From Prauserella marina (lineage in GTDB: Bacteria; Actinomycetota; Actinomycetes; Mycobacteriales; Pseudonocardiaceae), in the NCBI RefSeq assembly GCF_002240355.1, contig NZ_CP016353.1, positions 5,991,001 to 6,055,000 of the forward strand: 64,000 bases of DNA. Direction: 5' to 3'. Positions 1 to 64,000 of this stretch are shown here, piece after piece. The first letter of the stretch is position 1; each line of letters begins with the position of its first letter. The position numbers were made by a program, and so were the translations under genes. The notes beneath the pieces were generated by a model that had not been told where the DNA came from, ran no database searches, and saw only the letters and a program-made list of their open reading frames with translations.

Positions 1-272
1 CGGTCACCCTTGAGGCGCTGCGAAGGGCCAGGACCATGACGGACATCGAGGAATGCCTCGTGCAGGACTACCGGCTGTGCTCCCGCTTCCTCGACAGTCC
101 TGACCTGGCGGAAGGCATCCGCGCGGCCGTGATCGACAAGGACCGCGCTCCTCACTGGAACCCCGCCTCCCATGAGGAGGTGAGCGCGGAAGCCGTCGCC
201 TCGTACTTCGAACCCCTTCCGGAGGGCGAACTCCAACTCCCGCCCAGACCTTGTGGTCCGACCACACGCTAA
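1..272 (+). CDS. 3-hydroxyisobutyryl-CoA hydrolase, C-terminal end (partial)
   Basis: The window opens inside this gene; 89 codons are readable from base 3 to the stop TAA at 270-272. The stretch EGIRAAVIDKDRAPHWNP followed by a C-terminal YFEPL is typical of the tail of the ECH_2 (enoyl-CoA hydratase/isomerase-like) hydrolases that release 3-hydroxyisobutyrate in valine breakdown. The catalytic N-terminal part lies outside the window, so the substrate cannot be confirmed. The next gene, a GntR/FadR regulator, starts 51 bases downstream on the same strand. Confidence 0.7.
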   Translation, partial: VTLEALRRARTMTDIEECLVQDYRLCSRFLDSPDLAEGIRAAVIDKDRAPHWNPASHEEVSAEAVASYFEPLPEGELQLPPRPCGPTTR

Positions 273-323
273 CTACGCTGCGGCTTCAAGTGCCCTACCA
301 ACATCGATGTCGGAGGCCGAAGC

Positions 324-1028
324 GTGAGCAGTGAAGCCGCGGCGCCGAGCATTCGGCGCCTGCACACCCACGAGCAAGTACTGGCCGGCATCCAACAGCG
401 AATTCTCGGCAGCAGGCTCGTCGCGGGGGACGCGTTGCCAGCCGAACGAGACCTCGCCGATTCGCTCGGCAGCAGTCTCTCGGGTATCCGGAAAGCGCTG
501 CGCGTACTGGAATCGCTCGGCCTCATCCGCGACGAAGCGGGAAACTGGGTGCTCACGGGAAACTCTACGACGGCGCTCGCCAATCTGCTTCGGCTTCGCA
601 TGGCACTGGCAGGTTTCCGGCTCACCGATCTTGTCGAGGTGCGGGTGCAGCTCGAACGTTCGGCGGCGACCCGGGCCGCCGAGGCCGCGACATCGCAGGA
701 CCTCGGCCGGTTGCGCGACATTCTCGAAAACATGAGTGAACCCGGCATCTCGACCAACCGGTTCAACGCGCTCGACACCGAGTTTCACGTCGCGCTTGCC
801 CGCGCGTCCCACAACGCGCTCGCCGTCGAGTTGATGCAGTCACTTCGCGACGCGGTCCAAGCGGGAATGACGACGGCTTTCGCTTCAATCACGGACTGGC
901 CGGGCACCGCACACCGGCTTCACGAAGAACACGACGCCGTACTCGACGCGATCGAGACGGGAGACGGCGCGCTGGCGGCACGCAGAATCGGCGCACACGT
1001 CACCGATTTCTACCGCGCGGCGGGGTAG
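324..1028 (+). CDS. GntR-family (FadR subfamily, FCD domain) transcriptional regulator
   Basis: This 234-aa protein has an N-terminal winged helix of GntR type (about residues 14-75, with GDALPAERDLADSLG and the recognition segment after it) and a C-terminal helical FCD ligand-binding domain (about 90-230). FCD metal/ligand positions are suggested by DTEFHVALARASHN and by HEEHDAVLDAIETGD near the end. The GTG start at 324 is preceded by CGGAGG at 311-316. It follows an acyl-CoA hydrolase gene, so an organic acid or acyl ligand is plausible, but the effector is not deducible. Confidence 0.85.
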   Translation: MSSEAAAPSIRRLHTHEQVLAGIQQRILGSRLVAGDALPAERDLADSLGSSLSGIRKALRVLESLGLIRDEAGNWVLTGNSTTALANLLRLRMALAGFRLTDLVEVRVQLERSAATRAAEAATSQDLGRLRDILENMSEPGISTNRFNALDTEFHVALARASHNALAVELMQSLRDAVQAGMTTAFASITDWPGTAHRLHEEHDAVLDAIETGDGALAARRIGAHVTDFYRAAG

Positions 1029-1190
1029 GCACGACCCGGACCATCCAGTGTGGCCGGTCCCAACCTCATCGAAATTTTCTTGGCATCACTGGTTTTCTCG
1101 TCATGATTTTGGCTTCTCAGTCTGGATCAGTAGCATCATTGCTTCTGCCTCCCATGTCACGAGGAAGCAGCCGGACGAGAGGACCGCACC

Positions 1191-1853
1191 TTGGCGAGGC
1201 AGCTTCGCGCGGAGGTCACCAGAAACATGATCCTGCGCGCGGCGGCGGACGCGTTCGATCAGTACGGCTACGGCGGGACGAGCCTCAGCGATGTGCTCAG
1301 GTACGCCGGAGTCACCAAGGGCGCGCTCTACTTTCATTTCACCTCCAAGGAACAACTGGCCAACGCGATCGTCGAATGCCAGCAGGCGTGGTCCGTCGCA
1401 CCGGCGAAGGAGAACTTCGACCGAGGGGCGCCCGGACTCGAATCGGTCGTCCTGCTCTCGGTCCACTGGGCGGTGGGGCTGACCGAAGATCCGATGCTGC
1501 GAGCGAGCATCCGGCTGTCCTTGGAAACCGGAATGTTCAGTCGGCCAGACTCGGATCCCTACCGGGAATGGCTGGAGGAAACAGCGAAGCTGCTGCGCCG
1601 CGCGGCCGATTCAGGTGAACTTCGGCGCGGGATCGACCCCGAGGTGCTCGCCCGGTTCGTCGTCGGCGCATTCACCGGAGTCCAAGCCGTGTCTCAGATC
1701 CTCAGCGGACGAATGGACCTCACCCGGCGGGTCGGCGAGATGTGGGAGCTGCTGCTCCCCTCGCTCGTCGATGGCGAACGTCTCCCCTACTACCTCGCCC
1801 TCGTCGACACGGAAGGCACGCGGCGGCGGCAAGAACCAGCCGCGCAACGGTAA
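1191..1853 (+). CDS. TetR-family gamma-butyrolactone receptor-like regulator (ScbR/ArpA type)
   Basis: The 220-aa protein starts at TTG 1191. Its N-terminal helix-turn-helix (about residues 8-58) with GYGGTSLSDVLRYAGVTKG and ALYFHFTSKEQLANAIVE is the form seen in ScbR/ArpA/BarA autoregulator receptors rather than in general TetR proteins. The rest is a helical ligand-binding domain with PSLVDGERLPYY near the end. Such receptors bind 22-base ARE palindromes and are released by butyrolactone signals. A matching AAACC-N8-GGTTT element lies 235 bases downstream inside a promoter. No AfsA-type butyrolactone synthase gene is in the window, so the ligand could come from elsewhere or the protein could be an orphan pseudo-receptor. 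Confidence 0.8.
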   Translation: MARQLRAEVTRNMILRAAADAFDQYGYGGTSLSDVLRYAGVTKGALYFHFTSKEQLANAIVECQQAWSVAPAKENFDRGAPGLESVVLLSVHWAVGLTEDPMLRASIRLSLETGMFSRPDSDPYREWLEETAKLLRRAADSGELRRGIDPEVLARFVVGAFTGVQAVSQILSGRMDLTRRVGEMWELLLPSLVDGERLPYYLALVDTEGTRRRQEPAAQR

Positions 1854-1864
1854 CTCAACCGGAC

Positions 1865-1889
1865 GCGGTCACAAGCCTTCCTTGACCGC
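1865..1889 (+). terminator. Hairpin downstream of the butyrolactone receptor-like gene
   Basis: GCGGTCA at 1865-1871 pairs with TGACCGC at 1883-1889 around an 11-base loop, 12 bases after the receptor stop codon. There is no T-run, as is common in actinomycete terminators. It may end the receptor transcript before the promoter at 2083. Confidence 0.4.
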
Positions 1890-2082
1890 CAATCTGGCTA
1901 CCCAACGCAATGTGCGTTCGGATTCAAATCGACCCCTTGCCACTGTCAGGTGTCACCCAATTGAGAGGTCTTCTCACGAACAGCAGCTGCCTGAAAACTG
2001 TTCAGGTTTTGCGCGAAGCGGGATACGACCCCCTCGTGAATAGTCATCCCGCAGACCCCTACGATGCCTCCGTGCGTCGCCA

Positions 2083-2111
2083 TTGACAAAACCGGTCAGT
2101 TGGTTTGTTAT
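2083..2111 (+). promoter_or_regulatory. Promoter with overlapping ARE-like operator
   Basis: TTGACA at 2083-2088 is a perfect -35 hexamer; 17 bases later TGTTAT at 2106-2111 is a 4/6 match to TATAAT. Within and around the spacer sits AAACC (2089-2093), eight bases, then GGTTT (2102-2106). Autoregulatory elements of butyrolactone receptors have the same CC-N8-GG geometry. A bound receptor would cover both promoter boxes. The closest candidate regulator is the receptor-like protein at 1191-1853; binding is inferred, not shown. Confidence 0.6.
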
Positions 2112-2284
2112 TGGTCGGCCTCACCGGAAGACGTTGTCAGGCCGAGAGGTGCGGACACCGCGCAACCGTCGCCGCGGATGCCCGAAGACTGGGAGAGGTG
2201 AGAATTGAGTTCTGAAATCAGGCGGCTGAATTCTCTTCACAATGGACGTCGAACTCCCCGTTCAACCCGTGGATCAAGGAAACC

Positions 2285-2644
2285 GTGTCCGATCATCTGA
2301 CCATTGCCGCGCCTGGCGCGAGATACTCCAGCCAATTGGTACCGATCACCGGAGACCGGCTCATCTATCCTTCGGATCTGCAAAGCGACGCAGCGCGCAT
2401 CGTGCTTCGCTGGGGGCGTCGGTGGGCGCCGCAGACCTGGGCGGCTCGCGCGCACTTCGCCAAGCAGGGGCACGGGAATCTCACCGACGAAGTGACACCG
2501 ACCTACAGCGACGAACTGGTGACCGGGTGGTTGCTACTGCCACCCGAGCCCGCGAGCCTCGCCGCACGAGTGCGTTCAGGCGAGCTCGATGTCGCCACCG
2601 CGTTGTGCGTCGAAGCGGAAGCATGGGGACGGCGGCTCGACTGA
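2285..2644 (+). CDS. Hypothetical protein under the ARE-type promoter
   Basis: A 119-aa protein starting at GTG 2285, with AAGGA at 2275-2279 as ribosome binding site. I do not recognise a family. It has no signal peptide or membrane segment; it is rich in Ala, Arg and Trp, with the aromatic/basic patch RWGRRWAPQTW near residues 42-52 and an acidic C-terminal half. It is the first gene downstream of the TTGACA promoter and ARE-like operator. Codon use matches the neighbours. It ends 33 bases before a strong hairpin that separates it from the convergent secreted-protein gene. Confidence 0.6.
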   Translation: MSDHLTIAAPGARYSSQLVPITGDRLIYPSDLQSDAARIVLRWGRRWAPQTWAARAHFAKQGHGNLTDEVTPTYSDELVTGWLLLPPEPASLAARVRSGELDVATALCVEAEAWGRRLD

Positions 2645-2677
2645 CCATCGCGATGACGGAAACCCGCATACAGAAAC

Positions 2678-2712
2678 GGCTCTGCGTCGGCAGTGACTGC
2701 CGACGCAGAGCC
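2678..2712. terminator. Strong bidirectional hairpin between convergent genes
   Basis: GGCTCTGCGTCGGCAG (2678-2693) and its exact reverse complement (2697-2712) form a perfect 16-bp stem with a three-base loop. It lies between the stop of the gene ending at 2644 (+) and the stop at 2752 (-). A second 8-bp hairpin (GCCACGGG 2721-2728 with CCCGTGGC 2735-2742) follows. Together they probably terminate both transcripts. Confidence 0.75.
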
Positions 2713-2751
2713 TGTGACGTGCCACGGGGCCGTACCCGTGGCGGTGGATCA

Positions 2752-3528
2752 TCAGCCGAGGCCGGAAGCCAGGCTGGTCACGTTGTGGTTGGCGGCACCA
2801 GCGGCACCGGCAGCCGACTGCGACTGGTGGTACAGCGAACCGAGCGGGCTCGTCGCGCTGACCACGTCACTCGAAGCGGCACCCAGGCCCGAAGCAACGG
2901 AATCCCAGTGGTGGTGGGCAGCCGCGCCATGGACCGCGATGCTTTCCGCACCGGAGGACGCGGCACCCTGCGGACCGGCGGCCGAGATCCAGTCGGCATA
3001 CGCGGTGACGCCGTCACTGGCAACGCTCGCCACACCGGCGGAACCGGCTCCACCCGGGCCGGCTGCGGATCCGTTCGCAAGGTAGGCGGCGCCACCGTCA
3101 CGGGCATCATCCCGTGCGGCAACGGTGCTCACCTCTTCGGCAGATGCCGACACCTGCTGGGCAACCGGTTCCGTCGCCTCGACGGCAGGGGCGGCCTCGG
3201 TGACGTCGGCACGCTCGGCAGCGACGGCGGACGTGTCCGCGCGGCTGATCGCGTCCGCCGCAACCGATCCCATCTCGAAGGTTCCCGCTCCGCCGATTCC
3301 GGCGAAGCTGCCCCACGCGCCCCAGTAGGAGCCGCCGAGGCCAGTCGTACCGGACGCGACGCCGCCGGTACCGGCACCGCCAATTCCGGCGTAAGCACCA
3401 GACGCCTCATAGGCGGTACCGCCGGGGTGGGTCATCCCGTCGGCGTTCGCGACCCCTCCGAAGGCCACGACCAACGGAAAACCAATGGCTCCCGCCGTGA
3501 TGAAGCGTCTCAGCATAGACATCGACAT
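2752..3528 (-). CDS. Secreted Ala/Gly-rich protein
   Basis: A 258-aa protein with a clear signal peptide: MSMSMLRRF, a hydrophobic stretch (ITAGAIGFPLVVAFGG) and cleavage after VANA. The mature part is about half Ala, Gly and Ser, with repeated GIGGAGT/GPGGAGSAG blocks, a central Glu/Asp-rich segment (ADVTEAAPAVEATEPVAQ) and no Cys. AAAGGA at 3532-3537 precedes three in-frame ATGs at 3528, 3522 and 3516; spacing favours 3528 or 3522. I do not recognise a family; low complexity suggests a cell-surface or extracellular-matrix protein. It lies next to two chaplin-like genes on the same strand, which supports a surface role. Confidence 0.7.
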   Translation of the reverse strand: MSMSMLRRFITAGAIGFPLVVAFGGVANADGMTHPGGTAYEASGAYAGIGGAGTGGVASGTTGLGGSYWGAWGSFAGIGGAGTFEMGSVAADAISRADTSAVAAERADVTEAAPAVEATEPVAQQVSASAEEVSTVAARDDARDGGAAYLANGSAAGPGGAGSAGVASVASDGVTAYADWISAAGPQGAASSGAESIAVHGAAAHHHWDSVASGLGAASSDVVSATSPLGSLYHQSQSAAGAAGAANHNVTSLASGLG

Positions 3529-3910
3529 GAATCCTTTCCACTTTGGACAGTCGACACTCTCCGGGAGAACCCGGAAGTGGCCGCGATAGGTTCCGCGCCG
3601 GCGCCGGAGCGGCCTCACCGAATTTACCGAGATCTCGCGCTCTGTCCATTCAGGAAAGTAGTCGCGCAATCACTTCAGGTAATCTTCCGGGGGACCTCAT
3701 GGAGTCATCTGCCGTCTATGGGCGCACTCTGAGCAGAACCGGCTTCACCGAGACACCCGAAGGTGTTCCACCCGACCCTCGATCTCGATCATGAGTCAGG
3801 ACGAGCCGGGCGGATCTTTCAACCACCGTAACGGTTTTTGACTTGATGCCAGTAAACAGAGAAGGGGCCGGGCCACTAGTGGCCCGGCCCCTTCTTCAGA
3901 GGGTCTGACG
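3529..3910. other. Intergenic region: upstream of the Ala/Gly-rich protein gene plus terminator
   Basis: These 382 bases contain no supported gene. The part near 3529-3700 must hold the promoter of the Ala/Gly-rich secreted protein gene; a small CCGGG/CCCGG hairpin lies at 3561-3574 in its leader. The part at 3860-3895 is a perfect palindrome that ends the neighbouring chaplin-like gene. Confidence 0.5.
3860..3895 (-). terminator. Perfect 36-base palindrome terminating the chaplin-like gene
   Basis: Bases 3860-3895 form a perfect palindrome centred on ACTAGT (3875-3880), giving an 18-bp GC-rich stem (core GGGGCCGGGCC). It begins 15 bases after the stop codon of the gene at 3911-4261 (minus strand). 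Position and strength fit a factor-independent terminator. Confidence 0.8.
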
Positions 3911-4261
3911 TCAGTTGTCCTGAACGCTGCCGCCGTCGATGATGGTGCCCGAGGAGCAGTTGTACGGGGACGCCGAGCCGGCGGCGTTCTGTCCCGGCGA
4001 AAGCACCGGAACGCCGATGCCGTTGGCAACGTCGCGAACGGGGACCTGGACGCCAAGCACGTTGACGTTATTGTCGCAGAAGCCGACCGGCACGTTGACG
4101 TTGTGCGCGATGTCGGTGTTGTTCAGGTTGACGAGGCCAACCTGACCGTGCTGGTCGAGGTCAGAAGCGCCACCGGCGGCCTGGCCGGCCGAAGCCACTC
4201 CACCGAGGAGCACGCTGGAAACGGCAGCGACACCCGCCACAAAGCCGAGCTTCTTGTACAC
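3911..4261 (-). CDS. Chaplin-like small secreted protein, copy 2
   Basis: A 116-aa protein starting at GTG 4261 with AGGGA eight bases upstream. A signal peptide (MYKKLGFVAGVAAVSSVLLG, cleavage after ASA) is followed by a mature region rich in Asn, Val and Gly: QVGLVNLNNTDIAHNVNVPV, then FCDNNVNVLGVQVPVRD and SPYNCSSGTI. The NVNVPV..C..NVNVLG pattern resembles chaplins and rodlins, which coat aerial hyphae in Streptomyces. However, the two Cys are about 40 residues apart, wider than in a classic chaplin domain. It aligns without gaps over 116 residues with the protein at 4543-4893, so the two are tandem duplicates. Confidence 0.75.
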   Translation of the reverse strand: MYKKLGFVAGVAAVSSVLLGGVASAGQAAGGASDLDQHGQVGLVNLNNTDIAHNVNVPVGFCDNNVNVLGVQVPVRDVANGIGVPVLSPGQNAAGSASPYNCSSGTIIDGGSVQDN

Positions 4262-4311
4262 GTTATTTCCCTAGGGTTTGTAGTTGCGATTGACTTGCGG
4301 TGAGAAAAGAA

Positions 4312-4358
4312 GGGTGGAACACGGGGCGGCCTGAGCGCCCGCACTCCGTGTTCCACCC
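4312..4358 (-). terminator. Hairpin with T-rich tail between the two chaplin-like genes
   Basis: GGGTGGAACACGG (4312-4324) pairs perfectly with CCGTGTTCCACCC (4346-4358). On the minus strand the stem is followed directly by TTCTTTTCT, as in a factor-independent terminator. It lies 185 bases after the upstream paralogue's stop and 50 bases before the start of the downstream paralogue. It therefore either ends the first transcript or acts as an attenuator for the second. Confidence 0.65.
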
Positions 4359-4542
4359 CTACGACGACTCGACAATTGTTGTCCACCGACGCCACGAAGC
4401 ATCCTCCGCAGCGGGTTTCGGTTGTCCGGCAAGTATCGTTCGAGCCGTCCACGTCGTAGTGCACTGCACTGGCCCCACCGCCCATCCGAAGAGGCCGGGA
4501 GTCCACTTCCTAGCGGGAATCCGTCAGTACACCACGAGGTTT

Positions 4543-4893
4543 TCAGTTGTCCTGAACGCTGCCGCCGTCGACGATGGTGCCCGACGAGCAGTTGTACGGG
4601 GACGACGAAGCGGCGGTGTTCTCGCCCGGCGACAGGACCGGAACGCCGATGCCGTTCAGCGCGTCGCGGATCGGCACCTGCACGCCGAGGACGTTCACGT
4701 CGTTGCCGCACACACCGACCGGAACGTTCACGTTGTGGAGCACGTCGGTGTTGTTCAGGTTGACCAGGCCGACCTGGCCGAACTGCTCGATGTCGCCCCC
4801 GTGGTGGGTGCCGCCCGTAGCGGACGCCATTCCACCGAACATCACGAGGCCGGCTGCGGTTGTGGCGGTCACGATGCCAAGCTTCTTCAGCAC
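4543..4893 (-). CDS. Chaplin-like small secreted protein, copy 1
   Basis: A 116-aa protein starting at GTG 4893, chosen because AAGGAG lies six bases upstream and it opens a signal peptide (LKKLGIVTATTAAGLVMFGG, cleavage after ASA). The mature part carries GQVGLVNLNNTDVLHNVNVP, VCGNDVNVLGVQVPIRD and a second Cys in SPYNCSSGTI, like its paralogue at 3911. The last 12 residues are nearly identical in the two copies (GTIVDGGSVQDN against GTIIDGGSVQDN). The two Cys probably form a disulfide. Surface-active amyloid function is inferred from chaplin/rodlin similarity only. Confidence 0.75.
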   Translation of the reverse strand: MLKKLGIVTATTAAGLVMFGGMASATGGTHHGGDIEQFGQVGLVNLNNTDVLHNVNVPVGVCGNDVNVLGVQVPIRDALNGIGVPVLSPGENTAASSSPYNCSSGTIVDGGSVQDN

Positions 4894-5711
4894 AACGAAC
4901 TCCTTGGAGATATTGAATGTGTGTGAACCGGGATCCGTTCTCGTCTCACCCACACGGAAAACTAGCCATTGATCTTCGTTCGCTCCAACGGCAGACACGA
5001 TCGTGATGGGGTGCAACCCTGTGACCACGGACCCCATCACCTAATCGGATGGCGGCGCGATCGGGCCCGGCTGTCCGCAGTGCTCGACGTCCGATTCAAC
5101 GACGTGCCAACAAGTCCGGGTCCGGGCTCGCTCCCCAGGGAAGCGCACGCTGTCCACTCGGCACGGCCGATGTACCGCCGCGCGGCCCCACCAGATCGGC
5201 GTTGTCCCGTCGGCGCTATCTTTTGGGAACGTGGGGCTGGTTCCCCGGTAATCGCCCCCGGCGAGGTACTGGATCGATCGGTGCCATGGAACGACTTCCG
5301 CCGCGAACGACAGCAAAGCTCCCTTGCTTCGCCACGAGGCGGGCAACCGCAACGCGGGTGGGCATCAGGTTGGCGGGGAAGGAGTCGCGAGACCCGCATT
5401 CGTTGGGGTTACGCGAGAGTAGCCAACATCGTCAGAGGTAGCCGCCGATGTTGGGCGGTCGGCGCAGCGCGCAAGGACTACGGTTCGGATCTTGCCGGGT
5501 GCTGTGACGAGACAACTCACGTTAGCAACGCGGTGCCCCACACCGGAAGTCACCGACCAGGTGCATCTCTCATCGCTCAACGGCGGAAACGGCAGCCCGC
5601 GCGTCGCTGCCGTGGCCGCTACAGCGGACGGTGCTTGGTCCAATCGTTCGCCAGAATGGCCCGGTATGACGGCGCGTTCGTTGTCATGGCTGCGCCGTAC
5701 GATCCTCGGTG
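4894..5711. other. Long non-coding interval (818 bases)
   Basis: Open frames across this interval translate to low-quality, Arg-rich sequence without family resemblance, so I call no gene. Features seen: the ribosome binding site and presumed promoter of the chaplin-like gene (4894-5000); an inverted repeat GTGATGGGGT 5003-5012 with ACCCCATCAC 5031-5040; and a TACGAT -10-like hexamer at 5698-5703, eight bases before the ATG at 5712. The rest shows nothing I can name and may be decayed sequence. Confidence 0.5.
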
Positions 5712-6308
5712 ATGACCATGCAACCCGGAACCGACTCCCCTTCGCGGCAACGACGGCGACGAGCCGACGCGCGGCGCAACCGCGAGCGGGTACTTGAGGT
5801 CGCCCGCGCCGCCTACGCCACGGAAGGCCCTTCCGTGTCGGTGCACGAGATCGCGAGGAGGGCCGGGGTCGGAAACGGTACCGTCGGCAGGCACTTTCCC
5901 ACGAAGGAAGCGCTGTTGGCCGCTGTCGTACGACACCGGCTCGCAGAGCTCGTCGGCTATGCCCGCGAGCTGTCGAGCACGACCGATGCCGGAACCGCGT
6001 TCTTCAAGTACTTCGCCATCATGGTGCGAGAAGGCGCGGCGGACAGATCGTTCGTCGACACACTGGCCGGTTCGGGGATGATCACGGCGGCGATGGCCGC
6101 GGGCCCGGAGTACGACTTCCGTGGGGCGCTGGCAAGCTTGCTCGCCAGCGCGAAGGCGGCGGGTACGGTGCGGGCCGATGTCGACGTGGCCGATGTCGAG
6201 GCGCTCGCCGTCGGGTGTATGACCCGGCGGAGCGACAGGGGTGACCATTCGGCGAGGGAGCGGCTCGTCGAGGTCGTGTCCGAAGGCTTCCGTCCTCGAC
6301 ACGCCTGA
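5712..6308 (+). CDS. TetR-family transcriptional regulator
   Basis: A 198-aa protein. The helix-turn-helix is at about residues 20-65 (VLEVARAAYATEGPSVSVHE, then ARRAGVGNGTVGRHFPTKEA), a variant with GRHF instead of YRHF. The C-terminal half is helical and Ala-rich, as in the subfamily with a short ligand-binding domain. ATG 5712 is preferred over GTG 5709: TACGAT at 5698-5703 lies eight bases before it and no Shine-Dalgarno is seen, suggesting a leaderless mRNA. It is followed at once by the repeat island, and no target operon is apparent. Confidence 0.8.
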   Translation: MTMQPGTDSPSRQRRRRADARRNRERVLEVARAAYATEGPSVSVHEIARRAGVGNGTVGRHFPTKEALLAAVVRHRLAELVGYARELSSTTDAGTAFFKYFAIMVREGAADRSFVDTLAGSGMITAAMAAGPEYDFRGALASLLASAKAAGTVRADVDVADVEALAVGCMTRRSDRGDHSARERLVEVVSEGFRPRHA

Positions 6309-6861
6309 GCGTGTCGGCCGCCCATGCGCGAGTCCCCCGCCCAGCACACCGAGATCCGCAGCCAGGGCGGCGAGAACCGCACCCAGGTCGGCGAGTTCTG
6401 CGCCCAGGCTGGCGAGATCCCCGGCCAGGCTGGCGAGAACCGCACCCAGGCCGCCGAGTTCGCCGTCCGGGGCGGCGAGAACCTCGCTTGGGTCATTCAA
6501 GCCCGCGTCCGGGATCGTCAAGGCCGCATCGGCCCGAGCCGGGGGGCCTGGATCGGTAGTTGCAGCCGGAGCGTCCCGCCCACCCACGACGGTCAAGTCA
6601 CCGGTGGGCACCCGGCACCGGAGCCCCGGCATCCGGCATCCGGCATCCGGCATCCGGCATCCGGCATCCGGCATCCGGCATCCGGCATCCGGGGATCCTC
6701 GGCATGGCGCGGGCGGGCTCGCATCCTTGCAGGCGGGTCCACTGCCAGGATCATGGTGGCGGGTTCACGATGGTCCGAACGCGGAACTCGATGACCTGAG
6801 CGCGGGACTCGCGCGCGAACGGCGGGACTCACGCACCTGGACGCGGATCTCACCGGCCTGA
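6309..6861. repeat. Repeat island A: 21-base arrays in inverted orientation flanking a heptanucleotide VNTR
   Basis: Starting six bases after the TetR stop, about nine direct copies of a 21-base unit run from about 6336 to 6524 (best copies at 6357, 6378, 6399, 6420 and 6441; form CGCACCCAGGTCGGCGAGTTC minus its last base). About 235 bases later, six copies in the opposite orientation run from about 6759 to 6884 (form GCGGATCTCACCGGCCTGAG plus one base). Read outward from the centre, both arrays would encode seven-residue repeats of the A-E/D-L-x-x-L-x type. One 20-base unit (6823-6842) and stop codons break the frame, so I do not annotate a protein. The same unit and layout recur at 45.9-46.3 kb. 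Confidence 0.8.
6626..6688. repeat. (CCGGCAT)9 tandem repeat
   Basis: Nine perfect, uninterrupted copies of the heptamer CCGGCAT lie at 6626-6688, between the two arms of repeat island A. A run of identical 7-mers is prone to slippage, and because 7 is not a multiple of 3 any reading frame through it would shift with copy number. No gene is supported across it. Confidence 0.95.
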
Positions 6862-8367
6862 GTGCAGAACTCGGCAACCTGCTCACCTCGCACGACGGAA
6901 CAACTCATCACCAGCGCCGCGTCCGGCCACGAACTCGGCTACGGAAGACGGTCGGCGCGAGGTCACGGATACGAGCAACGCGGACTCGCCCAGCTCCCGG
7001 TTTCGCGGCTTCACGAGGGAAGATTCGGCCGGATGTTCCGGCTCCCTCCCTACTTCCCCAGCGAAACCAGGATCGCGGATATCGCCCAGAAAATGCTGGA
7101 GAACGCGACGGGACCGAATCCGACACAGGACAATCCGACAATTCCCGCCGGTTACACCTATCTCGGGCAATTCATCGATCATGACCTGACATTCGATCCG
7201 GTCTCGAGCCTGACCCGGCAGAACGATCCAGACGCCCTGACCGATTTTGGCAGTCCGCGATTCGACCTCGACAGCCTGTACGGCAGGGGCCCCGCCGACG
7301 ATCCCTTCCTCGACAAGTCCTCGGGCGGCGAGAAGTTCCTCATCGGTAACCACGACAACAAGGACGACCTTCCGCGAAACGTCCAGGACACGGCCTTGAT
7401 CGGCGATCCACGCAACGACGAGAACATCTTCGTCGGGCAGCTTCATCTCACAATGCTGAAATTCCACAACAAGGTGATCGACAGAGTCGGCACGGATCTG
7501 TCACTGCGCAGAGGCAGCGAGACGACTTTCGAGGCTGCGCAACGGCTCGTCCGATGGCACTACCAGTGGATCGTCGTCCACGACTTCCTGCGCAGGATCG
7601 TCGGCGACGACATGCTGGCAAAGGTCCTCGACGAAACGGGCAAGGTTCCCGTACCACGGCTGAAACTCCTCAACTGGAGGAAAGCCCCGTTCATGCCGGT
7701 CGAGTTCTCGGTTGCCGCCTACCGCTTCGGACACTCGATGATCCGCGGCCGTTACAAGCTCAACACGTTCGTTCCCGCGCTGCCCACGTTCTTGCCGGGC
7801 AGCGTCAGCGTCAACCCACTCGGACATTTCGGCGGTTTCCGCATCCTGCCACCGTTCTGGACGATCGAGTGGGGACGGTTCTTCGACGTCAAGGGCGCGG
7901 GGTCGGCCGAACTCCAGCAGTCGAGGCTGATCGACACGAAGCTCGCCGATCCGCTCGCGGACCTTCCCGTCGAGATCGCCAACAACCCTTCTTCGCTGAT
8001 CATCCGCAACCTGAAGAGGGGCGCCCGGCTGTTGCTTCCCTCGGGGCAGGCGGTCGCGGGCTACCTGGGCGCCGACGTACTGACCGCCGAGGACTTGCAA
8101 CTGCCGCACCACGGCCCCGCGCCACTGTGGTATTACGTGCTCCGCGAGGCGGAACTACGGGCACAGGGCCGCCATCTCGGCGAAGTGGGCGGCAGGATCG
8201 TGGCCGAGGTGCTCGTCGGCCTGCTCGCCGCCGACCCCTCCTCCTACCTGCGCAACGAGCCGGCCTGGCGACCGGTCCTGCCCTCGGAAACGAGCGGTGA
8301 CTTCACCATGCCCGACCTGATCGCCTTCACCGGCCACGGGCTCGACGTGATCAAACCCGGTCCGTGA
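6862..8367 (+). CDS. Haem peroxidase family protein (animal-type peroxidase fold)
   Basis: A 501-aa protein. The motif GQFIDHDLTFDP (about residue 100) contains the distal His of mammalian-type haem peroxidases, and YRFGHSMIRGRY (about residue 293) the proximal His. HLTMLKFHNKVIDR and the Arg-containing segments between them also fit the family. No signal peptide is seen, so it is probably cytoplasmic. GTG 6862 is the only usual start codon before the conserved region, since the next ATG is inside FGRMF. This start lies in the last copies of the 21-base repeat array and lacks a ribosome binding site, so the first ten or so residues come from repeat DNA. Physiological substrate unknown. Confidence 0.85.
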   Translation: MQNSATCSPRTTEQLITSAASGHELGYGRRSARGHGYEQRGLAQLPVSRLHEGRFGRMFRLPPYFPSETRIADIAQKMLENATGPNPTQDNPTIPAGYTYLGQFIDHDLTFDPVSSLTRQNDPDALTDFGSPRFDLDSLYGRGPADDPFLDKSSGGEKFLIGNHDNKDDLPRNVQDTALIGDPRNDENIFVGQLHLTMLKFHNKVIDRVGTDLSLRRGSETTFEAAQRLVRWHYQWIVVHDFLRRIVGDDMLAKVLDETGKVPVPRLKLLNWRKAPFMPVEFSVAAYRFGHSMIRGRYKLNTFVPALPTFLPGSVSVNPLGHFGGFRILPPFWTIEWGRFFDVKGAGSAELQQSRLIDTKLADPLADLPVEIANNPSSLIIRNLKRGARLLLPSGQAVAGYLGADVLTAEDLQLPHHGPAPLWYYVLREAELRAQGRHLGEVGGRIVAEVLVGLLAADPSSYLRNEPAWRPVLPSETSGDFTMPDLIAFTGHGLDVIKPGP

Positions 8368-8372
8368 TCCCT

Positions 8373-8406
8373 TCGGTTGTCCGGCGGCGGGCCGCCGGAC
8401 AACCGA
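8373..8406 (+). terminator. Terminator after the haem peroxidase gene
   Basis: TCGGTTGTCCGGCGGC (8373-8388) and its exact reverse complement (8391-8406) form a perfect 16-bp stem with almost no loop. It starts five bases after the peroxidase stop and ends 49 bases before recQ. Confidence 0.8.
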
Positions 8407-8455
8407 GCAGGTCGGCGAGTGACCGATCTCGGTTCTTGTCTCGTAGGATCGCCGG

Positions 8456-10261
8456 GTGACTTCCCCCGAGACACTGCAAGTACTGAACCGGGTCTTCGGT
8501 TATGACTCGTTCCGGGAAGGCCAGCAGGAGATCATCGATCACGTCGCGGGTGGCGGCGACGCACTCGTGCTCATGCCGACCGGCGGCGGCAAATCGCTGT
8601 GCTACCAGATTCCCTCGTTGGTTCGCGAGGGTGTCGGCGTCGTGATCTCGCCGCTCATCGCGCTCATGCAGGACCAGGTCGATGCTCTACGGGCACTCGG
8701 CGTGCGGGCTGGTTTCCTCAACTCGACCCAGGACCCCGGCGAACGCAGGATGGTCGAGGCCGAGTTTTTGGCCGGCGAACTGGACCTGCTCTACCTCGCC
8801 CCTGAACGGCTGAAGGTCGATGCCACCGTCGCTCTGCTCGACAAGGGTTCCGTCGCGTTGTTCGCGATCGACGAGGCACACTGTGTTTCCCAGTGGGGTC
8901 ACGACTTCCGGCCGGATTACCTCGCGTTGTCGAGTCTGCACGAGCGGTGGCCGGAGGTGCCGCGCATCGCGTTGACAGCCACGGCGACGAAGGCGACGCA
9001 CGCGGAGATCACGCAGCGGCTCAAGCTCGAAGAGGCCCACCATTTCGTCGCGAGTTTCGACCGGCCGAACATCCAGTACCGGATCGCGCCGAAGAACGAG
9101 CCCCGCAAGCAGTTGCTCGACCTGGTCCGCAACGAGCACGCGGGCGAAGCGGGGATCGTGTACTGCCTGTCCCGCAAGTCCGTTGAGGACATAGCGGAGT
9201 TCCTGGTACGCAACGGTATCGACGCCGTGCCCTACCACGCTGGACTCGATGCGGGAACCAGGGCAGAGCATCAGGCCCGGTTCCTGCGCGAGGACGGTCT
9301 CATCGTCGTGGCCACCATCGCCTTCGGCATGGGGATCGACAAGCCGGACGTGCGATTCGTCGCTCACCTCGATCTCCCGAAGTCGGTGGAGGGCTACTAC
9401 CAGGAAACCGGTAGGGCCGGCAGGGACGGGCTGCCTTCGACGGCCTGGCTCGCCTACGGTCTCCAGGACGTCGTCCAGCAGCGCAAGCTCATCGACAATT
9501 CCGAAGGCGACGTCGCTCACCGCCGCAAGCAGAGCGCGCATCTCGACGCGATGCTCGCGCTGTGCGAAGCGGTGGAGTGCAGGCGGGTTCAGCTGCTCGG
9601 CTACTTCGGCCAGAGCGCGACGCCGTGCGGCAACTGCGACACCTGTCTCGCTCCTCCCGAGTCGTGGGACGGAACGGTCGCGGCGCAGAAACTGTTGTCC
9701 ACCGTGGTGCGGTTGCGCAGAGAACGGCGGCAGAAGTTCGGTGCCGGGCAGATCATCGACATCCTGCTCGGCAAGAAGACCAGCAAGGTCACCCAGCACA
9801 GCCACGACGAGCTGAGCGTGTTCGGCATCGGTACCGAGCTTTCCGAGCCGGAATGGCGAGGCGTCGTGCGGCAACTGCTCGCGAAGGGACTACTGGCCGT
9901 CGAGGGCGACTACGGGACGCTGGTGACGACGGGCGAAAGCGACGAGGTCCTATACCGGGGCAGAAAAGTACTGCTGCGCACCGAACCGAAGCGCGCCGCG
10001 AAACAGGCGAAGCCGCGTCGCGCCGAGGCCGCCGAACTGTCGGAGGAAGCGGCCCCTGTCTTCGAACGGTTGCGGGCATGGCGCGCCGCGACGGCGAAGG
10101 AACAGGGTGTCCCCGCGTACGTCATCTTCCACGACGCGACGTTGCGGCAGATCGCGACCGACCGGCCTTCGAGCATGGCCGAACTGGGCGCGGTGAGCGG
10201 CGTCGGGGAGAGCAAGCTGGCCAAGTACGGCGAGCAGGTGCTGGAGACGGTCGGCGGATAG
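8456..10261 (+). CDS. recQ: ATP-dependent DNA helicase RecQ
   Basis: A 601-aa 3'-5' helicase of the RecQ family, acting in recombination and repair. Visible in order: Walker A PTGGGKS (residues 41-47), DEAH box in [20 protein letters not shown] (about 140-160), motif VI region [10 protein letters not shown], a zinc-binding domain with Cys in [12 protein letters not shown] and CGNCDTC, a winged helix, and a C-terminal HRDC domain (about 520-601). Full length and intact. The GTG start is preceded by TAGGAT at 8444-8449, six bases away, with no ribosome binding site, suggesting leaderless translation. It ends five bases before the convergent dedA-type gene. Confidence 0.95.
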
Positions 10262-10266
10262 CCCGG

Positions 10267-10908
10267 TCAGGCCGCGTCCTGTTGGTCGCCTTTCGCCGCG
10301 CGCCTGCGTTTGACCAGAACAATCACAGCGCCGACGGCGACGATGACACCGAGCACGATCCAGCTTCCGGCACCGATGGCGTTCTCGATGCGCCGCGCGG
10401 CGTCTCCTGCCGCCATGCCGACGCCGATGTGCAGTGCGCACCACGCCATGGCCGCGAGGACCATCGCGGGAATGAACTTGCGCAGCGGCAGTTTCGCGGC
10501 GCCTGCCGAGGCGGGCACGAGCGTGCGCAGAACAGGGAGGAAGATCCCGATGACGACGGCGTAGGCGCCCCGTTTCCTGAGTACCTCGGTCGCCCTGTCC
10601 CAGCTTTGGGCTCCGTGTTTGCGGATGACCTTGGTCTGGCGCAGTGTGGGGCCGAATTTCCAGCCGATGAAGTAGCCGAGCGAGTCGCCCGCGATGGCGC
10701 AGGCCGTGGTGACCAGCCACATCAGCAGGAAGCCCGACGGGCTCGCGACGGTGGTCCCCAGTATGAACAGCCCGGTCTCACCCGGCGCGATGAACCCGAG
10801 CCCGAGCGTGGTCTCGCCGAAGACGAGCAGGCCCGCCGCCGCGACCAGCCCCGCGGGCGGCAGGCTTTGCAACCAGTCGAGGATGTCGTTGACCACGGTG
10901 GCGAGCAC
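10267..10908 (-). CDS. DedA-family (SNARE-associated/VTT domain) membrane protein
   Basis: A 213-aa integral membrane protein. The DedA signature is clear: GETTLGLGFIAPGETGLFIL near residue 30, the GDSLGYFIGWKFG segment, and RFLPVLRT-like FLPVLRTLVPASAG in the middle. About five or six hydrophobic segments are followed by a basic tail (KRRRAAKGDQQDAA). DedA/VTT proteins act as lipid scramblases/flippases or in membrane homeostasis. Starts at GTG 10908 or GTG 10896 both fit. It converges on recQ, and a TetR gene lies 72 bases upstream on the same strand. Confidence 0.85.
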   Translation of the reverse strand: MLATVVNDILDWLQSLPPAGLVAAAGLLVFGETTLGLGFIAPGETGLFILGTTVASPSGFLLMWLVTTACAIAGDSLGYFIGWKFGPTLRQTKVIRKHGAQSWDRATEVLRKRGAYAVVIGIFLPVLRTLVPASAGAAKLPLRKFIPAMVLAAMAWCALHIGVGMAAGDAARRIENAIGAGSWIVLGVIVAVGAVIVLVKRRRAAKGDQQDAA

Positions 10909-10980
10909 CCTTCGGAGACGGCGGCTTCGCGTGCCTTCCGAGCCTGCCGCACATCCGGGGGTATCGCGAACCGTGCGCGA

Positions 10981-11616
10981 TCAGTCGAGCAGCGCGGGAT
11001 CCGTGGCGACCGACCGCAGTCTGGCGAGCATCGCGCCAGAGGCCATGCGGTAGCTCGCGGGGTCGGAGTAGAGCAGCGCGTCCTGGCTTCCGCTCCTGCC
11101 GAGTGCGTCGAGTTCGAACGCGAGCTGTCGCACGTCGGTCTCCGCCGCTATCTCGCCGAGATCGCGGGCTTCCTCGATGGTGCGCGCGTAGAGCCGTTGC
11201 CAGTCGCGTCTCGCCGAGGCGACGGCGTCGCGGACCCTGCCTGGCCTCGCGTCGAACTCCGCGGCCGCCGAGATGAAGAAACAACCGCCCGAGAAGACGG
11301 GTTTGCGGGCGTAGCGCAGCCACGACTCGCACAACGCCCGCACTCTGCGGACACCGGAAGGGGCGCGTAGCGCGGGTTTGACGACCTCGCCGACGAACAC
11401 TTCGACGGCGGCCCTGACGGTCGCGAGCTGCAACTCCTCCTTGGAACCGAACTGGGCGAACACCCCGCTCTTGCTGAATTCCAGCTCGGCCGCGAGGCGG
11501 CGGACGGAAAGGCTGTCGAGTCCTTCGACGGAGGCGATGTCCATGGCGCGGCCCAGCACGGCCCTGCGCGACTGCTGCCCTCGCTCGATGCGCTTGTCCA
11601 CCCGGTTGCCGCTCAT
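10981..11616 (-). CDS. TetR-family transcriptional regulator
   Basis: A 211-aa protein with an N-terminal helix-turn-helix (about residues 18-65: GLDSLSVRRLAAELEFSKSG then VFAQFGSKEELQ). VFAQFGSKEELQL is characteristic of the TetR group with a C-terminal 16-type ligand domain. The gene is divergent from the SGNH hydrolase gene at 11737; the 120-base gap contains a perfect CCAAG-ATA-CTTGG palindrome (11646-11658), a candidate operator for autoregulation and control of the hydrolase. Confidence 0.85.
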   Translation of the reverse strand: MSGNRVDKRIERGQQSRRAVLGRAMDIASVEGLDSLSVRRLAAELEFSKSGVFAQFGSKEELQLATVRAAVEVFVGEVVKPALRAPSGVRRVRALCESWLRYARKPVFSGGCFFISAAAEFDARPGRVRDAVASARRDWQRLYARTIEEARDLGEIAAETDVRQLAFELDALGRSGSQDALLYSDPASYRMASGAMLARLRSVATDPALLD

Positions 11617-11645
11617 TCACTCAGTCTAACTCACCGGACAGTCGT

Positions 11646-11658
11646 CCAAGATACTTGG
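11646..11658. promoter_or_regulatory. Candidate TetR operator CCAAG-N3-CTTGG
   Basis: The perfect 13-base palindrome CCAAGATACTTGG sits in the 120-base divergent gap between the TetR gene (start 11616) and the SGNH hydrolase gene (start 11737). TetR proteins commonly bind such sites in their own divergent promoter region. Confidence 0.45.
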
Positions 11659-11736
11659 AAAAACTGACTAGGCAAACGCGCGTCACGAGTGCAAACTATT
11701 AGTACGGTCGTCCACCTACTTTGTCGAGGAGCCGAA

Positions 11737-12396
11737 ATGAACGAACGCACCGATCCGCATTGCCTCACCGACGAGGTGCTGTACCCGCTGCTCTACGGAG
11801 CGGGCTGGCGCAGACTCGTCGTCCTCGGCGACAGCGTCGCCGAGGGTGCTGGCGACCTTGACGACCCACCCGGCTATCCGAGGCAACCGTGGGCCGACCG
11901 GCTGGCGGCGGTCCTCACCGCGCACAACCCCGCGCTCGCCTACCTCAACCTCGGCAAGTACGGAGCGTTCGCCGACGAGGTCAAGCACCTGCAACTGAGC
12001 GCGGCGCTCGCGTTCGAGCCCGGTCTCACGGTCGTGGCCTGCGGCGGCAACGACATGCTGCACCGCACTTTCGACCCCGGCGCGGTGGAAGCGGTACTCG
12101 ACAGCATCGTCGGGGCGTTGCGCGGCGACGTGGTCACCATGGGGCTCTTCGACATCTCCCGCTCACCCGCGCTCTCTCCGGAGCGGGCTGCCGCGCTGCG
12201 GCCGAGGCTGGCCGCGCTCGCGTCGCTGACCCGGTCCGTCGCCGACCGGAACGGCGCGTGGCACGTCGACCTCGCGAACCATCCCGCCTCGGCGGACGCC
12301 TCGATTTACAGCTCGGACGGCATCCACGTCAACGCGAGGGGGCACGCCATCGCGGCGACCGAGACGCTTCGGCTACTCGGCGGCATTCTCGGCTGA
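11737..12396 (+). CDS. SGNH/GDSL-type hydrolase (lipase/esterase)
   Basis: A 219-aa protein of the SGNH hydrolase superfamily. Block [11 protein letters not shown] carries the nucleophile Ser33, block III is GGND, and block [15 protein letters not shown] carries the Asp and His of the catalytic set. No signal peptide, so probably cytoplasmic; substrate not predictable (esters of lipids or sugars). Start ATG 11737 is preceded by GAGGAG at 11726-11731. Its 3' end overlaps that of the convergent cysQ by 24 bases. Confidence 0.85.
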
Positions 12397-13122
12397 GATG
12401 GCAGCCAGCAGCCGTTCCGCCAGCTCCGGCCTACAGATCACCAGGTCGGGAAGGTAGGGGTTGCTTTCGTTGTATCGCAAGGGTGATCCGTCGATCCGGC
12501 TCGCGTGCAGCCCCGCCGCGAGCGCGACGCCGACCGGGGCCGCCGAATCCCACTCCCACTGCCCTCCCGCGTGGAGGTAGGCGTCGACATCGCCCCGCAG
12601 CACCGCCATGGCCTTCGCCCCTGCGGAGCCGAGCGGGACGACTTCCGCGCCGAGGGCGGAGGCGACCCCTGCCGCGAAGGACGGCGGCCTGCTCTGGCTC
12701 ACGACGATGCGCACACCTTCGGTGACCCGGTCGGCGAGCACCGCGGTGTCACTGGAATACACGACGTCGAGTGCGGGCAGGGACACCGCCGCAGCCGTGA
12801 TGCCCTTGCCCGCTTCCCACAGCGCGACGTGCACGGCCCAGTCGACGCGGTCGCGCGTGCTGAACTCGCAGGTGCCGTCGAGCGGGTCGACGATCCACAC
12901 GCGTTCGGCTTCGAGCCTTCTCGGGTCGTCGGCCGACTCCTCGGACAGCACCGCGTCGTCCGGTCGCGATTCGGCGAGCCGGGTCGTCAGCAACGTGTTG
13001 GATTCGGTGTCGCCGAGCCTGCCGAGGGCCGTGCTGTCGTCGCAGCCTCCCGCCCTGACCGAGAGAAGGAGCCTGCCCGCCTCTTCAGCCAGCCTTGCCG
13101 CGATGCGTACGTCAGTGGTCAC
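12373..13122 (-). CDS. cysQ: 3'(2'),5'-bisphosphate nucleotidase CysQ (inositol monophosphatase family)
   Basis: A 249-aa protein with the metal-binding motif DPLDGT at residues 79-84, the upstream acidic LSEES (59-63), and the C-terminal [16 protein letters not shown] signature of IMPase/CysQ enzymes. CysQ hydrolyses PAP (and PAPS) to AMP (APS), clearing a product that inhibits sulfotransferases. Its ATG overlaps the end of cysNC by four bases, making it the third gene of a cysD-cysNC-cysQ operon, which supports the PAP phosphatase role over inositol phosphatase. Confidence 0.88.
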
Positions 13123-14939
13123 GATTCCAGGAAACCAAGAATGGCCTCAGCCATGGCCGCTGGGTCACCATCGCCGGGCCGGAACACCAGTTCGGGCGCG
13201 GAAGGCACCTGATAGGGGTCGTCGATTCCGGTGAAGCCGGTGAGCGAGCCCGCCCTCGCCTTCGCGTAGAGGCCCTTCGGGTCGCGTTCCTCGCACACGT
13301 CGATGGGGGTGTCGACGAACACCTCGACGAAGGGCAGCCCGGCCGCGTCGTGGACGGCTCGGACCCGGTCCCTGTCGGCGCCGTAGGGACTGATCAACGA
13401 GGCGATGGCGACGACGCCCGCGTCGGCGAAGAGACGGGCGACCTCTCCGACCCTGCGCACGTTCTCGCTCCGGTCGGCGGCGGTGAACCCGAGATCGGCG
13501 TTGAGCCCGTGCCGCAGATTGTCGCCGTCGAGCAGGTAGGCGGCCCTGCCCGTCGCGATGAGCTTGCGTTCAAGTTCGACGCCGACCGCCGACTTACCGG
13601 AGCCGGAAAGGCCCGTGAGCCACACCGTCGCACCCTCGGCTTGTCGCTGCTGCCTGGTGACCGCGCTTCGCTGCCAGGCGAGCTGGACCTCGTCGGCGCG
13701 CGGGCCGGTGATCATGCCGGCGGCGACGGTGTCGTTGGTCGCCTCGTCGACGAGGATGAAACTGCCCGTCGTCCTGTTGCGCCGGTACGGATCGAAGAGC
13801 AACGGTTGCCTGCTGGTCAGCCGGATCCTGCCGATCTCGTTGAGCGCGAGGGCATCCGCGTGCTCGTCGCGATGCAGGGTGTTGACGTCGAGCCGGTAGT
13901 CGAATTCGCGGACGGTCGCCTTGACGCTTCTCGTGGTGTGCCGCAGCACGAAGGTGGAGCCGACGGCGAGCTTGTCCCGCTCCGCGAACCAGCACACCAT
14001 GGCGTCGATGTCGGAGCCGACGTGCGGCCGGTTTCCCTTCCTGCACAGCAAATCGCCTCTGCCGACGTCGAGTTCGCCCGCGAGCTGAACGGTCACCGCC
14101 TGCGGTGGAAACGCTTCCGCGAGCGGCACCCCACCCGGCCCCCAGATCGCACTCACCGTGCTCTGGTGGCCGGAGGGAAGCACGAGCACCTCGTCGCCGG
14201 GCTTGAAGACTCCGCCGGCGACCGTGCCGGAATACCCCCGGAACTCCTGACTGCGGATGACGTACTGCACGGGAAGGCGTGCGTCGACGAGGTTGCGGTC
14301 CGAGGCGACGTGCACCTGTTCGAGGTGGTGCAGCAACGATGTTCCCTCATACCACGGCATGCTGGCGCTTCGGTGCACGATGTTGTCGCCGAGCAGCGCC
14401 GAGACCGGAACGAACGTCAGGTCGTGCACGTCGAGCTTCATCGAGAACCGGCGGAAGTCCGCGCAGATCTCGTCGAACCGGTCGCGGGACCAGTCGACCA
14501 GATCCATTTTGTTGACGCACAGCACGACGTGCGGGATACCGAGCAGGCTCGCGAGAAACGCGTGTCTGCGCGACTGTTCGAGCACGCCCTTGCGCGCGTC
14601 GACGAGCACAAGCGCGACGTCGGCCGTCGACGCACCGGTGACCATGTTCCTCGTGTACTGAATGTGGCCGGGAGTGTCGGCGATGATGAACTTCCTTCGC
14701 GGCGTCGCGAAGTAGCGGTGGGCGACATCGATGGTGATGCCCTGCTCCCTCTCGGCCCTGAGACCGTCGGTGAGCAGGGCGAGGTTCGGATAGTCCTCGC
14801 CACGTCGCCTGCTCGCCAACTCGACGGCGGCGAGTTGGTCGACGAACAGCGTTTTGGAATCGTGCAGGAGCCTGCCGATGAGCGTCGACTTGCCGTCGTC
14901 GACACTGCCTGCCGTCGCGAGCCTGAGCAACTGGGACAT
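13119..14939 (-). CDS. cysNC: Bifunctional sulfate adenylyltransferase subunit 1 / adenylylsulfate kinase CysNC
   Basis: A 606-aa fusion. The N-terminal CysN GTPase carries GSVDDGKST (P-loop), DTPGH and NKMD, followed by EF-Tu-like beta domains to about residue 430. The C-terminal CysC APS kinase (about 437-606) has its own P-loop GLSGSGKS and [17 protein letters not shown]. With CysD it makes APS from sulfate and ATP, then phosphorylates APS to PAPS. The ATG at 14939 shares one base with the cysD stop (TGATG), so translation is probably coupled. Both P-loops are intact. Confidence 0.95.
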
Positions 14940-15850
14940 CAGAAGTAGCCCTCGATCTTGCGGTCTTCCATACCTGCCTCTGAGATCCGGTCGTCGGCTC
15001 TCGTCGCTCCTCTTTCGGTCACTCTCGTCGCGGCGATCTCGGCGACCACGTGCGCCGCGTCGGCCGCGACGGACTCGACGCAACCGGTGCAGGTCGCGTC
15101 GCCGACCGTGCGGAATCGCACAGTCGCCTCGTAACCGTGCTCGTCAGGCGACGGGGAAAGGTGTTCGGTAACGGCGAGCATCATGCCGTCCCGCTGGAAG
15201 ACCTCGCGCCGGTGCGCGTAGTAGAGCGAGGGCAGCGCGATGTCCTCCTCGGCCACGTAGGTCCAGACGTCCAGCTCGGTCCAGTTGGAAAGCGGGAAAA
15301 CCCTGATGTGCTCGCCTTTTCTGTACCGTCCATTGTAGAGATTCCAGAGTTCGGGCCGCTGCGCCCTTGGATTCCACTGGCCGAACTCGTCGCGGAAACT
15401 GAACACTCGCTCCTTCGCTCGTGCCTTCTCCTCGTCTCTCCTCGCCCCGCCGAAGACGGCGTCGTAGCCATTTTCGCGAATGGTCCGCAGCAGGGTCGCC
15501 GTCTGGAGCCTGTTCCTGCTCGCATTCCTCCCTCGCTCCTCGACGACGGCGCCGCTGTCGATGTCCTCCTGCACGCTGCCGACGACGAGCCGCAGGCCCA
15601 GGTCCCGCACGACCCGATCGCGAAACTCGACGACCTCACGAAAGTTGTGCCCCGTGTCGATGTGCAGCACGGGAAACGGCAGTGGAGCGGGCCAGAACGC
15701 GCGGGCGGCGAGGTGCAACATGACGACCGAATCCTTGCCGCCGGAAAACAGCAGCACCGGATTTTCGAAGGTCGCCGCAACCTCCCGGAAGATATGCACG
15801 GCCTCGGCTTCGAGCGCGCGCAACTGCGTCAGTTCGTAGGTCGTCCGCAC
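14939..15850 (-). CDS. cysD: Sulfate adenylyltransferase subunit 2 CysD
   Basis: A 303-aa PP-loop ATP pyrophosphatase-type protein with LLFSGGKDSVVMLHLA near residue 36 and conserved RRDEEKARAKERVFSFRD and LSNWTELDVW. It adenylylates sulfate as a heterodimer with CysN. I place the start at GTG 15850, with GAAAGG eight bases upstream; GTG 15859 is possible but overlaps that site. First gene of the cysD-cysNC-cysQ operon. A KstR-like box (15882-15895) lies 32 bases upstream, shared with the divergent operon. Confidence 0.93.
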   Translation of the reverse strand: MRTTYELTQLRALEAEAVHIFREVAATFENPVLLFSGGKDSVVMLHLAARAFWPAPLPFPVLHIDTGHNFREVVEFRDRVVRDLGLRLVVGSVQEDIDSGAVVEERGRNASRNRLQTATLLRTIRENGYDAVFGGARRDEEKARAKERVFSFRDEFGQWNPRAQRPELWNLYNGRYRKGEHIRVFPLSNWTELDVWTYVAEEDIALPSLYYAHRREVFQRDGMMLAVTEHLSPSPDEHGYEATVRFRTVGDATCTGCVESVAADAAHVVAEIAATRVTERGATRADDRISEAGMEDRKIEGYF

Positions 15851-15881
15851 GCTGACCACCTTTCGGAATCAGCAACGAAAC

Positions 15882-15895
15882 TAGAACAGGTTCTT
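15882..15895. promoter_or_regulatory. KstR-type operator 1 in the cysD / NTF2-like divergent region
   Basis: TAGAACAGGTTCTT matches the mycobacterial/rhodococcal KstR motif TnnAACnnGTTnnA at all but the last base, and the AGAAC/GTTCT arms are perfect. KstR is the TetR repressor of sterol catabolism, released by a steroid-CoA. The site is 32 bases from cysD and 35 from the NTF2-like gene, so it could act on either. Confidence 0.6.
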
Positions 15896-15929
15896 GCACT
15901 TGGTCAAGGGAGCGCGGAAGCTGGAGAGC

Positions 15930-16418
15930 ATGGACATCGCGACCCTTTCGGCCATCGAGGAGATCAAGCGAGTCAAGTACCGCTACCTGCGCTGCGTCGA
16001 CCTCAAGGACTGGGACGAACTCGCGGGAACGCTCGCCCCTGACGTGACAGCCAACTACGGCACTCCCGCGATGGGCGAGCCGCTGAATTTCACCGGCCGC
16101 ACCGAGTTGATCGACTTTCTCAGCACGACACTCGACGAGAAGATCACCACCGTGCACGCGGCCGGTCAACCCGAGATCGACATCGAAGGCACGAGGGCCC
16201 ATGGCGTCTGGAGTTTCCAGGACAAGGTCATCGCCAAGGAACACAAGGTCGTCATCGAGGGCGCCGCGTTCTACGAGGACAGCTACGTATTCGAAGAGCA
16301 AGGCGGCTGGCTCATCCGGCACACCGGCTACACCCGCACCTACGAGGCGACCTACTCGTTCGAGAGCATTCCCGGATACCGACTCACCTCGACGCCTGGA
16401 CGATTGACCACGACATAG
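15930..16418 (+). CDS. SnoaL/NTF2-like small protein
   Basis: A 162-aa protein starting at ATG 15930. The N-terminal IEEIKRVKYRYLRCVDLKDW and LAPDVTANYG, followed by a curved-sheet pattern ending VFEEQGGWLIRHTGYTRTYE, fit the SnoaL_4/NTF2-like alpha+beta barrel, which includes polyketide cyclases, hydratases and ketosteroid-isomerase-like folds. The fold is common in steroid metabolism, fitting the KstR-type boxes on both sides. Its stop codon TAG is the first three bases of the second box. Catalytic residues cannot be assigned by eye. Confidence 0.75.
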   Translation: MDIATLSAIEEIKRVKYRYLRCVDLKDWDELAGTLAPDVTANYGTPAMGEPLNFTGRTELIDFLSTTLDEKITTVHAAGQPEIDIEGTRAHGVWSFQDKVIAKEHKVVIEGAAFYEDSYVFEEQGGWLIRHTGYTRTYEATYSFESIPGYRLTSTPGRLTTT

Positions 16419-16429
16419 AACGAGTTCTA
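16416..16429 (+). promoter_or_regulatory. KstR-type operator 2 with leaderless promoter
   Basis: TAGAACGAGTTCTA is a perfect palindrome and a full match to the KstR motif TnnAACnnGTTnnA. It overlaps the -10-like hexamer TACTAT (16428-16433), six bases before GTG 16440, so a bound repressor would block the promoter of the DUF1214 gene. This is the strongest operator match in the window. Confidence 0.75.
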
Positions 16430-16439
16430 CTATCATCGG

Positions 16440-17609
16440 GTGCTGACGAAGCCGTTCGCCGATTCGATCGCCGATGCCGAGAAGATCATTACCGACGCAC
16501 CACACGTCAACGGCGAGCCGGATCTCGTCGAGGGCTACGACTACCTCGCTGGCAGCATCAGAGCCGCGTTGCAGCTCGCGTGGGCCTATGAACGCGATTT
16601 CCCCTACTTCGTCCATTCGACGGGCCCCTACACGAAAATGGGCCTCGACAACCCAGATGCTCTCTACTTCCATTCCTATCTTCGCGATGACGCCGAGTAC
16701 GTCGTCATCGGAACCAGAGGCAGCACGAGAGACCTGAGTTTCCAGGTACTCAACGGCGACTACTCACCTGCCGACGTACCCGACAGCCTGACCGCCTTCG
16801 ACGACCGTGCCGTCGAGATCGCTCCCGACGGCACCTTCGAACTGCGCTTCGGCCCCGACCGGGACAAGGCGGGGCCCGGCTACGTCGTACTCGGCGAGGG
16901 GTCCGCGATGCTCGTCATCCGCGAGGTCTACAGCGACTGGGGCAACGAACAGCGAGGAACCCTGCGGATCAGGAGGGCTGATCTCGCAGGCAGCGCGCCT
17001 GCCCCGAAAACGAAGCGAGACCTGGAAAAACGGTATCGAGTCGCGGGCAAGATACTGGTGTCCCGGCTCAAGACGTTCCTCGCGTTTCCCCAGTGGTACT
17101 ACCTCAATCTGCCGGTCAACACGCTGACCGAACCGAGGAGAACACCGGGAGGGCTCGCCACCCAGTATTCCTCCGTCGGGCACTTCGACCTCGCCGACGA
17201 CGAAGCGATGATCGTCACCGTCCCCGCATCGGATGCTCCTTACCAGGGCATTCAACTCGGCAGCATGTGGTACATCTCGCTCGACTACCAGAACCACCAA
17301 ACCAGCCTCACCGCCGACCAGGCGCTCGTTGATCCAGACGGGATGATCCGGTTCGTCATCAGCGAGCGGAACCCTTCACATGCCAACTGGCTGGAACGGC
17401 TCGGGCACAACCGGGGTTACGTGCAGCTTCGCTGGCAGCGGCTGTCCCGCGAACTGGAGCCTTCGGACGGGCCGACGGTGAAGATCGTGCCGGTCTCCGA
17501 ACTTCCCGAAGTCCTTCCCTACTACGAAAAGGCCGCCGTCACCCCGCACGAATGGGAAGCTCGGATCGCGGCGAGACAACGCGCGGTGGCAACCAGGATG
17601 CTCGGATGA
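16440..17609 (+). CDS. DUF1214-domain protein, KstR-regulon-like
   Basis: A 389-aa soluble protein of the DUF1214 type, marked by YVVIGTRGSTRDLSFQVLNG in the N-terminal half and GSMWYISLDYQNHQTSLTAD and DPDGMIRFVISERNPSHANW toward the C-terminus. Molecular function is unknown. It is followed by an SDR gene with a 4-base overlap and then a sulfotransferase. As I recall, this is the gene order of M. tuberculosis Rv3531c-Rv3530c-Rv3529c, which belong to the KstR regulon; this was not checked. GTG start fits a leaderless transcript from TACTAT. Confidence 0.8.
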   Translation: MLTKPFADSIADAEKIITDAPHVNGEPDLVEGYDYLAGSIRAALQLAWAYERDFPYFVHSTGPYTKMGLDNPDALYFHSYLRDDAEYVVIGTRGSTRDLSFQVLNGDYSPADVPDSLTAFDDRAVEIAPDGTFELRFGPDRDKAGPGYVVLGEGSAMLVIREVYSDWGNEQRGTLRIRRADLAGSAPAPKTKRDLEKRYRVAGKILVSRLKTFLAFPQWYYLNLPVNTLTEPRRTPGGLATQYSSVGHFDLADDEAMIVTVPASDAPYQGIQLGSMWYISLDYQNHQTSLTADQALVDPDGMIRFVISERNPSHANWLERLGHNRGYVQLRWQRLSRELEPSDGPTVKIVPVSELPEVLPYYEKAAVTPHEWEARIAARQRAVATRMLG

Positions 17610-18397
17610 ACGCGGCCGGAGAACTGCTCGCCGACAAGGTCGTCGTGGTGTCAGGAGTCGGTCCCGGCCTCGGAAGGTCGATCGCCGTCAGGAGCGCGTT
17701 GGCCGGGGCGAAGATCGTGCTCGCGGCACGAACGAGCGAACGACTCGACGAGGTCGCCAAGGAGATCGACGAGCTGGGAGGGCAAGCTGTCGCGGTGCGC
17801 ACCGATGTCACCGACGACGACTCGGCTTCCGCGCTCGTCGAATCCACGTTGGCTCACTTCGGCAGGGTCGACACGCTTGTCAACAACGCGTTCGCGATCC
17901 CGCCGATCACCGACCTCGCCGACGTCGACATCGACGCGGTGCGCGCGGGTTTCGAGACGAACGTACTCGCCGCTCTGCGGCTCACCAGGCTGTTCACCGA
18001 AGGGCTCTCCGCGAGTTCGGGGTCTGTCGTGATGATCAATTCGGCCGTACTGCGGCATTCGCGGCGCACCTTCGGCCCCTACAAGATGTCGAAAGCGGCC
18101 CTGCTCGCGCTGTCGCAAAGCCTGGCGACCGAACTTGGGCCCCTGGGTGTCAGGGTGAACTCCGTCGCCCCCGGCTACATCTGGGCGGGCTCGTTACGCT
18201 GGTATTTCGGCTACCTCGCCGAGAAGCGCGGGGTGAGCAGGCAGGAGGTCTACGACGAGGTCGCGGCGACGACCGACCTGCGCAAGTTGCCGGATCCCGA
18301 CGAGATCGCCGACGCCGTGGTCTTTCTCGCCTCCCCGCTCGCGCGCGCGATCACCGGCCACTGCCTCGACGTCAACAGCGGCGAATACCACAACTAG
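17606..18397 (+). CDS. Short-chain dehydrogenase/reductase (SDR)
   Basis: A 263-aa classical SDR. The NAD(P)-binding motif is GVGPGLGRS (residues 17-25), NNAF replaces NNAG, and the active site is YKMSK with a preceding Ser in INSAVL. The C-terminal GHCLDVNSGEY is the usual last strand. Probable 3-oxo/3-hydroxy-acyl or steroid oxidoreductase. The ATG overlaps the stop of the DUF1214 gene (ATGA), so the genes are translationally coupled. Start upstream at 17552 is less likely because of that coupling. Confidence 0.88.
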   Translation: MNAAGELLADKVVVVSGVGPGLGRSIAVRSALAGAKIVLAARTSERLDEVAKEIDELGGQAVAVRTDVTDDDSASALVESTLAHFGRVDTLVNNAFAIPPITDLADVDIDAVRAGFETNVLAALRLTRLFTEGLSASSGSVVMINSAVLRHSRRTFGPYKMSKAALLALSQSLATELGPLGVRVNSVAPGYIWAGSLRWYFGYLAEKRGVSRQEVYDEVAATTDLRKLPDPDEIADAVVFLASPLARAITGHCLDVNSGEYHN

Positions 18398-18406
18398 GGG
18401 CGTCAC

Positions 18407-19528
18407 ATGGTTGTAGCGACGATGGATGAGCTGCATGAGGCGGCGACGCGGATCACAGGGCTCGACGACTTCGGCTCCGACGACTACCGCGAAGGGCTCG
18501 CGGTGTTGCTCGACTCCTACGAGCGAGAGGCGAGCCTCACCCCGCACGGCGCAAGGGTCGCCAAGGCATTCCTGCGCGGAGCGCTGGTGGCGAGGTCGCT
18601 GAGCGAGGCGGCGTGGCGGGCTTTTCCCCGCCACACCGACGTCACCATCGAACGACCGATCTTCGTCACCGGTCTCCCCCGTACCGGAACGACGGCCCTG
18701 CACCGGTTGCTCACCGCGGATCCAGCCCACCAGGGCCTTGAGGTGTGGCTCACCGAGTTCCCGCAGCCTCGGCCTCCTCGCGACACCTGGGAAGCCAATC
18801 CGGTCTTCCAGCGCATCCAGGCCGGTTACGAGCAGTACCACGACGAGCACCCCGAATTCATGGGCCTGCACGCGATGTCGGCGGCCCAGGTCGAGGAATG
18901 CTGGCAACTGCTGCGCCAGTCGGCCCTTTCGATTTCCTACGAATGCCTCGCACACATACCTTCCTACTCGGCTTGGCTGTCCACACAGGACTGGAAAGCC
19001 GCGTACGAGCGGCACCGGCGCAACCTCCAGCTCATCGGCCTTCCCGACGCGAGCCGCAGGTGGGTTCTCAAGAATCCCAGCCACCTTTTCGCGCTCGACG
19101 CACTGCTCTCGGTGTACCCCGACGCGCTCGTCGTACAGACGCACCGCGCGCCGAGCACGGCGATCGCCTCGGTGTGCAGTCTCACCGCCCGCGCCACCGA
19201 AGGCTGGTCGGACGTCTTTCGCGGTGAGGTCATCGGCGCCGACCAGCTCGCGCTGTGGTCGCGCGGGCTCGCGACGTTCACCGCCGAACGCGCCAAGCAC
19301 GACCAATCCCGGTTCTACGACGTCGACTACGCCGATTTCGTCGCCGACCCGCTCGGCACGGCCGAGGCGATCTACGACCACTTCGGCATCCCGCTCGGCG
19401 ACGAGGCGCGCTCGGCCATGCGGCGGCTGCACGGGGAGAGCACGAGCGGGAGCGCGGCACCCTCGCACACCTACTCGCTTTCCGACTTCGGGCTCACCGC
19501 CGAACAGGTCGAGGCACACTTCGCCTGA
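18407..19528 (+). CDS. Sulfotransferase family protein
   Basis: A 373-aa protein. The PAPS-binding 5'-phosphosulfate loop is seen in RPIFVTGLPRTGTTALHRLL (about residues 84-103), and the 3'-phosphate-binding region in WVLKNPSHLFALDALLSVYP and HRAPSTAIAS. This is the large bacterial sulfotransferase family with a C-terminal Ser/Asp-rich tail. It lies nine bases after the SDR in the KstR-boxed set. The divergent cysD-cysNC-cysQ operon would supply PAPS and clear PAP. The acceptor is unknown; a sterol- or lipid-derived alcohol is an inference from context. Confidence 0.85.
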   Translation: MVVATMDELHEAATRITGLDDFGSDDYREGLAVLLDSYEREASLTPHGARVAKAFLRGALVARSLSEAAWRAFPRHTDVTIERPIFVTGLPRTGTTALHRLLTADPAHQGLEVWLTEFPQPRPPRDTWEANPVFQRIQAGYEQYHDEHPEFMGLHAMSAAQVEECWQLLRQSALSISYECLAHIPSYSAWLSTQDWKAAYERHRRNLQLIGLPDASRRWVLKNPSHLFALDALLSVYPDALVVQTHRAPSTAIASVCSLTARATEGWSDVFRGEVIGADQLALWSRGLATFTAERAKHDQSRFYDVDYADFVADPLGTAEAIYDHFGIPLGDEARSAMRRLHGESTSGSAAPSHTYSLSDFGLTAEQVEAHFA

Positions 19529-19533
19529 CACGG

Positions 19534-20298
19534 TCACGCGTCGCGTTTGCTGATGGACAAGGCGGCGGCTCCCAGTGCGAGCACGACGTAGCTCGCGAGG
19601 GCGACCGCCGCTCCCGCCTGCGAAAGCGGCATGCCCGGCAGATCGCCCGCGAGCTGATGCGGCAGGTTCAGCAACAGCACCGACGAAACACTGGTACTCC
19701 ACGGCGCGGGCAAGAAGAACACCACGACGGGAAGCACGTAGAGCAGCACCGTCATAGTCACGAGCGAACCGGCCGCCGAGCGAATGGCGGTGCCGAGACC
19801 GAGCCCGACGAGCGCGACGACCATCACCGTGACAGAGGAAGCCAGCACGTAGGGCACCCCGTCGGAGATCGAGGGCCACGCCGCGATGGGTGCGGGACGG
19901 TCGCCGACGATGAGGTCGACGGCAACCAGCATCGCCGAGGAGAGCACGAACCCGACGGCCAGCGCGAGAACACCGACGACAACCGCCTTCGCCGTGAGCA
20001 ACCGCAACCGTTTCGGCACCGAGACCAACGCGGACCTGATCATCCCGCTGCCGTACTCGGCGGTGATCGCCATCGCGCCGAGCGCACCGAGGCTGAACAT
20101 CATGAACGGCAGGACCATCACCGACATGTCGGCGCTGCCGAAAGACGCCTGCTCGCCGGGAGGCGCGCTGTCCCAGTCGGCCACCATCAGCACCGAAACG
20201 ACGCAGCCGATCGCGAACACCGCCGCCGTCGCGGCGAGCAGCCAATACGTCGAGCGAACCGTGCGGACCTTGAGCCATTCCGAAACGACGACGGTCAT
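19534..20298 (-). CDS. ABC-2 type transporter permease
   Basis: A 254-aa membrane protein with about six hydrophobic segments: WLLAATAAVFAIGCVVSVLM, then MVLPFMMFSLGALGAMAITA, and four more. EYGSGMIRSALVSVPKR is a signature of bacitracin/lantibiotic-type ABC-2 permeases. Its ATG overlaps the end of the ATPase gene by four bases. It probably forms an export complex for a peptide or antibiotic, likely controlled by the divergent two-component system. It ends five bases from the convergent sulfotransferase stop. Confidence 0.88.
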   Translation of the reverse strand: MTVVVSEWLKVRTVRSTYWLLAATAAVFAIGCVVSVLMVADWDSAPPGEQASFGSADMSVMVLPFMMFSLGALGAMAITAEYGSGMIRSALVSVPKRLRLLTAKAVVVGVLALAVGFVLSSAMLVAVDLIVGDRPAPIAAWPSISDGVPYVLASSVTVMVVALVGLGLGTAIRSAAGSLVTMTVLLYVLPVVVFFLPAPWSTSVSSVLLLNLPHQLAGDLPGMPLSQAGAAVALASYVVLALGAAALSISKRDA

Positions 20299-21206
20299 CG
20301 GACACCTCCCTGCGCGCGGTACTCCACCGCGTCATCGGTGATGTCGAGGTACGCGTCCTCCAGCGAGGCACTGCGCGGAGTCAGTTCGTGCAGCAGGATT
20401 CCGGCGGCGGAGGCGAGTTCGCTGATGCGCCGCGCCCGCATTCCCGTGACGGACAGTCCGCCTTCGGGCACCTCGTCGACTCGCGCGCCCTCGGACCTGA
20501 GCACCCCGGCCAGTTCGGCGTCCGCCCCGGTGCGGACGAGCACGTCCCTCCGGTACTGCTCGGCCAGTTCCGCGATCGAGGTGTCGGCGATGAGCCTGCC
20601 CCTACCCACCACGAGCACCCGATCCGCCGTCAACGCCATCTCGCTCATGAGATGACTCGACACGAGCACGGTCCTGCCCTCGTGAGCCAGTGCCCGCATG
20701 AGATCCCTGATCCAGCGGATGCCTTCCGGGTCGAGCCCGTTCACCGGCTCGTCGAAGAGCACGACGCCGGGATCGCCGAGCAGAGCCGCCGCGATGCCGA
20801 GGCGTTGTCTCATCCCGAGCGAGAAGCCGCCGACCCGCCGCCGGGCCACCTCGCGAAGGCCCACCTTGTCCAGTACGGCGGTGACCCGTGCGTCGCCGAA
20901 GCCGTTGCTCCTCGCGAGGCAGCGCAGGTGATTGACCGCGGTGCGTCCCCCGTGCACGGCCCCCGCGTCGAGCAGCGCTCCGACCTCGCTCATCGGCTGC
21001 TTCGACGTCGCGTATCGCCTTCCGTTGACGAGTGCTTCGCCGTCGGTGGGCCGATCGAGCCCGAGGATCATCCGCATGGTCGTCGATTTGCCTGCCCCGT
21101 TGGGACCGAGAAAACCGGTGACATGTCCCGGTTCGACGGTGAAGCTCAGTCGGTCGACGGCGACGGTCGCGCCGTAGCGCTTGGTGAGTTCTCGTACTTC
21201 GATCAC
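20295..21206 (-). CDS. ABC transporter ATP-binding protein
   Basis: A 303-aa ATPase: Walker A GPNGAGKST, signature FSLGMRQRLGIAAALL (LGMRQ in place of LSGGQ, common in this group), Walker B VVLFDEPVNGLD and H-loop VSSH. The C-terminal 80 residues resemble the regulatory extension of BcrA/NatA-like exporters. I chose GTG 21206, which opens the family N-terminus (IEVRELTKRYG); ATG 21242 would add 12 residues. Forms an exporter with the permease at 19534. Confidence 0.9.
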   Translation of the reverse strand: MIEVRELTKRYGATVAVDRLSFTVEPGHVTGFLGPNGAGKSTTMRMILGLDRPTDGEALVNGRRYATSKQPMSEVGALLDAGAVHGGRTAVNHLRCLARSNGFGDARVTAVLDKVGLREVARRRVGGFSLGMRQRLGIAAALLGDPGVVLFDEPVNGLDPEGIRWIRDLMRALAHEGRTVLVSSHLMSEMALTADRVLVVGRGRLIADTSIAELAEQYRRDVLVRTGADAELAGVLRSEGARVDEVPEGGLSVTGMRARRISELASAAGILLHELTPRSASLEDAYLDITDDAVEYRAQGGVR

Positions 21207-21267
21207 CTCATCAACGGTGACCGCGATTCGCTCAGGACACATCGGACCCCAGCGTGAACCGTCCGCT

Positions 21268-21282
21268 CCAGGTCAGACCTGG
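21268..21282. promoter_or_regulatory. Palindrome CCAGGTC-A-GACCTGG between ABC transporter and two-component genes
   Basis: A perfect 15-base palindrome at 21268-21282 lies in the divergent gap, two bases before ATG 21285 and 62 before the ATPase start. The response regulator at 22468 or another regulator may bind here to control both directions. Confidence 0.45.
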
Positions 21283-21284
21283 GT

Positions 21285-22475
21285 ATGACATCCCACGAAC
21301 CGACGCGAGCGAGCGGACGACCGGCTAACCTCGTGCCGGTGTCCGATCCCGACGCGAGGCCGCTGCTCACCGGAAAGCTGAACCACAAGCACCTTGTGGC
21401 ACTCGACGTCATCGCCGCGTTCACACTGTCGGGCACGGCGGCGGGGAACCTCGCCGCCGGATCGTGGGGGCCCGGTGTCGGACTTCCCGCGTGGGTCGCC
21501 TGGGTGAGCGCGCTACTCATCGGCATCCCGAGCATGACGAGACGATTCCGGCCCCTCACCTCACTGTGGGCGAGCCTTTTCTACTCGCTGCTGTGTGTGC
21601 TCACCGGAGCGCTCGAAGTGGTGTTCTTCGCGATGGTGCTCCCTATGCACACGGTGGCGAGCAGGGAACCGCGAAACCGGTCACTGCCCGCTCTCGCGGT
21701 GACTCTGGTCTTCACATTCGTCACGAACTCGGTGCCGGTGCGACCCATGACGCTGGCTGGAATCGTGTTGAGCTGGACCTTGCTCTGCTCGGTGTGGCTG
21801 CTCGGCAGGGCGAGCAGGGAACGAAGGCAACTCGCGGCGATCGCGGCCGAGCAGAAGGCCCGCGAGGCCGTGATCGGTGAACGACTCCGGATCGCGAGGG
21901 AGCTACACGACGTCGTGGCGCACAACATGAGCATGGTCGCCGTCAAGGCGGGGGTCGCCCACCACGTCGCCGAGCAGCATCCTGCCGAGGCCAAAGAGAC
22001 GCTGGGCATCATCGAGAGCACGACGAGGGACGCACTCGTCGAGATGCGCCATCTGCTGGGGGTACTACGGTCCGAACAGGAGCAGGGAACCGAACTTTCC
22101 CCGGCACCGGGGCTTTCCGGGCTCGTCGAACTCGCCGAACGCGCGAGGTCGACGGGGGTCGAGGTGGAACTGTCGGTGGACGTGAAGGAACCGCTGCCGG
22201 AAGGGGTCGAACTGTCCGTCTACCGGATCGTCCAAGAATCGGTGACCAACGTGATGAAGCACGCCGCGCCTGCCCGCTGCACGGTCTCGGTTCGCTCGGA
22301 AAGCGGATCGGTGCACGTCGGCGTGCGAGACGACGGCAGCAGGATCACGTGGGGCGCCCAGGGGCACGGCTTGCTCGGCATGCGCGAGCGGGTCGCGGTC
22401 TACGGCGGCACGTTCAGCGCCGGCCCTGTCGAGGGAGGCGGTTTCGCGGTGTCGGCTGTGTTGCCCCATGGCTGA
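21285..22475 (+). CDS. Sensor histidine kinase (NarL/DesK class, HisKA_3)
   Basis: A 396-aa membrane kinase. The N-terminal part has about four to five membrane segments (residues 40-170), then the HisKA_3 dimerisation helix with the phospho-accepting His in RIARELHDVVAHNMSMVAVK, and a HATPase domain (VYRIVQESVTNVMKHA; G-box HGLLGMRERV). ATG 21285 is the longest start. TAACCT at 21326-21331 seven bases before GTG 21339 would instead allow a leaderless start, 18 residues shorter. It overlaps the response regulator gene by eight bases and is divergent from the ABC exporter. Confidence 0.9.
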   Translation: MTSHEPTRASGRPANLVPVSDPDARPLLTGKLNHKHLVALDVIAAFTLSGTAAGNLAAGSWGPGVGLPAWVAWVSALLIGIPSMTRRFRPLTSLWASLFYSLLCVLTGALEVVFFAMVLPMHTVASREPRNRSLPALAVTLVFTFVTNSVPVRPMTLAGIVLSWTLLCSVWLLGRASRERRQLAAIAAEQKAREAVIGERLRIARELHDVVAHNMSMVAVKAGVAHHVAEQHPAEAKETLGIIESTTRDALVEMRHLLGVLRSEQEQGTELSPAPGLSGLVELAERARSTGVEVELSVDVKEPLPEGVELSVYRIVQESVTNVMKHAAPARCTVSVRSESGSVHVGVRDDGSRITWGAQGHGLLGMRERVAVYGGTFSAGPVEGGGFAVSAVLPHG

Positions 22476-23130
22476 CATCAGGGTCGTCGTAGCCGACGAC
22501 CAGGCACTCGTGCGCGGCAGCTTCGGGATGCTGGTCGGTAGTTCCCCAGGGCTGAGCGTCGTCGGCGAAGCGGGCAACGGGGTCGAGGCGATCACCGTCG
22601 CGAGGAAACAACAACCCGACGTCGTGCTCATGGACGTCCGCATGCCGGACATGGATGGCATCGAAGCGACCCGCCACATTTGTGGCACGGCGCAGACGAA
22701 CGGAGTGAGGGTGCTCATCCTGACCACGTTCGACCTCGACGCGTACGTGTTTTCCGCGTTGCGGGCAGGAGCGAGCGGGTTTCTGCTCAAGGACACCCCA
22801 CCTGCCGACCTGCTTGCCGCGATCAGGATCGTCGCCGACGGCGAGGCCCTGCTCGCGCCGAGCGTCACCCGCAGGCTCATCGCGGAGTTCACCAGCACCC
22901 CGCCGTCGCCCCGGCCGTTCGCGCGAGGGCTCGACGGCGTGACGGACAGGGAAAAGGAGGTGCTGCTGCTCGTCGCGAGTGGCCTTTCGAACCAGGAGAT
23001 CGCCGCCGAGTTGCGGGTCAGCCTCGCCACGGTCAAGACGCACATCGGCAGGTTGCTCGCGAAGCTCGCAGCCCGCGACAGGGCTCAACTCGTGATCGTC
23101 GCCTACGAAAGCGGGTTGATGCACCACTGA
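22468..23130 (+). CDS. NarL/LuxR-family response regulator
   Basis: A 220-aa response regulator. Receiver domain: ADDQ acidic pair, phospho-acceptor Asp in VVLMDVRMPDMDG, TTF and LKD (Lys) conserved. The C-terminal LuxR-type HTH (about 150-215) carries LTDREKEVL-like VTDREKEVLLLVASGLSNQE and VSLATVKTHI. It starts eight bases before the kinase stop, so the pair is coupled. A target could be the divergent ABC exporter, whose gap contains a 15-base palindrome. Confidence 0.93.
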   Translation: MADIRVVVADDQALVRGSFGMLVGSSPGLSVVGEAGNGVEAITVARKQQPDVVLMDVRMPDMDGIEATRHICGTAQTNGVRVLILTTFDLDAYVFSALRAGASGFLLKDTPPADLLAAIRIVADGEALLAPSVTRRLIAEFTSTPPSPRPFARGLDGVTDREKEVLLLVASGLSNQEIAAELRVSLATVKTHIGRLLAKLAARDRAQLVIVAYESGLMHH

Positions 23131-23183
23131 GCTTTGCAAGAAAAGTTGCCTGTTGTACTCTGACTGCAATAGAGGAGGCAGGG

Positions 23184-24413
23184 ATGATCAGGCATTCAGC
23201 GACCCTCGCGCTGAACGAGCGACTGAGGGCAAAGCAAGCTGCGGGCGAACGAGTACTGCACCTCGGGTTCGGCGAAGCGGGCCTTCCGGTGCTGCCCGAG
23301 GTCACGGAAGTACTCACCTCGGCACGGAGACGCAACGAGTACAGCCCCGTCGCGGGAACAGCCGAAGCGCGCGCCGCCGCTGCCGGTTACTTCACGCGGC
23401 GCGGCATCCCCACCGAACCTGATCACATCGTTCTCGCGCCCGGTAGCAAACCCTTGCTGTTCACGCTGCTCACGATCCTGCGTGGCGATCTCGTCCTGCC
23501 AAGCCCCTGCTGGGTCAGCTACGCGGCGCAGGCCGCGATCGTCGGCAAACGGGTACTGTCCGTCGACGTTCCGGCCGAGAGCGGTGGAGTTCCCGACCCG
23601 GAACGACTCGAAAGGGCGTTGCAGGAGGCCAAGGCGGCAGGCCACACGCCGGGCATCCTGCTGCTGACGCTGCCGGACAACCCGACCGGCACCGTCGCGG
23701 CCCCCTCGCTCGTCAAGGATGTCTGCGCCGTGGCGGCATCCCACGGACTCACCGTGCTCTCCGACGAGATCTACCGCGATCTCGTCCACGGCGAACAGCA
23801 GGTGCACAGTCCGGCTCTCGAACTGCCCGAACAGACCGTCATCACGGCGGGGCTCAGCAAGAACATGGCGCTCGGCGGCTACCGCATCGGCTTCGCGAGG
23901 ATCCCCGATCCCGAACTGCGGTCCTCGACCGTCGGCGTGGCAAGCGAAATCTGGTCGAGCCTGCCCGCGCCGATGCAAGAAGTAGCGACATATGTGCTGA
24001 ACGAACCCGATCCGGTTCGGGAGCACGTCAAGGCGAGCGTGGCACTGCACTCCGCCGTGGCCAACGCCGCGCACACCGCGTTCACGGCCGCCGGAGCGAC
24101 CTGTCGACCACCCGAGGCCGGATTCTACCTCTACCCCGACCTCGAACCCTTGCGAGAAAAGGGCTTTCGCAGCGGCGCTCAGCTCGCCGGCCACCTGCTC
24201 GACCAGCACGGCGTCGGTGTGCTCGCCGGCGCGGAGTTCGGCGACGACCCCGCCGCGCTTCGCTTTCGCGCGGCCACCAGCCTGCTCTACGGCAACGATT
24301 CCGACCAGCGCTGGGCTGCTCTGCGTAGCACCGACCCCGTCTCGCTGCCCTGGATCGCCGAGTCACTGACGCAATTGCGCGACGTGTTGTCCGCCGTTTT
24401 CCACGGTGAGTAG
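23184..24413 (+). CDS. Pyridoxal-phosphate-dependent aminotransferase, class I/II
   Basis: A 409-aa fold-type I aminotransferase (aspartate/aromatic aminotransferase-like). The PLP-binding Lys is K226 in GLSKNMALGGYRIGF; LPDNPTGT and LSDEIYRDLVH are the usual cofactor-site motifs, and the substrate-binding Arg is in RFRAATSLLYG near the C-terminus. ATG 23184 follows GAGGAGG at 23172-23178. Amino acid specificity cannot be told. Its last 51 bases overlap an antisense XRE-like gene. Confidence 0.9.
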   Translation: MIRHSATLALNERLRAKQAAGERVLHLGFGEAGLPVLPEVTEVLTSARRRNEYSPVAGTAEARAAAAGYFTRRGIPTEPDHIVLAPGSKPLLFTLLTILRGDLVLPSPCWVSYAAQAAIVGKRVLSVDVPAESGGVPDPERLERALQEAKAAGHTPGILLLTLPDNPTGTVAAPSLVKDVCAVAASHGLTVLSDEIYRDLVHGEQQVHSPALELPEQTVITAGLSKNMALGGYRIGFARIPDPELRSSTVGVASEIWSSLPAPMQEVATYVLNEPDPVREHVKASVALHSAVANAAHTAFTAAGATCRPPEAGFYLYPDLEPLREKGFRSGAQLAGHLLDQHGVGVLAGAEFGDDPAALRFRAATSLLYGNDSDQRWAALRSTDPVSLPWIAESLTQLRDVLSAVFHGE

Positions 24414-24704
24414 ACGAAGAAGAGAACCCGCAGGAACTTCAAGCACCTCTTCCAGATAATGCAGTGCCGCAAGGGACCCTGGCCGTTCCGGACGGCATCG
24501 GCCGGATTGCCAATGGCTCAATGTCGCCAGGCTCACCGGTACGCCTTTGCGGCGCAACCGATACTGGATCCGTTCGAGTCCGAGACCACGTGCCCGGATT
24601 GCCGCTCGCAGCGCCACCGCGAAGGGGCCGGTAGCCAACAACGCCTCGACCTCGCGTGTGGCGTCGGCCCCCCTGTCCGTTTGTTGTGTTCGCTGACCGG
24701 TCAT
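24363..24704 (-). CDS. Short XRE-like DNA-binding protein, possibly truncated
   Basis: A 113-aa protein with an N-terminal helix-turn-helix (AIRARGLGLERIQYRLRRKG, then VPVSLATLSHWQSGRCRPER and a helical LEEVLEVPAGSLLRLL). In actinomycetes this segment is, to my knowledge, usually the N-terminus of regulators of 250-350 aa. Here it stops 14 residues after that domain, and these residues (TVENGGQHVAQLRQ) are the antisense of the aminotransferase end. So it is either a standalone DNA-binding domain or a 3'-truncated gene. ATG 24704 has GGGAG five bases upstream. Confidence 0.7.
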   Translation of the reverse strand: MTGQRTQQTDRGADATREVEALLATGPFAVALRAAIRARGLGLERIQYRLRRKGVPVSLATLSHWQSGRCRPERPGSLAALHYLEEVLEVPAGSLLRLLTVENGGQHVAQLRQ

Positions 24705-24781
24705 CTTGGCTCCCGCTCATTGGAGAACCGGTGCAGCGTATGAGACGGGAGAACGCCGAGGTAAGAGGCAAAAGTCCCTTG

Positions 24782-25597
24782 TCAAGCTCCTTGTAGCCGC
24801 TCGATGACGGCGGCGAACTCGGTCAGATACATCGAGCTGACCGTGAAATAGGAAATACCGAACTCCTCGCGTCGCCTGAGCAACGTCTCGGCCCCTTCCT
24901 CAGGCGTTCCCCTCAACAACGTCACCGCTCCGGCGCGACGCAGTTCCTCGTCGGAAGTGCCGGTCCATTTTTCGAGCCACGGCGCGGGCTTGTCTCCGAC
25001 GGAAAGGAGGTTGGCGGCTATTTCGATCTCCGAAAGCCGATTTCCAGCCTTCTCCCTTACTCCATCCACAATGGATCGCGCAGCCGACTCGGTGGTGTTC
25101 GGCATCCAGGCGAGAGCGAGAATGTCGGCTTCGCGCGTGGCGAGCGACTGCATTTTCGGCCCGCCCGCCGCGAGCATCAGCGGCGGTCGGTCGGCCTGCG
25201 CCTTGAGGTATCCGACGGTTTCGGCGAGTTCGCCGACCCTGCGGCCGGGAGAGTCGTAGGGAACCCCAAGTCGCTCGGCGAAACCGCCGTTGTCAGGACG
25301 GCCCGTTCCGATGCCGAGTTCGAACCGTCCTCCTGACAACTCGTGCAGGCTCCGCGCCTGCCAATCGAGCATTCGCCGATCGCGGAAGGCATCCACGAGC
25401 ACGAAGGTGCCGACGTGGAGAGTGCTGGTGACCGCGAACGCGGCGGACACGACGGTCATCGGATCCTTGCCCATCAGCGGGTCAGGCGTCAGTACGGTGT
25501 CGAATCCCAGATCCTCCGCCTGCCTTGCGAGATCGACGAACGAACTCAGGTCCGCGACTCCGGCGACGAGGCCGAAGCGGAAGGGGCGCTCAGTCAT
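24782..25597 (-). CDS. LLM-class F420-dependent oxidoreductase
   Basis: A 271-aa luciferase-like TIM-barrel protein. ERPFRFGLVAG..DLARQAEDLGFDTVLTPD at the N-terminus, ELSGGRFELGIGTGRPDNGG and AAGGPKMQSLATREADI are typical of coenzyme F420-dependent oxidoreductases. ATG 25597 is chosen because it opens the first beta strand. Substrate unknown. It stands alone, between the XRE-like gene and the MntR-like gene, all on the minus strand. Confidence 0.88.
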   Translation of the reverse strand: MTERPFRFGLVAGVADLSSFVDLARQAEDLGFDTVLTPDPLMGKDPMTVVSAAFAVTSTLHVGTFVLVDAFRDRRMLDWQARSLHELSGGRFELGIGTGRPDNGGFAERLGVPYDSPGRRVGELAETVGYLKAQADRPPLMLAAGGPKMQSLATREADILALAWMPNTTESAARSIVDGVREKAGNRLSEIEIAANLLSVGDKPAPWLEKWTGTSDEELRRAGAVTLLRGTPEEGAETLLRRREEFGISYFTVSSMYLTEFAAVIERLQGA

Positions 25598-25730
25598 ACC
25601 CTGATCATGCTCCTGGCATGGCTCGGCGCGCATCCGTCCGCGAGCGGTATTCGCGGCTACGTTCCTCGCCGTATCCCCGATATTCCCGGCGGGAAGACGG
25701 ATCTCGCCGTCCTGGACGGGGACACGCGGG

Positions 25731-26435
25731 TTACCGCACGGCTACGGAAAGCGCCTGCGCGATTTCCTTGCCGAGCGCGTGTGTCGTCGCTTCCTGCGCG
25801 GCTCCGATCCGCACCACGATGGGCCCGCCGAACGGCTGCCGCTCGACGACCTCGATGCGCTCCCCGAGCGCGATGGCGTGCTCGGCGAGGTACCGCAGCA
25901 GGTCGGGATCGGTGTCCCAGACCCTGACGATTTCGCCGATCGCACCTGCGGGCAACTCGTCGAGCAGCCGGGTCGACAGCTCCTCGATACTGCCGTCGAC
26001 AGCGGGAATCGGGTCGCCGTGCGGATCACGGACAGGGTTGCCCAGCTTCGCCGCGATGCGCTCGACCAGCAGATCCGACACGACGTGTTCGAGCTGGTCG
26101 GCCTCGCTGTGCACCTCGTCCCACGTGTAGCCGAGCTCGGAAACGAGGTACGACTCGATGAGCCGGTGCCTTCGCAGGACGGAACGGGCAAGCAACCGGC
26201 CGTCGGGGGTCAACTCGATGCCGCGGTAGGGGACGTGTGCGACCAGGCCCTGCTGGGACAGTTTCGTGACCATGCCCGACGCCGAGGAAGGGCTCACTTC
26301 GAGCCTGCCGGCGAGCGACGTGTTGGTAACCGGCTCACCACGCTCCGCAAGGCCGTAGATCGCCCGCACATAGTCCTCTATCGAGGACGAGCGCCGGTTC
26401 GAGTCGTCAGCCATGGTGTCCACGATACGGGTCAT
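25731..26435 (-). CDS. DtxR/MntR-family metal-dependent transcriptional regulator
   Basis: A 234-aa protein of DtxR/IdeR/MntR type. Winged helix: SSIEDYVRAIYGLAERGEPV, then VSPSSASGMVTKLSQQGLVA. Metal-binding and dimerisation region: LRRHRLIESYLVSELGYTWD and EADQLEHVVSDLL. A C-terminal FeoA/SH3-like domain ends the protein. The sequence looks closer to MntR/SirR than to IdeR, so manganese is the likelier metal, but this is not certain. Start may be ATG 26435 or ATG 26414 (MADDSNRR). Confidence 0.85.
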   Translation of the reverse strand: MTRIVDTMADDSNRRSSSIEDYVRAIYGLAERGEPVTNTSLAGRLEVSPSSASGMVTKLSQQGLVAHVPYRGIELTPDGRLLARSVLRRHRLIESYLVSELGYTWDEVHSEADQLEHVVSDLLVERIAAKLGNPVRDPHGDPIPAVDGSIEELSTRLLDELPAGAIGEIVRVWDTDPDLLRYLAEHAIALGERIEVVERQPFGGPIVVRIGAAQEATTHALGKEIAQALSVAVR

Positions 26436-26453
26436 CCGGACGTCCTGATCTCC

Positions 26454-26888
26454 TCAGGTGGGCAGCCAGCGGTACTTGATCCACTCCGGTGCGGGCTCGG
26501 CTCCGAGCTTGGCGTAGAAGGCGGCCGCCCGTTCGTTTCCCTCCTGCATTTCCCACTCGACCCTGCCTTCGGTCCTCGCCCTCAGCTCGGTGAGCAGGGC
26601 TTTGCCGAGCCCGTGCCTGCGAAACTCCGGCCGCACGAAGAGATCGTCGAGCCAGATGCCCGGCTTGGCTTCCCAGGTGGAGAAGTTCCACGAGCACAGC
26701 GCCATTCCGGCGACGGCGCCGTCCGCCTCCGCGATCAGCACCCACGCTTTCGGGGAGTCACCGAAGAGATGCCGCGCCATGTCGGCGCGGTCGAGCCGCA
26801 GCTCGTCGTTACCCTCGTATCTCGCGTGCTCCTCGATGAGCGCGCAGATCTGTTCGGTGTCCTCCGGTACCGCATCCCTCACAACCAT
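26454..26888 (-). CDS. GNAT-family N-acetyltransferase
   Basis: A 144-aa acetyltransferase. VRDAVPEDTEQICALIEEHA at the N-terminus, IWLDDLFVRPEFRRHGLGKA containing the acetyl-CoA-binding R-x-x-G-x-G/A loop, and NERAAAFYAKLGA at the C-terminus are the GNAT core, near the diamine N-acetyltransferase (SAT/PA) group. ATG 26888 is chosen as it starts the first strand. It lies 18 bases upstream of the MntR-like gene on the same strand and is divergent from the enoyl-CoA hydratase operon. Confidence 0.87.
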   Translation of the reverse strand: MVVRDAVPEDTEQICALIEEHARYEGNDELRLDRADMARHLFGDSPKAWVLIAEADGAVAGMALCSWNFSTWEAKPGIWLDDLFVRPEFRRHGLGKALLTELRARTEGRVEWEMQEGNERAAAFYAKLGAEPAPEWIKYRWLPT

Positions 26889-26903
26889 GAGAAAAGAGAC
26901 TAT

Positions 26904-26917
26904 CGATCGATCGATCG
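26904..26917. promoter_or_regulatory. CGATCG repeat palindrome ahead of the enoyl-CoA hydratase operon
   Basis: CGATCGATCGATCG (26904-26917) is a perfect palindrome in the 47-base divergent gap between the GNAT and enoyl-CoA hydratase genes. It is just upstream of a TACGGT -10-like hexamer (26924-26929). It may be the operator of the TetR encoded at the end of the operon (29204), though simple tetranucleotide repetition is an alternative. Confidence 0.35.
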
Positions 26918-26935
26918 CGTCGCTACGGTGGAACC

Positions 26936-27688
26936 ATGGAGACCACCGTTGAACTGGCCGTCGACGACGGTGTCGCACTCGTCTGGCTGAACCGTCCGGA
27001 CCGGCTCAACGCCGTTTCACCCGAACTCGTCGATGACCTGATCAGGACGCTGAGGGCCGTCGCCGACGACGACACGATCGGGGCGGTCGTGCTCGCGGGA
27101 AGGGGAAGGGCTTTCTGCGCCGGTCATGACCTGAAAGCGGCAGCCGACCCCGGCGACGAGTCGCGGAAGCGGATCGAGCGACTACAGGAGGTCACCCGCC
27201 TGTTGCGCGGTCTCCCTCAGCCGGTGATCGCGGCGGTGCACGGCTACGCGATCGGAGCCGGTGCCGAGTTCGCGCTCGGCTGTGACCTCGTCATTGCCGC
27301 CGACGACGCGGTGTTCGCCTTTCCCGAGGCCGGTCTGGGGCTCAGCGTCACCGGCGGGGCTTCACGGCTGCTCCCGCTGCTCGTCGGCCCGCTCAAGGCC
27401 AAGGAACTGATCCTGCTCGGGGAACGCGTCGACTCCGCGACGGCCAAGGGCATGGGCCTCGTCAACCGCAGGGTCGGCAAAGAGGACCTGCTCGACGAGG
27501 CAATGACCTTGGCGAACCGGCTCGCCGGTCAGCCGCGTTCTTCGGTCACCCTCGCCAAGCGCGCACTGGACAGGGGCATCGACAGTGCCGTCGAAACCGC
27601 GCTGGAACTGGAGGTCAGCCACGCTCTGCTGACTGAGAACTCACCGGCTGTCACCGAGTCGATCGAACGGTTCAGAACCGATGACTGA
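26936..27688 (+). CDS. Enoyl-CoA hydratase/isomerase family protein
   Basis: A 250-aa crotonase-fold protein. LNRPDRLNAVSPELVDDL at the N-terminus, oxyanion-hole segments GRGRAFCAGHDLK and HGYAIGAGAEFALGCDLVIA, then FAFPEAGLGLS. The position before GVGAE-type Glu has AIGAGAEF, so one acidic residue is conserved. Likely beta-oxidation of an acyl-CoA. ATG 26936 follows TACGGT by six bases (leaderless). First gene of a three-gene operon with an acyl-CoA ligase (8-base overlap) and a TetR regulator (10-base overlap). Confidence 0.9.
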   Translation: METTVELAVDDGVALVWLNRPDRLNAVSPELVDDLIRTLRAVADDDTIGAVVLAGRGRAFCAGHDLKAAADPGDESRKRIERLQEVTRLLRGLPQPVIAAVHGYAIGAGAEFALGCDLVIAADDAVFAFPEAGLGLSVTGGASRLLPLLVGPLKAKELILLGERVDSATAKGMGLVNRRVGKEDLLDEAMTLANRLAGQPRSSVTLAKRALDRGIDSAVETALELEVSHALLTENSPAVTESIERFRTDD

Positions 27689-29213
27689 ACCAGCCACGCC
27701 GACTGACCTGCTCGGCCTGCTGCGGGCCGCCGCGGCGGCCTGGCCCGGCCGCGACGCGTGGGTGTTCGACGAGACGGGGCAGCGGCTGACCTTCGCCGAC
27801 GTCGACCGTCGCAGCGACGAGTTCGCCTCCGCCATCGCCGCGCTCGGCGTTGTCGCGGGCGAGCGGGTCGCGGTGATGCTGCGAAACCAGCCCGAGTTCC
27901 CGTTGCTGTGGCTCGCGCTCTGCAAGATCGGCGCGATACTGGTGCCGGTCAACACCGGTTACCGGGAAGCCGATGGCGCACACGTACTCGCCCACTCCGG
28001 CGCGAGGCTCGTCGTCACCGATGACGAATTCGCTCCCCTGCTCGACGCGATCGCGCCCGGCGCATCCGTCGTGACGGTCGCCGAACTGCGGCCGTCGATC
28101 GAGGTACCGAGATTCGCGGCGACTCCGGAGTCGCCGACCAACATCCAGTACACATCGGGCACGACGGGCTCACCGAAGGGTTGTGTACTGCCGCACCGCT
28201 ACTGGACGGCGCTCGCCTCCGAACTCGTGAACGGCTTCCCGCGCATCGCGGGCGACGATGTCCTGCTCACCGCGCAACCCTTCCACTACATCGATCCGCA
28301 ATGGAATGTCGCGTTAGGACTCGCCTCCGGCGCGACACTCGTCGTGCTCGACCGGTTCCACCCTTCGACGTTCTGGGCGAAGGTCCGCGAGTACGATGTC
28401 ACCTGGTTCTACTGCCTCGGCATGATGCCGACCCTGTTGCTTCGCATGCCGGAATCGCCTTCCGACACCGAGCACAGGGTGCGCGCGATCTCCGCATCCG
28501 CCATTCCGGCCGAGTTGCACGCCGCGCTGGAACGGCGATGGGGCGTGCCGTGGTTCGAGGCGTTCGGGATGACGGAAACGGGATCGGACATCCGCATGAC
28601 GCCGGAGGACCACGACGAGTTCGTGGGAACAGGATGCCTCGGAAGGCCGGGAACACTTCGAGAGGTCATGATCGGCGACGAGGAGGGAAACCCGGTGCCG
28701 AGAGGTATGAAGGGGGAACTGCTGATCAGGGGTGTCGGGCTCATGCACGGCTACCACGCCGACCCAGGCGCGACGGCGAGCGCCTTCCGGGGCGGCTGGT
28801 TCCGTACCGGCGATCTCGCGAGAATGGACGGCGAGGGCAGGGTCTTCCACCTCGGCCGCACCAAGGACATGATCCGCCGTAGCGGCGAGAACATCTCGGC
28901 GGACGAAGTGGAGCGAACGTTGCTGGCACACGAGGGCGTCGCGGCCGCCGCGGTACTCGCCGTTCCCGACGAGGTCAGAGGCGAGGAGGTCAAGGCATAC
29001 GTCGTCGTCGCGGAAGGCCACCGGGTCGACGCGGGCCTGCTCGCCGACTTCTGCGCGCGACGGCTGGCCTCCTTCAAGGTCCCGCGCTACTGGGCGTTCG
29101 TGGACTCACTTCCGATGACACCGTCGGAACGGGTCGCCAAGGGCGAATTGCGCCGGGCGAGCGACGATCTGCGCGAGGGCAGCTACGACAGGATGTCCGG
29201 AACATGGCTGTGA
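27681..29213 (+). CDS. AMP-dependent acyl-CoA synthetase/ligase
   Basis: A 510-aa ANL-superfamily enzyme with P-loop YTSGTTGSPKGCVLPH, FGMTETGSD, GWFRTGDLARMD and the C-terminal catalytic Lys region SLPMTPSERVAKGELRR. These enzymes activate carboxylic acids as acyl-AMP and then acyl-CoA; ATP-dependent activation is probably the first step for the substrate handled by the co-transcribed enoyl-CoA hydratase. The sequence resembles crotonobetaine/carnitine-CoA ligase-like (CaiC) members more than long-chain FadD, but the substrate is uncertain. Confidence 0.88.
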   Translation: MTEPATPTDLLGLLRAAAAAWPGRDAWVFDETGQRLTFADVDRRSDEFASAIAALGVVAGERVAVMLRNQPEFPLLWLALCKIGAILVPVNTGYREADGAHVLAHSGARLVVTDDEFAPLLDAIAPGASVVTVAELRPSIEVPRFAATPESPTNIQYTSGTTGSPKGCVLPHRYWTALASELVNGFPRIAGDDVLLTAQPFHYIDPQWNVALGLASGATLVVLDRFHPSTFWAKVREYDVTWFYCLGMMPTLLLRMPESPSDTEHRVRAISASAIPAELHAALERRWGVPWFEAFGMTETGSDIRMTPEDHDEFVGTGCLGRPGTLREVMIGDEEGNPVPRGMKGELLIRGVGLMHGYHADPGATASAFRGGWFRTGDLARMDGEGRVFHLGRTKDMIRRSGENISADEVERTLLAHEGVAAAAVLAVPDEVRGEEVKAYVVVAEGHRVDAGLLADFCARRLASFKVPRYWAFVDSLPMTPSERVAKGELRRASDDLREGSYDRMSGTWL

Positions 29214-29797
29214 CGACGAGGGAACGAGTCAAACGGGCCGCGGTGAAGCTGTTCGCGGACAAGGGTTTCCACGGCACCGGAATCCGGGATCTCGCCCAGG
29301 AGGCGAAGCTGTCCTCGGCGAGCCTGTACCACTACATGGGCACAAAGGAGGAGTTGCTTGCCGAGATCATGCGCGACAGCCTGGGCGCGTTGCTCGAATC
29401 CGCGAAACAAGCCGTCGCCGATGTCACCGACCCCCGGCAACGCCTCTCAAGGCTCGTCGCGCTGCACGTCACGACGCACGCGAGACAGCCGAAGGAGACC
29501 AGGGTGGTCGACCACGAGATTGGTGTCCTCTCGCCGAAGGCGCGGCGTACCGTCGTCGGATTGCGTGACGAATACGAGCGACTGTGGTCCGACGCGATCG
29601 CCGACGGCGTCCGCGAAGGCGTCTTCGACACCGCCGAACCCACCATCACCCGAATCGCCCTTCTGGAGATGTGCAATGGTGTGGCCAGGTGGTATTCGCC
29701 GAAGGGCACGCTCGGCCTCGACGCGCTGGCCGGGCATTATGTGCGACTCGCCATGCGCGCGCTAGGGGTGAGCGACGGCCGCCACGCTGTGTCCTGA
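29204..29797 (+). CDS. TetR-family regulator of the acyl-CoA operon
   Basis: A 197-aa protein. HTH at residues 8-50: AAVKLFADKGFHGTGIRDLA, then LSSASLYHYMGTKEELLAEI. The ligand domain carries HEIGVLSPKARRTVVGLRDE and LLEMCNGVARWYSPKG, as in FadR/KstR2-like TetR proteins that bind acyl-CoA esters. Its ATG overlaps the ligase gene by ten bases. Local autoregulation of the operon by an acyl-CoA intermediate is the likely role. Confidence 0.85.
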   Translation: MAVTTRERVKRAAVKLFADKGFHGTGIRDLAQEAKLSSASLYHYMGTKEELLAEIMRDSLGALLESAKQAVADVTDPRQRLSRLVALHVTTHARQPKETRVVDHEIGVLSPKARRTVVGLRDEYERLWSDAIADGVREGVFDTAEPTITRIALLEMCNGVARWYSPKGTLGLDALAGHYVRLAMRALGVSDGRHAVS

Positions 29798-29844
29798 CGA
29801 ACCCTAAGCTTGCCCCGGCGCCGATGCTGAGGGACGCTCGTGGG

Positions 29845-30180
29845 GTGAGTGAGGAAACAATCCAGCTCGAACTCAACGATGCGGGTGTCGCACCGGGTCT
29901 TCCACTCCCAACCGACCCACGCGATCAGGTGCAAGACGTCCCTTACCGCCCGGTCGAGTTCCGCGACGACGATCTTTCAGCAGCATTGGAGCGCTGCGCC
30001 GACTGGCTCAGGAAGGCGGGGCGGTGGCTAGGCGAACCCGTGGACGTCATCTCCATCCACCTCGACTACGACGAACGGGATGGCTTCCCGTATTACGACG
30101 TCAAGCTGTTGTGCAATGAGGAAGACCTCGCGGGAGCGCCGCTGGCGCTACGAGAACACGGCGATACCGTTCCTTCTTGA
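29845..30180 (+). CDS. Hypothetical acidic protein
   Basis: A 111-aa protein rich in Asp, Glu and Leu, without signal peptide or membrane segment. Segments such as QDVPYRPVEFRDDD, LERCADWLRKAGRWL and VISIHLDYDERDGFPYYDVK suggest a compact alpha/beta fold, but I do not recognise a family. GTG 29845 is chosen with AGGGA at 29829-29833 (11-base spacing); ATG 29824 is an alternative. It follows the TetR gene by 47 bases. Confidence 0.6.
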   Translation: MSEETIQLELNDAGVAPGLPLPTDPRDQVQDVPYRPVEFRDDDLSAALERCADWLRKAGRWLGEPVDVISIHLDYDERDGFPYYDVKLLCNEEDLAGAPLALREHGDTVPS

Positions 30181-30192
30181 TTCATGATCCTC

Positions 30193-30226
30193 GCTGTGGG
30201 GGCGCGTTGCCGCGTGCCCCCGCAGC
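30193..30226. terminator. Imperfect hairpin between convergent genes
   Basis: GCTGTGGGGGCGCG (30193-30206) pairs with CGCGTGCCCCCGCAGC (30211-30226) with one bulge and one G-U pair. It lies between the stop at 30180 (+) and the stop at 30254 (-), a position expected of a bidirectional terminator. Confidence 0.5.
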
Positions 30227-30253
30227 GCGACCTGATCCGCGGCGGATGCCTTC

Positions 30254-31423
30254 TCAGCCGAGCACTCCGCCGACTTTGGCGTGGCCTTTGAGCAGGTTCC
30301 TCGCGATGGTGCGGCGCTGAATCTCGTCGGTTCCCTCGTAAATGCGCAGCAGGCGCAACTCCCGGTACCACCGCTCGATGGGCAGTTCCCTCGTGTAGCC
30401 CATGCCACCGTGAATCTGAAGCACCCTGTCGACGATCTCGTTGGCCTTGATCCCGCCGTAGAGCTTGGCGATCGACTGCGCGTGCCGCGAGTCCATTCCG
30501 GAATCGACCTGCCATGCCGCGTGCAGCACGAGCCAGCGCAGCGCCTCGATCTCCACCCCCGAGTCCGCGACCATCCATTGGATGGCCTGCCGCTCCGCCA
30601 GTCGTTCGCCGAAGGTCTGCCTGGTGTTGGCGTGTTCGATGGCCATGCCGAGCAACCGTTCGCAGGAACCGATCGCCCGGGCCGGCAGCAGGTAGCGCCC
30701 CCTGCCGATCCATTGCATCGCGAGCGCGAAGCCCTGCCCCAGCTCGCCGAGGATCTTGCTCTCCGGCACCCTGACGTCCTCGAAGATCAGCGATGCGGGG
30801 CCCCACTCGCCCATCGTGTCGATGTACTCGGAGCGCCAGCCCATGTCCCTGTCCACGAGGAAGCAGGTGACCCCGCCTTCGGCTCCCTTGCCGGGGTCGG
30901 TGATGGCGAAGACCATGGCGAAGTCGGCTTCGTTGCCGCCGGTGATGAAGGTCTTCTCGCCGTTGATGATCCAATCGGCGCCGTCCTTGCGCGCGGTGGT
31001 CCTGATGGCCTTCGCGTCGGAGCCCGCGCCTGGCTCGGTGATCGCGAAGCACGAGCGGCGCTTGCCTTCGATCGTCGGCAGCAGATACTCCTGCCGCTGC
31101 TCCTCGTTGCCGTGGAAGAGGATGTTGTCGGCGGCGCCGCCGAACCGGAACTGGACGAACGTGCGGCCGAGTTCGGCTTCGAGCAACGCGGTCATGACGG
31201 CGGAAAGCCCCATGCCGCCGTAGGAGACCGGGGTCTGCACGCCCCAGAACCCCGAATCCCTCGCTTTGAGTTGCAGTTCGGTCAGCTCGTCACCGGTGAG
31301 CCCCTGCTGCCCTGCTCTTTCCCTGCGAAGCACCTCTTGTTCGAGGGGGACGAGCTCGCGCTGGACGAAGGTACGCACCCAGTCGCGGATCTCGCGCTCT
31401 TCGACGCTCAGGCTGAAATCCAT
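30254..31423 (-). CDS. Acyl-CoA dehydrogenase
   Basis: A 389-aa flavoprotein. MDFSLSVEEREIRDWVR at the N-terminus, CFAITEPGAGSDA (FAD/substrate loop), WIINGEKTFITGG, and the C-terminal GGMGYTRELPIERWYRELR and IYEGTDEIQRRTIARNLL. The catalytic Glu of the EGT motif is present. It dehydrogenates an acyl-CoA at the alpha-beta position. ATG 31423 fixed by the conserved N-terminus. A CTAAGC-N4-GCTTAG operator (31443-31458) lies 20 bases upstream. Confidence 0.92.
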   Translation of the reverse strand: MDFSLSVEEREIRDWVRTFVQRELVPLEQEVLRRERAGQQGLTGDELTELQLKARDSGFWGVQTPVSYGGMGLSAVMTALLEAELGRTFVQFRFGGAADNILFHGNEEQRQEYLLPTIEGKRRSCFAITEPGAGSDAKAIRTTARKDGADWIINGEKTFITGGNEADFAMVFAITDPGKGAEGGVTCFLVDRDMGWRSEYIDTMGEWGPASLIFEDVRVPESKILGELGQGFALAMQWIGRGRYLLPARAIGSCERLLGMAIEHANTRQTFGERLAERQAIQWMVADSGVEIEALRWLVLHAAWQVDSGMDSRHAQSIAKLYGGIKANEIVDRVLQIHGGMGYTRELPIERWYRELRLLRIYEGTDEIQRRTIARNLLKGHAKVGGVLG

Positions 31424-31442
31424 CGCCGCACGACTCCCTCTA

Positions 31443-31458
31443 CTAAGCGGTTGCTTAG
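31443..31458. promoter_or_regulatory. Inverted repeat CTAAGC-N4-GCTTAG upstream of acyl-CoA dehydrogenase
   Basis: A perfect 16-base inverted repeat lies 20 bases upstream of the acyl-CoA dehydrogenase start and 65 bases from the divergent phosphopantetheinyl transferase start. Its form is that of a TetR operator for fatty-acid or branched-chain acyl-CoA genes; the regulator is not encoded next to it. Confidence 0.5.
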
Positions 31459-31522
31459 CAATCACGGTAGCTGACCGCACGCCGTAGCGGCAGCCCCTCG
31501 CGAGCCCGTAGGTTCTGAAGGC

Positions 31523-32230
31523 GTGATCGACTGCGAGGTGTGGTGGGCACGGCCGCTGCCGGGAACCGATGCGCTGACGGCGTTGCTGACCAGCGCGGAA
31601 CGCGAACGCTACGAGACCTACCGCCGTGAGGAGGACAGCAGGCGCTTCCTCACCGGGAGGGTGCTCGCCAAGACCGCGGCAGGGGACCGGCTCGGCCTTC
31701 CGGCCTCCTCCGTCGAGTTCGACGCCACCTGCGAGGACTGTGGCAAACAGCACGGACCACCCCGAGTCGTGGGCGGCGGTGTCGCGCTGTCGATCTCGCA
31801 TTCCGGCGACCGGGTCGGCGTCGCGGTGACCTCGGGCGAGCCGGTCGGCCTCGACGTGGAGACCACGAAACGCAACGCCGACGACGCGCTGCTGGAGTAC
31901 GCGCTCAACGAGCGCGAGACCGCGGAACTGGCCGGACTCTCAGCCGACGAGCGGGCAGCGGCGTTCTTCGTGTACTGGACGCGCAAGGAAGCGGTCATGA
32001 AGGCGACGGGAAGGGGACTTCGCATCCCGTTGCGGAGCCTCACCATTTCCGCGCCGCACGGGAAACCCGAACTGATCGCCTCTGGTGAGGACACGCTCGC
32101 TCCCGAGGCGACGAGGATGGCCGACCTCGACCCCGGCGACGGTTACCGGGCAGCGGTGGCCGTGCTGACCGGCGACGAACTCTCCGTCGTCGAGCGATGG
32201 TGGGAACCATCCGAGGTGTGGCGCGGTTAA
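31523..32230 (+). CDS. 4'-phosphopantetheinyl transferase (Sfp type)
   Basis: A 235-aa transferase that moves phosphopantetheine from CoA to a Ser of carrier proteins. Sfp motifs: SISHSGDRVGVAV, GLDVE (in place of GIDVE; magnesium ligands Asp and Glu) near residue 113, and the WTRKEAVMKATGRGL helix. Full-length Sfp-like two-domain size. GTG 31523 follows TAGGTT by eight bases. It is followed 29 bases later by an isochorismate synthase gene, so a siderophore or menaquinone-related carrier pathway is suggested, but no NRPS gene is in the window. Confidence 0.9.
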   Translation: MIDCEVWWARPLPGTDALTALLTSAERERYETYRREEDSRRFLTGRVLAKTAAGDRLGLPASSVEFDATCEDCGKQHGPPRVVGGGVALSISHSGDRVGVAVTSGEPVGLDVETTKRNADDALLEYALNERETAELAGLSADERAAAFFVYWTRKEAVMKATGRGLRIPLRSLTISAPHGKPELIASGEDTLAPEATRMADLDPGDGYRAAVAVLTGDELSVVERWWEPSEVWRG

Positions 32231-32259
32231 CGCGGGGCACCCCGGTTTCCCGGCGGACA

Positions 32260-33399
32260 ATGGAACCGATGGACGCGGCGCGATTGCTCGGTGACTACTC
32301 GCGGGGGGATTTCTTTCTCACCACCGCGCAACGCTCCATTTTGGGTACCGGGGTCGCCGCCGGCATCACCGACTCCGACGAGCGACGGCTGTGCGAGCGG
32401 GTCGCCGCCGCGCTGGCGGACGAGCCGTCGGCGATCGCGGTGGGGGTGCTGCCGTTCGCCACTGGCGCCGGCAGCCCGGCGCGCATGGTGCTGCCCGCGC
32501 GAGCCAGGTTCGCGGGACCGGCCCACCCCGCTGTCGCGAAGGCTCAACGGCGAACGATCGGCACCCCGCTGCGCACGACGCCCGTTCCGACCCCTGAACA
32601 GCACGTCAGGGCCGTCGCGGAGGCGGTGAGCGCGCTTCGGGAGCGCGGGCTGCGCAAGGTCGTGCTCGCTCGTGCGCTCGACCTCGATTTCGGCCGAGAG
32701 GTCGATCCTGCCGACATCCTCGCCAACCTCGTCAAGGACAACCAGCGCGGCTACACGTTCGCGGCGGGGCTGCCTGACGGAAAGGACCTGGTCGGGGCGA
32801 GTCCCGAGCTGCTGCTCTCCAGGAAGGGCAACCTCGTGGTGTCCCATCCGCACGCCGGTTCGATGCCGAGATCGGCCGACCCGGTCACCGACATGGAGAA
32901 CGGCAAGGCACTGCTGGCCTCCCGCAAGGACCACATCGAGCACACCGTGCTCGCGGAAGCCGTCGTGGAGGCACTGCGCCCGTTCTGCACCCGGTTGACC
33001 GCTCCGACGGTCCCCGAACTGGTGTCGACGCCGACCATGTGGCATCTGGGCACGACGATCACCGGTGAACTGGTCGACGACGACGTGACGGCACTGCGGC
33101 TTGCGGCAGCCCTGCACCCGACGCCCGCGATCTGCGGAACACCGACGGATTCGGCTCGGGAACTGGTCACCGAACTCGAACCGTTCGAACGCGGCTACTA
33201 CGCGGGCGCGGTCGGCTGGGTCGACGGCGCGGGCGATGGGGAATGGGCGGTGTCCATCCGCTGCGCGGAGGTCGCACAGACCTCGCTACGGCTGTACGCG
33301 GGTGGCGGCATAGTGCCGGAATCCGACCCGGTCGCCGAACTCGAAGAGACATCGGCGAAGTTCGCCACGCTCCAGCGGGCGATGGGGGCGCCATCATGA
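32260..33399 (+). CDS. Isochorismate synthase (DhbC/EntC/MenF type)
   Basis: A 379-aa chorismate-utilising enzyme: GLRKVVLARALDLDF, GASPELLLSRKGNLVVSHPH, the magnesium-binding stretch SRKDHIEHTVLAEAVVEAL, HLGTTITGEL, PTPAICGTP and YAGAVGWVDGAGDGEW. It converts chorismate to isochorismate. Length and motifs fit DhbC/EntC. ATG 32260 is chosen; ATG 32269 is possible. Pairing with an Sfp-type transferase suggests catecholate siderophore synthesis, though menaquinone synthesis is the alternative. No iron-box was seen upstream. Confidence 0.88.
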   Translation: MEPMDAARLLGDYSRGDFFLTTAQRSILGTGVAAGITDSDERRLCERVAAALADEPSAIAVGVLPFATGAGSPARMVLPARARFAGPAHPAVAKAQRRTIGTPLRTTPVPTPEQHVRAVAEAVSALRERGLRKVVLARALDLDFGREVDPADILANLVKDNQRGYTFAAGLPDGKDLVGASPELLLSRKGNLVVSHPHAGSMPRSADPVTDMENGKALLASRKDHIEHTVLAEAVVEALRPFCTRLTAPTVPELVSTPTMWHLGTTITGELVDDDVTALRLAAALHPTPAICGTPTDSARELVTELEPFERGYYAGAVGWVDGAGDGEWAVSIRCAEVAQTSLRLYAGGGIVPESDPVAELEETSAKFATLQRAMGAPS

Positions 33400-33492
33400 G
33401 TGGCCGAGGGCGTGCCTGACGGATCGCTTCCTGCCAGCGCGCATCAAAGGCGCCATCAGACACGCCCAGGCCGGGCTCAAGGCGCGAGTACG

Positions 33493-33518
33493 GCCGGCCC
33501 TCTCCCGGAGCGGCCGGC
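33493..33518 (-). terminator. Hairpin after the mIHF gene
   Basis: GCCGGCC (33493-33499) pairs with GGCCGGC (33512-33518) around a 12-base loop, 11 bases beyond the stop codon of the minus-strand mIHF gene. Confidence 0.45.
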
Positions 33519-33529
33519 TTTCGAGAGCG

Positions 33530-33841
33530 CTACTTGAGCGCGTTGATGAGCGCCTCGCGCTGGCGCTCGCCGAGACCGGCCGCCCGACGGTCGGGGTCGA
33601 TACCGGCCTGCTCAAGCAACGCGGCGACCTTGACCGCACCGAGACCGGGTACCGCCTTCAGTAACTGCGTGACCTTCGTCTTGCCGACGGTCTTGTCTTC
33701 CTTGGCCCGCTTGAGCACCGATTCGATGCTCTGCTTGCCGGACTTGATCGACGCGAGCAGCTCCGAGCGCGCCTTGCGAGCCTCGGCCGCCTTGGCCAGG
33801 GCTTCGGCCCGCTGTTCCGGAGTCAACGTAGGCAGAGCCAA
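33530..33841 (-). CDS. mihF: Integration host factor, actinobacterial type (mIHF)
   Basis: A 103-aa DNA-binding nucleoid protein of the actinobacterial mIHF family (sIHF in Streptomyces): LPTLTPEQRAEALAKAAEAR at the N-terminus, then the helix-two-turn-helix region VTQLLKAVPGLGAVKVAALL and RAAGLGERQREAL at the C-terminus. Start is TTG 33841, with AAAGGA eight bases upstream; a longer start would add a non-family N-terminus. mIHF genes usually lie by gmk/pyrF; here the neighbours are an isochorismate synthase and a FadD, so this may be a second copy. Confidence 0.88.
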   Translation of the reverse strand: MALPTLTPEQRAEALAKAAEARKARSELLASIKSGKQSIESVLKRAKEDKTVGKTKVTQLLKAVPGLGAVKVAALLEQAGIDPDRRAAGLGERQREALINALK

Positions 33842-34154
33842 CGTACTAATCCTTTCTTCTCGGGTGTCCGCGTAAATCGCGGCGATGACCATTGCCGAAG
33901 TGCTTGCACAAGCAAGCGCAGGCCAGGCCATCACGTACCACGGGCCCCAGTAAACGCCAAGACCAGCGAGAGCGCGAAATCGACACGCAATGACCCCCCA
34001 ACCGGGCCACGCAGGTCAAGGCGACAACCCGCAGCGCGGAACAGCTCGACCGCTCTCGGTAACGGTTGTGCATTCAGCACATGTCCTGTGTCCGAATCCG
34101 GCACTACAGTCGCGCGTAACCCAGTTCACTGTCGAACGAGTCGCGGGAGCACCG
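33842..34154. other. Divergent intergenic region between mIHF and FadD genes
   Basis: These 313 bases hold the mIHF ribosome binding site (AAAGGA on the minus strand) and a GCTTG-CA-CAAGC inverted repeat at 33902-33913. They also hold the GGGAG ribosome binding site of the acyl-CoA ligase gene (34145-34149). Both promoters must lie here. No supported gene. Confidence 0.5.
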
Positions 34155-35777
34155 ATGTTGAGCACGATGCAGGACGACCAGTTGTCCATCGCCAATCTCC
34201 TCCGGCACGGGTCGACGCTGCACGCACGAAGCGAGGTCGTCACCTGGACCGGCTCGGGCGCGCGGCGGGAGAGCTACGGCGAGGTCGGCAGGCGGGCGGC
34301 CAAGTTGGCCAACGCCCTGCGCGGCCTCGGCATCACCGGTGACCAGCGGGTCGGCACGTTCATGTGGAACAACGCCGAGCACCTTGCCGCCTACCTCGCC
34401 ATCCCCTCGATGGGCGCCGTGCTGCACACCCTGAACATCCGGCTCTTTCCCGAGCAGCTCGTCTTCGTCGCCAACCACGCGGAGGATCAGGTCGTCATCG
34501 TCGACGGCACGCTCGTGCCGCTGCTGGCCAAGCAGTTACCCCTGATGGAGACCGTCGAGCACGTGATCGTCGCGAACGGCGACAAGGCGACGCTGGAGGC
34601 CCCTGAGGGGGTCAAGGTGCATTCCTACGACGAACTGCTCGACGCACAGCCGGATACGTTCGATTGGCCGGTCATCGACGAACACTCGGCCGCTGCCATG
34701 TGTTACACCTCGGGCACGACGGGTGACCCGAAGGGTGTCGTCTACTCGCACCGCTCGATCTGGCTGCATTCGATGCAGGTGTGCATGAGCGACAGCATGC
34801 GGCTCGACCAGTCCGACTCGGCGCTGGTCATCGTGCCGATGTTCCACGCGATGTCGTGGGGAATGCCATACGCGGCCTTCATGGTCGGCGCCTCGATGAT
34901 CATGCCGGACCGGTTCCTCCAGCCGGAACCGATCGCACAGATCCTCGCGGCCGAGAAACCGACCTTCGCCGGAGCCGTTCCGACGATCTGGCAGGGCCTG
35001 CTCCAGTACCTCGACGCGAAACCGCAGGACATCACGCACCTGAGGGAGGTCGTCGTAGGCGGCTCCGCGGCTCCACCCGCGATGATGCACGCGTTCGAGG
35101 AGCGCTACGGCGTTCCGATCCTGCACGCGTGGGGCATGACGGAGACCTCGCCGCTTGGCAGCGTCGCGAGGCCACCCGGTTCGGCGGACGGCGAGGAGTC
35201 CTGGCGCTACCGCTACACGCAGGGCCGCTTCCCCGCTTCGGTGAGGGCGAGGCTGATCGACGACAACGGCGACGAGGTGCCGTGGGACGGCACGAGCGTC
35301 GGCGAACTGGAGGTGGCGGGGCCGTGGATCGCGGGTGCCTACTACCGCGAAGCCGACAACGAGAAGTTCCACGACGGCTGGCTGCGCACCGGTGACGTCG
35401 GCAAGATCACCCCTGACGGATTCCTGACACTGACCGACCGCTCGAAGGACGTCATCAAGTCCGGCGGTGAATGGATTTCCTCCGTCGACCTGGAAAACCA
35501 GGTGATGGCTCACCCCGCCGTCGCGGAGGCGGCGGTGGTTGGCGTTCCCGACGAGAAGTGGGACGAGCGGCCCCTGGTCGCGGTCGTGCTCCGCGAGGGA
35601 GAGCGGGTGAGCGCGGCGGAACTTCGCGAATTCCTGGCCGACAAGGTCGCCAAGTGGCAGCTTCCGGAGCACTGGACCTTCATCGAGGAGGTTCCGAAGA
35701 CCAGCGTCGGCAAGTTCGACAAGAAGCGGCTGCGCGCGGCTCACACCGAGGGGAAACTGGACATCAGCCACTTCTGA
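34155..35777 (+). CDS. Long-chain acyl-CoA synthetase (FadD-like)
   Basis: A 540-aa ANL-superfamily ligase: P-loop [64 protein letters not shown], and the catalytic Lys near the C-terminus in [15 protein letters not shown]. The latter arrangement is typical of medium/long-chain fatty acyl-CoA ligases. ATG 34155 has GGGAG five bases upstream. A PaaI-type thioesterase follows 55 bases later on the same strand, a common pairing that would balance the acyl-CoA pool. Confidence 0.9.
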
Positions 35778-35832
35778 ATCGGTTACCCGCGAGGTAATCG
35801 ACGCGCGCCGCCTGGCGCGGCAGAGTCGGCTC

Positions 35833-36255
35833 ATGTCCGCCAACGAATCACCCGCCCCGTCTGACGCCGCCACCGCGCTCTTCCACGAGGCGATGCCGTT
35901 CACGAAGCGGCTCGGCGTGGAGGTCGTCACGAGTACGAAGGAGCTGGTGCGCGCTCGCATCGCATGGGAAGCGTCGCTGTGCACGATCGGGGGAATCCTG
36001 CACGGCGGCGTTCTCATGTCGCTCGCGGACGCGACGGGTGCCATGTGCGCTTTCCTGAACCTCCCGGAAGGCGCGCAAGGCACGACGACGATCGAATCAC
36101 ACACCCACTTCCTCAGACCGGTCCGCGAGGGATTCGCGACGGCGTCGGCTCGCGCGCTGCACGCGGGAAGGCGCGTGATCGTCGTCGAGACGGAGATTCA
36201 CGGAGAGAACGGCAAGCCGGTCGCGAAGGTCACGCAGAGCCAGGCAGTGGTCTAG
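35833..36255 (+). CDS. PaaI-family hotdog-fold thioesterase
   Basis: A 140-aa hotdog-fold protein. GGILHGGVLMSLADATGAMC is the PaaI/YbdB-type active-site helix region with conserved His-Gly-Gly and the acidic residue in LADATG; TTTIESHTHFLRP is the next strand. It probably hydrolyses acyl-CoA thioesters. It lies downstream of a FadD-like ligase. Confidence 0.88.
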   Translation: MSANESPAPSDAATALFHEAMPFTKRLGVEVVTSTKELVRARIAWEASLCTIGGILHGGVLMSLADATGAMCAFLNLPEGAQGTTTIESHTHFLRPVREGFATASARALHAGRRVIVVETEIHGENGKPVAKVTQSQAVV

Positions 36256-36338
36256 ACAGCATACCGGCGGCGGTTTACAAGTCCGCGATGAGCGACGAAA
36301 ATCCTTTGCCACCAACTGTGGTGAGGGGTGAGGTTCGG

Positions 36339-37568
36339 ATGCGCGGACGTCTGTTCACCGTCCTGCTGGCGACGGTCGCCGCGACCGCGACGACCGTCGT
36401 GGTGCATCCCGCTGCCGTCGCGGCACGCGAGGACGAGGACATCGACTATCGCGGCTGGGCCTCGCCCGCCGACCTGGGAAAGGGTGAGCTCGCGGGGGTC
36501 GAACTCGGCGAGGACGGCATTCGCATCGGTGAGCCCGCCGGAACAGAGAACGGTTACGAGTACGGCAATTGGACATCCCCTCGCTACACCCCCGGGTTCG
36601 ACGCGACCGAGCTGATCGCGTCGTGGAACGCCGCGACGCCAGAGGGAACGTGGCTGCGAATCGAGGCGAAGGCGCTCACGAGCGACCACGAGGACACCGC
36701 GTGGTACGTCATGGGCGAGTGGGCGTTCGGCGACAGCGACATCGAGCGGACGACCGTGACCGGCCAGTACGACGAGCACGCCACGGTCAACGTGGACACC
36801 CTCGCCGCGAAACCGGGTGTCGGCTTCCGCGAGTTCCAGCTCAGGGTCTCCCTCTTCCGCGAAGCGGGGAGCACGGCGACTCCGGTACTGCGCGCGGCGG
36901 GCGCGATGACCTCTCGCGTGCCCGACCGCTTCGAGGTGCCCATCTCGGAGCCGGGCCCCGCGACGGGAATCGAACTGGCCGTACCGAAGTACGCACAGAA
37001 CCTGCACAAGGGCAACTACCCCGAATACGGCGGTGGCGGCGAAAGCTGGTGCAGCCCCACCTCGACCGAAATGGTCGTCGAATACTGGGGGAAGGGGCCA
37101 AGCGAGCGGGAACTCGACTGGATCCCCGATGGCTACGTCGATCCGAGCGTCGCGCACGCGGCGAGGCACACGTTCGACTACTCCTACGACGGCACCGGAA
37201 ACTGGCCGTTCAACACCGCCTACGCCGCGCACTACGGGCTCACCGGGCACGTCACCAGGCTGCACTCGCTCACCGAGCTGGAGACCTACATCGCCAAGGG
37301 AATCCCGGTGATCACGTCGCAGTCGTTCCTTGAGAGCGAACTCGACGGCGCCGGATACGGGACGGCCGGACACATCATGGTGGTCGTCGGCTTCACCGAC
37401 GACGGCGACGTGATCGTCAACGACCCTGCCTCCGACACGACGGAGGGAGTACGCAACGTGTACCCGAGGGCTCAGTTCGAGACGATCTGGCAGCGCACGA
37501 AGCGATACGACGCCGAAGGCAACGTTGCGAGCGGGCCAGGCGGCATCGCCTACCTCATCACTCCCTGA
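36339..37568 (+). CDS. Secreted C39-like (papain-fold) peptidase family protein
   Basis: A 409-aa exported protein. A signal peptide (MRGRLFTVLLATVAATATTV, cleavage after AVAA) is followed by a beta-rich N-terminal domain (about 40-220). A C39_2-type cysteine peptidase domain follows (about 225-409), with catalytic Cys in GESWCSPTSTEMVVEYW, His in AGHIMVVVGFTDDG and Asn/Asp in VIVNDPAS. Extracellular peptidase or amidase; substrate unknown. ATG 36339 is chosen, with GGTGAGG at 36325-36331. Confidence 0.82.
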   Translation: MRGRLFTVLLATVAATATTVVVHPAAVAAREDEDIDYRGWASPADLGKGELAGVELGEDGIRIGEPAGTENGYEYGNWTSPRYTPGFDATELIASWNAATPEGTWLRIEAKALTSDHEDTAWYVMGEWAFGDSDIERTTVTGQYDEHATVNVDTLAAKPGVGFREFQLRVSLFREAGSTATPVLRAAGAMTSRVPDRFEVPISEPGPATGIELAVPKYAQNLHKGNYPEYGGGGESWCSPTSTEMVVEYWGKGPSERELDWIPDGYVDPSVAHAARHTFDYSYDGTGNWPFNTAYAAHYGLTGHVTRLHSLTELETYIAKGIPVITSQSFLESELDGAGYGTAGHIMVVVGFTDDGDVIVNDPASDTTEGVRNVYPRAQFETIWQRTKRYDAEGNVASGPGGIAYLITP

Positions 37569-37690
37569 GCGGGCAACCCTCTTTCCAGTGACCGTGAGCG
37601 GCGTGGTCAAACCCATGCGGATGTCGCCATAACCACATCATCCGTGGCAAGCTGCGGCTTGCCGGCAATGTGGTCGAAAGGACGTGGCGA

Positions 37691-38791
37691 ATGCCGTATG
37701 AGGTACAGGGCGTGGTCGCACGCGCCAAGGGTGAACCCGTCTCGCTGGAAACCGTGCTCGTGCCGGACCCCGGCCCCGGCGAAGCCGTCGTCTCGGTCAA
37801 GGCGTGCGGGGTCTGCCACACTGACCTGCACTACCGCGAGGGCGGAATCGAGGACAAATTCCCGTTCCTGCTTGGCCATGAGGCCGCCGGATACGTCGAG
37901 AGCGTCGGTGAGGGCGTCACCGATCTCGAACCAGGCGACTTCGTGATCCTGAACTGGCGGGCGGTGTGCGGTACGTGCAGGGCATGCAAGAAAGGCAAGC
38001 CGTGGTACTGCTTCTCCACCTTCAACGCAGAGCAGCCCATGACGCTTGCCGACGGGACACCGCTGAATCCCGCTCTCGGTATCGGCGCCTTCATCGAGAA
38101 GACGTTGGTCCACAGCGGACAGTGCACGAAGGTCGATCCGAGTGTCGAGCCCGCCGTCGCCGGACTGCTCGGCTGCGGTGTGATGGCCGGTATCGGAGCC
38201 GCGATCAACACCGGAGCGGTCGGCAGGGGTGACTCGGTCGCCGTCATCGGCTGCGGCGGCGTCGGTGACGCGGCCATCGCAGGCGCGAGGCTCGCCGGCG
38301 CGACCACCATCGTCGCGGTGGACATGGACGACAGGAAACTGGAGTGGGCCAAGGATTTCGGGGCGACGGCGACGCTCAACGCCACGGGCAAGAGCCAGGA
38401 CGAGATCGTCGAGGCTGTCCGTGAGCTGACCGGTTCCTTCGGCGCCGACGTCGTGATCGACGCCGTTGGCAGGCCGGAAACGTGGAAGCAGGCGTTCTAC
38501 GCGAGGGACCTCGCCGGTACCGTCGTGCTCGTCGGCGTTCCGACGCCGGACATGCGGCTCGACGGCCTCCCGCTGATCGACTTCTTCGCTCGCGGCGGTT
38601 CGCTCAAGTCGTCCTGGTACGGCGACTGCCTTCCCTCGCGTGACTTTCCGATGCTGGTCGATCTCTACCAGCAGGGGCGGTTGCCGCTCGACAAGTTCGT
38701 CACCGAACGCATCGCGGTCGACGGTGTCGAGCAGGCGTTCGCCAGGATGCACACCGGTGACGTGCTGCGCAGCGTGGTGGTGTTCGACTGA
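37691..38791 (+). CDS. mscR: S-(hydroxymethyl)mycothiol dehydrogenase (mycothiol-dependent formaldehyde dehydrogenase)
   Basis: A 366-aa zinc-dependent class III-like alcohol dehydrogenase. Catalytic zinc region [16 protein letters not shown] and [12 protein letters not shown]; structural zinc Cys cluster [15 protein letters not shown]; Rossmann motif [32 protein letters not shown] and [20 protein letters not shown] are hallmarks of the MscR/AdhE2 group, which oxidises S-hydroxymethyl-mycothiol and can reduce nitrosomycothiol. ATG 37691 has AAAGGA at 37676-37681. Its stop touches the next frame. Confidence 0.92.
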
Positions 38792-38856
38792 TTCTGTTCA
38801 GCGACACGGATTTTCCGGCCGACCCCTATCCCGGTGCGCGACCAGCATGCTCGTTC

Positions 38857-39399
38857 GTGCACCGGGAAGGGGCGGGCCATCCGTTCGACGAGGCACCGGA
38901 AGGCTGGCGCGAGAACCGGATTCCGGTACTGGCCTACGGTTCGAACGCCTGCCCAGCCAAAATCACGTGGCTGCGCAGGTCGCTCGGGTTGACCGGGCCT
39001 GTCCTCGTCGCGCGTGCCGAATGCCGTGACATCGCAGCGGTGTGGGCAAGCGGGCTGAGAGCGCGGGACGGCCAGCGTCCCGCGACGCTCACGGCCGCGC
39101 CCGGCGTCACGGAATGGCACGCCGTCTGGTTCGCGACCGAAGACCAGGTCGCTGTCCTCGACGTGTGCGAGGGACGCGGAGTGCGCTACGAGCTGGCGCG
39201 GTTGCGCACCGGCACGATCACACTCGACGACGGCTCACGCGTCGATCCCGTGCTCGCCTACGTCGCGGCAAGCGAGGCGAGGATGCCGCTGCTCGTCGAA
39301 GGGGTCGCCGTCCGCACGGCCGACGTGCCACAGGCCCGCGCGCGCCTGCTGACCGGCGTCCCCGCCACGAGTCACGGTCTCGCCACGAGCCCGCCGTGA
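38857..39399 (+). CDS. GGCT-fold (gamma-glutamylcyclotransferase-like) protein of unknown function
   Basis: At least 180 aa from GTG 38857. VLAYGSNACPAKITWL contains the YGSN motif of the gamma-glutamylcyclotransferase/AIG2 fold; EWHAVWFATEDQ and ARLLTGVPATSHG follow. The open frame continues upstream to 38761 and reads FPADPYPGARPACSFVHR, which looks like real protein. No ATG/GTG/TTG occurs there, only CTG 38788, ATT 38791 and CTG 38794, next to the mscR stop. Start is therefore uncertain and may be non-canonical. Adjacent mscR suggests a link to thiol metabolism, without proof. Confidence 0.7.
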   Translation: MHREGAGHPFDEAPEGWRENRIPVLAYGSNACPAKITWLRRSLGLTGPVLVARAECRDIAAVWASGLRARDGQRPATLTAAPGVTEWHAVWFATEDQVAVLDVCEGRGVRYELARLRTGTITLDDGSRVDPVLAYVAASEARMPLLVEGVAVRTADVPQARARLLTGVPATSHGLATSPP

Positions 39400-39400
39400 A

Positions 39401-41038
39401 TCAGGGGACGAGCTTGCCGGGATTGAGGATGCCCTTCGGGTCGACCGCGCGCTTCGCCGCGGCGAGCACGGAAGCACCGATCTCGCCGATTTCCTCGGTG
39501 AGATAGGGCTTGTGATCGATGCCGACGGCGTGGTGGTGCGAAATCGTCCCGAGCCCTTCCACCGTGATGGCTTCGCTCGCGGCCTGCTTCGCCCTCTCCC
39601 ACTGCCCAGCCGGATCACGCTCGTCCCTCGCGGCGAGGACGGTGAAGTACAGCGAGGCACCGGTCTCGTATGCGTGCGAGATGTGGCAGAGAACGAGCGG
39701 GCGGTGCAACGCCGACCGCAGTGCGTCGCTCACCCGCTCGTAGAGCGGGCCGATGTTCGACCAGTAGGCAGCCGTCTCCAGCGTTTCGACGCACACGCCC
39801 ATGTCCAGCAGCGCGTCCCGCTGCCTCGGTCCGGCGAACCTGCCGCGCAGCCAGGTTCTGCCAGGCGCGCCGCCGAGGTTGATCGCGCCGACGGCGCGCA
39901 GGCCGCGCACCGCTTCGGCCCTGCGCGCCTTCGCGTTGCCGTACCAGCCGAGCACGAGCAGGCACGGCTCGGCGATCCCCCTCGCCCGGAGGTAACGGCG
40001 CAGTGCCGTGGTCTTCCAGTTCGCCGACAGCGCGAGCGCGGAATCCGTTTCGTCCACATCGGACAACCTGGTGACGTCGGCGAGCAACCCTCGCTGAGCG
40101 AGGTGCCGCACGATCGTGGTGCCACGTTCCCAGCCGTCGATCGCGAACGCCTCGAATCGCTCCTTCTCCGGCAGCTCCCTCACGCGAACGGCGACCTCGG
40201 TGAACACCCCGAGCGTGCCCTCGCTGCCGACGGCGAGCTGCCGCAGGTCGGGACCGGCGGCGGAGGCGGGAGCGACCCCGAGTCGCCACTCGCCGCTCGG
40301 GGTCGCCAGCCGCACCCCGGTGACCATGTCCTCGAACCTGCCGTAGCCACTGGACTCCTGCCCCGCCGACCGCGTCGCGGCGAACCCCCCGATGGTGGCT
40401 CGTTCGAACGACTGCGGGACGTGACCGAGGGTCAGGCCGTGTTCGGCGAGCCGCTGCTCCACGTCTGGCGTTCGCATGCCTGCCTGCAGAACCGCGATCC
40501 TGGAAACCCGATCGACCGAAACGAGCTGGTCGAGCCGGTCGAGATCCAGCGCGATGACCGCCTTCTTGTCGCCCCGCAGCGCCGTCACGCCGCCGACGAC
40601 CGACGTTCCTCCACCGAACGGGACGACACCGACGTCGTATTCGGCACACACGTCGACGACGCGCTGCACCTGTTCGGGGTCGGCAGGGAGCACGACGGCG
40701 TCGGGCACCGCGATGCCGGAGGCCGGATCGCGGCGGCGCAGCAGGTCGAGATACGAAAGGCCGCCCGCCCTTCCGAGTCGCTCCGCGCGGTCGACGAGGA
40801 CGTTCTCCGTCCCGACGACGTCGGCGAGCGCGACGGCCTCGGCGTCGCCGAGCCGGGAAGGCTCGACACCGATGGCGGAATCCGGCGCGATCGGCGCGCC
40901 TTGCGGGCATGGGCCGATACGCTGGCCGAGCCAGCGCACCGCTTTGGGGACCAGGTGGACCGCGGCGGCCCCTTCCGGGGTCCACGCGGCGCGCAATCGG
41001 TGGTCAGCGATCTCATTCACCGCTAAAGTGTGACACAT
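39401..41038 (-). CDS. FAD-binding oxidoreductase, alkyl-DHAP-synthase-like
   Basis: A 545-aa flavoprotein of the VAO/PCMH FAD-binding type: VVLPADPEQVQRVVDVCAEY, PFGGGTSVVGGV (FAD pyrophosphate site), TIGGFAATRSAGQESSGYGR and LAVGSEGTLGVFTEV. The C-terminal half with GTISHHHAVGIDHKPY, near residue 505, resembles alkyldihydroxyacetonephosphate synthases. It is divergent from TetR and glpD; as I recall, M. tuberculosis has the same set (Rv2251, Rv2250c, Rv2249c). Start may be ATG 41038 or GTG 41020 (MNEIADHR). Confidence 0.87.
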   Translation of the reverse strand: MCHTLAVNEIADHRLRAAWTPEGAAAVHLVPKAVRWLGQRIGPCPQGAPIAPDSAIGVEPSRLGDAEAVALADVVGTENVLVDRAERLGRAGGLSYLDLLRRRDPASGIAVPDAVVLPADPEQVQRVVDVCAEYDVGVVPFGGGTSVVGGVTALRGDKKAVIALDLDRLDQLVSVDRVSRIAVLQAGMRTPDVEQRLAEHGLTLGHVPQSFERATIGGFAATRSAGQESSGYGRFEDMVTGVRLATPSGEWRLGVAPASAAGPDLRQLAVGSEGTLGVFTEVAVRVRELPEKERFEAFAIDGWERGTTIVRHLAQRGLLADVTRLSDVDETDSALALSANWKTTALRRYLRARGIAEPCLLVLGWYGNAKARRAEAVRGLRAVGAINLGGAPGRTWLRGRFAGPRQRDALLDMGVCVETLETAAYWSNIGPLYERVSDALRSALHRPLVLCHISHAYETGASLYFTVLAARDERDPAGQWERAKQAASEAITVEGLGTISHHHAVGIDHKPYLTEEIGEIGASVLAAAKRAVDPKGILNPGKLVP

Positions 41039-41057
41039 GCAAGCCGAACGTCACACT
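41027..41057. promoter_or_regulatory. Inverted repeats over the divergent starts of the flavoprotein and TetR genes
   Basis: AGTGTGAC (41027-41034) and GTCACACT (41050-41057) form an 8-base inverted repeat with a 15-base spacer; inside it, GTGTGACAC (41028-41036) is itself palindromic. The two ATGs at 41038 (-) and 41037 (+) overlap within GCATGT/ACATGC. The site probably binds the TetR encoded here, giving steric control of both genes. Confidence 0.5.
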
Positions 41058-41678
41058 GTTGTCGTGGGGCGCAGCGCGCTCGCGGGCAGCCGCGACCGCG
41101 GCGGGGCGACCCGCGTACCGGACGACCTCCTCCTCGACGCCGCGAAAAGCTGCGTGCTCAACTCGGGGGTCCGGCGCACCACGCTGGCCGAGATCGCCCG
41201 CACGGCCAAGGTCAGCAGGATGACGCTGTACCGGCGGTTCCCCGACGTGCACAGCATTCTCGCCGCGCTCATGACCCGCGAATTCGGTCTGCTGCTCCAC
41301 GGCGTCGCGGCGGAGGTCCCCCACGCGGCGACGGCGAGGGAACGACTCGTCCGCAGCGCGGTGGCCGGGGTGAAGGCGCTCGTGGCCGACCCGCTCATGC
41401 GGACCGTGCTCGACGTCGACGCCGAACTGGTGCTTCCCTACGTGACGCAACGGCTCGGGGCGACCCAGAAACTCGCGGAGGAGGTCCTCCGCGATCTTGT
41501 GGTCACCGGACAGGAAGACGGCTCCGTCCGCATCGCGGAACCCGCCGTTCAGGTGCGTTCGGTACTACTCGTCGTGCAGTCGTTCGTGTTGTCGCTGCGA
41601 CCGGCCACCGCGGGAGTCAGCGAGCAGGCCCTGCTCATTGAACTCAGACACATCCTCGACGCGGCGCTAGCCCCATGA
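41037..41678 (+). CDS. TetR-family regulator next to glpD
   Basis: A 213-aa regulator. HTH at about residues 28-75: AAKSCVLNSGVRRTTLAEIA, then KVSRMTLYRRFPDVHSILAA. Helical C-terminal domain ends LLIELRHILDAALAP. The ATG at 41037 is unusual in overlapping the divergent gene's start; a palindrome covers both. Four-base overlap with glpD (ATGA). It probably controls glpD and the flavoprotein, with a glycerol-phosphate or lipid ligand. Confidence 0.85.
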   Translation: MQAERHTVVVGRSALAGSRDRGGATRVPDDLLLDAAKSCVLNSGVRRTTLAEIARTAKVSRMTLYRRFPDVHSILAALMTREFGLLLHGVAAEVPHAATARERLVRSAVAGVKALVADPLMRTVLDVDAELVLPYVTQRLGATQKLAEEVLRDLVVTGQEDGSVRIAEPAVQVRSVLLVVQSFVLSLRPATAGVSEQALLIELRHILDAALAP

Positions 41679-43228
41679 TCAGGGCATCGCTTTCCGCACG
41701 GCGGAGAACGGCCGAACTGAGCGCGCTCGTCTCGGGTGAACAGGTCGACGTACTCGTCGTCGGCGGTGGCGTCACCGGGGCGGGCATCGCACTCGACGCC
41801 GCCAGCCGAGGGCTTTCGGTCGCTCTGGTCGAGGCGAAGGACCTGGCGTTCGGGACGTCCCGCTGGTCGAGCAAGCTCGTACACGGCGGGCTGCGCTATC
41901 TCGCGAACGGCGAGGTGGGCCTCGCCATGGAAAGCGCGAGAGAACGCGGAATTCTCCTCACCACGACCGCCCCGCACCTGACAAGGCCGCTCCCTCAACT
42001 CTTCCCCCTCTACGACGACACCGCGCTGGCGAGCAGACTGCTCACCGACGCGGGGCTGCACGCGGGAAACCTGCTGCGCACGGCCGCGCGAACCCCGGGA
42101 AAACTACTGCCGAGGCCACGTTCGGTTCCCTCTGCGGAAGCACTCGCGCTCGTGCCGGGACTACGCAGGACCGGCCTGCGGGGCGGGCTGCTCTCGTTCG
42201 ACGGCGCGCTGACCGACGACGCCCGCCTCGTCGTCACCCTCGCCCGCACGGCCGCCTCCTTCGGGGCGAAGGTATTGACCAGGCTCGCGGCGACCGAACT
42301 GCGCGGGGACAGGGTCCTCGCGCAGGACACAATCTCGGGTGACACCGTCGAAATCCGGGCCCGTCAGGTCGTCAACGCGACCGGCGTGTGGGCAGGCCAG
42401 CTCGTACCCTCCGTGAAACTGCGCCCTTCCCGTGGCTCGCACCTGATCCTCGACACCGCACGCACCGGCCTCGCCGAATCCTCCTTGCTTGTCGGTGTCG
42501 CGGGTGAGACCAATCGCTTCGTATTCCTGCTTCCGCAACCACACGGGGTGACCTACGTCGGCCTCACCGACGAACCGATCGAGGGCGACACTCCCCCTGG
42601 CGTGGTCACCGCACCACAGTCCGATGTGGACTTCCTGCTGCGGACCGCGTCATCGGTCCTCGATCGCCGGCTGGGCGCCGACGACGTCATCGGCACCTTC
42701 GCCGGGCTGAGGCCGCTCATCGAGTCGGAAGGCAGGAGCGCTGATCTTTCCCGCAAGCACGCCGTACTCACCGACCCCGACAACGGAGTCATCACCGTCG
42801 TCGGAGGCAAACTGACCACATATCGCAAGATGGCGGCCGACGCGGTCGACGCCGCTCTCGCAAGCACCGGCCTCGCGGCAGACCAGTGCCGGACGGCGAA
42901 CCTACCGCTGCTCGGGGCGGCAACCCGGCCTCAACTGTCCATGGTGGACGCACCGGCGAGACTCGTTGCCAAGTACGGAACCGAGGCTCCGAGGGTCGCC
43001 GCGCTTGGTGAGGTCGACCCCGAACTCGGAAAGCCGTTGTTCCCCCATTGCGACATCACGGCCGCCGAGGTCGTATGGGCCGTGCGGCACGAGGGCGCAC
43101 TTGACGCCGAGGACGTCCTGCACAGGCGGACCCGGCTCGGCCTTGTCCCCTCACAGGCCGAGGCCGCCCGGGAGACCGTGGCCGACCTCGTCGGCCGTAC
43201 CCTGCGCGGTATGGGCGAATCCGGTTGA
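41675..43228 (+). CDS. glpD: Glycerol-3-phosphate dehydrogenase, FAD-dependent
   Basis: A 517-aa flavoprotein. VDVLVVGGGVTGAGIALDAA (FAD-binding), SSKLVHGGLRYL, FDGALTDDARLVVTLARTAA, NATGVWAG and TVVGGKLTTYRKMAADAVDA are the GlpD motifs. It oxidises glycerol-3-phosphate to dihydroxyacetone phosphate at the membrane, feeding electrons to quinone. A C-terminal extension typical of bacterial GlpD (about 100 residues) is present. It is coupled to the TetR gene by a 4-base overlap. Confidence 0.93.
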   Translation: MIRASLSARRRTAELSALVSGEQVDVLVVGGGVTGAGIALDAASRGLSVALVEAKDLAFGTSRWSSKLVHGGLRYLANGEVGLAMESARERGILLTTTAPHLTRPLPQLFPLYDDTALASRLLTDAGLHAGNLLRTAARTPGKLLPRPRSVPSAEALALVPGLRRTGLRGGLLSFDGALTDDARLVVTLARTAASFGAKVLTRLAATELRGDRVLAQDTISGDTVEIRARQVVNATGVWAGQLVPSVKLRPSRGSHLILDTARTGLAESSLLVGVAGETNRFVFLLPQPHGVTYVGLTDEPIEGDTPPGVVTAPQSDVDFLLRTASSVLDRRLGADDVIGTFAGLRPLIESEGRSADLSRKHAVLTDPDNGVITVVGGKLTTYRKMAADAVDAALASTGLAADQCRTANLPLLGAATRPQLSMVDAPARLVAKYGTEAPRVAALGEVDPELGKPLFPHCDITAAEVVWAVRHEGALDAEDVLHRRTRLGLVPSQAEAARETVADLVGRTLRGMGESG

Positions 43229-43360
43229 CGGCAACCCCGCTTGACGTCACAGTCGGATCTGGGCCCGAGCGCGGTACACAATAGAGTTGTCAGAGTTCTC
43301 CCGGCGCTCGGAGTTGCCGGAGTGCCCAGGTTTCAGCATGCTAGCGGCCCGAGGAGTCCG

Positions 43361-44272
43361 ATGTCAGAGCGAACACTGGAAATCGACCGCGTTTCCAAGC
43401 GGTTCGGCGACATCACCGCACTCGATTCCGTCAGCTTCGACATTCGGCCTGGTGAGCTGTTCGGCTTCGTCGGCAGCAACGGTGCGGGCAAGACGACCGC
43501 GATGCGGATCGTGCTCGGCGTGCTCGCCGCCGACTCCGGCGAGGTGCGGTACGACGGTGAGCCCGTCGGCCACGAGACGCGAACACGGATGGGCTACATG
43601 CCGGAGGAGCGTGGCCTCTATCCGAAGATGAAGGTGCTCGACCAGCTCGTCTACCTCGCCCAGCTTCACGGCCTGCCCGCGAACGAGGCGCACCGCAGCG
43701 CCGAAGACTGGATCGGCAGGCTCGGGCTCAGCGAGCGGCGGGGTGACGAGGTACAGAAGCTTTCGCTCGGCAACCAGCAGCGCGTCCAGCTCGCCGCCGC
43801 GCTCGTGCACGATCCCGATGTGCTCGTGCTCGACGAACCGTTCTCAGGGCTCGACCCGATCGCCGTCGACGTGATGAGCCAGGTTTTGCGCGAAAAGGCA
43901 GCGACGGGGGTCCCCGTCGTGTTCTCCAGCCACCAGCTCGACCTCGTCGAGCGACTGTGCGACAGGGTCGGCATCATCCGAAGTGGACAGATCGTCGGTT
44001 ACGGCTCCGTCGCCGACCTTACAGCGAACGCGGCACCCCGGATCACGGTCGTCGCACCCGGGGCACCATGGGGCTGGGCCGCCGCGCTACCGGGGGTCAG
44101 GGTGATCTCGGAGCAGCCGGAAAGCACTGTGGTCGAACTCGGTCCCGATGTCGACGACCAGGCCGTGCTCACCGCCGCGCTGGCGACAGGGCCAGTGCAC
44201 GAGTTCGCACGGCACCGGCCCTCGCTCGCCGAATTGTTCCGCAACGCGGTCACGGAAGGATCTGTGGCATGA
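43361..44272 (+). CDS. ABC transporter ATP-binding protein (NatA type)
   Basis: A 303-aa ATPase: Walker A GSNGAGKTT, signature LSLGNQQRVQLAAAL (LSLGNQ instead of LSGGQ), Walker B VLVLDEPFSGLDP and H-loop FSSHQ. ATG 43361 opens the N-terminal strand. The C-terminal extension of about 80 residues is like NatA. It is coupled by ATGA to the permease gene, forming an exporter of NatAB type, usually for sodium ions or small toxic compounds; the substrate is not known. Confidence 0.9.
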   Translation: MSERTLEIDRVSKRFGDITALDSVSFDIRPGELFGFVGSNGAGKTTAMRIVLGVLAADSGEVRYDGEPVGHETRTRMGYMPEERGLYPKMKVLDQLVYLAQLHGLPANEAHRSAEDWIGRLGLSERRGDEVQKLSLGNQQRVQLAAALVHDPDVLVLDEPFSGLDPIAVDVMSQVLREKAATGVPVVFSSHQLDLVERLCDRVGIIRSGQIVGYGSVADLTANAAPRITVVAPGAPWGWAAALPGVRVISEQPESTVVELGPDVDDQAVLTAALATGPVHEFARHRPSLAELFRNAVTEGSVA

Positions 44273-45468
44273 CGGCAGGCAAACGTTCGGTGTCACCGGC
44301 GACGGCCGTCCGGCTCGTCGCGACGCGGGAGCTCAACGCCCGCCTTCGCACAAGGGGCTTCCTCATCGGCACGGCGGCCATCCTCGTCGTGATGATCGGT
44401 TATCTGCTCTTGCAGGCCAACCTTTTCGATCGAGCGGACCGGACGAAGGTCGGACTCGCCGGGCAAGCCGCTGCCATCAGCGAACCATTGCGCGCCGGCG
44501 CGCAACAGGTGGGGGTGGACATCGAGACGGTGAAGGTCCCCGACGCCGAAACAGGCAGGGCCGAGGTGGCTGACGGCGAACTGGACGTGCTCGTCACCGG
44601 GAGTCCCGCCAGCCTCCACGCGCTCGCAAAGTCCACTGTGGACCAACAAACCGAGGCGTTGCTCAACGCGATCTCGCGACAGGAAGTGCTGAGCGCCAAG
44701 CTGATCGAGTCGGGCCAGGTGCCCGGCGACGTGATGCGGGAGGTCAACTCGGCGAGCGTCGAGGTCAGCACGCTCGAAACCGCCGACCCCGACGAGGGAC
44801 AGCGTATCGCCGTGGCTCTCGTCATGCTGTTCCTGCTGTATATGAGCATCACGACCTACGGATCGCTTGTGGCGCAGGGCATCGTGGAGGAGAAGGCGAG
44901 CAGGGTGGTGGAGATCCTGCTCTCCACCGTGCGACCGTGGCACCTGCTTCTCGGCAAGGTGATCGGACTCGGTGTCGTCGGTCTCGTGCAGCTTCTGATA
45001 CTCGGCGGCGTCGGTCTGGTCGTCGCGACGGCGACCGGGGTGCTCACGATCGCGGGCGTCGCGACCAACACGCTGCTGTGGGGATTGCTGTGGTACGTGC
45101 TGGGATTCTTTCTCTATGCCACCATTTTCGCGGCGGCGGGTTCGCTTGTGTCGCGGCAGGAGGACACGCAGACGGTGCTGACCCCGGTGACGATCATCCT
45201 GCTTGTCGGTTTCATCGCGGGCTTCACGGTCGTCCAGCAGCCTGACGGGGCGGCGGCGGTCGTGCTGTCGCTCATCCCGTTGCTGTCGCCGATCCTCATG
45301 CCGAGCCGGATCGCGACGGGGGCGGCGGGTCCGTGGGAGATCGTGGCCGCGCTGGTGCTGACGTTGGCGGCGATCGCGGCGTTGACCTGGCTCGGCGGCA
45401 AGGTCTATCGGGCCGCCATCCTGCGAACCGGTAGCCGGATCAAGCTGGCCGATGCTCTGAAGGGCTGA
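44269..45468 (+). CDS. ABC-2 type permease (NatB-like)
   Basis: A 399-aa membrane protein. The first membrane segment (GFLIGTAAILVVMIGYLLLQ) is followed by a 150-residue soluble region that would lie outside the cell, then about five more segments. VEEKASRVVEILLSTVRPWH is the ABC-2 coupling motif seen in NatB. Membrane partner of the ATPase at 43361, coupled by ATGA. Extra-cytoplasmic loop contains no Cys. Confidence 0.9.
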   Translation: MTAGKRSVSPATAVRLVATRELNARLRTRGFLIGTAAILVVMIGYLLLQANLFDRADRTKVGLAGQAAAISEPLRAGAQQVGVDIETVKVPDAETGRAEVADGELDVLVTGSPASLHALAKSTVDQQTEALLNAISRQEVLSAKLIESGQVPGDVMREVNSASVEVSTLETADPDEGQRIAVALVMLFLLYMSITTYGSLVAQGIVEEKASRVVEILLSTVRPWHLLLGKVIGLGVVGLVQLLILGGVGLVVATATGVLTIAGVATNTLLWGLLWYVLGFFLYATIFAAAGSLVSRQEDTQTVLTPVTIILLVGFIAGFTVVQQPDGAAAVVLSLIPLLSPILMPSRIATGAAGPWEIVAALVLTLAAIAALTWLGGKVYRAAILRTGSRIKLADALKG

Positions 45469-46340
45469 CCGCCTCGCCCCGAGGCCCGGCCGACCGGCGC
45501 GCGGAGCGGCCGAGGCGCCGGGCGCGGAGCGCGAGCGAGCGGCGCGGAGCGCGAGCGAGGGCGGTGGCGAGGCGCGCGACGGGCGCGAGCGAAGGCGGTG
45601 GCGCGAGGCGGCGACAGGGCAGGCGGGCGCGGAGCGCCGGGCGCGGCCGGGGCGGGGCGGCGCGGAGCGACCGGGGCGCGGCCGGGCAGGCGGGCGGCGG
45701 CGCGCAAGCGCGGACGGGCGGGGCGCGGCGGCCGGGGCGGGGCGCGGAACGCGCGAGCGAGAGCGGTGGCGCGAGGCGGTGACGGGGCGGGCGCGCGAGC
45801 CAACGGGCGGGCGGGCGAGCAGGCGAGCTGCCGGTTGACACGAGTGGCCCGTTGCCGTCCGCAAACATCGGCGAGTCCCCCGTCCAGGACGTCGAGAGCC
45901 GCACTCGGGATGGCGAGTTCTGCACTCAGGACGTCGAGGTCCGCGCCGAGGACGCCGAGATCCACATTCGTGCAGGCGAGTTCTGCGTATGTGTGGGCGA
46001 GATCCGCAGTCGTGCACGCGAGAGCCGCGCCCGGGACGTCGAGAGCCGCACCCGGGCTGCGAGGTACTACGCGGCCCGAAGCGAGACATGGCGCGGCCCG
46101 CGGGGCCGGAGCTAGCCGGTACCCGGGCACAGGGCCCGAACGCGCGGACGCGGCCGCCGAGCGCAGATCTCACCATGCCAGAAGCGGATCTCGATGCCCT
46201 GAACGCGGAACTCAACGTCCTGGATGCAGAACTCGGCGTCCTGAGTGCGGATCTCGGCGTCCACGGGGCACGGGCATGGCACACACAGGCCCCCAAGGTT
46301 TGTCTTCGCGAAACCTTGGGGGCCTGTGTCAGTCAGCGAG
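45469..46340. repeat. Repeat island B: GC-extreme tract and 21-base arrays in inverted orientation
   Basis: After the permease stop, 45470-45840 is a very GC-rich tract with a tandem 20-mer GGCGCGGAGCGCGAGCGAG(C/G) at 45521-45540 and 45541-45560 and partial repeats of GCGGTGGCGCGAGGCGG. From about 45858 to 46064 about ten direct copies of the 21-base unit follow (for example 45900-45920, 45921-45941, 45942-45962). From 46163 to 46267 five copies in the opposite orientation follow (GCGGAACTCAACGTCCTGGA plus one base, and variants). This is the same unit and layout as in island A. The citrate synthase terminator (46283-46329) comes just after. No gene is supported. Confidence 0.8.
46283..46329 (-). 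terminator. Terminator of gltA
   Basis: Bases 46283-46301 (ACACAGGCCCCCAAGGTTT) pair perfectly with 46311-46329, a 19-bp stem with a nine-base loop, 12 bases after the gltA stop codon. Among the strongest hairpins in the window. Confidence 0.85.
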
Positions 46341-47654
46341 TCAGCGGTCGCCGATCGCCTTGTACTCGCGCTGCTTCTCGCCCGTGTAGATCTGCCTCGG
46401 CCTGCCGATCTTGGTCGCCGGGTCGTTGATCATCTCGCGCCAGTGCGCGATCCAGCCAGGCAGCCTGCCCAACGCGAACAGCACCGTGAAGAACTGCGTC
46501 GGGAAACCGAGCGCTCGATAGATGAGGCCGGTGTAGAAGTCGACGTTCGGGTAGAGCTTGCGCTCGACGAAGTAATCGTCGGAAAGCGCACGCTCCTCCA
46601 GCGCCTTCGCGATGTCGAGCAACTCGTCGCCGCCCGCGATCTTCGACAGAATGTCGTCAGCGGTCTGCTTGATGATCTTCGCGCGCGGGTCGTAGTTCTT
46701 GTAGACCCGGTGCCCGAAGCCCATCAGGCGGACACCCTCTTCGCGGTTCTTGACACGGTTGACGAAGTCGTTGACGTCGCCGCCGTCGGCCTTGATGCCC
46801 TCCAGCATTTCCAGCACCGCGCTGTTGGCACCACCGTGCAACGGACCGAACAACGCCATGATCCCAGCCGAGATCGAGGCGAACAGGTTCGCTTCCGACG
46901 AACCGACGAGCCGCACCGTCGAGGTCGAACAGTTCTGCTCGTGATCGGCGTGCAGGATGAACAGCAGGTCGAGCGCCTTGGCGATGTCCGGGTCGATTTC
47001 GTAGGGCTCGGCAGGAAGACCGAAGGTCATCCTGAGGAAGTTCTCGACAAGCCCCAGCGAGTTGTCCGGGTAGAGGAACGGCTGGCCGATGGACTTCTTG
47101 TAGGCGTAGGCCGCGAGTGTGGGGACCTTTGCCAGCAGGCGGATCGTGGACAGCTCGACATTCGGTTCGTCGAATGGGTTGAGCGAATCCTGATAGAACG
47201 TCGACAGCGCCGAAACCGCGCTGGAGAGCACCGGCATGGGGTGCGCGTCGCGCGGAAAGCCGTCGAAGAACCGCTTGAGGTCTTCGTGCAGCAGGGTGTG
47301 CCGGTTGATCTTCGACGTGAAGTCGTCGAGTTGGGCCTGCGTCGGCAGTTCGCCGTAGATCAGCAGGTACGAGACCTCGATGAACGTCGAATTCTGCGCG
47401 AGCTGCTCGATGGGGTAACCCCGGTAGCGCAATACCCCTTGATCGCCATCGATGTAGGTGATGGCCGAGGACGCCGCTCCGGTGTTGACGAAGCCAGGGT
47501 CGTAGGTGATGTAGCCGGTCTGGGCAAGCAGCTTCCCGAGTTCGATGCCAGGGGCGCCCTCGACAGCGCGGACGACCTTCAACTCGTGCTCGCCGTTCGG
47601 AAGGCGGAGTACGACGTTCTCGCCCCCGGACTGCGCCGCAGTCGCGTCGGACAT
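46341..47654 (-). CDS. gltA: Citrate synthase (type II, GltA)
   Basis: A 437-aa citrate synthase, condensing acetyl-CoA and oxaloacetate. Catalytic motifs: LFILHADHEQNCSTSTVR, LFGPLHGGANSAVLEML (His), GFGHRVYKNYDPRA (His) and the Asp of NVDFYTGLIYRALG. The N-terminal domain of about 50 residues and the length place it with the large (hexameric, GltA) class. ATG 47654 has GAGAGG seven to eight bases upstream. A second, shorter citrate synthase is at 58415. Confidence 0.95.
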   Translation of the reverse strand: MSDATAAQSGGENVVLRLPNGEHELKVVRAVEGAPGIELGKLLAQTGYITYDPGFVNTGAASSAITYIDGDQGVLRYRGYPIEQLAQNSTFIEVSYLLIYGELPTQAQLDDFTSKINRHTLLHEDLKRFFDGFPRDAHPMPVLSSAVSALSTFYQDSLNPFDEPNVELSTIRLLAKVPTLAAYAYKKSIGQPFLYPDNSLGLVENFLRMTFGLPAEPYEIDPDIAKALDLLFILHADHEQNCSTSTVRLVGSSEANLFASISAGIMALFGPLHGGANSAVLEMLEGIKADGGDVNDFVNRVKNREEGVRLMGFGHRVYKNYDPRAKIIKQTADDILSKIAGGDELLDIAKALEERALSDDYFVERKLYPNVDFYTGLIYRALGFPTQFFTVLFALGRLPGWIAHWREMINDPATKIGRPRQIYTGEKQREYKAIGDR

Positions 47655-47891
47655 GCAAATGCCTCTCACGGTCACACGGGCCGGTGGTGACCGCAGGTTC
47701 TGCTGGTCACCGGGTTCGCACACGAGAGGACTTTGCACCTCGCCGCACACCGCCCCGCTGGGGTATGGAATTCCCCCTTACGCTAGTCCAGAAGACGCCC
47801 ACTTCGCAGCCGTGGCGTTACCCACAGCTAACCGTTTGCGATCAGGTTCACACGGTAGGCGTTCGGCAGGCCGAGGTCCGTGATGCACGAC

Positions 47892-48812
47892 TCACCGCGC
47901 TCGCGCGAGTTCGTCGGCCGTCGGCGGTTCGGCACCGCTTCGCGACACCGTGATCGCCGCCGCGGCAGCGGCATGTTCGAGCGCTCGCGACCAGTCGACC
48001 TCACCGAGTGCCGACAGGTCGGTCACTCCGCGCTGATCGAGCCAGGCGAGTAGTGCACCTTGGACGGTGTCGCCGGCGCCGATCGTGTCGATGACGTCGA
48101 CGGGAACGGTCGGTGTGGTGACTATCTCGCCTTCCGAGGTCACCACGGAAAGTCCTTCACCACCCTTGGTAAGCACGACGGCATCCGGTCCGGCTTCGAG
48201 CCACTCGCCCGCCGAGGCAAGGACATCACCGCCATCGGCAAGCCATTCCGCGTCGTCCAACGACACCTTGAGCAGATCGACGTACGGCAACCAGGACAGG
48301 AATCGCTTCCGGTACTCCCGCGCGTCACTGATCATGTCGGCCCTGATGTTCGGGTCGAGCGCGGTGAGTACGCCGCGCTCGGACTCCCTTCGCAGAACGG
48401 TCTCGTACACGGTGGCGCCGGGTTCGAGCACCATGCCGAGTGTGCCGAGCGAAAGGATCGTCACCTCGGCGGGAAGCGGTCCTGGATCGACAACAAGCCG
48501 ATCGGCCGTTCCCTGCGTGTAGAAGCTGTACCTCGCCGCGTTCTGTTCGTCGAGCGAGACGACGGCGAGCGTGGTCGGTTCGTTCCCGCGTTGCACGAGC
48601 GAAAGATCGACACCGGAGTCACGCAGCCGGCCGACGAGCGCATCCCCGAAGGCATCGGTGGAAATCCTGGACAGGAAAGCGGAGCGGACACCGAGCCTCG
48701 CCGCGGCGATGGCGACGTTGTAGGGCCCACCGCCGAGCCTCGGCGCAAGATGGTCCACAGTGGACTCAACGGGTACGAGATCGACGAGTGCTTCGCCGCC
48801 GGAGACAATCAC
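47892..48812 (-). CDS. PfkB-family carbohydrate kinase
   Basis: A 306-aa sugar kinase. [15 protein letters not shown] is PfkB signature 1, and [17 protein letters not shown] is signature 2 with the catalytic Asp and anion hole. [17 protein letters not shown] opens the protein. Closest to fructokinases by eye, but the sugar cannot be set. GTG 48812 is chosen because TAGCAT (48820-48825, minus strand) lies seven bases upstream, as in a leaderless transcript; a longer start would add residues not like the family. Confidence 0.87.
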
Positions 48813-48855
48813 GGCCGCGATGCTAGCCGAGGACCCCCGCACTCTCCACAATCGA

Positions 48856-49449
48856 TCAATGCGGGCGCAGTCCGCCGAGCAACAGTTCCGACAGTGCGGT
48901 GAACGCCTCCGCGTCGGTGACTCCGGCTCTCGCCCTCACGATTCCGGTCTGAATTCCGTCGATGAGCAGGCCGGCCATCTCCGCGATGAGCGTGGCGTGA
49001 ACATCGCGGAAAACCCCGTCGGCGACGCCCTTCGCGATGAACGCGCTGATGCGTTCGGCCGCCGCCTTCGAGTTCATTTCGTACGTCGCCCTCGCGGGTT
49101 CGAACGCGGCGACGTCGGCCATGAACACATCCGAGGCGCGGTTGAGCTCGTCGGAAACCCCGGCGAGATAGACCTCGATGATCTTGCGGGCATCGCCGAT
49201 CCCGTCGATACGTACCTCGATGCGCTCGGCCGCGCTCTTGAAGAAATGCGCCACGACCTTGACGGCGAGCTGTTCCTTGCTCGGCGCGAGCGCGTAGAGG
49301 GTCGTCTTCGAGCAATGCAGCCTGGCCGCGACGTCGTCGAGGGTGAATTCGACGAATCCCTCGGCAAGGAAGAGTTCGGCGAGTTCACCGAGCAGCCGCC
49401 GCTGCCTCGCGGTCGGCTGCCTACGGATCCGGGGTTGCATGACACCCAT
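48856..49449 (-). CDS. TetR-family regulator, divergent from acyl-CoA dehydrogenase
   Basis: A 197-aa regulator (ATG 49449 or 49440). [23 protein letters not shown], then [20 protein letters not shown]. The C-terminal domain carries [20 protein letters not shown] and [12 protein letters not shown]. Divergent from the acyl-CoA dehydrogenase at 49531; the 81-base gap holds three CAGTA motifs (near 49457, 49478 and 49491) that may be its binding sites. Likely control by an acyl-CoA. Confidence 0.83.
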
Positions 49450-49530
49450 CCTGCAACAGTACTCTTCTGGACACGCCAGTATCATTTTCAGTACAGTAAA
49501 TCGACTCGGTACCCAGCCACGGAGACGACG

Positions 49531-50667
49531 ATGCCCGCGGAACGACTGCTACCCACCCCCGAGGCCGAAGACCTTCTCTCGCTCGCCCGCGAACTCGCCC
49601 GCGAGGAACTCGCACCGCTCGCGGCCGACTACGAGGCCGCGGAACGCTTCCCGAGGGAGCAGTTCCGCCTGCTCGGCAAGTCCGGCCTGCTCGGCCTGCC
49701 TTACCCGGAGCGCTGGGGTGGCGGCGACGTGCCCTACGAGGTCTACCTCCAGGTGCTTGAGGAGATCGCGAGCGCGTGGATGACGATGGGCGTCGGGCTT
49801 TCCGTGCACACGATGTCCTGCTTCGCGATCGCGCACGAGGGAACGGAAGCCCAGCGCGAGAAGTGGCTGCCAGCGATGTTGGAAGGCGACCTTCTCGGTG
49901 CGTACGCGCTGTCCGAGTCGCACGCGGGGTCCGACGCGGCGGCGCTGTCGACCAGGGCCACGCTCGATGGCGACCATTACGTGATCAACGGGTCGAAGGC
50001 ATGGATAACGCACGGCGGTGAGGCCGACTTCTACACGACGATGGTGCGCACCGGCGAGGACGCCATCTCGTGCCTGCACATCGACGCCGCGACCGAGGGC
50101 CTTTCGGCCGCGCCCCCCGAACGCAAGATGGGTCTGACCGGGTCGACGACCTCGGCGCTACTCTTCGACAACGCCAAGGTGCCTGCCGAGCGTCTCGTCG
50201 GCGATGAGGGCAAGGGCATGCGCATCGCGTTGTCGTCACTCAGCTCGGGACGGCTCGGTATCGCCGCCTGCTCGGTCGGTCTCGCGCAGGCGGCGCTGGA
50301 CGAGGCGCTGGCCTACGCGGAGACCCGGACCCAGTTCGGCAAGCCGATCATCGAGTTCCAGGGCATGGAGTTCCTGCTCGCCGACATGGCAGCCGCCGTG
50401 GAATCGTCGAGGGCCACCTACCTCGAAGCGGCAAGGCGCCGCGATCGCGGCCTCCCCTTCGCGAGGCAGGCTTCGATCGCGAAGCTCGTCGCCACCGACG
50501 CGGCGATGCGGGTGACCACCGACGCCGTCCAGGTGCTCGGCGGCGCGGGCTACACCCGCGACTTCCCCGTCGAGCGCTACATGCGGGAGGCGAAGGTGCC
50601 GCAGATCTTCGAGGGCACCAACCAGATCCAGCGCGTCGTCATCGCCCGCGAGCTGCGCAAGTCGTGA
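49531..50667 (+). CDS. Acyl-CoA dehydrogenase
   Basis: A 378-aa flavoprotein: [20 protein letters not shown] (FAD loop, ALSE rather than AITE), [53 protein letters not shown] and [16 protein letters not shown]. The catalytic Glu of EGTNQIQ is present. Starts at ATG 49531 with GGAGA upstream. Probably a short- or branched-chain enzyme. Regulated most likely by the divergent TetR. Confidence 0.93.
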
Positions 50668-50671
50668 CGGT

Positions 50672-51883
50672 TCATTCCCGGTACCTGCGGTCCGCGACGA
50701 CGCCCTCGCCGCTCGCCTCGTCGAACCGGTAGACGTCGCGGCCTCGCACGAACACCCTCGTCGCCCTGTTCATCACGTCGAGCGGGTCGCCAGACCACAG
50801 TGCGATGTCGGCGTCGAGACCCGGCTTGAGCGCGCCGACCTTGTCCCCGAGGCCCAGCATCTCGGCGGGGTTGACGGTCAGCGCCCGCAACGCCGTTTCC
50901 GGGTCGAGTCCGTCCTTCACCGCGAGGGCGGCCTGGTAGACGAGGAAGTTGATCGGAACGACGGGAGCGTCGGTCGTGATAGCGATGCGGACGCCCGCCC
51001 TCGCGAGGATTCCGGGCGCGCGCAGCGTGCGGTGACGCAACTCGACCTTCTGCCGCGAGGTGAACAGCGGCCCGAGGATCACCGGAATGTCGCGTTCCGC
51101 GAGGAAATCCGCGATGAGGTGCCCTTCGGTGCCGTGATTGACGACAAGCTTGTAACCGAACTCCTCCGCGATGCGGACGGCGGTGACGATGTCGTCGGCG
51201 CGGTGGGTGTGCTGGTCCCAGTACAACTCGCCGTCGAGCACCTCGGTCAGCGTTTCCATCGTGAGGTCGGTGTCGAACGGCTTGCCATCGGCGATGGCGT
51301 GGTCGCGTTGAGCCACGTAGTTGCGGGCCTTGGTGAACGACTCGCGCAGCACCGCGGCGACCCCGAGCCTGGTCGACGGGGTTTGACCTTTCTCGCCGTA
51401 CACGCGCTTCGGGTTCTCGCCGAGCGCGCTCTTCACGCTGATGTTCTCGGCGAAGAGCATGTCGACCACGGTGCGGCCCCAGGTCTTGACGCCGACCGTC
51501 CTGCCGCCGATGGGGTTGCCGGAGCCCGGTTTGATCACAACGCTCGTGACCCCGCCCGACAACGCGTCGTCGAAGCCGAGTTCGTAGGGGTCGATGCCGT
51601 CGAGCGCCCTGAACCTGGCGCCGTTGGCGTCGGTCATCTCGTTGACGTCGTTGCCCGACCAGCCCTCGCCTTCCTCGTGCACGCCGAGATGAGCGTGGGC
51701 GTCGATGAATCCGGGCAGCACCCAGGATCCGGACGCGTCGATGAGTTCGGCACCGTCGGGAACGTCGACATCTGCTTCCGGTCCGACCTCGACGATCTTG
51801 CCGTCGGAGATGAGTACCGTGCCGCCTTCGACCGGGTCGCCGTCGACCGGCACCACGTAGCCGCCAATGATCGCACTAACCAT
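50672..51883 (-). CDS. Amidohydrolase (imidazolonepropionase-like metal-dependent hydrolase)
   Basis: A 403-aa TIM-barrel metal hydrolase. LPGFIDAHAHLGVHEEG (HxH metal ligands), YWDQHTHRADDIVTAVRIAE and VVNHGTEGHLIADF (His ligands), and ITTDAPV (catalytic Asp). A C-terminal GALKPGLDADIALWSGDPLD strand completes the composite domain of the amidohydrolase superfamily. Substrate unknown. It runs in tandem with the aldose epimerase gene, six bases apart, and ends five bases from the acyl-CoA dehydrogenase stop. Confidence 0.88.
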   Translation of the reverse strand: MVSAIIGGYVVPVDGDPVEGGTVLISDGKIVEVGPEADVDVPDGAELIDASGSWVLPGFIDAHAHLGVHEEGEGWSGNDVNEMTDANGARFRALDGIDPYELGFDDALSGGVTSVVIKPGSGNPIGGRTVGVKTWGRTVVDMLFAENISVKSALGENPKRVYGEKGQTPSTRLGVAAVLRESFTKARNYVAQRDHAIADGKPFDTDLTMETLTEVLDGELYWDQHTHRADDIVTAVRIAEEFGYKLVVNHGTEGHLIADFLAERDIPVILGPLFTSRQKVELRHRTLRAPGILARAGVRIAITTDAPVVPINFLVYQAALAVKDGLDPETALRALTVNPAEMLGLGDKVGALKPGLDADIALWSGDPLDVMNRATRVFVRGRDVYRFDEASGEGVVADRRYRE

Positions 51884-51889
51884 GGTTCG

Positions 51890-52807
51890 CTACGCTAACG
51901 AACTCTCGACGCGAATGCCCCAACTTCCCTTCCACGACTCGCCGGGCGCAAGGGTGATGAGGTCGGTCTTCGAGTTGAGCGCGTCGGCTGGGCAGGTCAT
52001 GGGCTCGATCGCGATCGCCCTTCCCCTTCCGACGAGGTCGCTTGGCGTGAAGATCTGCACCCACCGGAAATCCTCGCCTGACCACAGGTCGAGCGTGCTG
52101 CCACCACCGGAGAGCAGCACGTGGTGTTTTCCGTCCTCGCCTTGCGCGAGCTCGCCGAACGCGGTGTCGAGTTCGAGCGTGCCGACCGGAGTCGCCGCAC
52201 GCAGGTCGTATTCCGTGCCGTCGACGCCGGTTTCCTCGCCGTAGGGCAACTGCGCTTCGTCCACATAGGGCCGGACCCGCCCAGCGGGCACCGTGAGGGT
52301 GAGCTCGTCGGTGGGCACGTCACCGACCCGGAGGTAGGGGTGCGTACCGACGCCGAAGCCGATGGCCCGGTCGCCGTCGTTGCGGACCTCGTGGGTGACG
52401 GTCAGCTCGCGCGGCGCGAGGTCGTAGACGATCCCGGTGCGCAGTGGCACGGGCCAGCCGTGGCCTTCGGGGATGTCGAGCGCGAGCGTGATCGAGGACT
52501 CGGCGTGTTCGAGCAGTTGCCATTCCCTGCCGCGCACGAGGCCGTGGATCGCGTTGCCCCGCTTGGGTTCGGTGACCTCCAGTTCCAGCTTCTCTCCCTC
52601 GAAGGTCCACGTCGCGGCCTTCGTCCTGTTGGGCCACGGCAGCAGCACCTGACCGGCACCCTTCGGCGGCTCCTCGGCCGCGTCGAACGTTTCGAGGTAG
52701 GGCACGCCCGCGATCTCGAACGCCCGCAGGCCCGCGCCGATCTCGGTGACGACGGCGCGCGCGTTGCCACGGGTCAGCTCGAACTGTTCCCCAGTCGGAT
52801 TCGCCAT
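51890..52807 (-). CDS. Aldose 1-epimerase family protein
   Basis: A 305-aa beta-sandwich protein of galactose mutarotase type. ARAVVTEIGAGLRAFEIAGV and PFPNR-like LLPWPNRTKAATWTFEGEK (N-terminal sugar-binding Arg), NAIHGLVRGREW (His), GVGTHPYLRVG (catalytic His) and a C-terminal SGEDFRWVQIFTP with a Glu. It interconverts sugar anomers. First gene of a two-gene minus-strand unit with the amidohydrolase. Confidence 0.87.
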   Translation of the reverse strand: MANPTGEQFELTRGNARAVVTEIGAGLRAFEIAGVPYLETFDAAEEPPKGAGQVLLPWPNRTKAATWTFEGEKLELEVTEPKRGNAIHGLVRGREWQLLEHAESSITLALDIPEGHGWPVPLRTGIVYDLAPRELTVTHEVRNDGDRAIGFGVGTHPYLRVGDVPTDELTLTVPAGRVRPYVDEAQLPYGEETGVDGTEYDLRAATPVGTLELDTAFGELAQGEDGKHHVLLSGGGSTLDLWSGEDFRWVQIFTPSDLVGRGRAIAIEPMTCPADALNSKTDLITLAPGESWKGSWGIRVESSLA

Positions 52808-52868
52808 GGCCCGAATGTAGTCAACCGGTCACCGGCTCACCGGTCGCGGGCAAGACCCGCAAACTTAC

Positions 52869-52880
52869 TAGACCGGTCAT
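52869..52880 (+). promoter_or_regulatory. TAGACCGGTCAT operator and leaderless promoter
   Basis: TAGACCGGTCAT (52869-52880), with palindromic core GACCGGTC, resembles the LmrA/YxaF (QdoR) operator of Bacillus, which has TAGACC..GGTCTA arms. It sits just upstream of TAGGTT (52892-52897), itself six bases before ATG 52904. The neighbouring TetR is of LmrA/YxaF type. Confidence 0.5.
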
Positions 52881-52903
52881 CATATTTCGGCTAGGTTTGC
52901 CTC

Positions 52904-53482
52904 ATGGTCAGGCGCACCGACACCCGCGACCGCATGCTGCGGTCGGCTGCCGCTCTCTTCCGAGGCAAGGGCTACCACGCGACAGGGCTCACGCAGTTGC
53001 TCAGCGAAGGCGGAGCACCGAAGGGCTCGCTCTACTTCCATTTCCCAGGCGGAAAGGAACAGCTCGCCGCGGAAGCGCTCGCCGGAGAAGGCGCGAGGCT
53101 GTGCGAGCAACTGCGTGCCACGCTGGAAGCGGCACCAGACCCGGCGAAGGGAATCACGGCGATCGTGGAGTTCCTCGCGGGGGAACTCGCGGCATCGGAC
53201 TTCCGGCAGGGCTGTCCACTGTCGACGGTCGCGCTGGAAGCCGCTGCCGAGAGCGAAGCCATCAGAACGGCCTGTGAAACCGGATACGCCTCGTGGCAAC
53301 AGGTATTCGAGGCCGCGTTCACCGAGGCGGGAATGCGTGTCGAGCGGGCGAGTGAACTCGCGACGATGACGCTGGCCTCCATCGAGGGAGCTTTGCTGCT
53401 GGCCAAGACCCGGCGCGACACCACGCCATTGCGGCTCGTCGGCGGGCAACTCGCCACGACAATCGAGAGAGAGCTGAACTAG
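52904..53482 (+). CDS. TetR-family regulator, LmrA/YxaF-like
   Basis: A 192-aa regulator. HTH: SAAALFRGKGYHATGLTQLL, then SEGGAPKGSLYFHFPGGKEQ, the LmrA/YxaF subfamily pattern (GAPKGSLYFHFPGGKEQLA). QGCPLSTVALEAAAESE is the typical C-terminal domain. ATG 52904 is six bases after a TAGGTT -10 hexamer, with the operator-like TAGACCGGTCAT between -35 and -10. Two bases separate it from the MBL hydrolase gene, so they form an operon, probably autorepressed. Confidence 0.88.
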   Translation: MVRRTDTRDRMLRSAAALFRGKGYHATGLTQLLSEGGAPKGSLYFHFPGGKEQLAAEALAGEGARLCEQLRATLEAAPDPAKGITAIVEFLAGELAASDFRQGCPLSTVALEAAAESEAIRTACETGYASWQQVFEAAFTEAGMRVERASELATMTLASIEGALLLAKTRRDTTPLRLVGGQLATTIERELN

Positions 53483-53484
53483 CC

Positions 53485-54309
53485 ATGCGGGTACACCACT
53501 TCAATTGCGGAACCATGCGGCCACCTGGGGGCCGACTGCTCGACGGCAAGGGCGGACTGTTGCATCGCGGCAGGATGGTCTGCCACTGCCTGCTCGTCGA
53601 GACCGGCTCCGAACTCGTTCTCATCGAGACGGGCATGGGCTCCCCCGTCGTCACGAGGCCGGAGGAATGGCTCGGCGACCGCTTCGTCCGGCTCACCAAG
53701 CCTTCCCGCGACGACAACGAGACCGCGGTCAGCCAGATCAGGGCACTCGGCTTCGATCCGGCCGACGTCGGTCACATCGTGCTCACCCACCTCGACCTCG
53801 ACCACGCGGGCGGCCTCGTCGACTTCCCCGACGCCACCGTGCACGTCTTCGAGCGGGAACTACAGGCACTGCGCAATCCCATCGACGCGGCCGAACGGGG
53901 TCGCTATCGGACAGTGCAGTTCGCGCACGGCCCGAAGTTCAGCGCCTACGGCGAACTCGGCGAGAGCTGGTTCGGTTTCGACGCGGTCCGCGACCTTCGC
54001 GGTCTGCCTCCCGAGATCCTGCTGGTCCCGCTCGCGGGCCACACCAGAGGACACGCCGGGGTCGCCGTCGACACCGGCGACGGCTGGCTGCTCAACGCGG
54101 GCGACTCCTATTTCTTCCATGGCCAGGTCACCGCGAAAGGGCCGCAGTGCCCACCAGGGCTGGCCTTCTTCGAACGCTCGGTGCAGACCGACAAACTCGC
54201 CCGCATCCACAACCAGCTCCGGCTGCGAGAACTGGTCGCGGCCGACAACGACGTCACCGTGTTCTGCGCGCACGACGCGACCGAGTTCGACCGGCTACGA
54301 CGAGACTGA
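53485..54309 (+). CDS. MBL-fold metallo-hydrolase
   Basis: A 274-aa metallo-beta-lactamase-fold protein. THLDLDHAGG is the HxHxDH-type metal motif, here HLDLDH (His, Asp, His), and LAGHTRGHAGVAVD and NAGDSYFFHG carry the other ligands. It resembles the glyoxalase II/lactonase-like group. The substrate is unknown; lactonase activity on signalling lactones is one possibility. It is second in the operon with an LmrA/YxaF-like TetR, so its inducer is likely related to its substrate. Its end overlaps the convergent permease by 15 bases. Confidence 0.85.
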   Translation: MRVHHFNCGTMRPPGGRLLDGKGGLLHRGRMVCHCLLVETGSELVLIETGMGSPVVTRPEEWLGDRFVRLTKPSRDDNETAVSQIRALGFDPADVGHIVLTHLDLDHAGGLVDFPDATVHVFERELQALRNPIDAAERGRYRTVQFAHGPKFSAYGELGESWFGFDAVRDLRGLPPEILLVPLAGHTRGHAGVAVDTGDGWLLNAGDSYFFHGQVTAKGPQCPPGLAFFERSVQTDKLARIHNQLRLRELVAADNDVTVFCAHDATEFDRLRRD

Positions 54310-55665
54310 CCGCTGCTTTTCCTGTGCCCGCAGCAAAGCCCAGTTGATGCCCCACAGCAGCAAACCGACGCCGAGCAAGATGACCGCGACGACGTAGTCG
54401 CGGGACGGCCTTCCGGAAAGCGGGCTCGCGAGGTAGACACAGAACACGGCGGCGAGAACGGGAATGATCGTGGGCGCCCGGAAGTGCTTGTGCGCCACCT
54501 TGTCCTTGCGCAGCACCAGAACGGCAATGTTGACGACGGCGAAGACGACGAGCAACAGCAATGCCGTCGTCCCGCCGAGCACCCCGATGTCCACTGTGGA
54601 AACCAGGACCATCGCGATGACACTGGTGAACACGATCGCGATCCACGGGCTGCGGCGAAGCGGGTGCACCCTGCCGAGCGCCTTCGGCACGATCCCCTCG
54701 TTGGCCATTCCGTACACCAGCCTGCTCGCCATGAGCATGTTGATGAGCGCGGAGTTGATCACCGCGAAAAGGCCGATCGCGGAGAAGATCTCCCTCGGCA
54801 TGCCCGGTGCTCCGACGTCGATCACCTTGAGCAGCGCGCTGCTCTCGGCCGCCGCGAGTTCGTCGGCGGGGACCAACAGCGACGAGGTGACCGAGACGAG
54901 AATGTAGATCGTGGCCGCGATGACCATTCCCCACAGCATCGCCTTCGGGAAGATCCGGACGGGGTCCTTGCATTCCTCCGCCATGTTCACGGAATCCTCG
55001 AAACCGACCATCGCGAAGAACGCCAGCGAGGTCGCCGACGTGATCGCGACGAGCCAGGTCTGGTCGGCGGTGTTGAACTCGACGAGCCGTGACGGCTCGC
55101 CGCTGCCGTTGAGCACTGCCCACACGCCGACCCCGATGATGATCAGCAGGCCGGCGATCTCGATGCAGGTGAGCACGACGTTGGTCGTCACCGATTCCTT
55201 GACACCACGGAAGTTGATGGCCGCGAGCATGAGAATGAACAGGATCGCGACGAGTGGCATCGGTGACGTGATGAACTCGGCGAGGTAGGTGTCACCGAAC
55301 GCGACGGCGGCCGACGAGGCCGACGTGATGCCGGAACACATCACGGCGAAGGCGACGAGGAATGTCAGGATCCTGATGCGGAACGCGCGGTGCGTGTAGA
55401 GCGCGGCCCCGGCGGCTCTCGGATACTTCCCGACCAGTTCCAGGTAGGCGAACGCCGTCATGAACGCGACGATGAAGGCGAAAAGGAAAGGCAGCCAGAG
55501 CGCGCCGCCCACTCTTCCGGCCACCTGACCGGTGAGCGCGTAGATCCCGGTTCCGATGATGTCGCCGACGACGAAGAACAGCAGCAACTTGGAGCCCATG
55601 ACTCTGCGCAGCGAGGGCTGGCCGCTGTCGGATACGTCCTGCGATGTGGTTGTCGCGTCCGTCAT
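54295..55665 (-). CDS. APC-family amino acid permease
   Basis: A 456-aa transporter with about 12-13 membrane segments. FFVVGDIIGTGIYALTGQVA (the APC G-x-G-I motif of segment 1), GFEDSVNMAEECKDPVRIFP, and VFAVVNIAVLVLRKDK near the end. The pattern fits cationic or ethanolamine-type amino acid permeases. Hydrophilic N-terminus of about 25 residues. Substrate not told. Confidence 0.9.
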   Translation of the reverse strand: MTDATTTSQDVSDSGQPSLRRVMGSKLLLFFVVGDIIGTGIYALTGQVAGRVGGALWLPFLFAFIVAFMTAFAYLELVGKYPRAAGAALYTHRAFRIRILTFLVAFAVMCSGITSASSAAVAFGDTYLAEFITSPMPLVAILFILMLAAINFRGVKESVTTNVVLTCIEIAGLLIIIGVGVWAVLNGSGEPSRLVEFNTADQTWLVAITSATSLAFFAMVGFEDSVNMAEECKDPVRIFPKAMLWGMVIAATIYILVSVTSSLLVPADELAAAESSALLKVIDVGAPGMPREIFSAIGLFAVINSALINMLMASRLVYGMANEGIVPKALGRVHPLRRSPWIAIVFTSVIAMVLVSTVDIGVLGGTTALLLLVVFAVVNIAVLVLRKDKVAHKHFRAPTIIPVLAAVFCVYLASPLSGRPSRDYVVAVILLGVGLLLWGINWALLRAQEKQRSVSS

Positions 55666-55723
55666 CCGAGGGAGTGTCCCGTATCACCCCGCCGACGCAT
55701 ACACCGCAAAGGAGCGAACTTGG

Positions 55724-57025
55724 TTACGACTTGACGACGGGCGCCTTGTATCGCCAGAACGCGGGAAGCAGTACGACGGCGATCAACACCAGCACGATGA
55801 CGAGCACCCCTCCTCCGCTCGCGGCGGCCGCGGTGCCCGCCCCGGCGGCAGCCCAGCCGTGGCCGAGGTCCGCGAGCCGGGGACCGCCAGCGACGACGAC
55901 GGTGAAGGCGCCCTGCGTGCGCCCTCGCATCTCGTCGGTCGCGGCTGTTTGCAATATCGCCATCCGGTAGATCGCGCTCACCATGTCGGCGGCGCCACCG
56001 ATGGCGAGGAACACGATCGCGAGCCAGAGCGTCGAGCTGAGCCCGAAACCGATGACCGCGGCTCCCCAGACACAAATCGCCACGGTGACGGCGACTCCCT
56101 GCCGTCGCACCCTGCCTGCCCAGCCGGACATCAGGCCGATGAGCATGGCACCGAGTGGCATCGCCGCGAAAAGCCAGCCGAGCGCGAGTCCGCCACCCGC
56201 GGGGTCGCCGAACGTGCGCTCGGCCATCTCGGGGAACAGCGCGCGGGGCATTCCGGCGACCATGGCGATGATGTCGACAAAAAACGAGGCGAGCAGCACC
56301 TTCTGTGTCGCCATGTATCGGAAGCCGTCCACGACGTCGCGAAGCCCGGCCTTGCGCACCTGTCCGGAAAGCGGTGCCATCGTCGGCAGTTTCCATACCG
56401 CCCACAGCACGGCGACCAAGGCGATCGTGTCGACAAGGTACAAAGTGGACAGCCCGATGACCGGGATGAGCGCACCGGCCGCGAGCGGTCCGAAAACGGC
56501 ACCGAAGGTGGTCATCGTCCCGGTGAGCGCGGCGGCGGCGGGTAGCAACTCCTGCGGAACGAGCCTCGCGACGACCGCGTTGCGCGTCGGCATGTTGACC
56601 GCGAAGAACGCCTGGTTGACCGCGAGCAGCACCAGCACGAGCCACACCGAGTCGACGGCGAAGAACGCTTGCGCCCACAGCAATGCCGCGGTGAAGGCGA
56701 TCCCGGTGTTCGAGATCATCAGCAGCTTGCGCCGGTCGACCGTGTCGGCGATGGCGCCGCCCCACAACCCGAAAACGAGCAGTGGAACCAGCCCGAAAGC
56801 TCCAGTGAGTCCGACATAAGCGGACGAACCGGTGATGTCGAAAACCTGCTTCGGTACGGCTACGGCGGTGAGCTGGCTTCCGACCGCGGTGACGATCGAA
56901 CTGAGCCACAACCGCCGAAAGCCGGGAATCCGCAGTGGCCGCGCGTCGACCACGATCGAACCGAGAAATCCGCGCTTTCCCTTTTTGGGATCACCCTCGG
57001 GCGCGACCTCGGTCTGCTCACTCAC
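55724..57025 (-). CDS. MFS transporter (MFS_3, EntS-like)
   Basis: A 433-aa exporter with about 12 membrane segments. FRRLWLSSIVTAVGSQLTAV at the N-terminus, GGAIADTVDRRKLLM (MFS motif A between segments 2 and 3), RNAVVARLVP and MRGRTQGAFTVVVAGGPRLAD resemble the EntS/MFS_3 group that exports siderophores or drugs. A GTTAGC-N8-GCTAAC palindrome (57031-57050) lies just upstream, and TAGGCT eight bases before GTG 57025 suggests leaderless translation. Confidence 0.88.
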   Translation of the reverse strand: MSEQTEVAPEGDPKKGKRGFLGSIVVDARPLRIPGFRRLWLSSIVTAVGSQLTAVAVPKQVFDITGSSAYVGLTGAFGLVPLLVFGLWGGAIADTVDRRKLLMISNTGIAFTAALLWAQAFFAVDSVWLVLVLLAVNQAFFAVNMPTRNAVVARLVPQELLPAAAALTGTMTTFGAVFGPLAAGALIPVIGLSTLYLVDTIALVAVLWAVWKLPTMAPLSGQVRKAGLRDVVDGFRYMATQKVLLASFFVDIIAMVAGMPRALFPEMAERTFGDPAGGGLALGWLFAAMPLGAMLIGLMSGWAGRVRRQGVAVTVAICVWGAAVIGFGLSSTLWLAIVFLAIGGAADMVSAIYRMAILQTAATDEMRGRTQGAFTVVVAGGPRLADLGHGWAAAGAGTAAAASGGGVLVIVLVLIAVVLLPAFWRYKAPVVKS

Positions 57026-57030
57026 GAATA

Positions 57031-57050
57031 GTTAGCCTACGTCAGCTAAC
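57031..57050. promoter_or_regulatory. Palindrome GTTAGC-N8-GCTAAC ahead of the MFS gene
   Basis: GTTAGC (57031-57036) and GCTAAC (57045-57050) are perfect six-base arms with an eight-base spacer in the 43-base gap between pdxH and the MFS gene. It overlaps the TAGGCT -10-like hexamer of the MFS gene, so a repressor may bind here. It does not fully match an IdeR iron box. Confidence 0.45.
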
Positions 57051-57068
57051 GAAGGGCTCCTTCGCCGG

Positions 57069-57761
57069 TCACGGCGCCACGCGATCGATTCGCCAGCCGT
57101 CTTCCGTCCTCACGAACCGCAGTCGGTCGTGCAGCCTGTCCTGCCTGCCCTGCCAGAACTCGACACTGTCCGGCCTGATCCGCCAGCCGCCCCAGTGCGG
57201 AGGTACGGGTACCTCCTCGACGCCGTCGAACCTGCGCTCGATGGAGTTCAGCGCGGTGTCCAGCGCTCGCCTGCTTTCCACGACCCTCGACTGCGGAGAA
57301 GCCCACGCACCGAGCTGCGAGCCTCGCGGGCGGGAGTTCCAGTACGCCTTCGTCTCCGTGAGGTCGACCTTCTCGACCTCACCGCGCACGGTCACCTGCC
57401 GGTGCAACGGGTACCAGGGGAAGGTGACGGACGCGTACCTGGTGCTGGTGAGGTCGTGACTCTTGGCCGAGGTGTAGTTGGTGTAGAAGACGACGCCGCG
57501 CTCGTCGAGGCCCTTGCACAGGACGGTGCGGGACGAGGGAAGGCCGTCGGCGTTCGCCGTGGCGAGCACCATCGCGTTCGGCTCGGCGAGACCGGCGGAG
57601 ATGGCTTGGTCGAGCCAGCTCTGCAACTGCTCGGTCCAGGTCCCGGCGAGCGAGGACTCGTCGAATGCCTCGCCGTCGTAGGAAACACGCATACCGGGCA
57701 ACCGCACGGTCACGCCCCCCGTGTCGGTGACCCCGTTGCCCATTTTGTCGAGTTCCGGCAT
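57069..57761 (-). CDS. pdxH: Pyridoxamine 5'-phosphate oxidase
   Basis: A 230-aa FMN enzyme. PNAMVLATANADGLPSSRTV, LCKGLDERGVVFYTNYTSAK, FPWYPLHRQVTVRGEVEKV, SRPRGSQLGAWASPQS and the C-terminal RLHDRLRF-type DRLHDRLRFVRTEDGWRIDR are PdxH hallmarks. It oxidises pyridoxamine/pyridoxine phosphate to pyridoxal phosphate. ATG 57761. Divergent from the second citrate synthase gene. Confidence 0.95.
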   Translation of the reverse strand: MPELDKMGNGVTDTGGVTVRLPGMRVSYDGEAFDESSLAGTWTEQLQSWLDQAISAGLAEPNAMVLATANADGLPSSRTVLCKGLDERGVVFYTNYTSAKSHDLTSTRYASVTFPWYPLHRQVTVRGEVEKVDLTETKAYWNSRPRGSQLGAWASPQSRVVESRRALDTALNSIERRFDGVEEVPVPPHWGGWRIRPDSVEFWQGRQDRLHDRLRFVRTEDGWRIDRVAP

Positions 57762-58414
57762 GCCAACCTCCGAGCCGAGTCGCCCGAGGCCCGGTAGGAC
57801 CTCATTCCGCCGACGTTAGGGGTTCTCGGCGCCGCGCGAAACCTCTTGATCGGTGACGGGTGCCACTGGTGGCGGCTCACTTTTCCGGGATGCGGCAGAA
57901 CGGCCTCGCCCCGGCCGCCACCAGGCAGGAGGCGACTGGCGACCGAGGTCACCCATCAGTGCCACGACCGTCGCGTGAACAGCTCGTCATCAACGTGACG
58001 AACGGCCTTCGGCGCGGTGCTCGCCGACGAGTTCTCCGGCGGCGCGCGGAGCCGCCCACCGGAGTCTCGCGATGGTCCGACGAATTGGGCGCTGCGCACA
58101 ACCGGGACGCCGGATTGATCCACTTTTACGATCAAGCTCCCCTGGGCCTCCGCGACGAGGGCGAGCGTGGCCTCCCGCGACCAACGCGCATCAACCCTCG
58201 GTGCGCGTCACCCCGAAGAACATAGGATTTACGCACGAAAGGGCCTTTCGCGCTGAATCGTTCTCGTAATCGTGACCGAAACCACCGCATCTTTCGATTG
58301 CCCGGAGCCGGTAAGGGGTGCAAAGTTGCCACAACCGTGCAATGAGGCACCCCGCGCGTGGGCCTCGCACGGGGAGACCACAGTCGGGGAACGTGCTTCG
58401 AAAGGTCCAGTCCT
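57762..58414. other. Divergent intergenic region pdxH / citA (653 bases)
   Basis: No coding sequence is supported here. A palindrome CGAAAGGGCCTTTCG (58236-58250) and AAAGG (ribosome binding site, 58400-58404) are the only marked elements. Promoters for pdxH (minus) and the second citrate synthase (plus) must be here. Confidence 0.5.
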
Positions 58415-59566
58415 GTGACATCCACGATCAGTCAGCCCCAGACACCATCCGAGCAGCCGGACGACGGCTTCCGCCCAGGTCTGGAGGGCGTGATCGCCTT
58501 CCGCACCGAGATCGCCGAACCGGACAAGGACGGCGGGGCGCTGCGCTACCGCGGCGTCGACATCGAAGATCTCGCGGGCAAGGTGAGCTTCGGCGAAGTG
58601 TGGGGCCTCCTTGTGGACGGCCGCTTCGGCAAGGGCCTTCCTCCGGCCGAGCCGTTCCCGATCCCCGTGCACACCGGCAACGTCCGCGTCGACGTGCAGG
58701 CCGCGCTCGCGATGCTCGCCCCCATCTGGGGTTACGAGCCGCTGCTCGACATCTCCGACGAGACGGCCCGCGACCAGCTCGCTCGCGCCTCCGTGATGGC
58801 GCTGTCCTACGTGGCCCAGTCCGCGAGGGGCACGAGCGTTCCGGCGGTGCCGCAGTCCAAGGTGGACGAAGCAAGGAGCATCACCGAACGCTTCATGATC
58901 AGGTGGCGTGGTGAGCCCGATCCGGCACACGTCAAGGCCGTCGACGCGTACTGGGTGTCGGCAGCCGAGCACGGCCTCAACGCGTCGACCTTCACCGCGC
59001 GAGTCATCGCGTCGACCGGTGCCGACGTGGCCGCCGCGATGTCCGGCGCCGTCGGCGCCATGTCGGGACCGCTGCACGGCGGCGCGCCGGCGAGGGTGCT
59101 GCCGATGATCGAGGAGGTCGAGCGCACCGGCGACGCGCGGACCTACATCAAGGGCCTGCTCGACCGCAAAGAACGTCTCATGGGCTTCGGGCACCGGGTG
59201 TACCGCGCGGAAGACCCTCGCGCGAAGGTGCTGCGCAGGACGTGCCGCGAGCTGGGTGCCGAGCGCTACGAGGTGGCGGCGGCGCTCGAACAGGCCGCAC
59301 TCGCCGAATTGCGCGAGCGCAGGCCCGACAGGGCCATCGAGACCAACGTCGAGTTCTGGGCCGCCGTCATCCTCGACTTCGCGAAGGTGCCGCCGCACAT
59401 GATGCCCGCGATGTTCACCTCGGCGAGGACGGCGGGCTGGGCCGCGCACATCCTCGAACAGAAGCGGACGGGCAGGCTGGTGCGCCCTTCGGCGACCTAC
59501 GTCGGCCCCGGTCCTCGCACGCCGGACCAGGTCGAGGGCTGGGACGAGACGACCGCACTCCCCTGA
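58415..59566 (+). CDS. citA: Second citrate synthase (CitA type)
   Basis: A 383-aa enzyme, shorter than GltA. LEGVIAFRTEIAEPDKDGGA, GPLHGGAPARVLPMIEE (His), GFGHRVYRAEDPRAKVLRR (His). At the place of the catalytic Asp it reads NVEFWAAVILDFAKVP, with Glu, against NVDFYTG in GltA; I believe actinobacterial CitA proteins share this. Could also be a methylcitrate synthase. GTG 58415 has AAAGG 10 bases upstream. Divergent from pdxH. Confidence 0.87.
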   Translation: MTSTISQPQTPSEQPDDGFRPGLEGVIAFRTEIAEPDKDGGALRYRGVDIEDLAGKVSFGEVWGLLVDGRFGKGLPPAEPFPIPVHTGNVRVDVQAALAMLAPIWGYEPLLDISDETARDQLARASVMALSYVAQSARGTSVPAVPQSKVDEARSITERFMIRWRGEPDPAHVKAVDAYWVSAAEHGLNASTFTARVIASTGADVAAAMSGAVGAMSGPLHGGAPARVLPMIEEVERTGDARTYIKGLLDRKERLMGFGHRVYRAEDPRAKVLRRTCRELGAERYEVAAALEQAALAELRERRPDRAIETNVEFWAAVILDFAKVPPHMMPAMFTSARTAGWAAHILEQKRTGRLVRPSATYVGPGPRTPDQVEGWDETTALP

Positions 59567-59682
59567 GTCAAAGGGTCACCGGCTCGTACGCGCGCCGGTG
59601 GCCCCCGGGCTCGCCGGGCCGGAGACCGCGAGGTCTGGCATGCTGCCCATCGGTTTCCCAAGAGCGATCAGTTGGACATCCG

Positions 59683-60000
59683 ATGTGGAACACGCGACGC
59701 CTGCTGCCGGTACTCGCCTTCGTTGCCGGCGCCCTCGTCGGCTGCTCGGGACAGGCTGGTACCGAGCACCTTGTGATGAAGGAAGAACTACAGGACAGGG
59801 TCGCCGACGCGGTCGAGGACGACGGTGACGAACGGCCCGACGACGTCGACTGCCCGAACGACCTTTCCGCCGAGGAAGGCGAGCAGACCAGGTGCATCCT
59901 CACCAGGCAGGCCACGAACTACGGCGTCGACGTCGAGGTGACCTCCGCCGAGGGCGAGCGGGTCAGTCTTTCCGTTCGAGTCGACGAAAGCCCGATGTAG
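59683..60000 (+). CDS. DUF4333-family lipoprotein
   Basis: A 105-aa protein. Lipoprotein signal: RRLLPVLAFVAGALVGCSG with a lipobox L-V-G-C (Cys21). The mature part VDCPNDLSAEEGEQTRCIL and EVTSAEGERVSLSVRVDES is the DUF4333 domain, with a Cys pair. Outer surface of the membrane. ATG 59683. Function unknown. Its last 38 bases overlap the end of a convergent TetR gene. Confidence 0.85.
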   Translation: MWNTRRLLPVLAFVAGALVGCSGQAGTEHLVMKEELQDRVADAVEDDGDERPDDVDCPNDLSAEEGEQTRCILTRQATNYGVDVEVTSAEGERVSLSVRVDESPM

Positions 60001-60580
60001 TAGCGCGGCCCGGATCGTGTCGCGCCGTCGCCTCCGCCATGGCGACGAGCTGATCGACGAGCCATTCGCCGAGAACGGCCTTCGGCACGTCACCTTCCCT
60101 CAGCCGGTTCAGCATCGCCTCCTCGACGACGGCAGTCCAGCAACGCAACGTCGTGAGCAGCATCGGTGAGGGATCGGCGACCTCGGTTTCGGTGAGGATG
60201 AGGTCGACGGCGCGGCGGCGGACCTCGTCGATGATCGCGCCGGTGTCCGAGGTCGCGACGGCGGAACCGTGCCTGAGCAGTGCGACGTAACCCGCCCTGT
60301 GCTCCTCCGCGACGTCGGCGAACACCGTCACCGCCGCGCACAGCCGCTGCCTCGGCGAATCGCCCCCGACCTCGGCGAGCCTCGTGAGCAGGCCGTCGAC
60401 CACCCTGCGCAACGCGGTGAGCCTCAGCTCCCCGACGCCACGGAAGTACCGGTAGAAGAGCGGGCGGGACACTCCGGCCCTCGCGGTCACGTCGTCGACG
60501 GTGACGTCGCCGGGCGAGCGCGTCGCGAACAGTTCGAGCGCCGCCGAGATCAGCTCGTCGCTGCGTGCCTCAGGCGACAT
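59963..60580 (-). CDS. TetR-family regulator
   Basis: A 205-aa regulator. HTH: AALELFATRSPGDVTVDDVT, then ARAGVSRPLFYRYFRGVGEL. The ligand-binding domain carries HRAGYVALLRHGSAVATSDT. ATG 60580 is chosen; longer versions lack family resemblance. It lies 20 bases downstream of the EphD-like gene on the same strand, and a GACA-N3-TGTC palindrome (62323-62333) in front of that gene is a likely operator. Confidence 0.85.
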   Translation of the reverse strand: MSPEARSDELISAALELFATRSPGDVTVDDVTARAGVSRPLFYRYFRGVGELRLTALRRVVDGLLTRLAEVGGDSPRQRLCAAVTVFADVAEEHRAGYVALLRHGSAVATSDTGAIIDEVRRRAVDLILTETEVADPSPMLLTTLRCWTAVVEEAMLNRLREGDVPKAVLGEWLVDQLVAMAEATARHDPGRATTSGFRRLERKD

Positions 60581-60600
60581 GCGCCTCGGCTGTCGCGTCC

Positions 60601-62310
60601 TCACCTGGCCGCGGCCGCCCTCAACAGGCCAGGGGTCAGCCGCGAAAGCACGAGCGCCGTCTTCGCTTCCGGCGTGGAAGGCGCGAGCGCCGTGTTGCGC
60701 TCGACGGCGCGAAGTATGTCCTCCGCGACGCGTTCCGGGCCGAAGCCGCGCATCGCGTACATGCGGGTGCCCTGCTTGCGCCTCCTCCGCTGTTCGTCGG
60801 GCGCTGTCCCGACGAACGTGGTCGTCTCGGTGATCGAGGTGCGCACGATTCCAGGGCAGATCGCACTGACGCCGATGTCCTTTCCTGCCAGCTCCGCGCG
60901 AAGGCACGCGCTGAGCGCGAGCACGGCTGCCTTCGTCGTCGAATACGCGGGAAGGACCTTGTTCGGCAGGTAGGCGGCGATCGAGGCGATGTTGACGATG
61001 TGCCCGCCCTCGCCGCGTTCGGCCAGCAGCGGCGCGAAAGCGCGGCAGCCGTTGATGACGCCCCACAGGTTCACGTCGATGACGCGTTCCCAATCACCGG
61101 CCCCGGTTTCGAGAAACGGTCCGGCCATGCCGATGCCCGCGTTGTTGACGACGATGTCCGGGACACCGTGTTCGGCGCGAACGGTGTCGGCGAAACCGGA
61201 GACCTGTTCGCCCTTGCCGACGTCCACTGTGTACTCGGCGGCGGACCTGCCGGTCGCGCGTACCAGCCGCGCGGTTTCCGCGTTTCCGCCAGAATCGACG
61301 TCGGCGAGCACGAGGTCGGCTCCCTGCTCGGCGAACGCGAGCGCGGTCGCCCTTCCGATCCCGCTGCCCGCGCCCGTCACGACGACGAGGTTTCCCGGAA
61401 ACCGGCCGCCCGGCGCGGGGTTGACCCTCGCCCTGCGCAGCGCCCTCGTTTCGGCGCCTCCTTCGACGTGGTCGACGAATTCGGCGGTCGCGGAGGCGAT
61501 CAGTCCGGGGTCGCTCCTCGGCACCCAATGGGTTCCGCTGATCCTCCTGACCCTCAGGTTCGTCGCCCACCGCGCCACCTCGGCCTGTAGCGGGCCGGTG
61601 ACGAACCGGTCGCCCTTCGGCACGAGTACCTGCACGGGAACGTCGGTGCCGCGTTCGGCGGGCTTGCCGATTCTGGTGAACATGTTGGCCCGGTACAGCT
61701 CAAGACCGTTGATCCCGTCGCGCTTGTCCTGCTTGCCAGCCGAAGGGTCGAGCCGCCTGATGAGCAGGGGCATGACGCCGAGTCGCCAGCTCGACTCGGG
61801 GATCACCGGCAACTGGAAGAAGGCGATGTAGGCCGAATGCGCGAGCTGGGCGAACGCGTTGCGCAGTCGTCGCGGGGTCGGCCTGCGCAACTGCTGCCGG
61901 AACCAGTGACCGACGTGGTCGAGGTCCGGTCCGGATATCGAGGTGAAGGAGGAAATCCTTCCGCGAAGCCGGTCACCGGTCACCGCGTGCCACGCCTGGA
62001 TGGAACCCCAGTCGTGCGCGAGCACGTGGAAGGGCCGGTGCGGGCTGACCGCGTCGGCCACGGCGGCGAGGTCGTCGGCGAGCTGGTCGAGCCGGTAGCC
62101 GGAACGCGAGGGCGGCGCCTCCGACGCGCCCGCCCCTCTGACGTCGTATCGGACCACGCGGTACCCGGTGAGGCGGTCGGCGACCCCAGACCACATCGCC
62201 GAGTTGTCCGGATATCCGTGCACCAGCACCACGGTCGGCGCCGTTTTCTCGCCGGTCACGTTCACCGAGAGCCTGACACCATCGCTCGCGGTCACCCACA
62301 GTTCGGCCAC
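60601..62310 (-). CDS. Fused alpha/beta hydrolase - short-chain dehydrogenase (EphD-like)
   Basis: A 569-aa fusion. N-terminal alpha/beta hydrolase (about 1-275): LVHGYPDNSAMW (HGxP), VLAHDWGSIQAW with nucleophile Asp (HDWGS, the epoxide hydrolase motif). C-terminal SDR (about 300-569): VVTGAGSGIGRAT, NNAG, SIAAYLPNKVLPAYSTTKAA (Tyr-Lys). The arrangement matches M. tuberculosis EphD, an epoxide hydrolase/dehydrogenase implicated in mycolate epoxide metabolism; a lipid epoxide substrate is an inference. GTG 62310 follows TAACAT by six bases (leaderless). Confidence 0.9.
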   Translation of the reverse strand: MAELWVTASDGVRLSVNVTGEKTAPTVVLVHGYPDNSAMWSGVADRLTGYRVVRYDVRGAGASEAPPSRSGYRLDQLADDLAAVADAVSPHRPFHVLAHDWGSIQAWHAVTGDRLRGRISSFTSISGPDLDHVGHWFRQQLRRPTPRRLRNAFAQLAHSAYIAFFQLPVIPESSWRLGVMPLLIRRLDPSAGKQDKRDGINGLELYRANMFTRIGKPAERGTDVPVQVLVPKGDRFVTGPLQAEVARWATNLRVRRISGTHWVPRSDPGLIASATAEFVDHVEGGAETRALRRARVNPAPGGRFPGNLVVVTGAGSGIGRATALAFAEQGADLVLADVDSGGNAETARLVRATGRSAAEYTVDVGKGEQVSGFADTVRAEHGVPDIVVNNAGIGMAGPFLETGAGDWERVIDVNLWGVINGCRAFAPLLAERGEGGHIVNIASIAAYLPNKVLPAYSTTKAAVLALSACLRAELAGKDIGVSAICPGIVRTSITETTTFVGTAPDEQRRRRKQGTRMYAMRGFGPERVAEDILRAVERNTALAPSTPEAKTALVLSRLTPGLLRAAAAR

Positions 62311-62319
62311 CTCGTCATG

Positions 62320-62335
62320 TTAGACAATCTGTCAA
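62320..62335 (-). promoter_or_regulatory. Operator TTAGACAATCTGTCAA and leaderless promoter of the EphD-like gene
   Basis: GACA-ATC-TGTC at 62323-62333 is a perfect palindrome. On the minus strand TTGACA (a perfect -35) and TAACAT (six bases before GTG 62310) overlap it. A TetR encoded at the end of the same operon is the likely binder. Confidence 0.55.
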
Positions 62336-62533
62336 CAAGCGTGTCCGTCGAACGGTTGACCCTCGCGAGGCCCTGCGCGCGGCATGATCGATACCCGGAC
62401 GAGCCCGGCGCTCAGAGGGGGAGGCGGCGGGCTCGTCCGGCAAGCGGAAACGGGGAGTGGCCATGGCGAGCAGCGAGCCCGGCGCCGCGACCGAAGCACG
62501 GGAACGGCCGACCGGCGAGGCTATGGTGTCGTG

Positions 62534-63724
62534 GTGACCGCGCAAGCGCCGATCACCCGGCGGATGCTGGGTTACTGGGAACTGTTCTACGCGCTCGTCT
62601 ACATCGGGGCGGCGGTCGCCGCATTGCTCGACCCCGGCTATCCCACAGCCAGCCGCATCGGCAGTGTGCTGCTGCTCGCCGCGCAGGCCGCCTGGTACTG
62701 GCTGGCGGGGCACCGGCCGCTCAGCGCGAGCGACCACGACCAATCCGTGCCGCTACGCGCGGGCCTTCGCTGGTTCTGCGGGGCACTGGTCCTGTTCTGC
62801 TGCGCGATCCTGCTCGTCGGCGCATCGGCGTGGGTCACGCCCGCGCTGCTGTGCCAGACATTCTGGTTGCTTCCGTTTCGCATCGCCGCGCCTTCCGTCG
62901 TATTGGTCAGTTTCGCGCCGACGGTCAGGGACATCGTGGCCGGCGACAGCGCGGCGGACGTGATCCCGCGATTCGCACCGGCCGCGGCGATCTTCGCGGT
63001 GCTCAGCCTCCTGCTCGGCTACGTGCTGACCAGAATCGGAAGGGACAACGAAAAACAGGCCGAACTGATCGCGTCGCTCGAAGCGAGCAGGGCCGAGGTC
63101 GCCAGACTTTCACACGAGGCGGGCACCTCCGCGGAACGCGAACGCCTCGCGAGGGAAATCCACGACACCCTCGCGCAGGGCTTCACCAGCATCGTTGCAC
63201 TCACCCAAGCAGCCGAGTCCGAATTGGACAACGAAAGGGAGGCGGCGAGGAGGCACCTCGCGCTCGCGACGAGAACCGCGAGGGAAAACCTCGCCGAGGC
63301 GAGGGCCATGGTCGGCGCGCTCACCCCGACCGCGCTCGGCTCGTCCTCGCTCGCCGAAGCCGTGCGCAGACAGGCGAAACTCTTCACCGACGTGAGCGGA
63401 ACAGCGGCCTCCTGCACGATCGGCGACCCGCTGCCCACTCTCGAAACGGCCAAGGAGGTCGTGTTGCTCAGGGCGGTACAGGAAGCTCTCGCGAACGTGC
63501 GAAGGCACGCGGCGGCGAGCACGGTGGAGGTCCGGCTGCTCGCGAGTGAACACGGCGTGATGCTGAGCGTGCACGACGACGGCAAGGGGTTCGCCGCCGA
63601 CGCGGCGGCGACCGGTTTCGGGCTCGCGGGGATGCGCTCGCGAGCCGAACAGGTCGGCGGAACCCTCACCATCCACAGTGGAATCGACGAGGGAACGAAG
63701 CTCGTCGTGGAGGTACCCTCATGA
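62534..63724 (+). CDS. Sensor histidine kinase (HisKA_3)
   Basis: A 396-aa kinase. About five membrane segments (residues 15-170), a coiled linker, the phospho-accepting His in RLAREIHDTLAQGFTSIVAL and a HATPase domain (LRAVQEALANVRRHA; FGLAGMRSRAEQVGG). GTG 62534 is chosen because TATGGT (62522-62527) lies six bases upstream, as in a leaderless transcript; an in-frame ATG at 62384 would add 50 residues of low quality. Coupled by ATGA to the response regulator. Confidence 0.9.
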   Translation: MTAQAPITRRMLGYWELFYALVYIGAAVAALLDPGYPTASRIGSVLLLAAQAAWYWLAGHRPLSASDHDQSVPLRAGLRWFCGALVLFCCAILLVGASAWVTPALLCQTFWLLPFRIAAPSVVLVSFAPTVRDIVAGDSAADVIPRFAPAAAIFAVLSLLLGYVLTRIGRDNEKQAELIASLEASRAEVARLSHEAGTSAERERLAREIHDTLAQGFTSIVALTQAAESELDNEREAARRHLALATRTARENLAEARAMVGALTPTALGSSSLAEAVRRQAKLFTDVSGTAASCTIGDPLPTLETAKEVVLLRAVQEALANVRRHAAASTVEVRLLASEHGVMLSVHDDGKGFAADAAATGFGLAGMRSRAEQVGGTLTIHSGIDEGTKLVVEVPS

Positions 63725-64000
63725 TCCGGATCATGCTCGTCGACGATCATCCCGTCGTCAGAGAGGGCCTTCGCGGGATGCTCGACGCCGAAGCCGATCT
63801 CTCCGTCGTGGGCGAGGCGGGCTCCGGCGAGGAGGCGGTGGCGCTGGAGCGGGTCAAGGAACCCGACGTGATCCTGATGGATCTGCGGATGCCCGGCCTC
63901 GATGGCGTCGGTGCCATCCAGCGCATCCTCGCGACGGTGCCTTCACGCAGGATCGTGGTGCTGACCACGTACGAGACCGACGCGGACATCCTGCGCGCCG
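63721..64000 (+). CDS. NarL-family response regulator (partial, cut by window end)
   Basis: The first 93 codons are visible. IRIMLVDDHPVVREGLRGML (acidic pair) and DVILMDLRMPGLDGVGAI (phospho-acceptor Asp) are the receiver domain, and VVLTTYETDAD follows. The C-terminal LuxR-type HTH is beyond the window. ATG 63721 overlaps the kinase stop by four bases. Confidence 0.92.
   Translation, partial: MIRIMLVDDHPVVREGLRGMLDAEADLSVVGEAGSGEEAVALERVKEPDVILMDLRMPGLDGVGAIQRILATVPSRRIVVLTTYETDADILRA

What the first reader, a model, noticed from the sequence alone, without database searches (positions are those of the whole stretch)
15850..19528. PAPS operon head-to-head with a KstR-boxed sulfotransferase operon
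cysD-cysNC-cysQ makes PAPS and removes PAP, and it is divergent from NTF2-like / DUF1214 / SDR / sulfotransferase genes. Two palindromes matching the KstR motif TnnAACnnGTTnnA (15882-15895, with one mismatch, and 16416-16429, exact) lie in front of the second set, the first shared with cysD. KstR represses sterol catabolism. Together this suggests that PAPS supply and sulfo-transfer are switched on by sterol-derived signals, perhaps to sulfate a sterol or lipid intermediate. Gene recognition is from motifs; the link of the two is inference.
Basis: partly seen in the sequence, partly recalled or inferred. Interest (0 to 1): 0.75.

Follow-up and report, generated by a model that had tools for sequence, protein, structure and literature searches.

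The report
Sterol-switched sulfation gene module
A soil-type bacterium carries, back to back and behind what look like the switches of its cholesterol-eating genes, one gene set that makes the cell's sulfate donor and another that spends it on a still unknown molecule, probably a steroid.

Summary
In detail: cysD-cysNC-cysQ stands head to head with SnoaL/unknown/SDR/sulfotransferase genes, with KstR-type boxes at 15882-15895 and 16416-16429. The bare motif is weak evidence, but conservation is strong. In 89 related loci a divergent cysD is present in 58; 7 keep only cysQ, 1 only an APS kinase, 20 none. Boxes number 138 in 100 kb in front of the operons against 35 in 1.61 Mb elsewhere. Box 1 sits in a cysD promoter (-35/-10 pair in 52 of 58 cysD+ loci, 1 of 16 boxed cysD- loci). 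The sulfotransferase occurs in 63 of 200 family genomes, 62 with KstR. This genome assimilates sulfate through a separate cysH-cysD-cysN without APS kinase. The SnoaL protein's nearest solved relative is the bile-acid dehydratase BaiE. A diverged second module (sulfotransferase 33-35% identical) again joins cysD-cysNC to a boxed operon in 14 of 14 KstR+ and 0 of 5 KstR- genomes examined. KstR binding at the M. tuberculosis counterpart operon is published. PAPS co-supply, shared operator and BaiE link appear new. Substrate and sterol induction are untested.

The parts
12373..13122 (-). cysQ-like PAP phosphatase (inositol monophosphatase family)
   Evidence: PF00459 98.6 bits; TIGR01331 CysQ 93.8 bits, below its equivalog cut-off of 228.8; also divergent in 12 of the 58 cysD+ loci and alone beside the module in 7 loci without cysD
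13119..14948 (-). cysNC: ATP sulfurylase large subunit fused to APS kinase
   Evidence: NF004035 937 bits, APS_kinase 220 bits
14939..15859 (-). cysD: ATP sulfurylase small subunit (start GTG 15859 or 15850)
   Evidence: TIGR02039 452 bits
15878..15907 (-). cysD promoter: -35 TTGACC (15907-15902), 18-base spacer, -10 TAGTTT (15883-15878); box 1 lies in the spacer and overlaps the -10
   Evidence: read; pair present in 52 of 58 cysD+ loci and 1 of 16 boxed cysD- loci. The generic promoter scan did not report it
15882..15895 (.). box 1, KstR-type operator shared by cysD and SnoaL
   Evidence: 20.1 bits; conserved
15894..15922 (+). possible SnoaL promoter: -35 TTGCAC (15894-15899), 17 bases, -10 GAAGCT (15917-15922), start near ATG 15930; would explain the fixed CTTG in the right half of box 1
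   Evidence: CTTG in 46 of 58 cysD+ and 15 of 16 boxed cysD- loci; the hexamers are inference and were not reported by the scan
15930..16418 (+). SnoaL_4 protein, nearest solved relatives BaiE bile-acid 7-alpha-dehydratases
   Evidence: PF13577 93.9 bits; PDB 4LEH E 1.8e-22; Y19, D24, H76, D98, R136 invariant in 24 aligned sequences, window included
16404..16433 (+). promoter of the unknown-SDR-sulfotransferase operon: TTGACC-N18-TACTAT, transcript start near GTG 16440 (probably leaderless)
   Evidence: TTGAC -35 in 54 of 64 loci with box 2, TA of the -10 in 62 of 64
16416..16429 (.). box 2, KstR-type operator in the spacer, overlapping the SnoaL stop codon and the -10
   Evidence: 14.9 bits; a box within 200 bases of this gene in 64 of 84 loci scored
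16440..17609 (+). unknown protein, relative of PDB 6ANS; remote DUF1254/DUF1214 similarity only
   Evidence: profile match E 4.3e-40 to 6ANS; sub-threshold Pfam
17606..18397 (+). short-chain dehydrogenase/reductase
   Evidence: NF005909 387 bits, cut-off 258; PDB 3UCX E 8e-83
18407..19528 (+). PAPS-type sulfotransferase (Sulfotransfer_3)
   Evidence: PF13469 201.5 bits; PDB 2ZQ5 E 4.6e-165; TGLPRxGTTA, H246-R247 and S255 invariant in 20 aligned sequences, window included

Best explanation
This is a sulfo-transfer module under the cholesterol repressor KstR. Without sterol, KstR sits on box 1, blocking the cysD and SnoaL promoters, and on box 2, blocking the downstream operon. When a KstR effector such as 3-oxo-cholestenoyl-CoA appears, both sides are released. 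CysD/CysNC turn sulfate and ATP into PAPS, the sulfotransferase moves the sulfonate to a hydroxylated steroid-derived acceptor prepared by the SDR and the BaiE-like SnoaL protein, and CysQ removes the inhibitory by-product PAP. Shown by sequence: gene content, boxes in core promoters, conservation, separate assimilation route, co-occurrence with KstR. Inferred: binding, induction, acceptor and purpose (soluble or less toxic conjugate, or activation of a hydroxyl for removal).
For: Divergent cysD in 58 of 89 loci, each of the 58 with at least one box in the gap; minimal versions keep only PAP removal (7) or only APS kinase (1, L129). Box density 138 per 100,246 bases in front of the operons against 35 per 1,610,473 elsewhere. 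A -35/-10 pair around box 1 pointing at cysD in 52 of 58 cysD+ loci and 1 of 16 boxed cysD- loci. Sulfotransferase in 63 of 200 family genomes: 62 have KstR (104 of 200 overall), 62 a strong APS kinase (E below 1e-30; 140 of 200 overall), 43 the >=70% identical cysNC within 10 kb. Own genome: separate sir-cysH-cysD-cysN, CysN without kinase domain, CysH with a CC...CxxC pattern. KstR and steroid genes present and boxed. BaiE likeness. Second diverged module in 14 of 14 KstR+ and 0 of 5 KstR- genomes examined. Published KstR EMSA for the M. tuberculosis counterpart promoter.
Against: No binding, expression or enzyme data for this organism. 20 of 89 loci have no PAPS gene alongside, among them all ten Microtetraspora/Actinomadura-type loci and all four sampled loci of genus g53; 18 of 63 sulfotransferase+ family genomes lack the >=70% cysNC. 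cysQ is with cysD in only 12 of 58 loci, and 12 of the 58 have no SnoaL hit, so the BaiE-like partner is not universal. No box in the stretch searched near SnoaL/cys in 12 of 28 cysD- loci (9 of these have no SnoaL hit; L129's boxes lie just outside it), and none within 200 bases of the unknown gene in 20 of 84. Box 2 scores below all training sites. In the second module the box stands before the sulfotransferase operon only; none of 12 bits or more was seen in front of its cys operon. P. muralis (L043/L134) has cysD-cysNC elsewhere with no box in front. Acceptor unknown. Relatedness of genomes inflates all P values.
Confidence: 0.62

Rival explanations
1. KstR controls the module, but the sulfotransferase modifies a non-steroid, such as an envelope lipid, quinone or signalling molecule made while the cell grows on sterols.
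For: The acceptor is unidentified. Recalled: mycobacterial sulfotransferases sulfate trehalose lipids and menaquinone. The module persists without the BaiE-like gene in 12 of 58 cysD+ and 9 of 28 cysD- loci.
Against: BaiE-like SnoaL protein with its catalytic residues, an SDR, and near-complete co-occurrence with KstR point to a steroid acceptor.
Confidence: 0.22
2. The cys operon is ordinary sulfate assimilation, or sulfur supply for CoA and Fe-S proteins during sterol growth, that happens to be next to the other operon.
For: CysD/CysN are assimilation enzymes; sterol catabolism uses much CoA (established knowledge). In the second module no box was seen before the cys operon.
Against: A complete separate assimilation cluster is present. 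Loci reduced to cysQ or APS kinase alone keep only PAPS-specific steps. The >=70% identical cysNC is present in 45 of 63 sulfotransferase+ and 1 of 137 other genomes. A second lineage of cysNC lies beside a second such module.
Confidence: 0.07
3. The boxes are bound by another TetR-type regulator, or by the IclR-type regulator encoded beside the module in at least 22 loci, rather than by KstR.
For: Other TetR proteins bind similar palindromes (established knowledge); an IclR-type gene (one member tested: HTH_IclR 36 bits) lies just before the unknown gene in at least 22 of 89 loci.
Against: The boxes fit the published KstR sites, KstR co-occurs in 62 of 63 genomes, the same box type fills the steroid cluster, and the window has no such IclR gene between its operons.
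Confidence: 0.07

Closest known systems
KstR regulon of M. tuberculosis / M. smegmatis, Rv3531c-Rv3530c-Rv3529c genes (PMC1995591: passages and section 10 seen; PMC6429209: passages seen)
   Same: KstR-bound box before Rv3531c; neighbours listed as hypothetical protein (Rv3531c), possible oxidoreductase (Rv3530c) and conserved protein (Rv3529c); box placed over the -10 as Kendall et al. describe for kstR; sulfotransferase very close to PDB 2ZQ5, recalled to be Rv3529c
   Different: Here a second operator is shared with a PAPS-synthesis operon, a BaiE-like gene stands first, and the module lies about 3.6 Mb along the contig from the main steroid cluster
Bacteroides thetaiotaomicron BT_0411-BT_0416 cholesterol sulfotransferase cluster (PMC9417993, passages seen)
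   Same: Sulfotransferase gene next to PAPS-synthesis genes; BT_0412 and BT_0416 induced by cholesterol; makes cholesterol sulfate
   Different: Gut Bacteroidota; the passages seen name no KstR, SDR or BaiE-like partner; sequence relation of the enzymes not tested here
BaiE bile-acid 7-alpha-dehydratase (PDB 4LEH, 4L8O, 4L8P)
   Same: Sequence family; five recalled active-site residues retained and invariant in 24 aligned sequences
   Different: Actinobacterial, in a KstR-boxed sulfo-transfer module; activity untested
CysD-CysNC assimilatory sulfate activation
   Same: Same enzymes
   Different: Here separate from the cell's own cysH-cysD-cysN and paired with a sulfotransferase

Membership tests
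KstR regulon | KstR gene in the genome | tested here: met
   L033:6103-6765, NF033703 337 bits, cut-off 280
KstR regulon | Operator matching published KstR sites, over the core promoter | tested here: met
   20.1 and 14.9 bits; the 43 training sites score 18.4 or more, so box 2 is weaker than all of them; promoter geometry
KstR regulon | KstR binding and de-repression in a kstR mutant | not testable with these tools
   needs gel shift or RNA measurements
PAPS-dependent sulfotransferase (Sulfotransfer_3) | Family score and PAPS-binding loop | tested here: met
   201.5 bits; TGLPRxGTTA and HR...S invariant in 20 aligned sequences
PAPS-dependent sulfotransferase (Sulfotransfer_3) | Sulfonate transfer from PAPS | not testable with these tools
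   enzyme assay needed
Bacteroides-type cholesterol sulfation cluster | Sulfotransferase beside PAPS-synthesis genes | tested here: met
Bacteroides-type cholesterol sulfation cluster | Cholesterol sulfate as product and cholesterol induction | not testable with these tools
   metabolite and RNA measurements needed
BaiE dehydratase | Sequence similarity and active-site residues (recalled Y30, D35, H83, D106, R146) | tested here: met
   E 1.8e-22; aligned chain positions minus an assumed 19-residue tag give these numbers; invariant in 24 aligned sequences. The residue list is from memory (one search found no paper for it)
BaiE dehydratase | 7-alpha-dehydration of a steroid | not testable with these tools
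   enzyme assay needed
Assimilatory sulfate activation | Sole route to reduced sulfur in the genome | tested here: not met
   separate sir-cysH-cysD-cysN cluster in the same genome
DUF1214 family (gene 16440-17609) | Pfam gathering score | tested here: not met
   16.4 bits against 25

The most novel reading that the evidence does not exclude
The sulfonate is a leaving group, not a tag. KstR turns on a PAPS cycle so that the sulfotransferase sulfonates a steroid hydroxyl that blocks degradation; the SDR and BaiE-like enzyme set up its elimination, releasing sulfate that CysD-CysNC reload and PAP that CysQ destroys. That would be a sulfo-activated dehydroxylation step inside sterol catabolism, kept by many actinobacteria and assembled with two different PAPS gene lineages.
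Probability: 0.12. Interest if true: 0.88.

Novelty: new variant of a known kind. Interest (0 to 1): 0.68.

Why it matters
The close solved relative of this KstR-boxed sulfotransferase carries only the name 'putative uncharacterized protein', and the table passage seen lists the counterpart M. tuberculosis gene only as a conserved protein. The conserved pairing with a dedicated PAPS supply says that it is a working PAPS consumer tied to sterol use, and the BaiE-like partner points to hydroxylated steroids. That makes an unassigned corner of the actinobacterial cholesterol regulon directly testable in soil species, and predicts sulfated (or sulfo-activated) steroids in sterol-degrading actinobacteria; the listings of searches showed no paper describing these.

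Tried and rejected
Bare consensus counting: with one mismatch the motif is at chance level (6 against 6.1), so it was dropped as evidence in favour of a weight matrix and conservation.

Chance neighbourhood: rejected. Of gene clusters other than the seven module genes, the most widespread is the IclR-type gene inside the module (at least 22 of 89 loci); flanking genes reach at most 21 of 89, mostly within Amycolatopsis or within the window's close relatives.

Assimilation role for this cysD-cysNC: rejected as main function. The only other APS-kinase match of the genome (84 bits, L101) lies beside nucleotidyltransferase, Peptidase_C26/GATase and PEP-utiliser proteins.

The genome's second Sulfotransfer_3 protein (L167) is 28-29% identical and has no box of 11 bits or more and no PAPS gene in its 15 kb.

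Paper searches for a KstR-sulfotransferase or KstR-cysD link: no such link in the listings; beyond listings I saw passages of PMC1995591 (and its section 10), PMC6429209, PMC9417993, PMC9782250, PMC4881515, PMC6540422, PMC9426507, PMC4810484. One search for BaiE residues and search 63 for 2ZQ5 gave nothing relevant.

Full report
What is there. The window holds two operons head to head. To the left: cysD (14939-15859), cysNC (13119-14948) and a cysQ-like phosphatase (12373-13122), overlapping on one strand. To the right: a SnoaL_4 protein (15930-16418), a protein without a Pfam match at cut-off (16440-17609), an SDR (17606-18397) and a Sulfotransfer_3 protein (18407-19528). The genus is that of Prauserella species: the three same-genus genomes have contigs of the same lengths as named Prauserella records. 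The sulfotransferase matches PDB 2ZQ5 over residues 3-373 of 373 (E 4.6e-165); I recall 2ZQ5 as the M. tuberculosis Stf1/Rv3529c protein, but the entry name seen is only 'putative uncharacterized protein'. The loop TGLPRxGTTA and the HR...S motif are invariant in 20 aligned sequences, window included.

The boxes. Both palindromes exist as described. Counting the bare consensus is not convincing: 6 one-mismatch matches in the window against 6.1 expected, 1 exact against 0.12; genome-wide 38 exact sites against 24 for the reversed control. A matrix from 43 of the 47 sites in Kendall et al. 2007 (PMC1995591; passages and section 10 seen) gives 20.1 bits for box 1 and 14.9 for box 2; the next best window site has 7.1. 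Box 2 scores below every training site (18.4 or more), so alone it would be doubtful. Of 40 shuffled windows one held a 21.5-bit site, the next best 13.6. In the same genome 6 of the 38 exact sites lie within 33 kb, a region that encodes KstR (337 bits), KstD, HsaA, HsaC and HsaD, with a 15.4-bit box upstream of kstR itself.

Promoter anatomy. Box 2 lies in the spacer of TTGACC-N18-TACTAT (16404-16433), the only promoter the generic scan reported here, with the GTG start at 16440, so the transcript is probably leaderless. Box 1 lies in the spacer of a like promoter on the other strand, TTGACC-N18-TAGTTT, pointing at cysD; the scan did not report that one. Across 58 loci with a divergent cysD, 52 keep this -35/-10 pair at the same distance from box 1 within one base; of 16 boxed loci without cysD only 1 does (Fisher 4e-10, relatedness not corrected). 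The right half of box 1 departs from the palindrome as CTTG in 46 of 58 and 15 of 16 loci; its TTG can serve as the -35 of a rightward SnoaL promoter (inference). So one operator would cover two divergent promoters. Kendall et al. likewise describe the site in front of kstR as partly overlapping the -10.

Conservation. A scan of GTDB contigs with the sulfotransferase gave 57 loci. With 20 of the 58 sulfotransferase-bearing genomes of other families, 11 further loci of the window's family (12 fetched, one a repeat; 10 of the 11 chosen because they lacked the usual cysNC) and the window, 89 loci were scored. The last group leans towards exceptions. A divergent cysD occurs in 58 of 89, cysQ alone in 7, an APS kinase alone in 1 (L129, TIGR00455 226 bits), none in 20; 3 are cut off. 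By group: 42 of 57, 14 of 20 (in L123 cysD is about 5 kb from the unknown gene), 1 of 11, and the window. cysQ accompanies cysD in 12 of the 58, and 12 of the 58, all from other families, have no SnoaL hit. All 58 have at least one box in the gap. Boxes of 13 bits or more: 138 in 100,246 bases between cys gene and unknown gene (or the 1.5 kb before the latter where there is no cys gene), 35 in 1,610,473 bases elsewhere; second-order shuffles gave 1 in 797,825 bases. The four loci of genus g53 (L112, L115, L121, L122) have the boxed three-gene operon without cys genes.

Co-occurrence in 200 family genomes. Sulfotransferase (E to 1e-100): 63. KstR (E to 1e-40): 104, and 62 of the 63; the exception G030 is 86% complete. 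Strong APS kinase (E below 1e-30): 140, and 62 of the 63; the exception is G103. CysNC at 70% identity or more over full length: 46 genomes, 45 with the sulfotransferase, 43 within 10 kb of it; 18 of the 63 lack it. Exceptions: G135 has the cysNC without sulfotransferase or KstR hit; G043 and G156 have it elsewhere; G093, G146 and G113 have a second unlinked copy. Four of these six unlinked places were fetched (L133-L136); none has a box of 11 bits or more in front of cysD.

Dedicated PAPS supply. The genome has three PF01507 matches: the window CysD and a pair at C1:1.97 Mb. That cluster reads sir-cysH-cysD-cysN; its CysN lacks an APS kinase domain (the match to the window protein ends at residue 413, and no PF01583 match lies there) and its CysH has CC...CxxC, which by established knowledge marks APS reductases. 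So assimilation should need no PAPS, and the window CysNC is the only strong APS kinase of two matches; the other has 84 bits and lies beside nucleotidyltransferase, Peptidase_C26/GATase and PEP-utiliser proteins. In a tree the module CysNC form a starred clade (100/99; 18 module and 4 stray rows) beside the two assimilatory CysN (99/98); the bootstrap had not fully settled and the root is the midpoint.

A second, diverged module. Looking for the PAPS source in genomes without this cysNC led to loci where a different CysNC (46-53% identical) stands next to relatives of the unknown protein (29-31%), the sulfotransferase (33-35%) and the SDR (40-43%), with a box before the first of these. All 14 KstR+ genomes that lack the first sulfotransferase and had such a full-length CysNC in the (capped) listing were fetched; 14 of 14 show it. 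G181, known, is a fifteenth; its best cysNC match piece ends at residue 394. 0 of 5 KstR- genomes with such a CysNC show it (Fisher 9e-5, relatedness not corrected). G046 and G078, which have the first sulfotransferase too, hold only the unknown protein and SDR there. The two CysNC groups lie in different parts of the tree, so two PAPS gene lineages came to stand beside such modules (twofold joining is inference). In a tree of the sulfotransferases the second type is one side of a branch with modest support (90/87). Against a simple picture: in this second module the box stands before the sulfotransferase operon only; in 9 of the 14 the cys operon points the same way upstream of the box, in 5 (L148, L150, L151, L153, L171) it converges on the operon. 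CysNC copies at about 47% in G146 and G175 have no such module or box, and those of G006 and G037 none either.

A steroid link in the protein itself. The SnoaL_4 protein's only PDB matches at E 0.01 are three BaiE bile-acid 7-alpha-dehydratase sequences (E 1.8e-22 to 1.8e-20). Its Y19, D24, H76, D98 and R136 are invariant in 24 aligned sequences and align with chain positions 49, 54, 102, 125 and 165 of 4LEH, which minus an assumed 19-residue tag are 30, 35, 83, 106 and 146: the BaiE active-site residues as I recall them (no paper seen for this).

Mechanism. The best reading is a KstR-controlled PAPS cycle with a sulfotransferase acting on a hydroxylated steroid. KstR effectors are 3-oxo-cholestenoic acid and CoA esters of such acids, as stated in PMC9782250 (passages). 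Shown: anatomy, conservation, co-occurrence. Inferred: binding, induction, acceptor, purpose. My odds: about 0.85 that KstR controls both arms here, about 0.85 that the PAPS set serves the sulfotransferase, about 0.55 that the acceptor is a steroid.

What is known. KstR binds the site upstream of Rv3531c, head of the counterpart M. tuberculosis genes, by EMSA, so the box-before-sulfotransferase half is not new. A cholesterol sulfotransferase beside PAPS genes, induced by cholesterol, is known from Bacteroides (PMC9417993, passages). Searches for KstR with sulfotransferase, cysD or sulfate adenylyltransferase listed no paper that joins them; the library lacks most subscription journals.

Noticed in passing
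L148-L159, L169-L171 (second module), e.g. L149:5159-11500: Diverged PAPS/sulfotransferase module with a KstR-type box in KstR+ genomes that lack the window's sulfotransferase; its sulfotransferase is only 33-35% identical.
   Followed up: partly
L106:7957-8868 and at least 21 other loci: An IclR-type regulator gene (HTH_IclR 36 bits for L106) lies just before the unknown gene in at least 22 of 89 loci; absent between the window's operons. It may add a second input.
   Followed up: partly
L129:9294-9893: Stand-alone APS kinase in place of cysD-cysNC, divergent from the SnoaL gene with two boxes between: a minimal PAPS arm.
   Followed up: partly
L042:6444-6461 and L036:6205-6497: Strong KstR-type boxes elsewhere in the genome (30 and 22 bits), the latter about 4-5 kb from two MlaE/YrbE-type permease genes (L036:227-1869), which suggests an mce-type importer.
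   Followed up: partly
L101:1423-1965: Second APS-kinase match (84 bits) beside nucleotidyltransferase, Peptidase_C26/GATase and PEP-utiliser proteins; role unknown.
   Followed up: partly
NZ_LR134464.1:49011-50114: A 63% identical sulfotransferase lies on a 224-kb Tsukamurella plasmid record, so the gene can be plasmid-borne.
   Followed up: no
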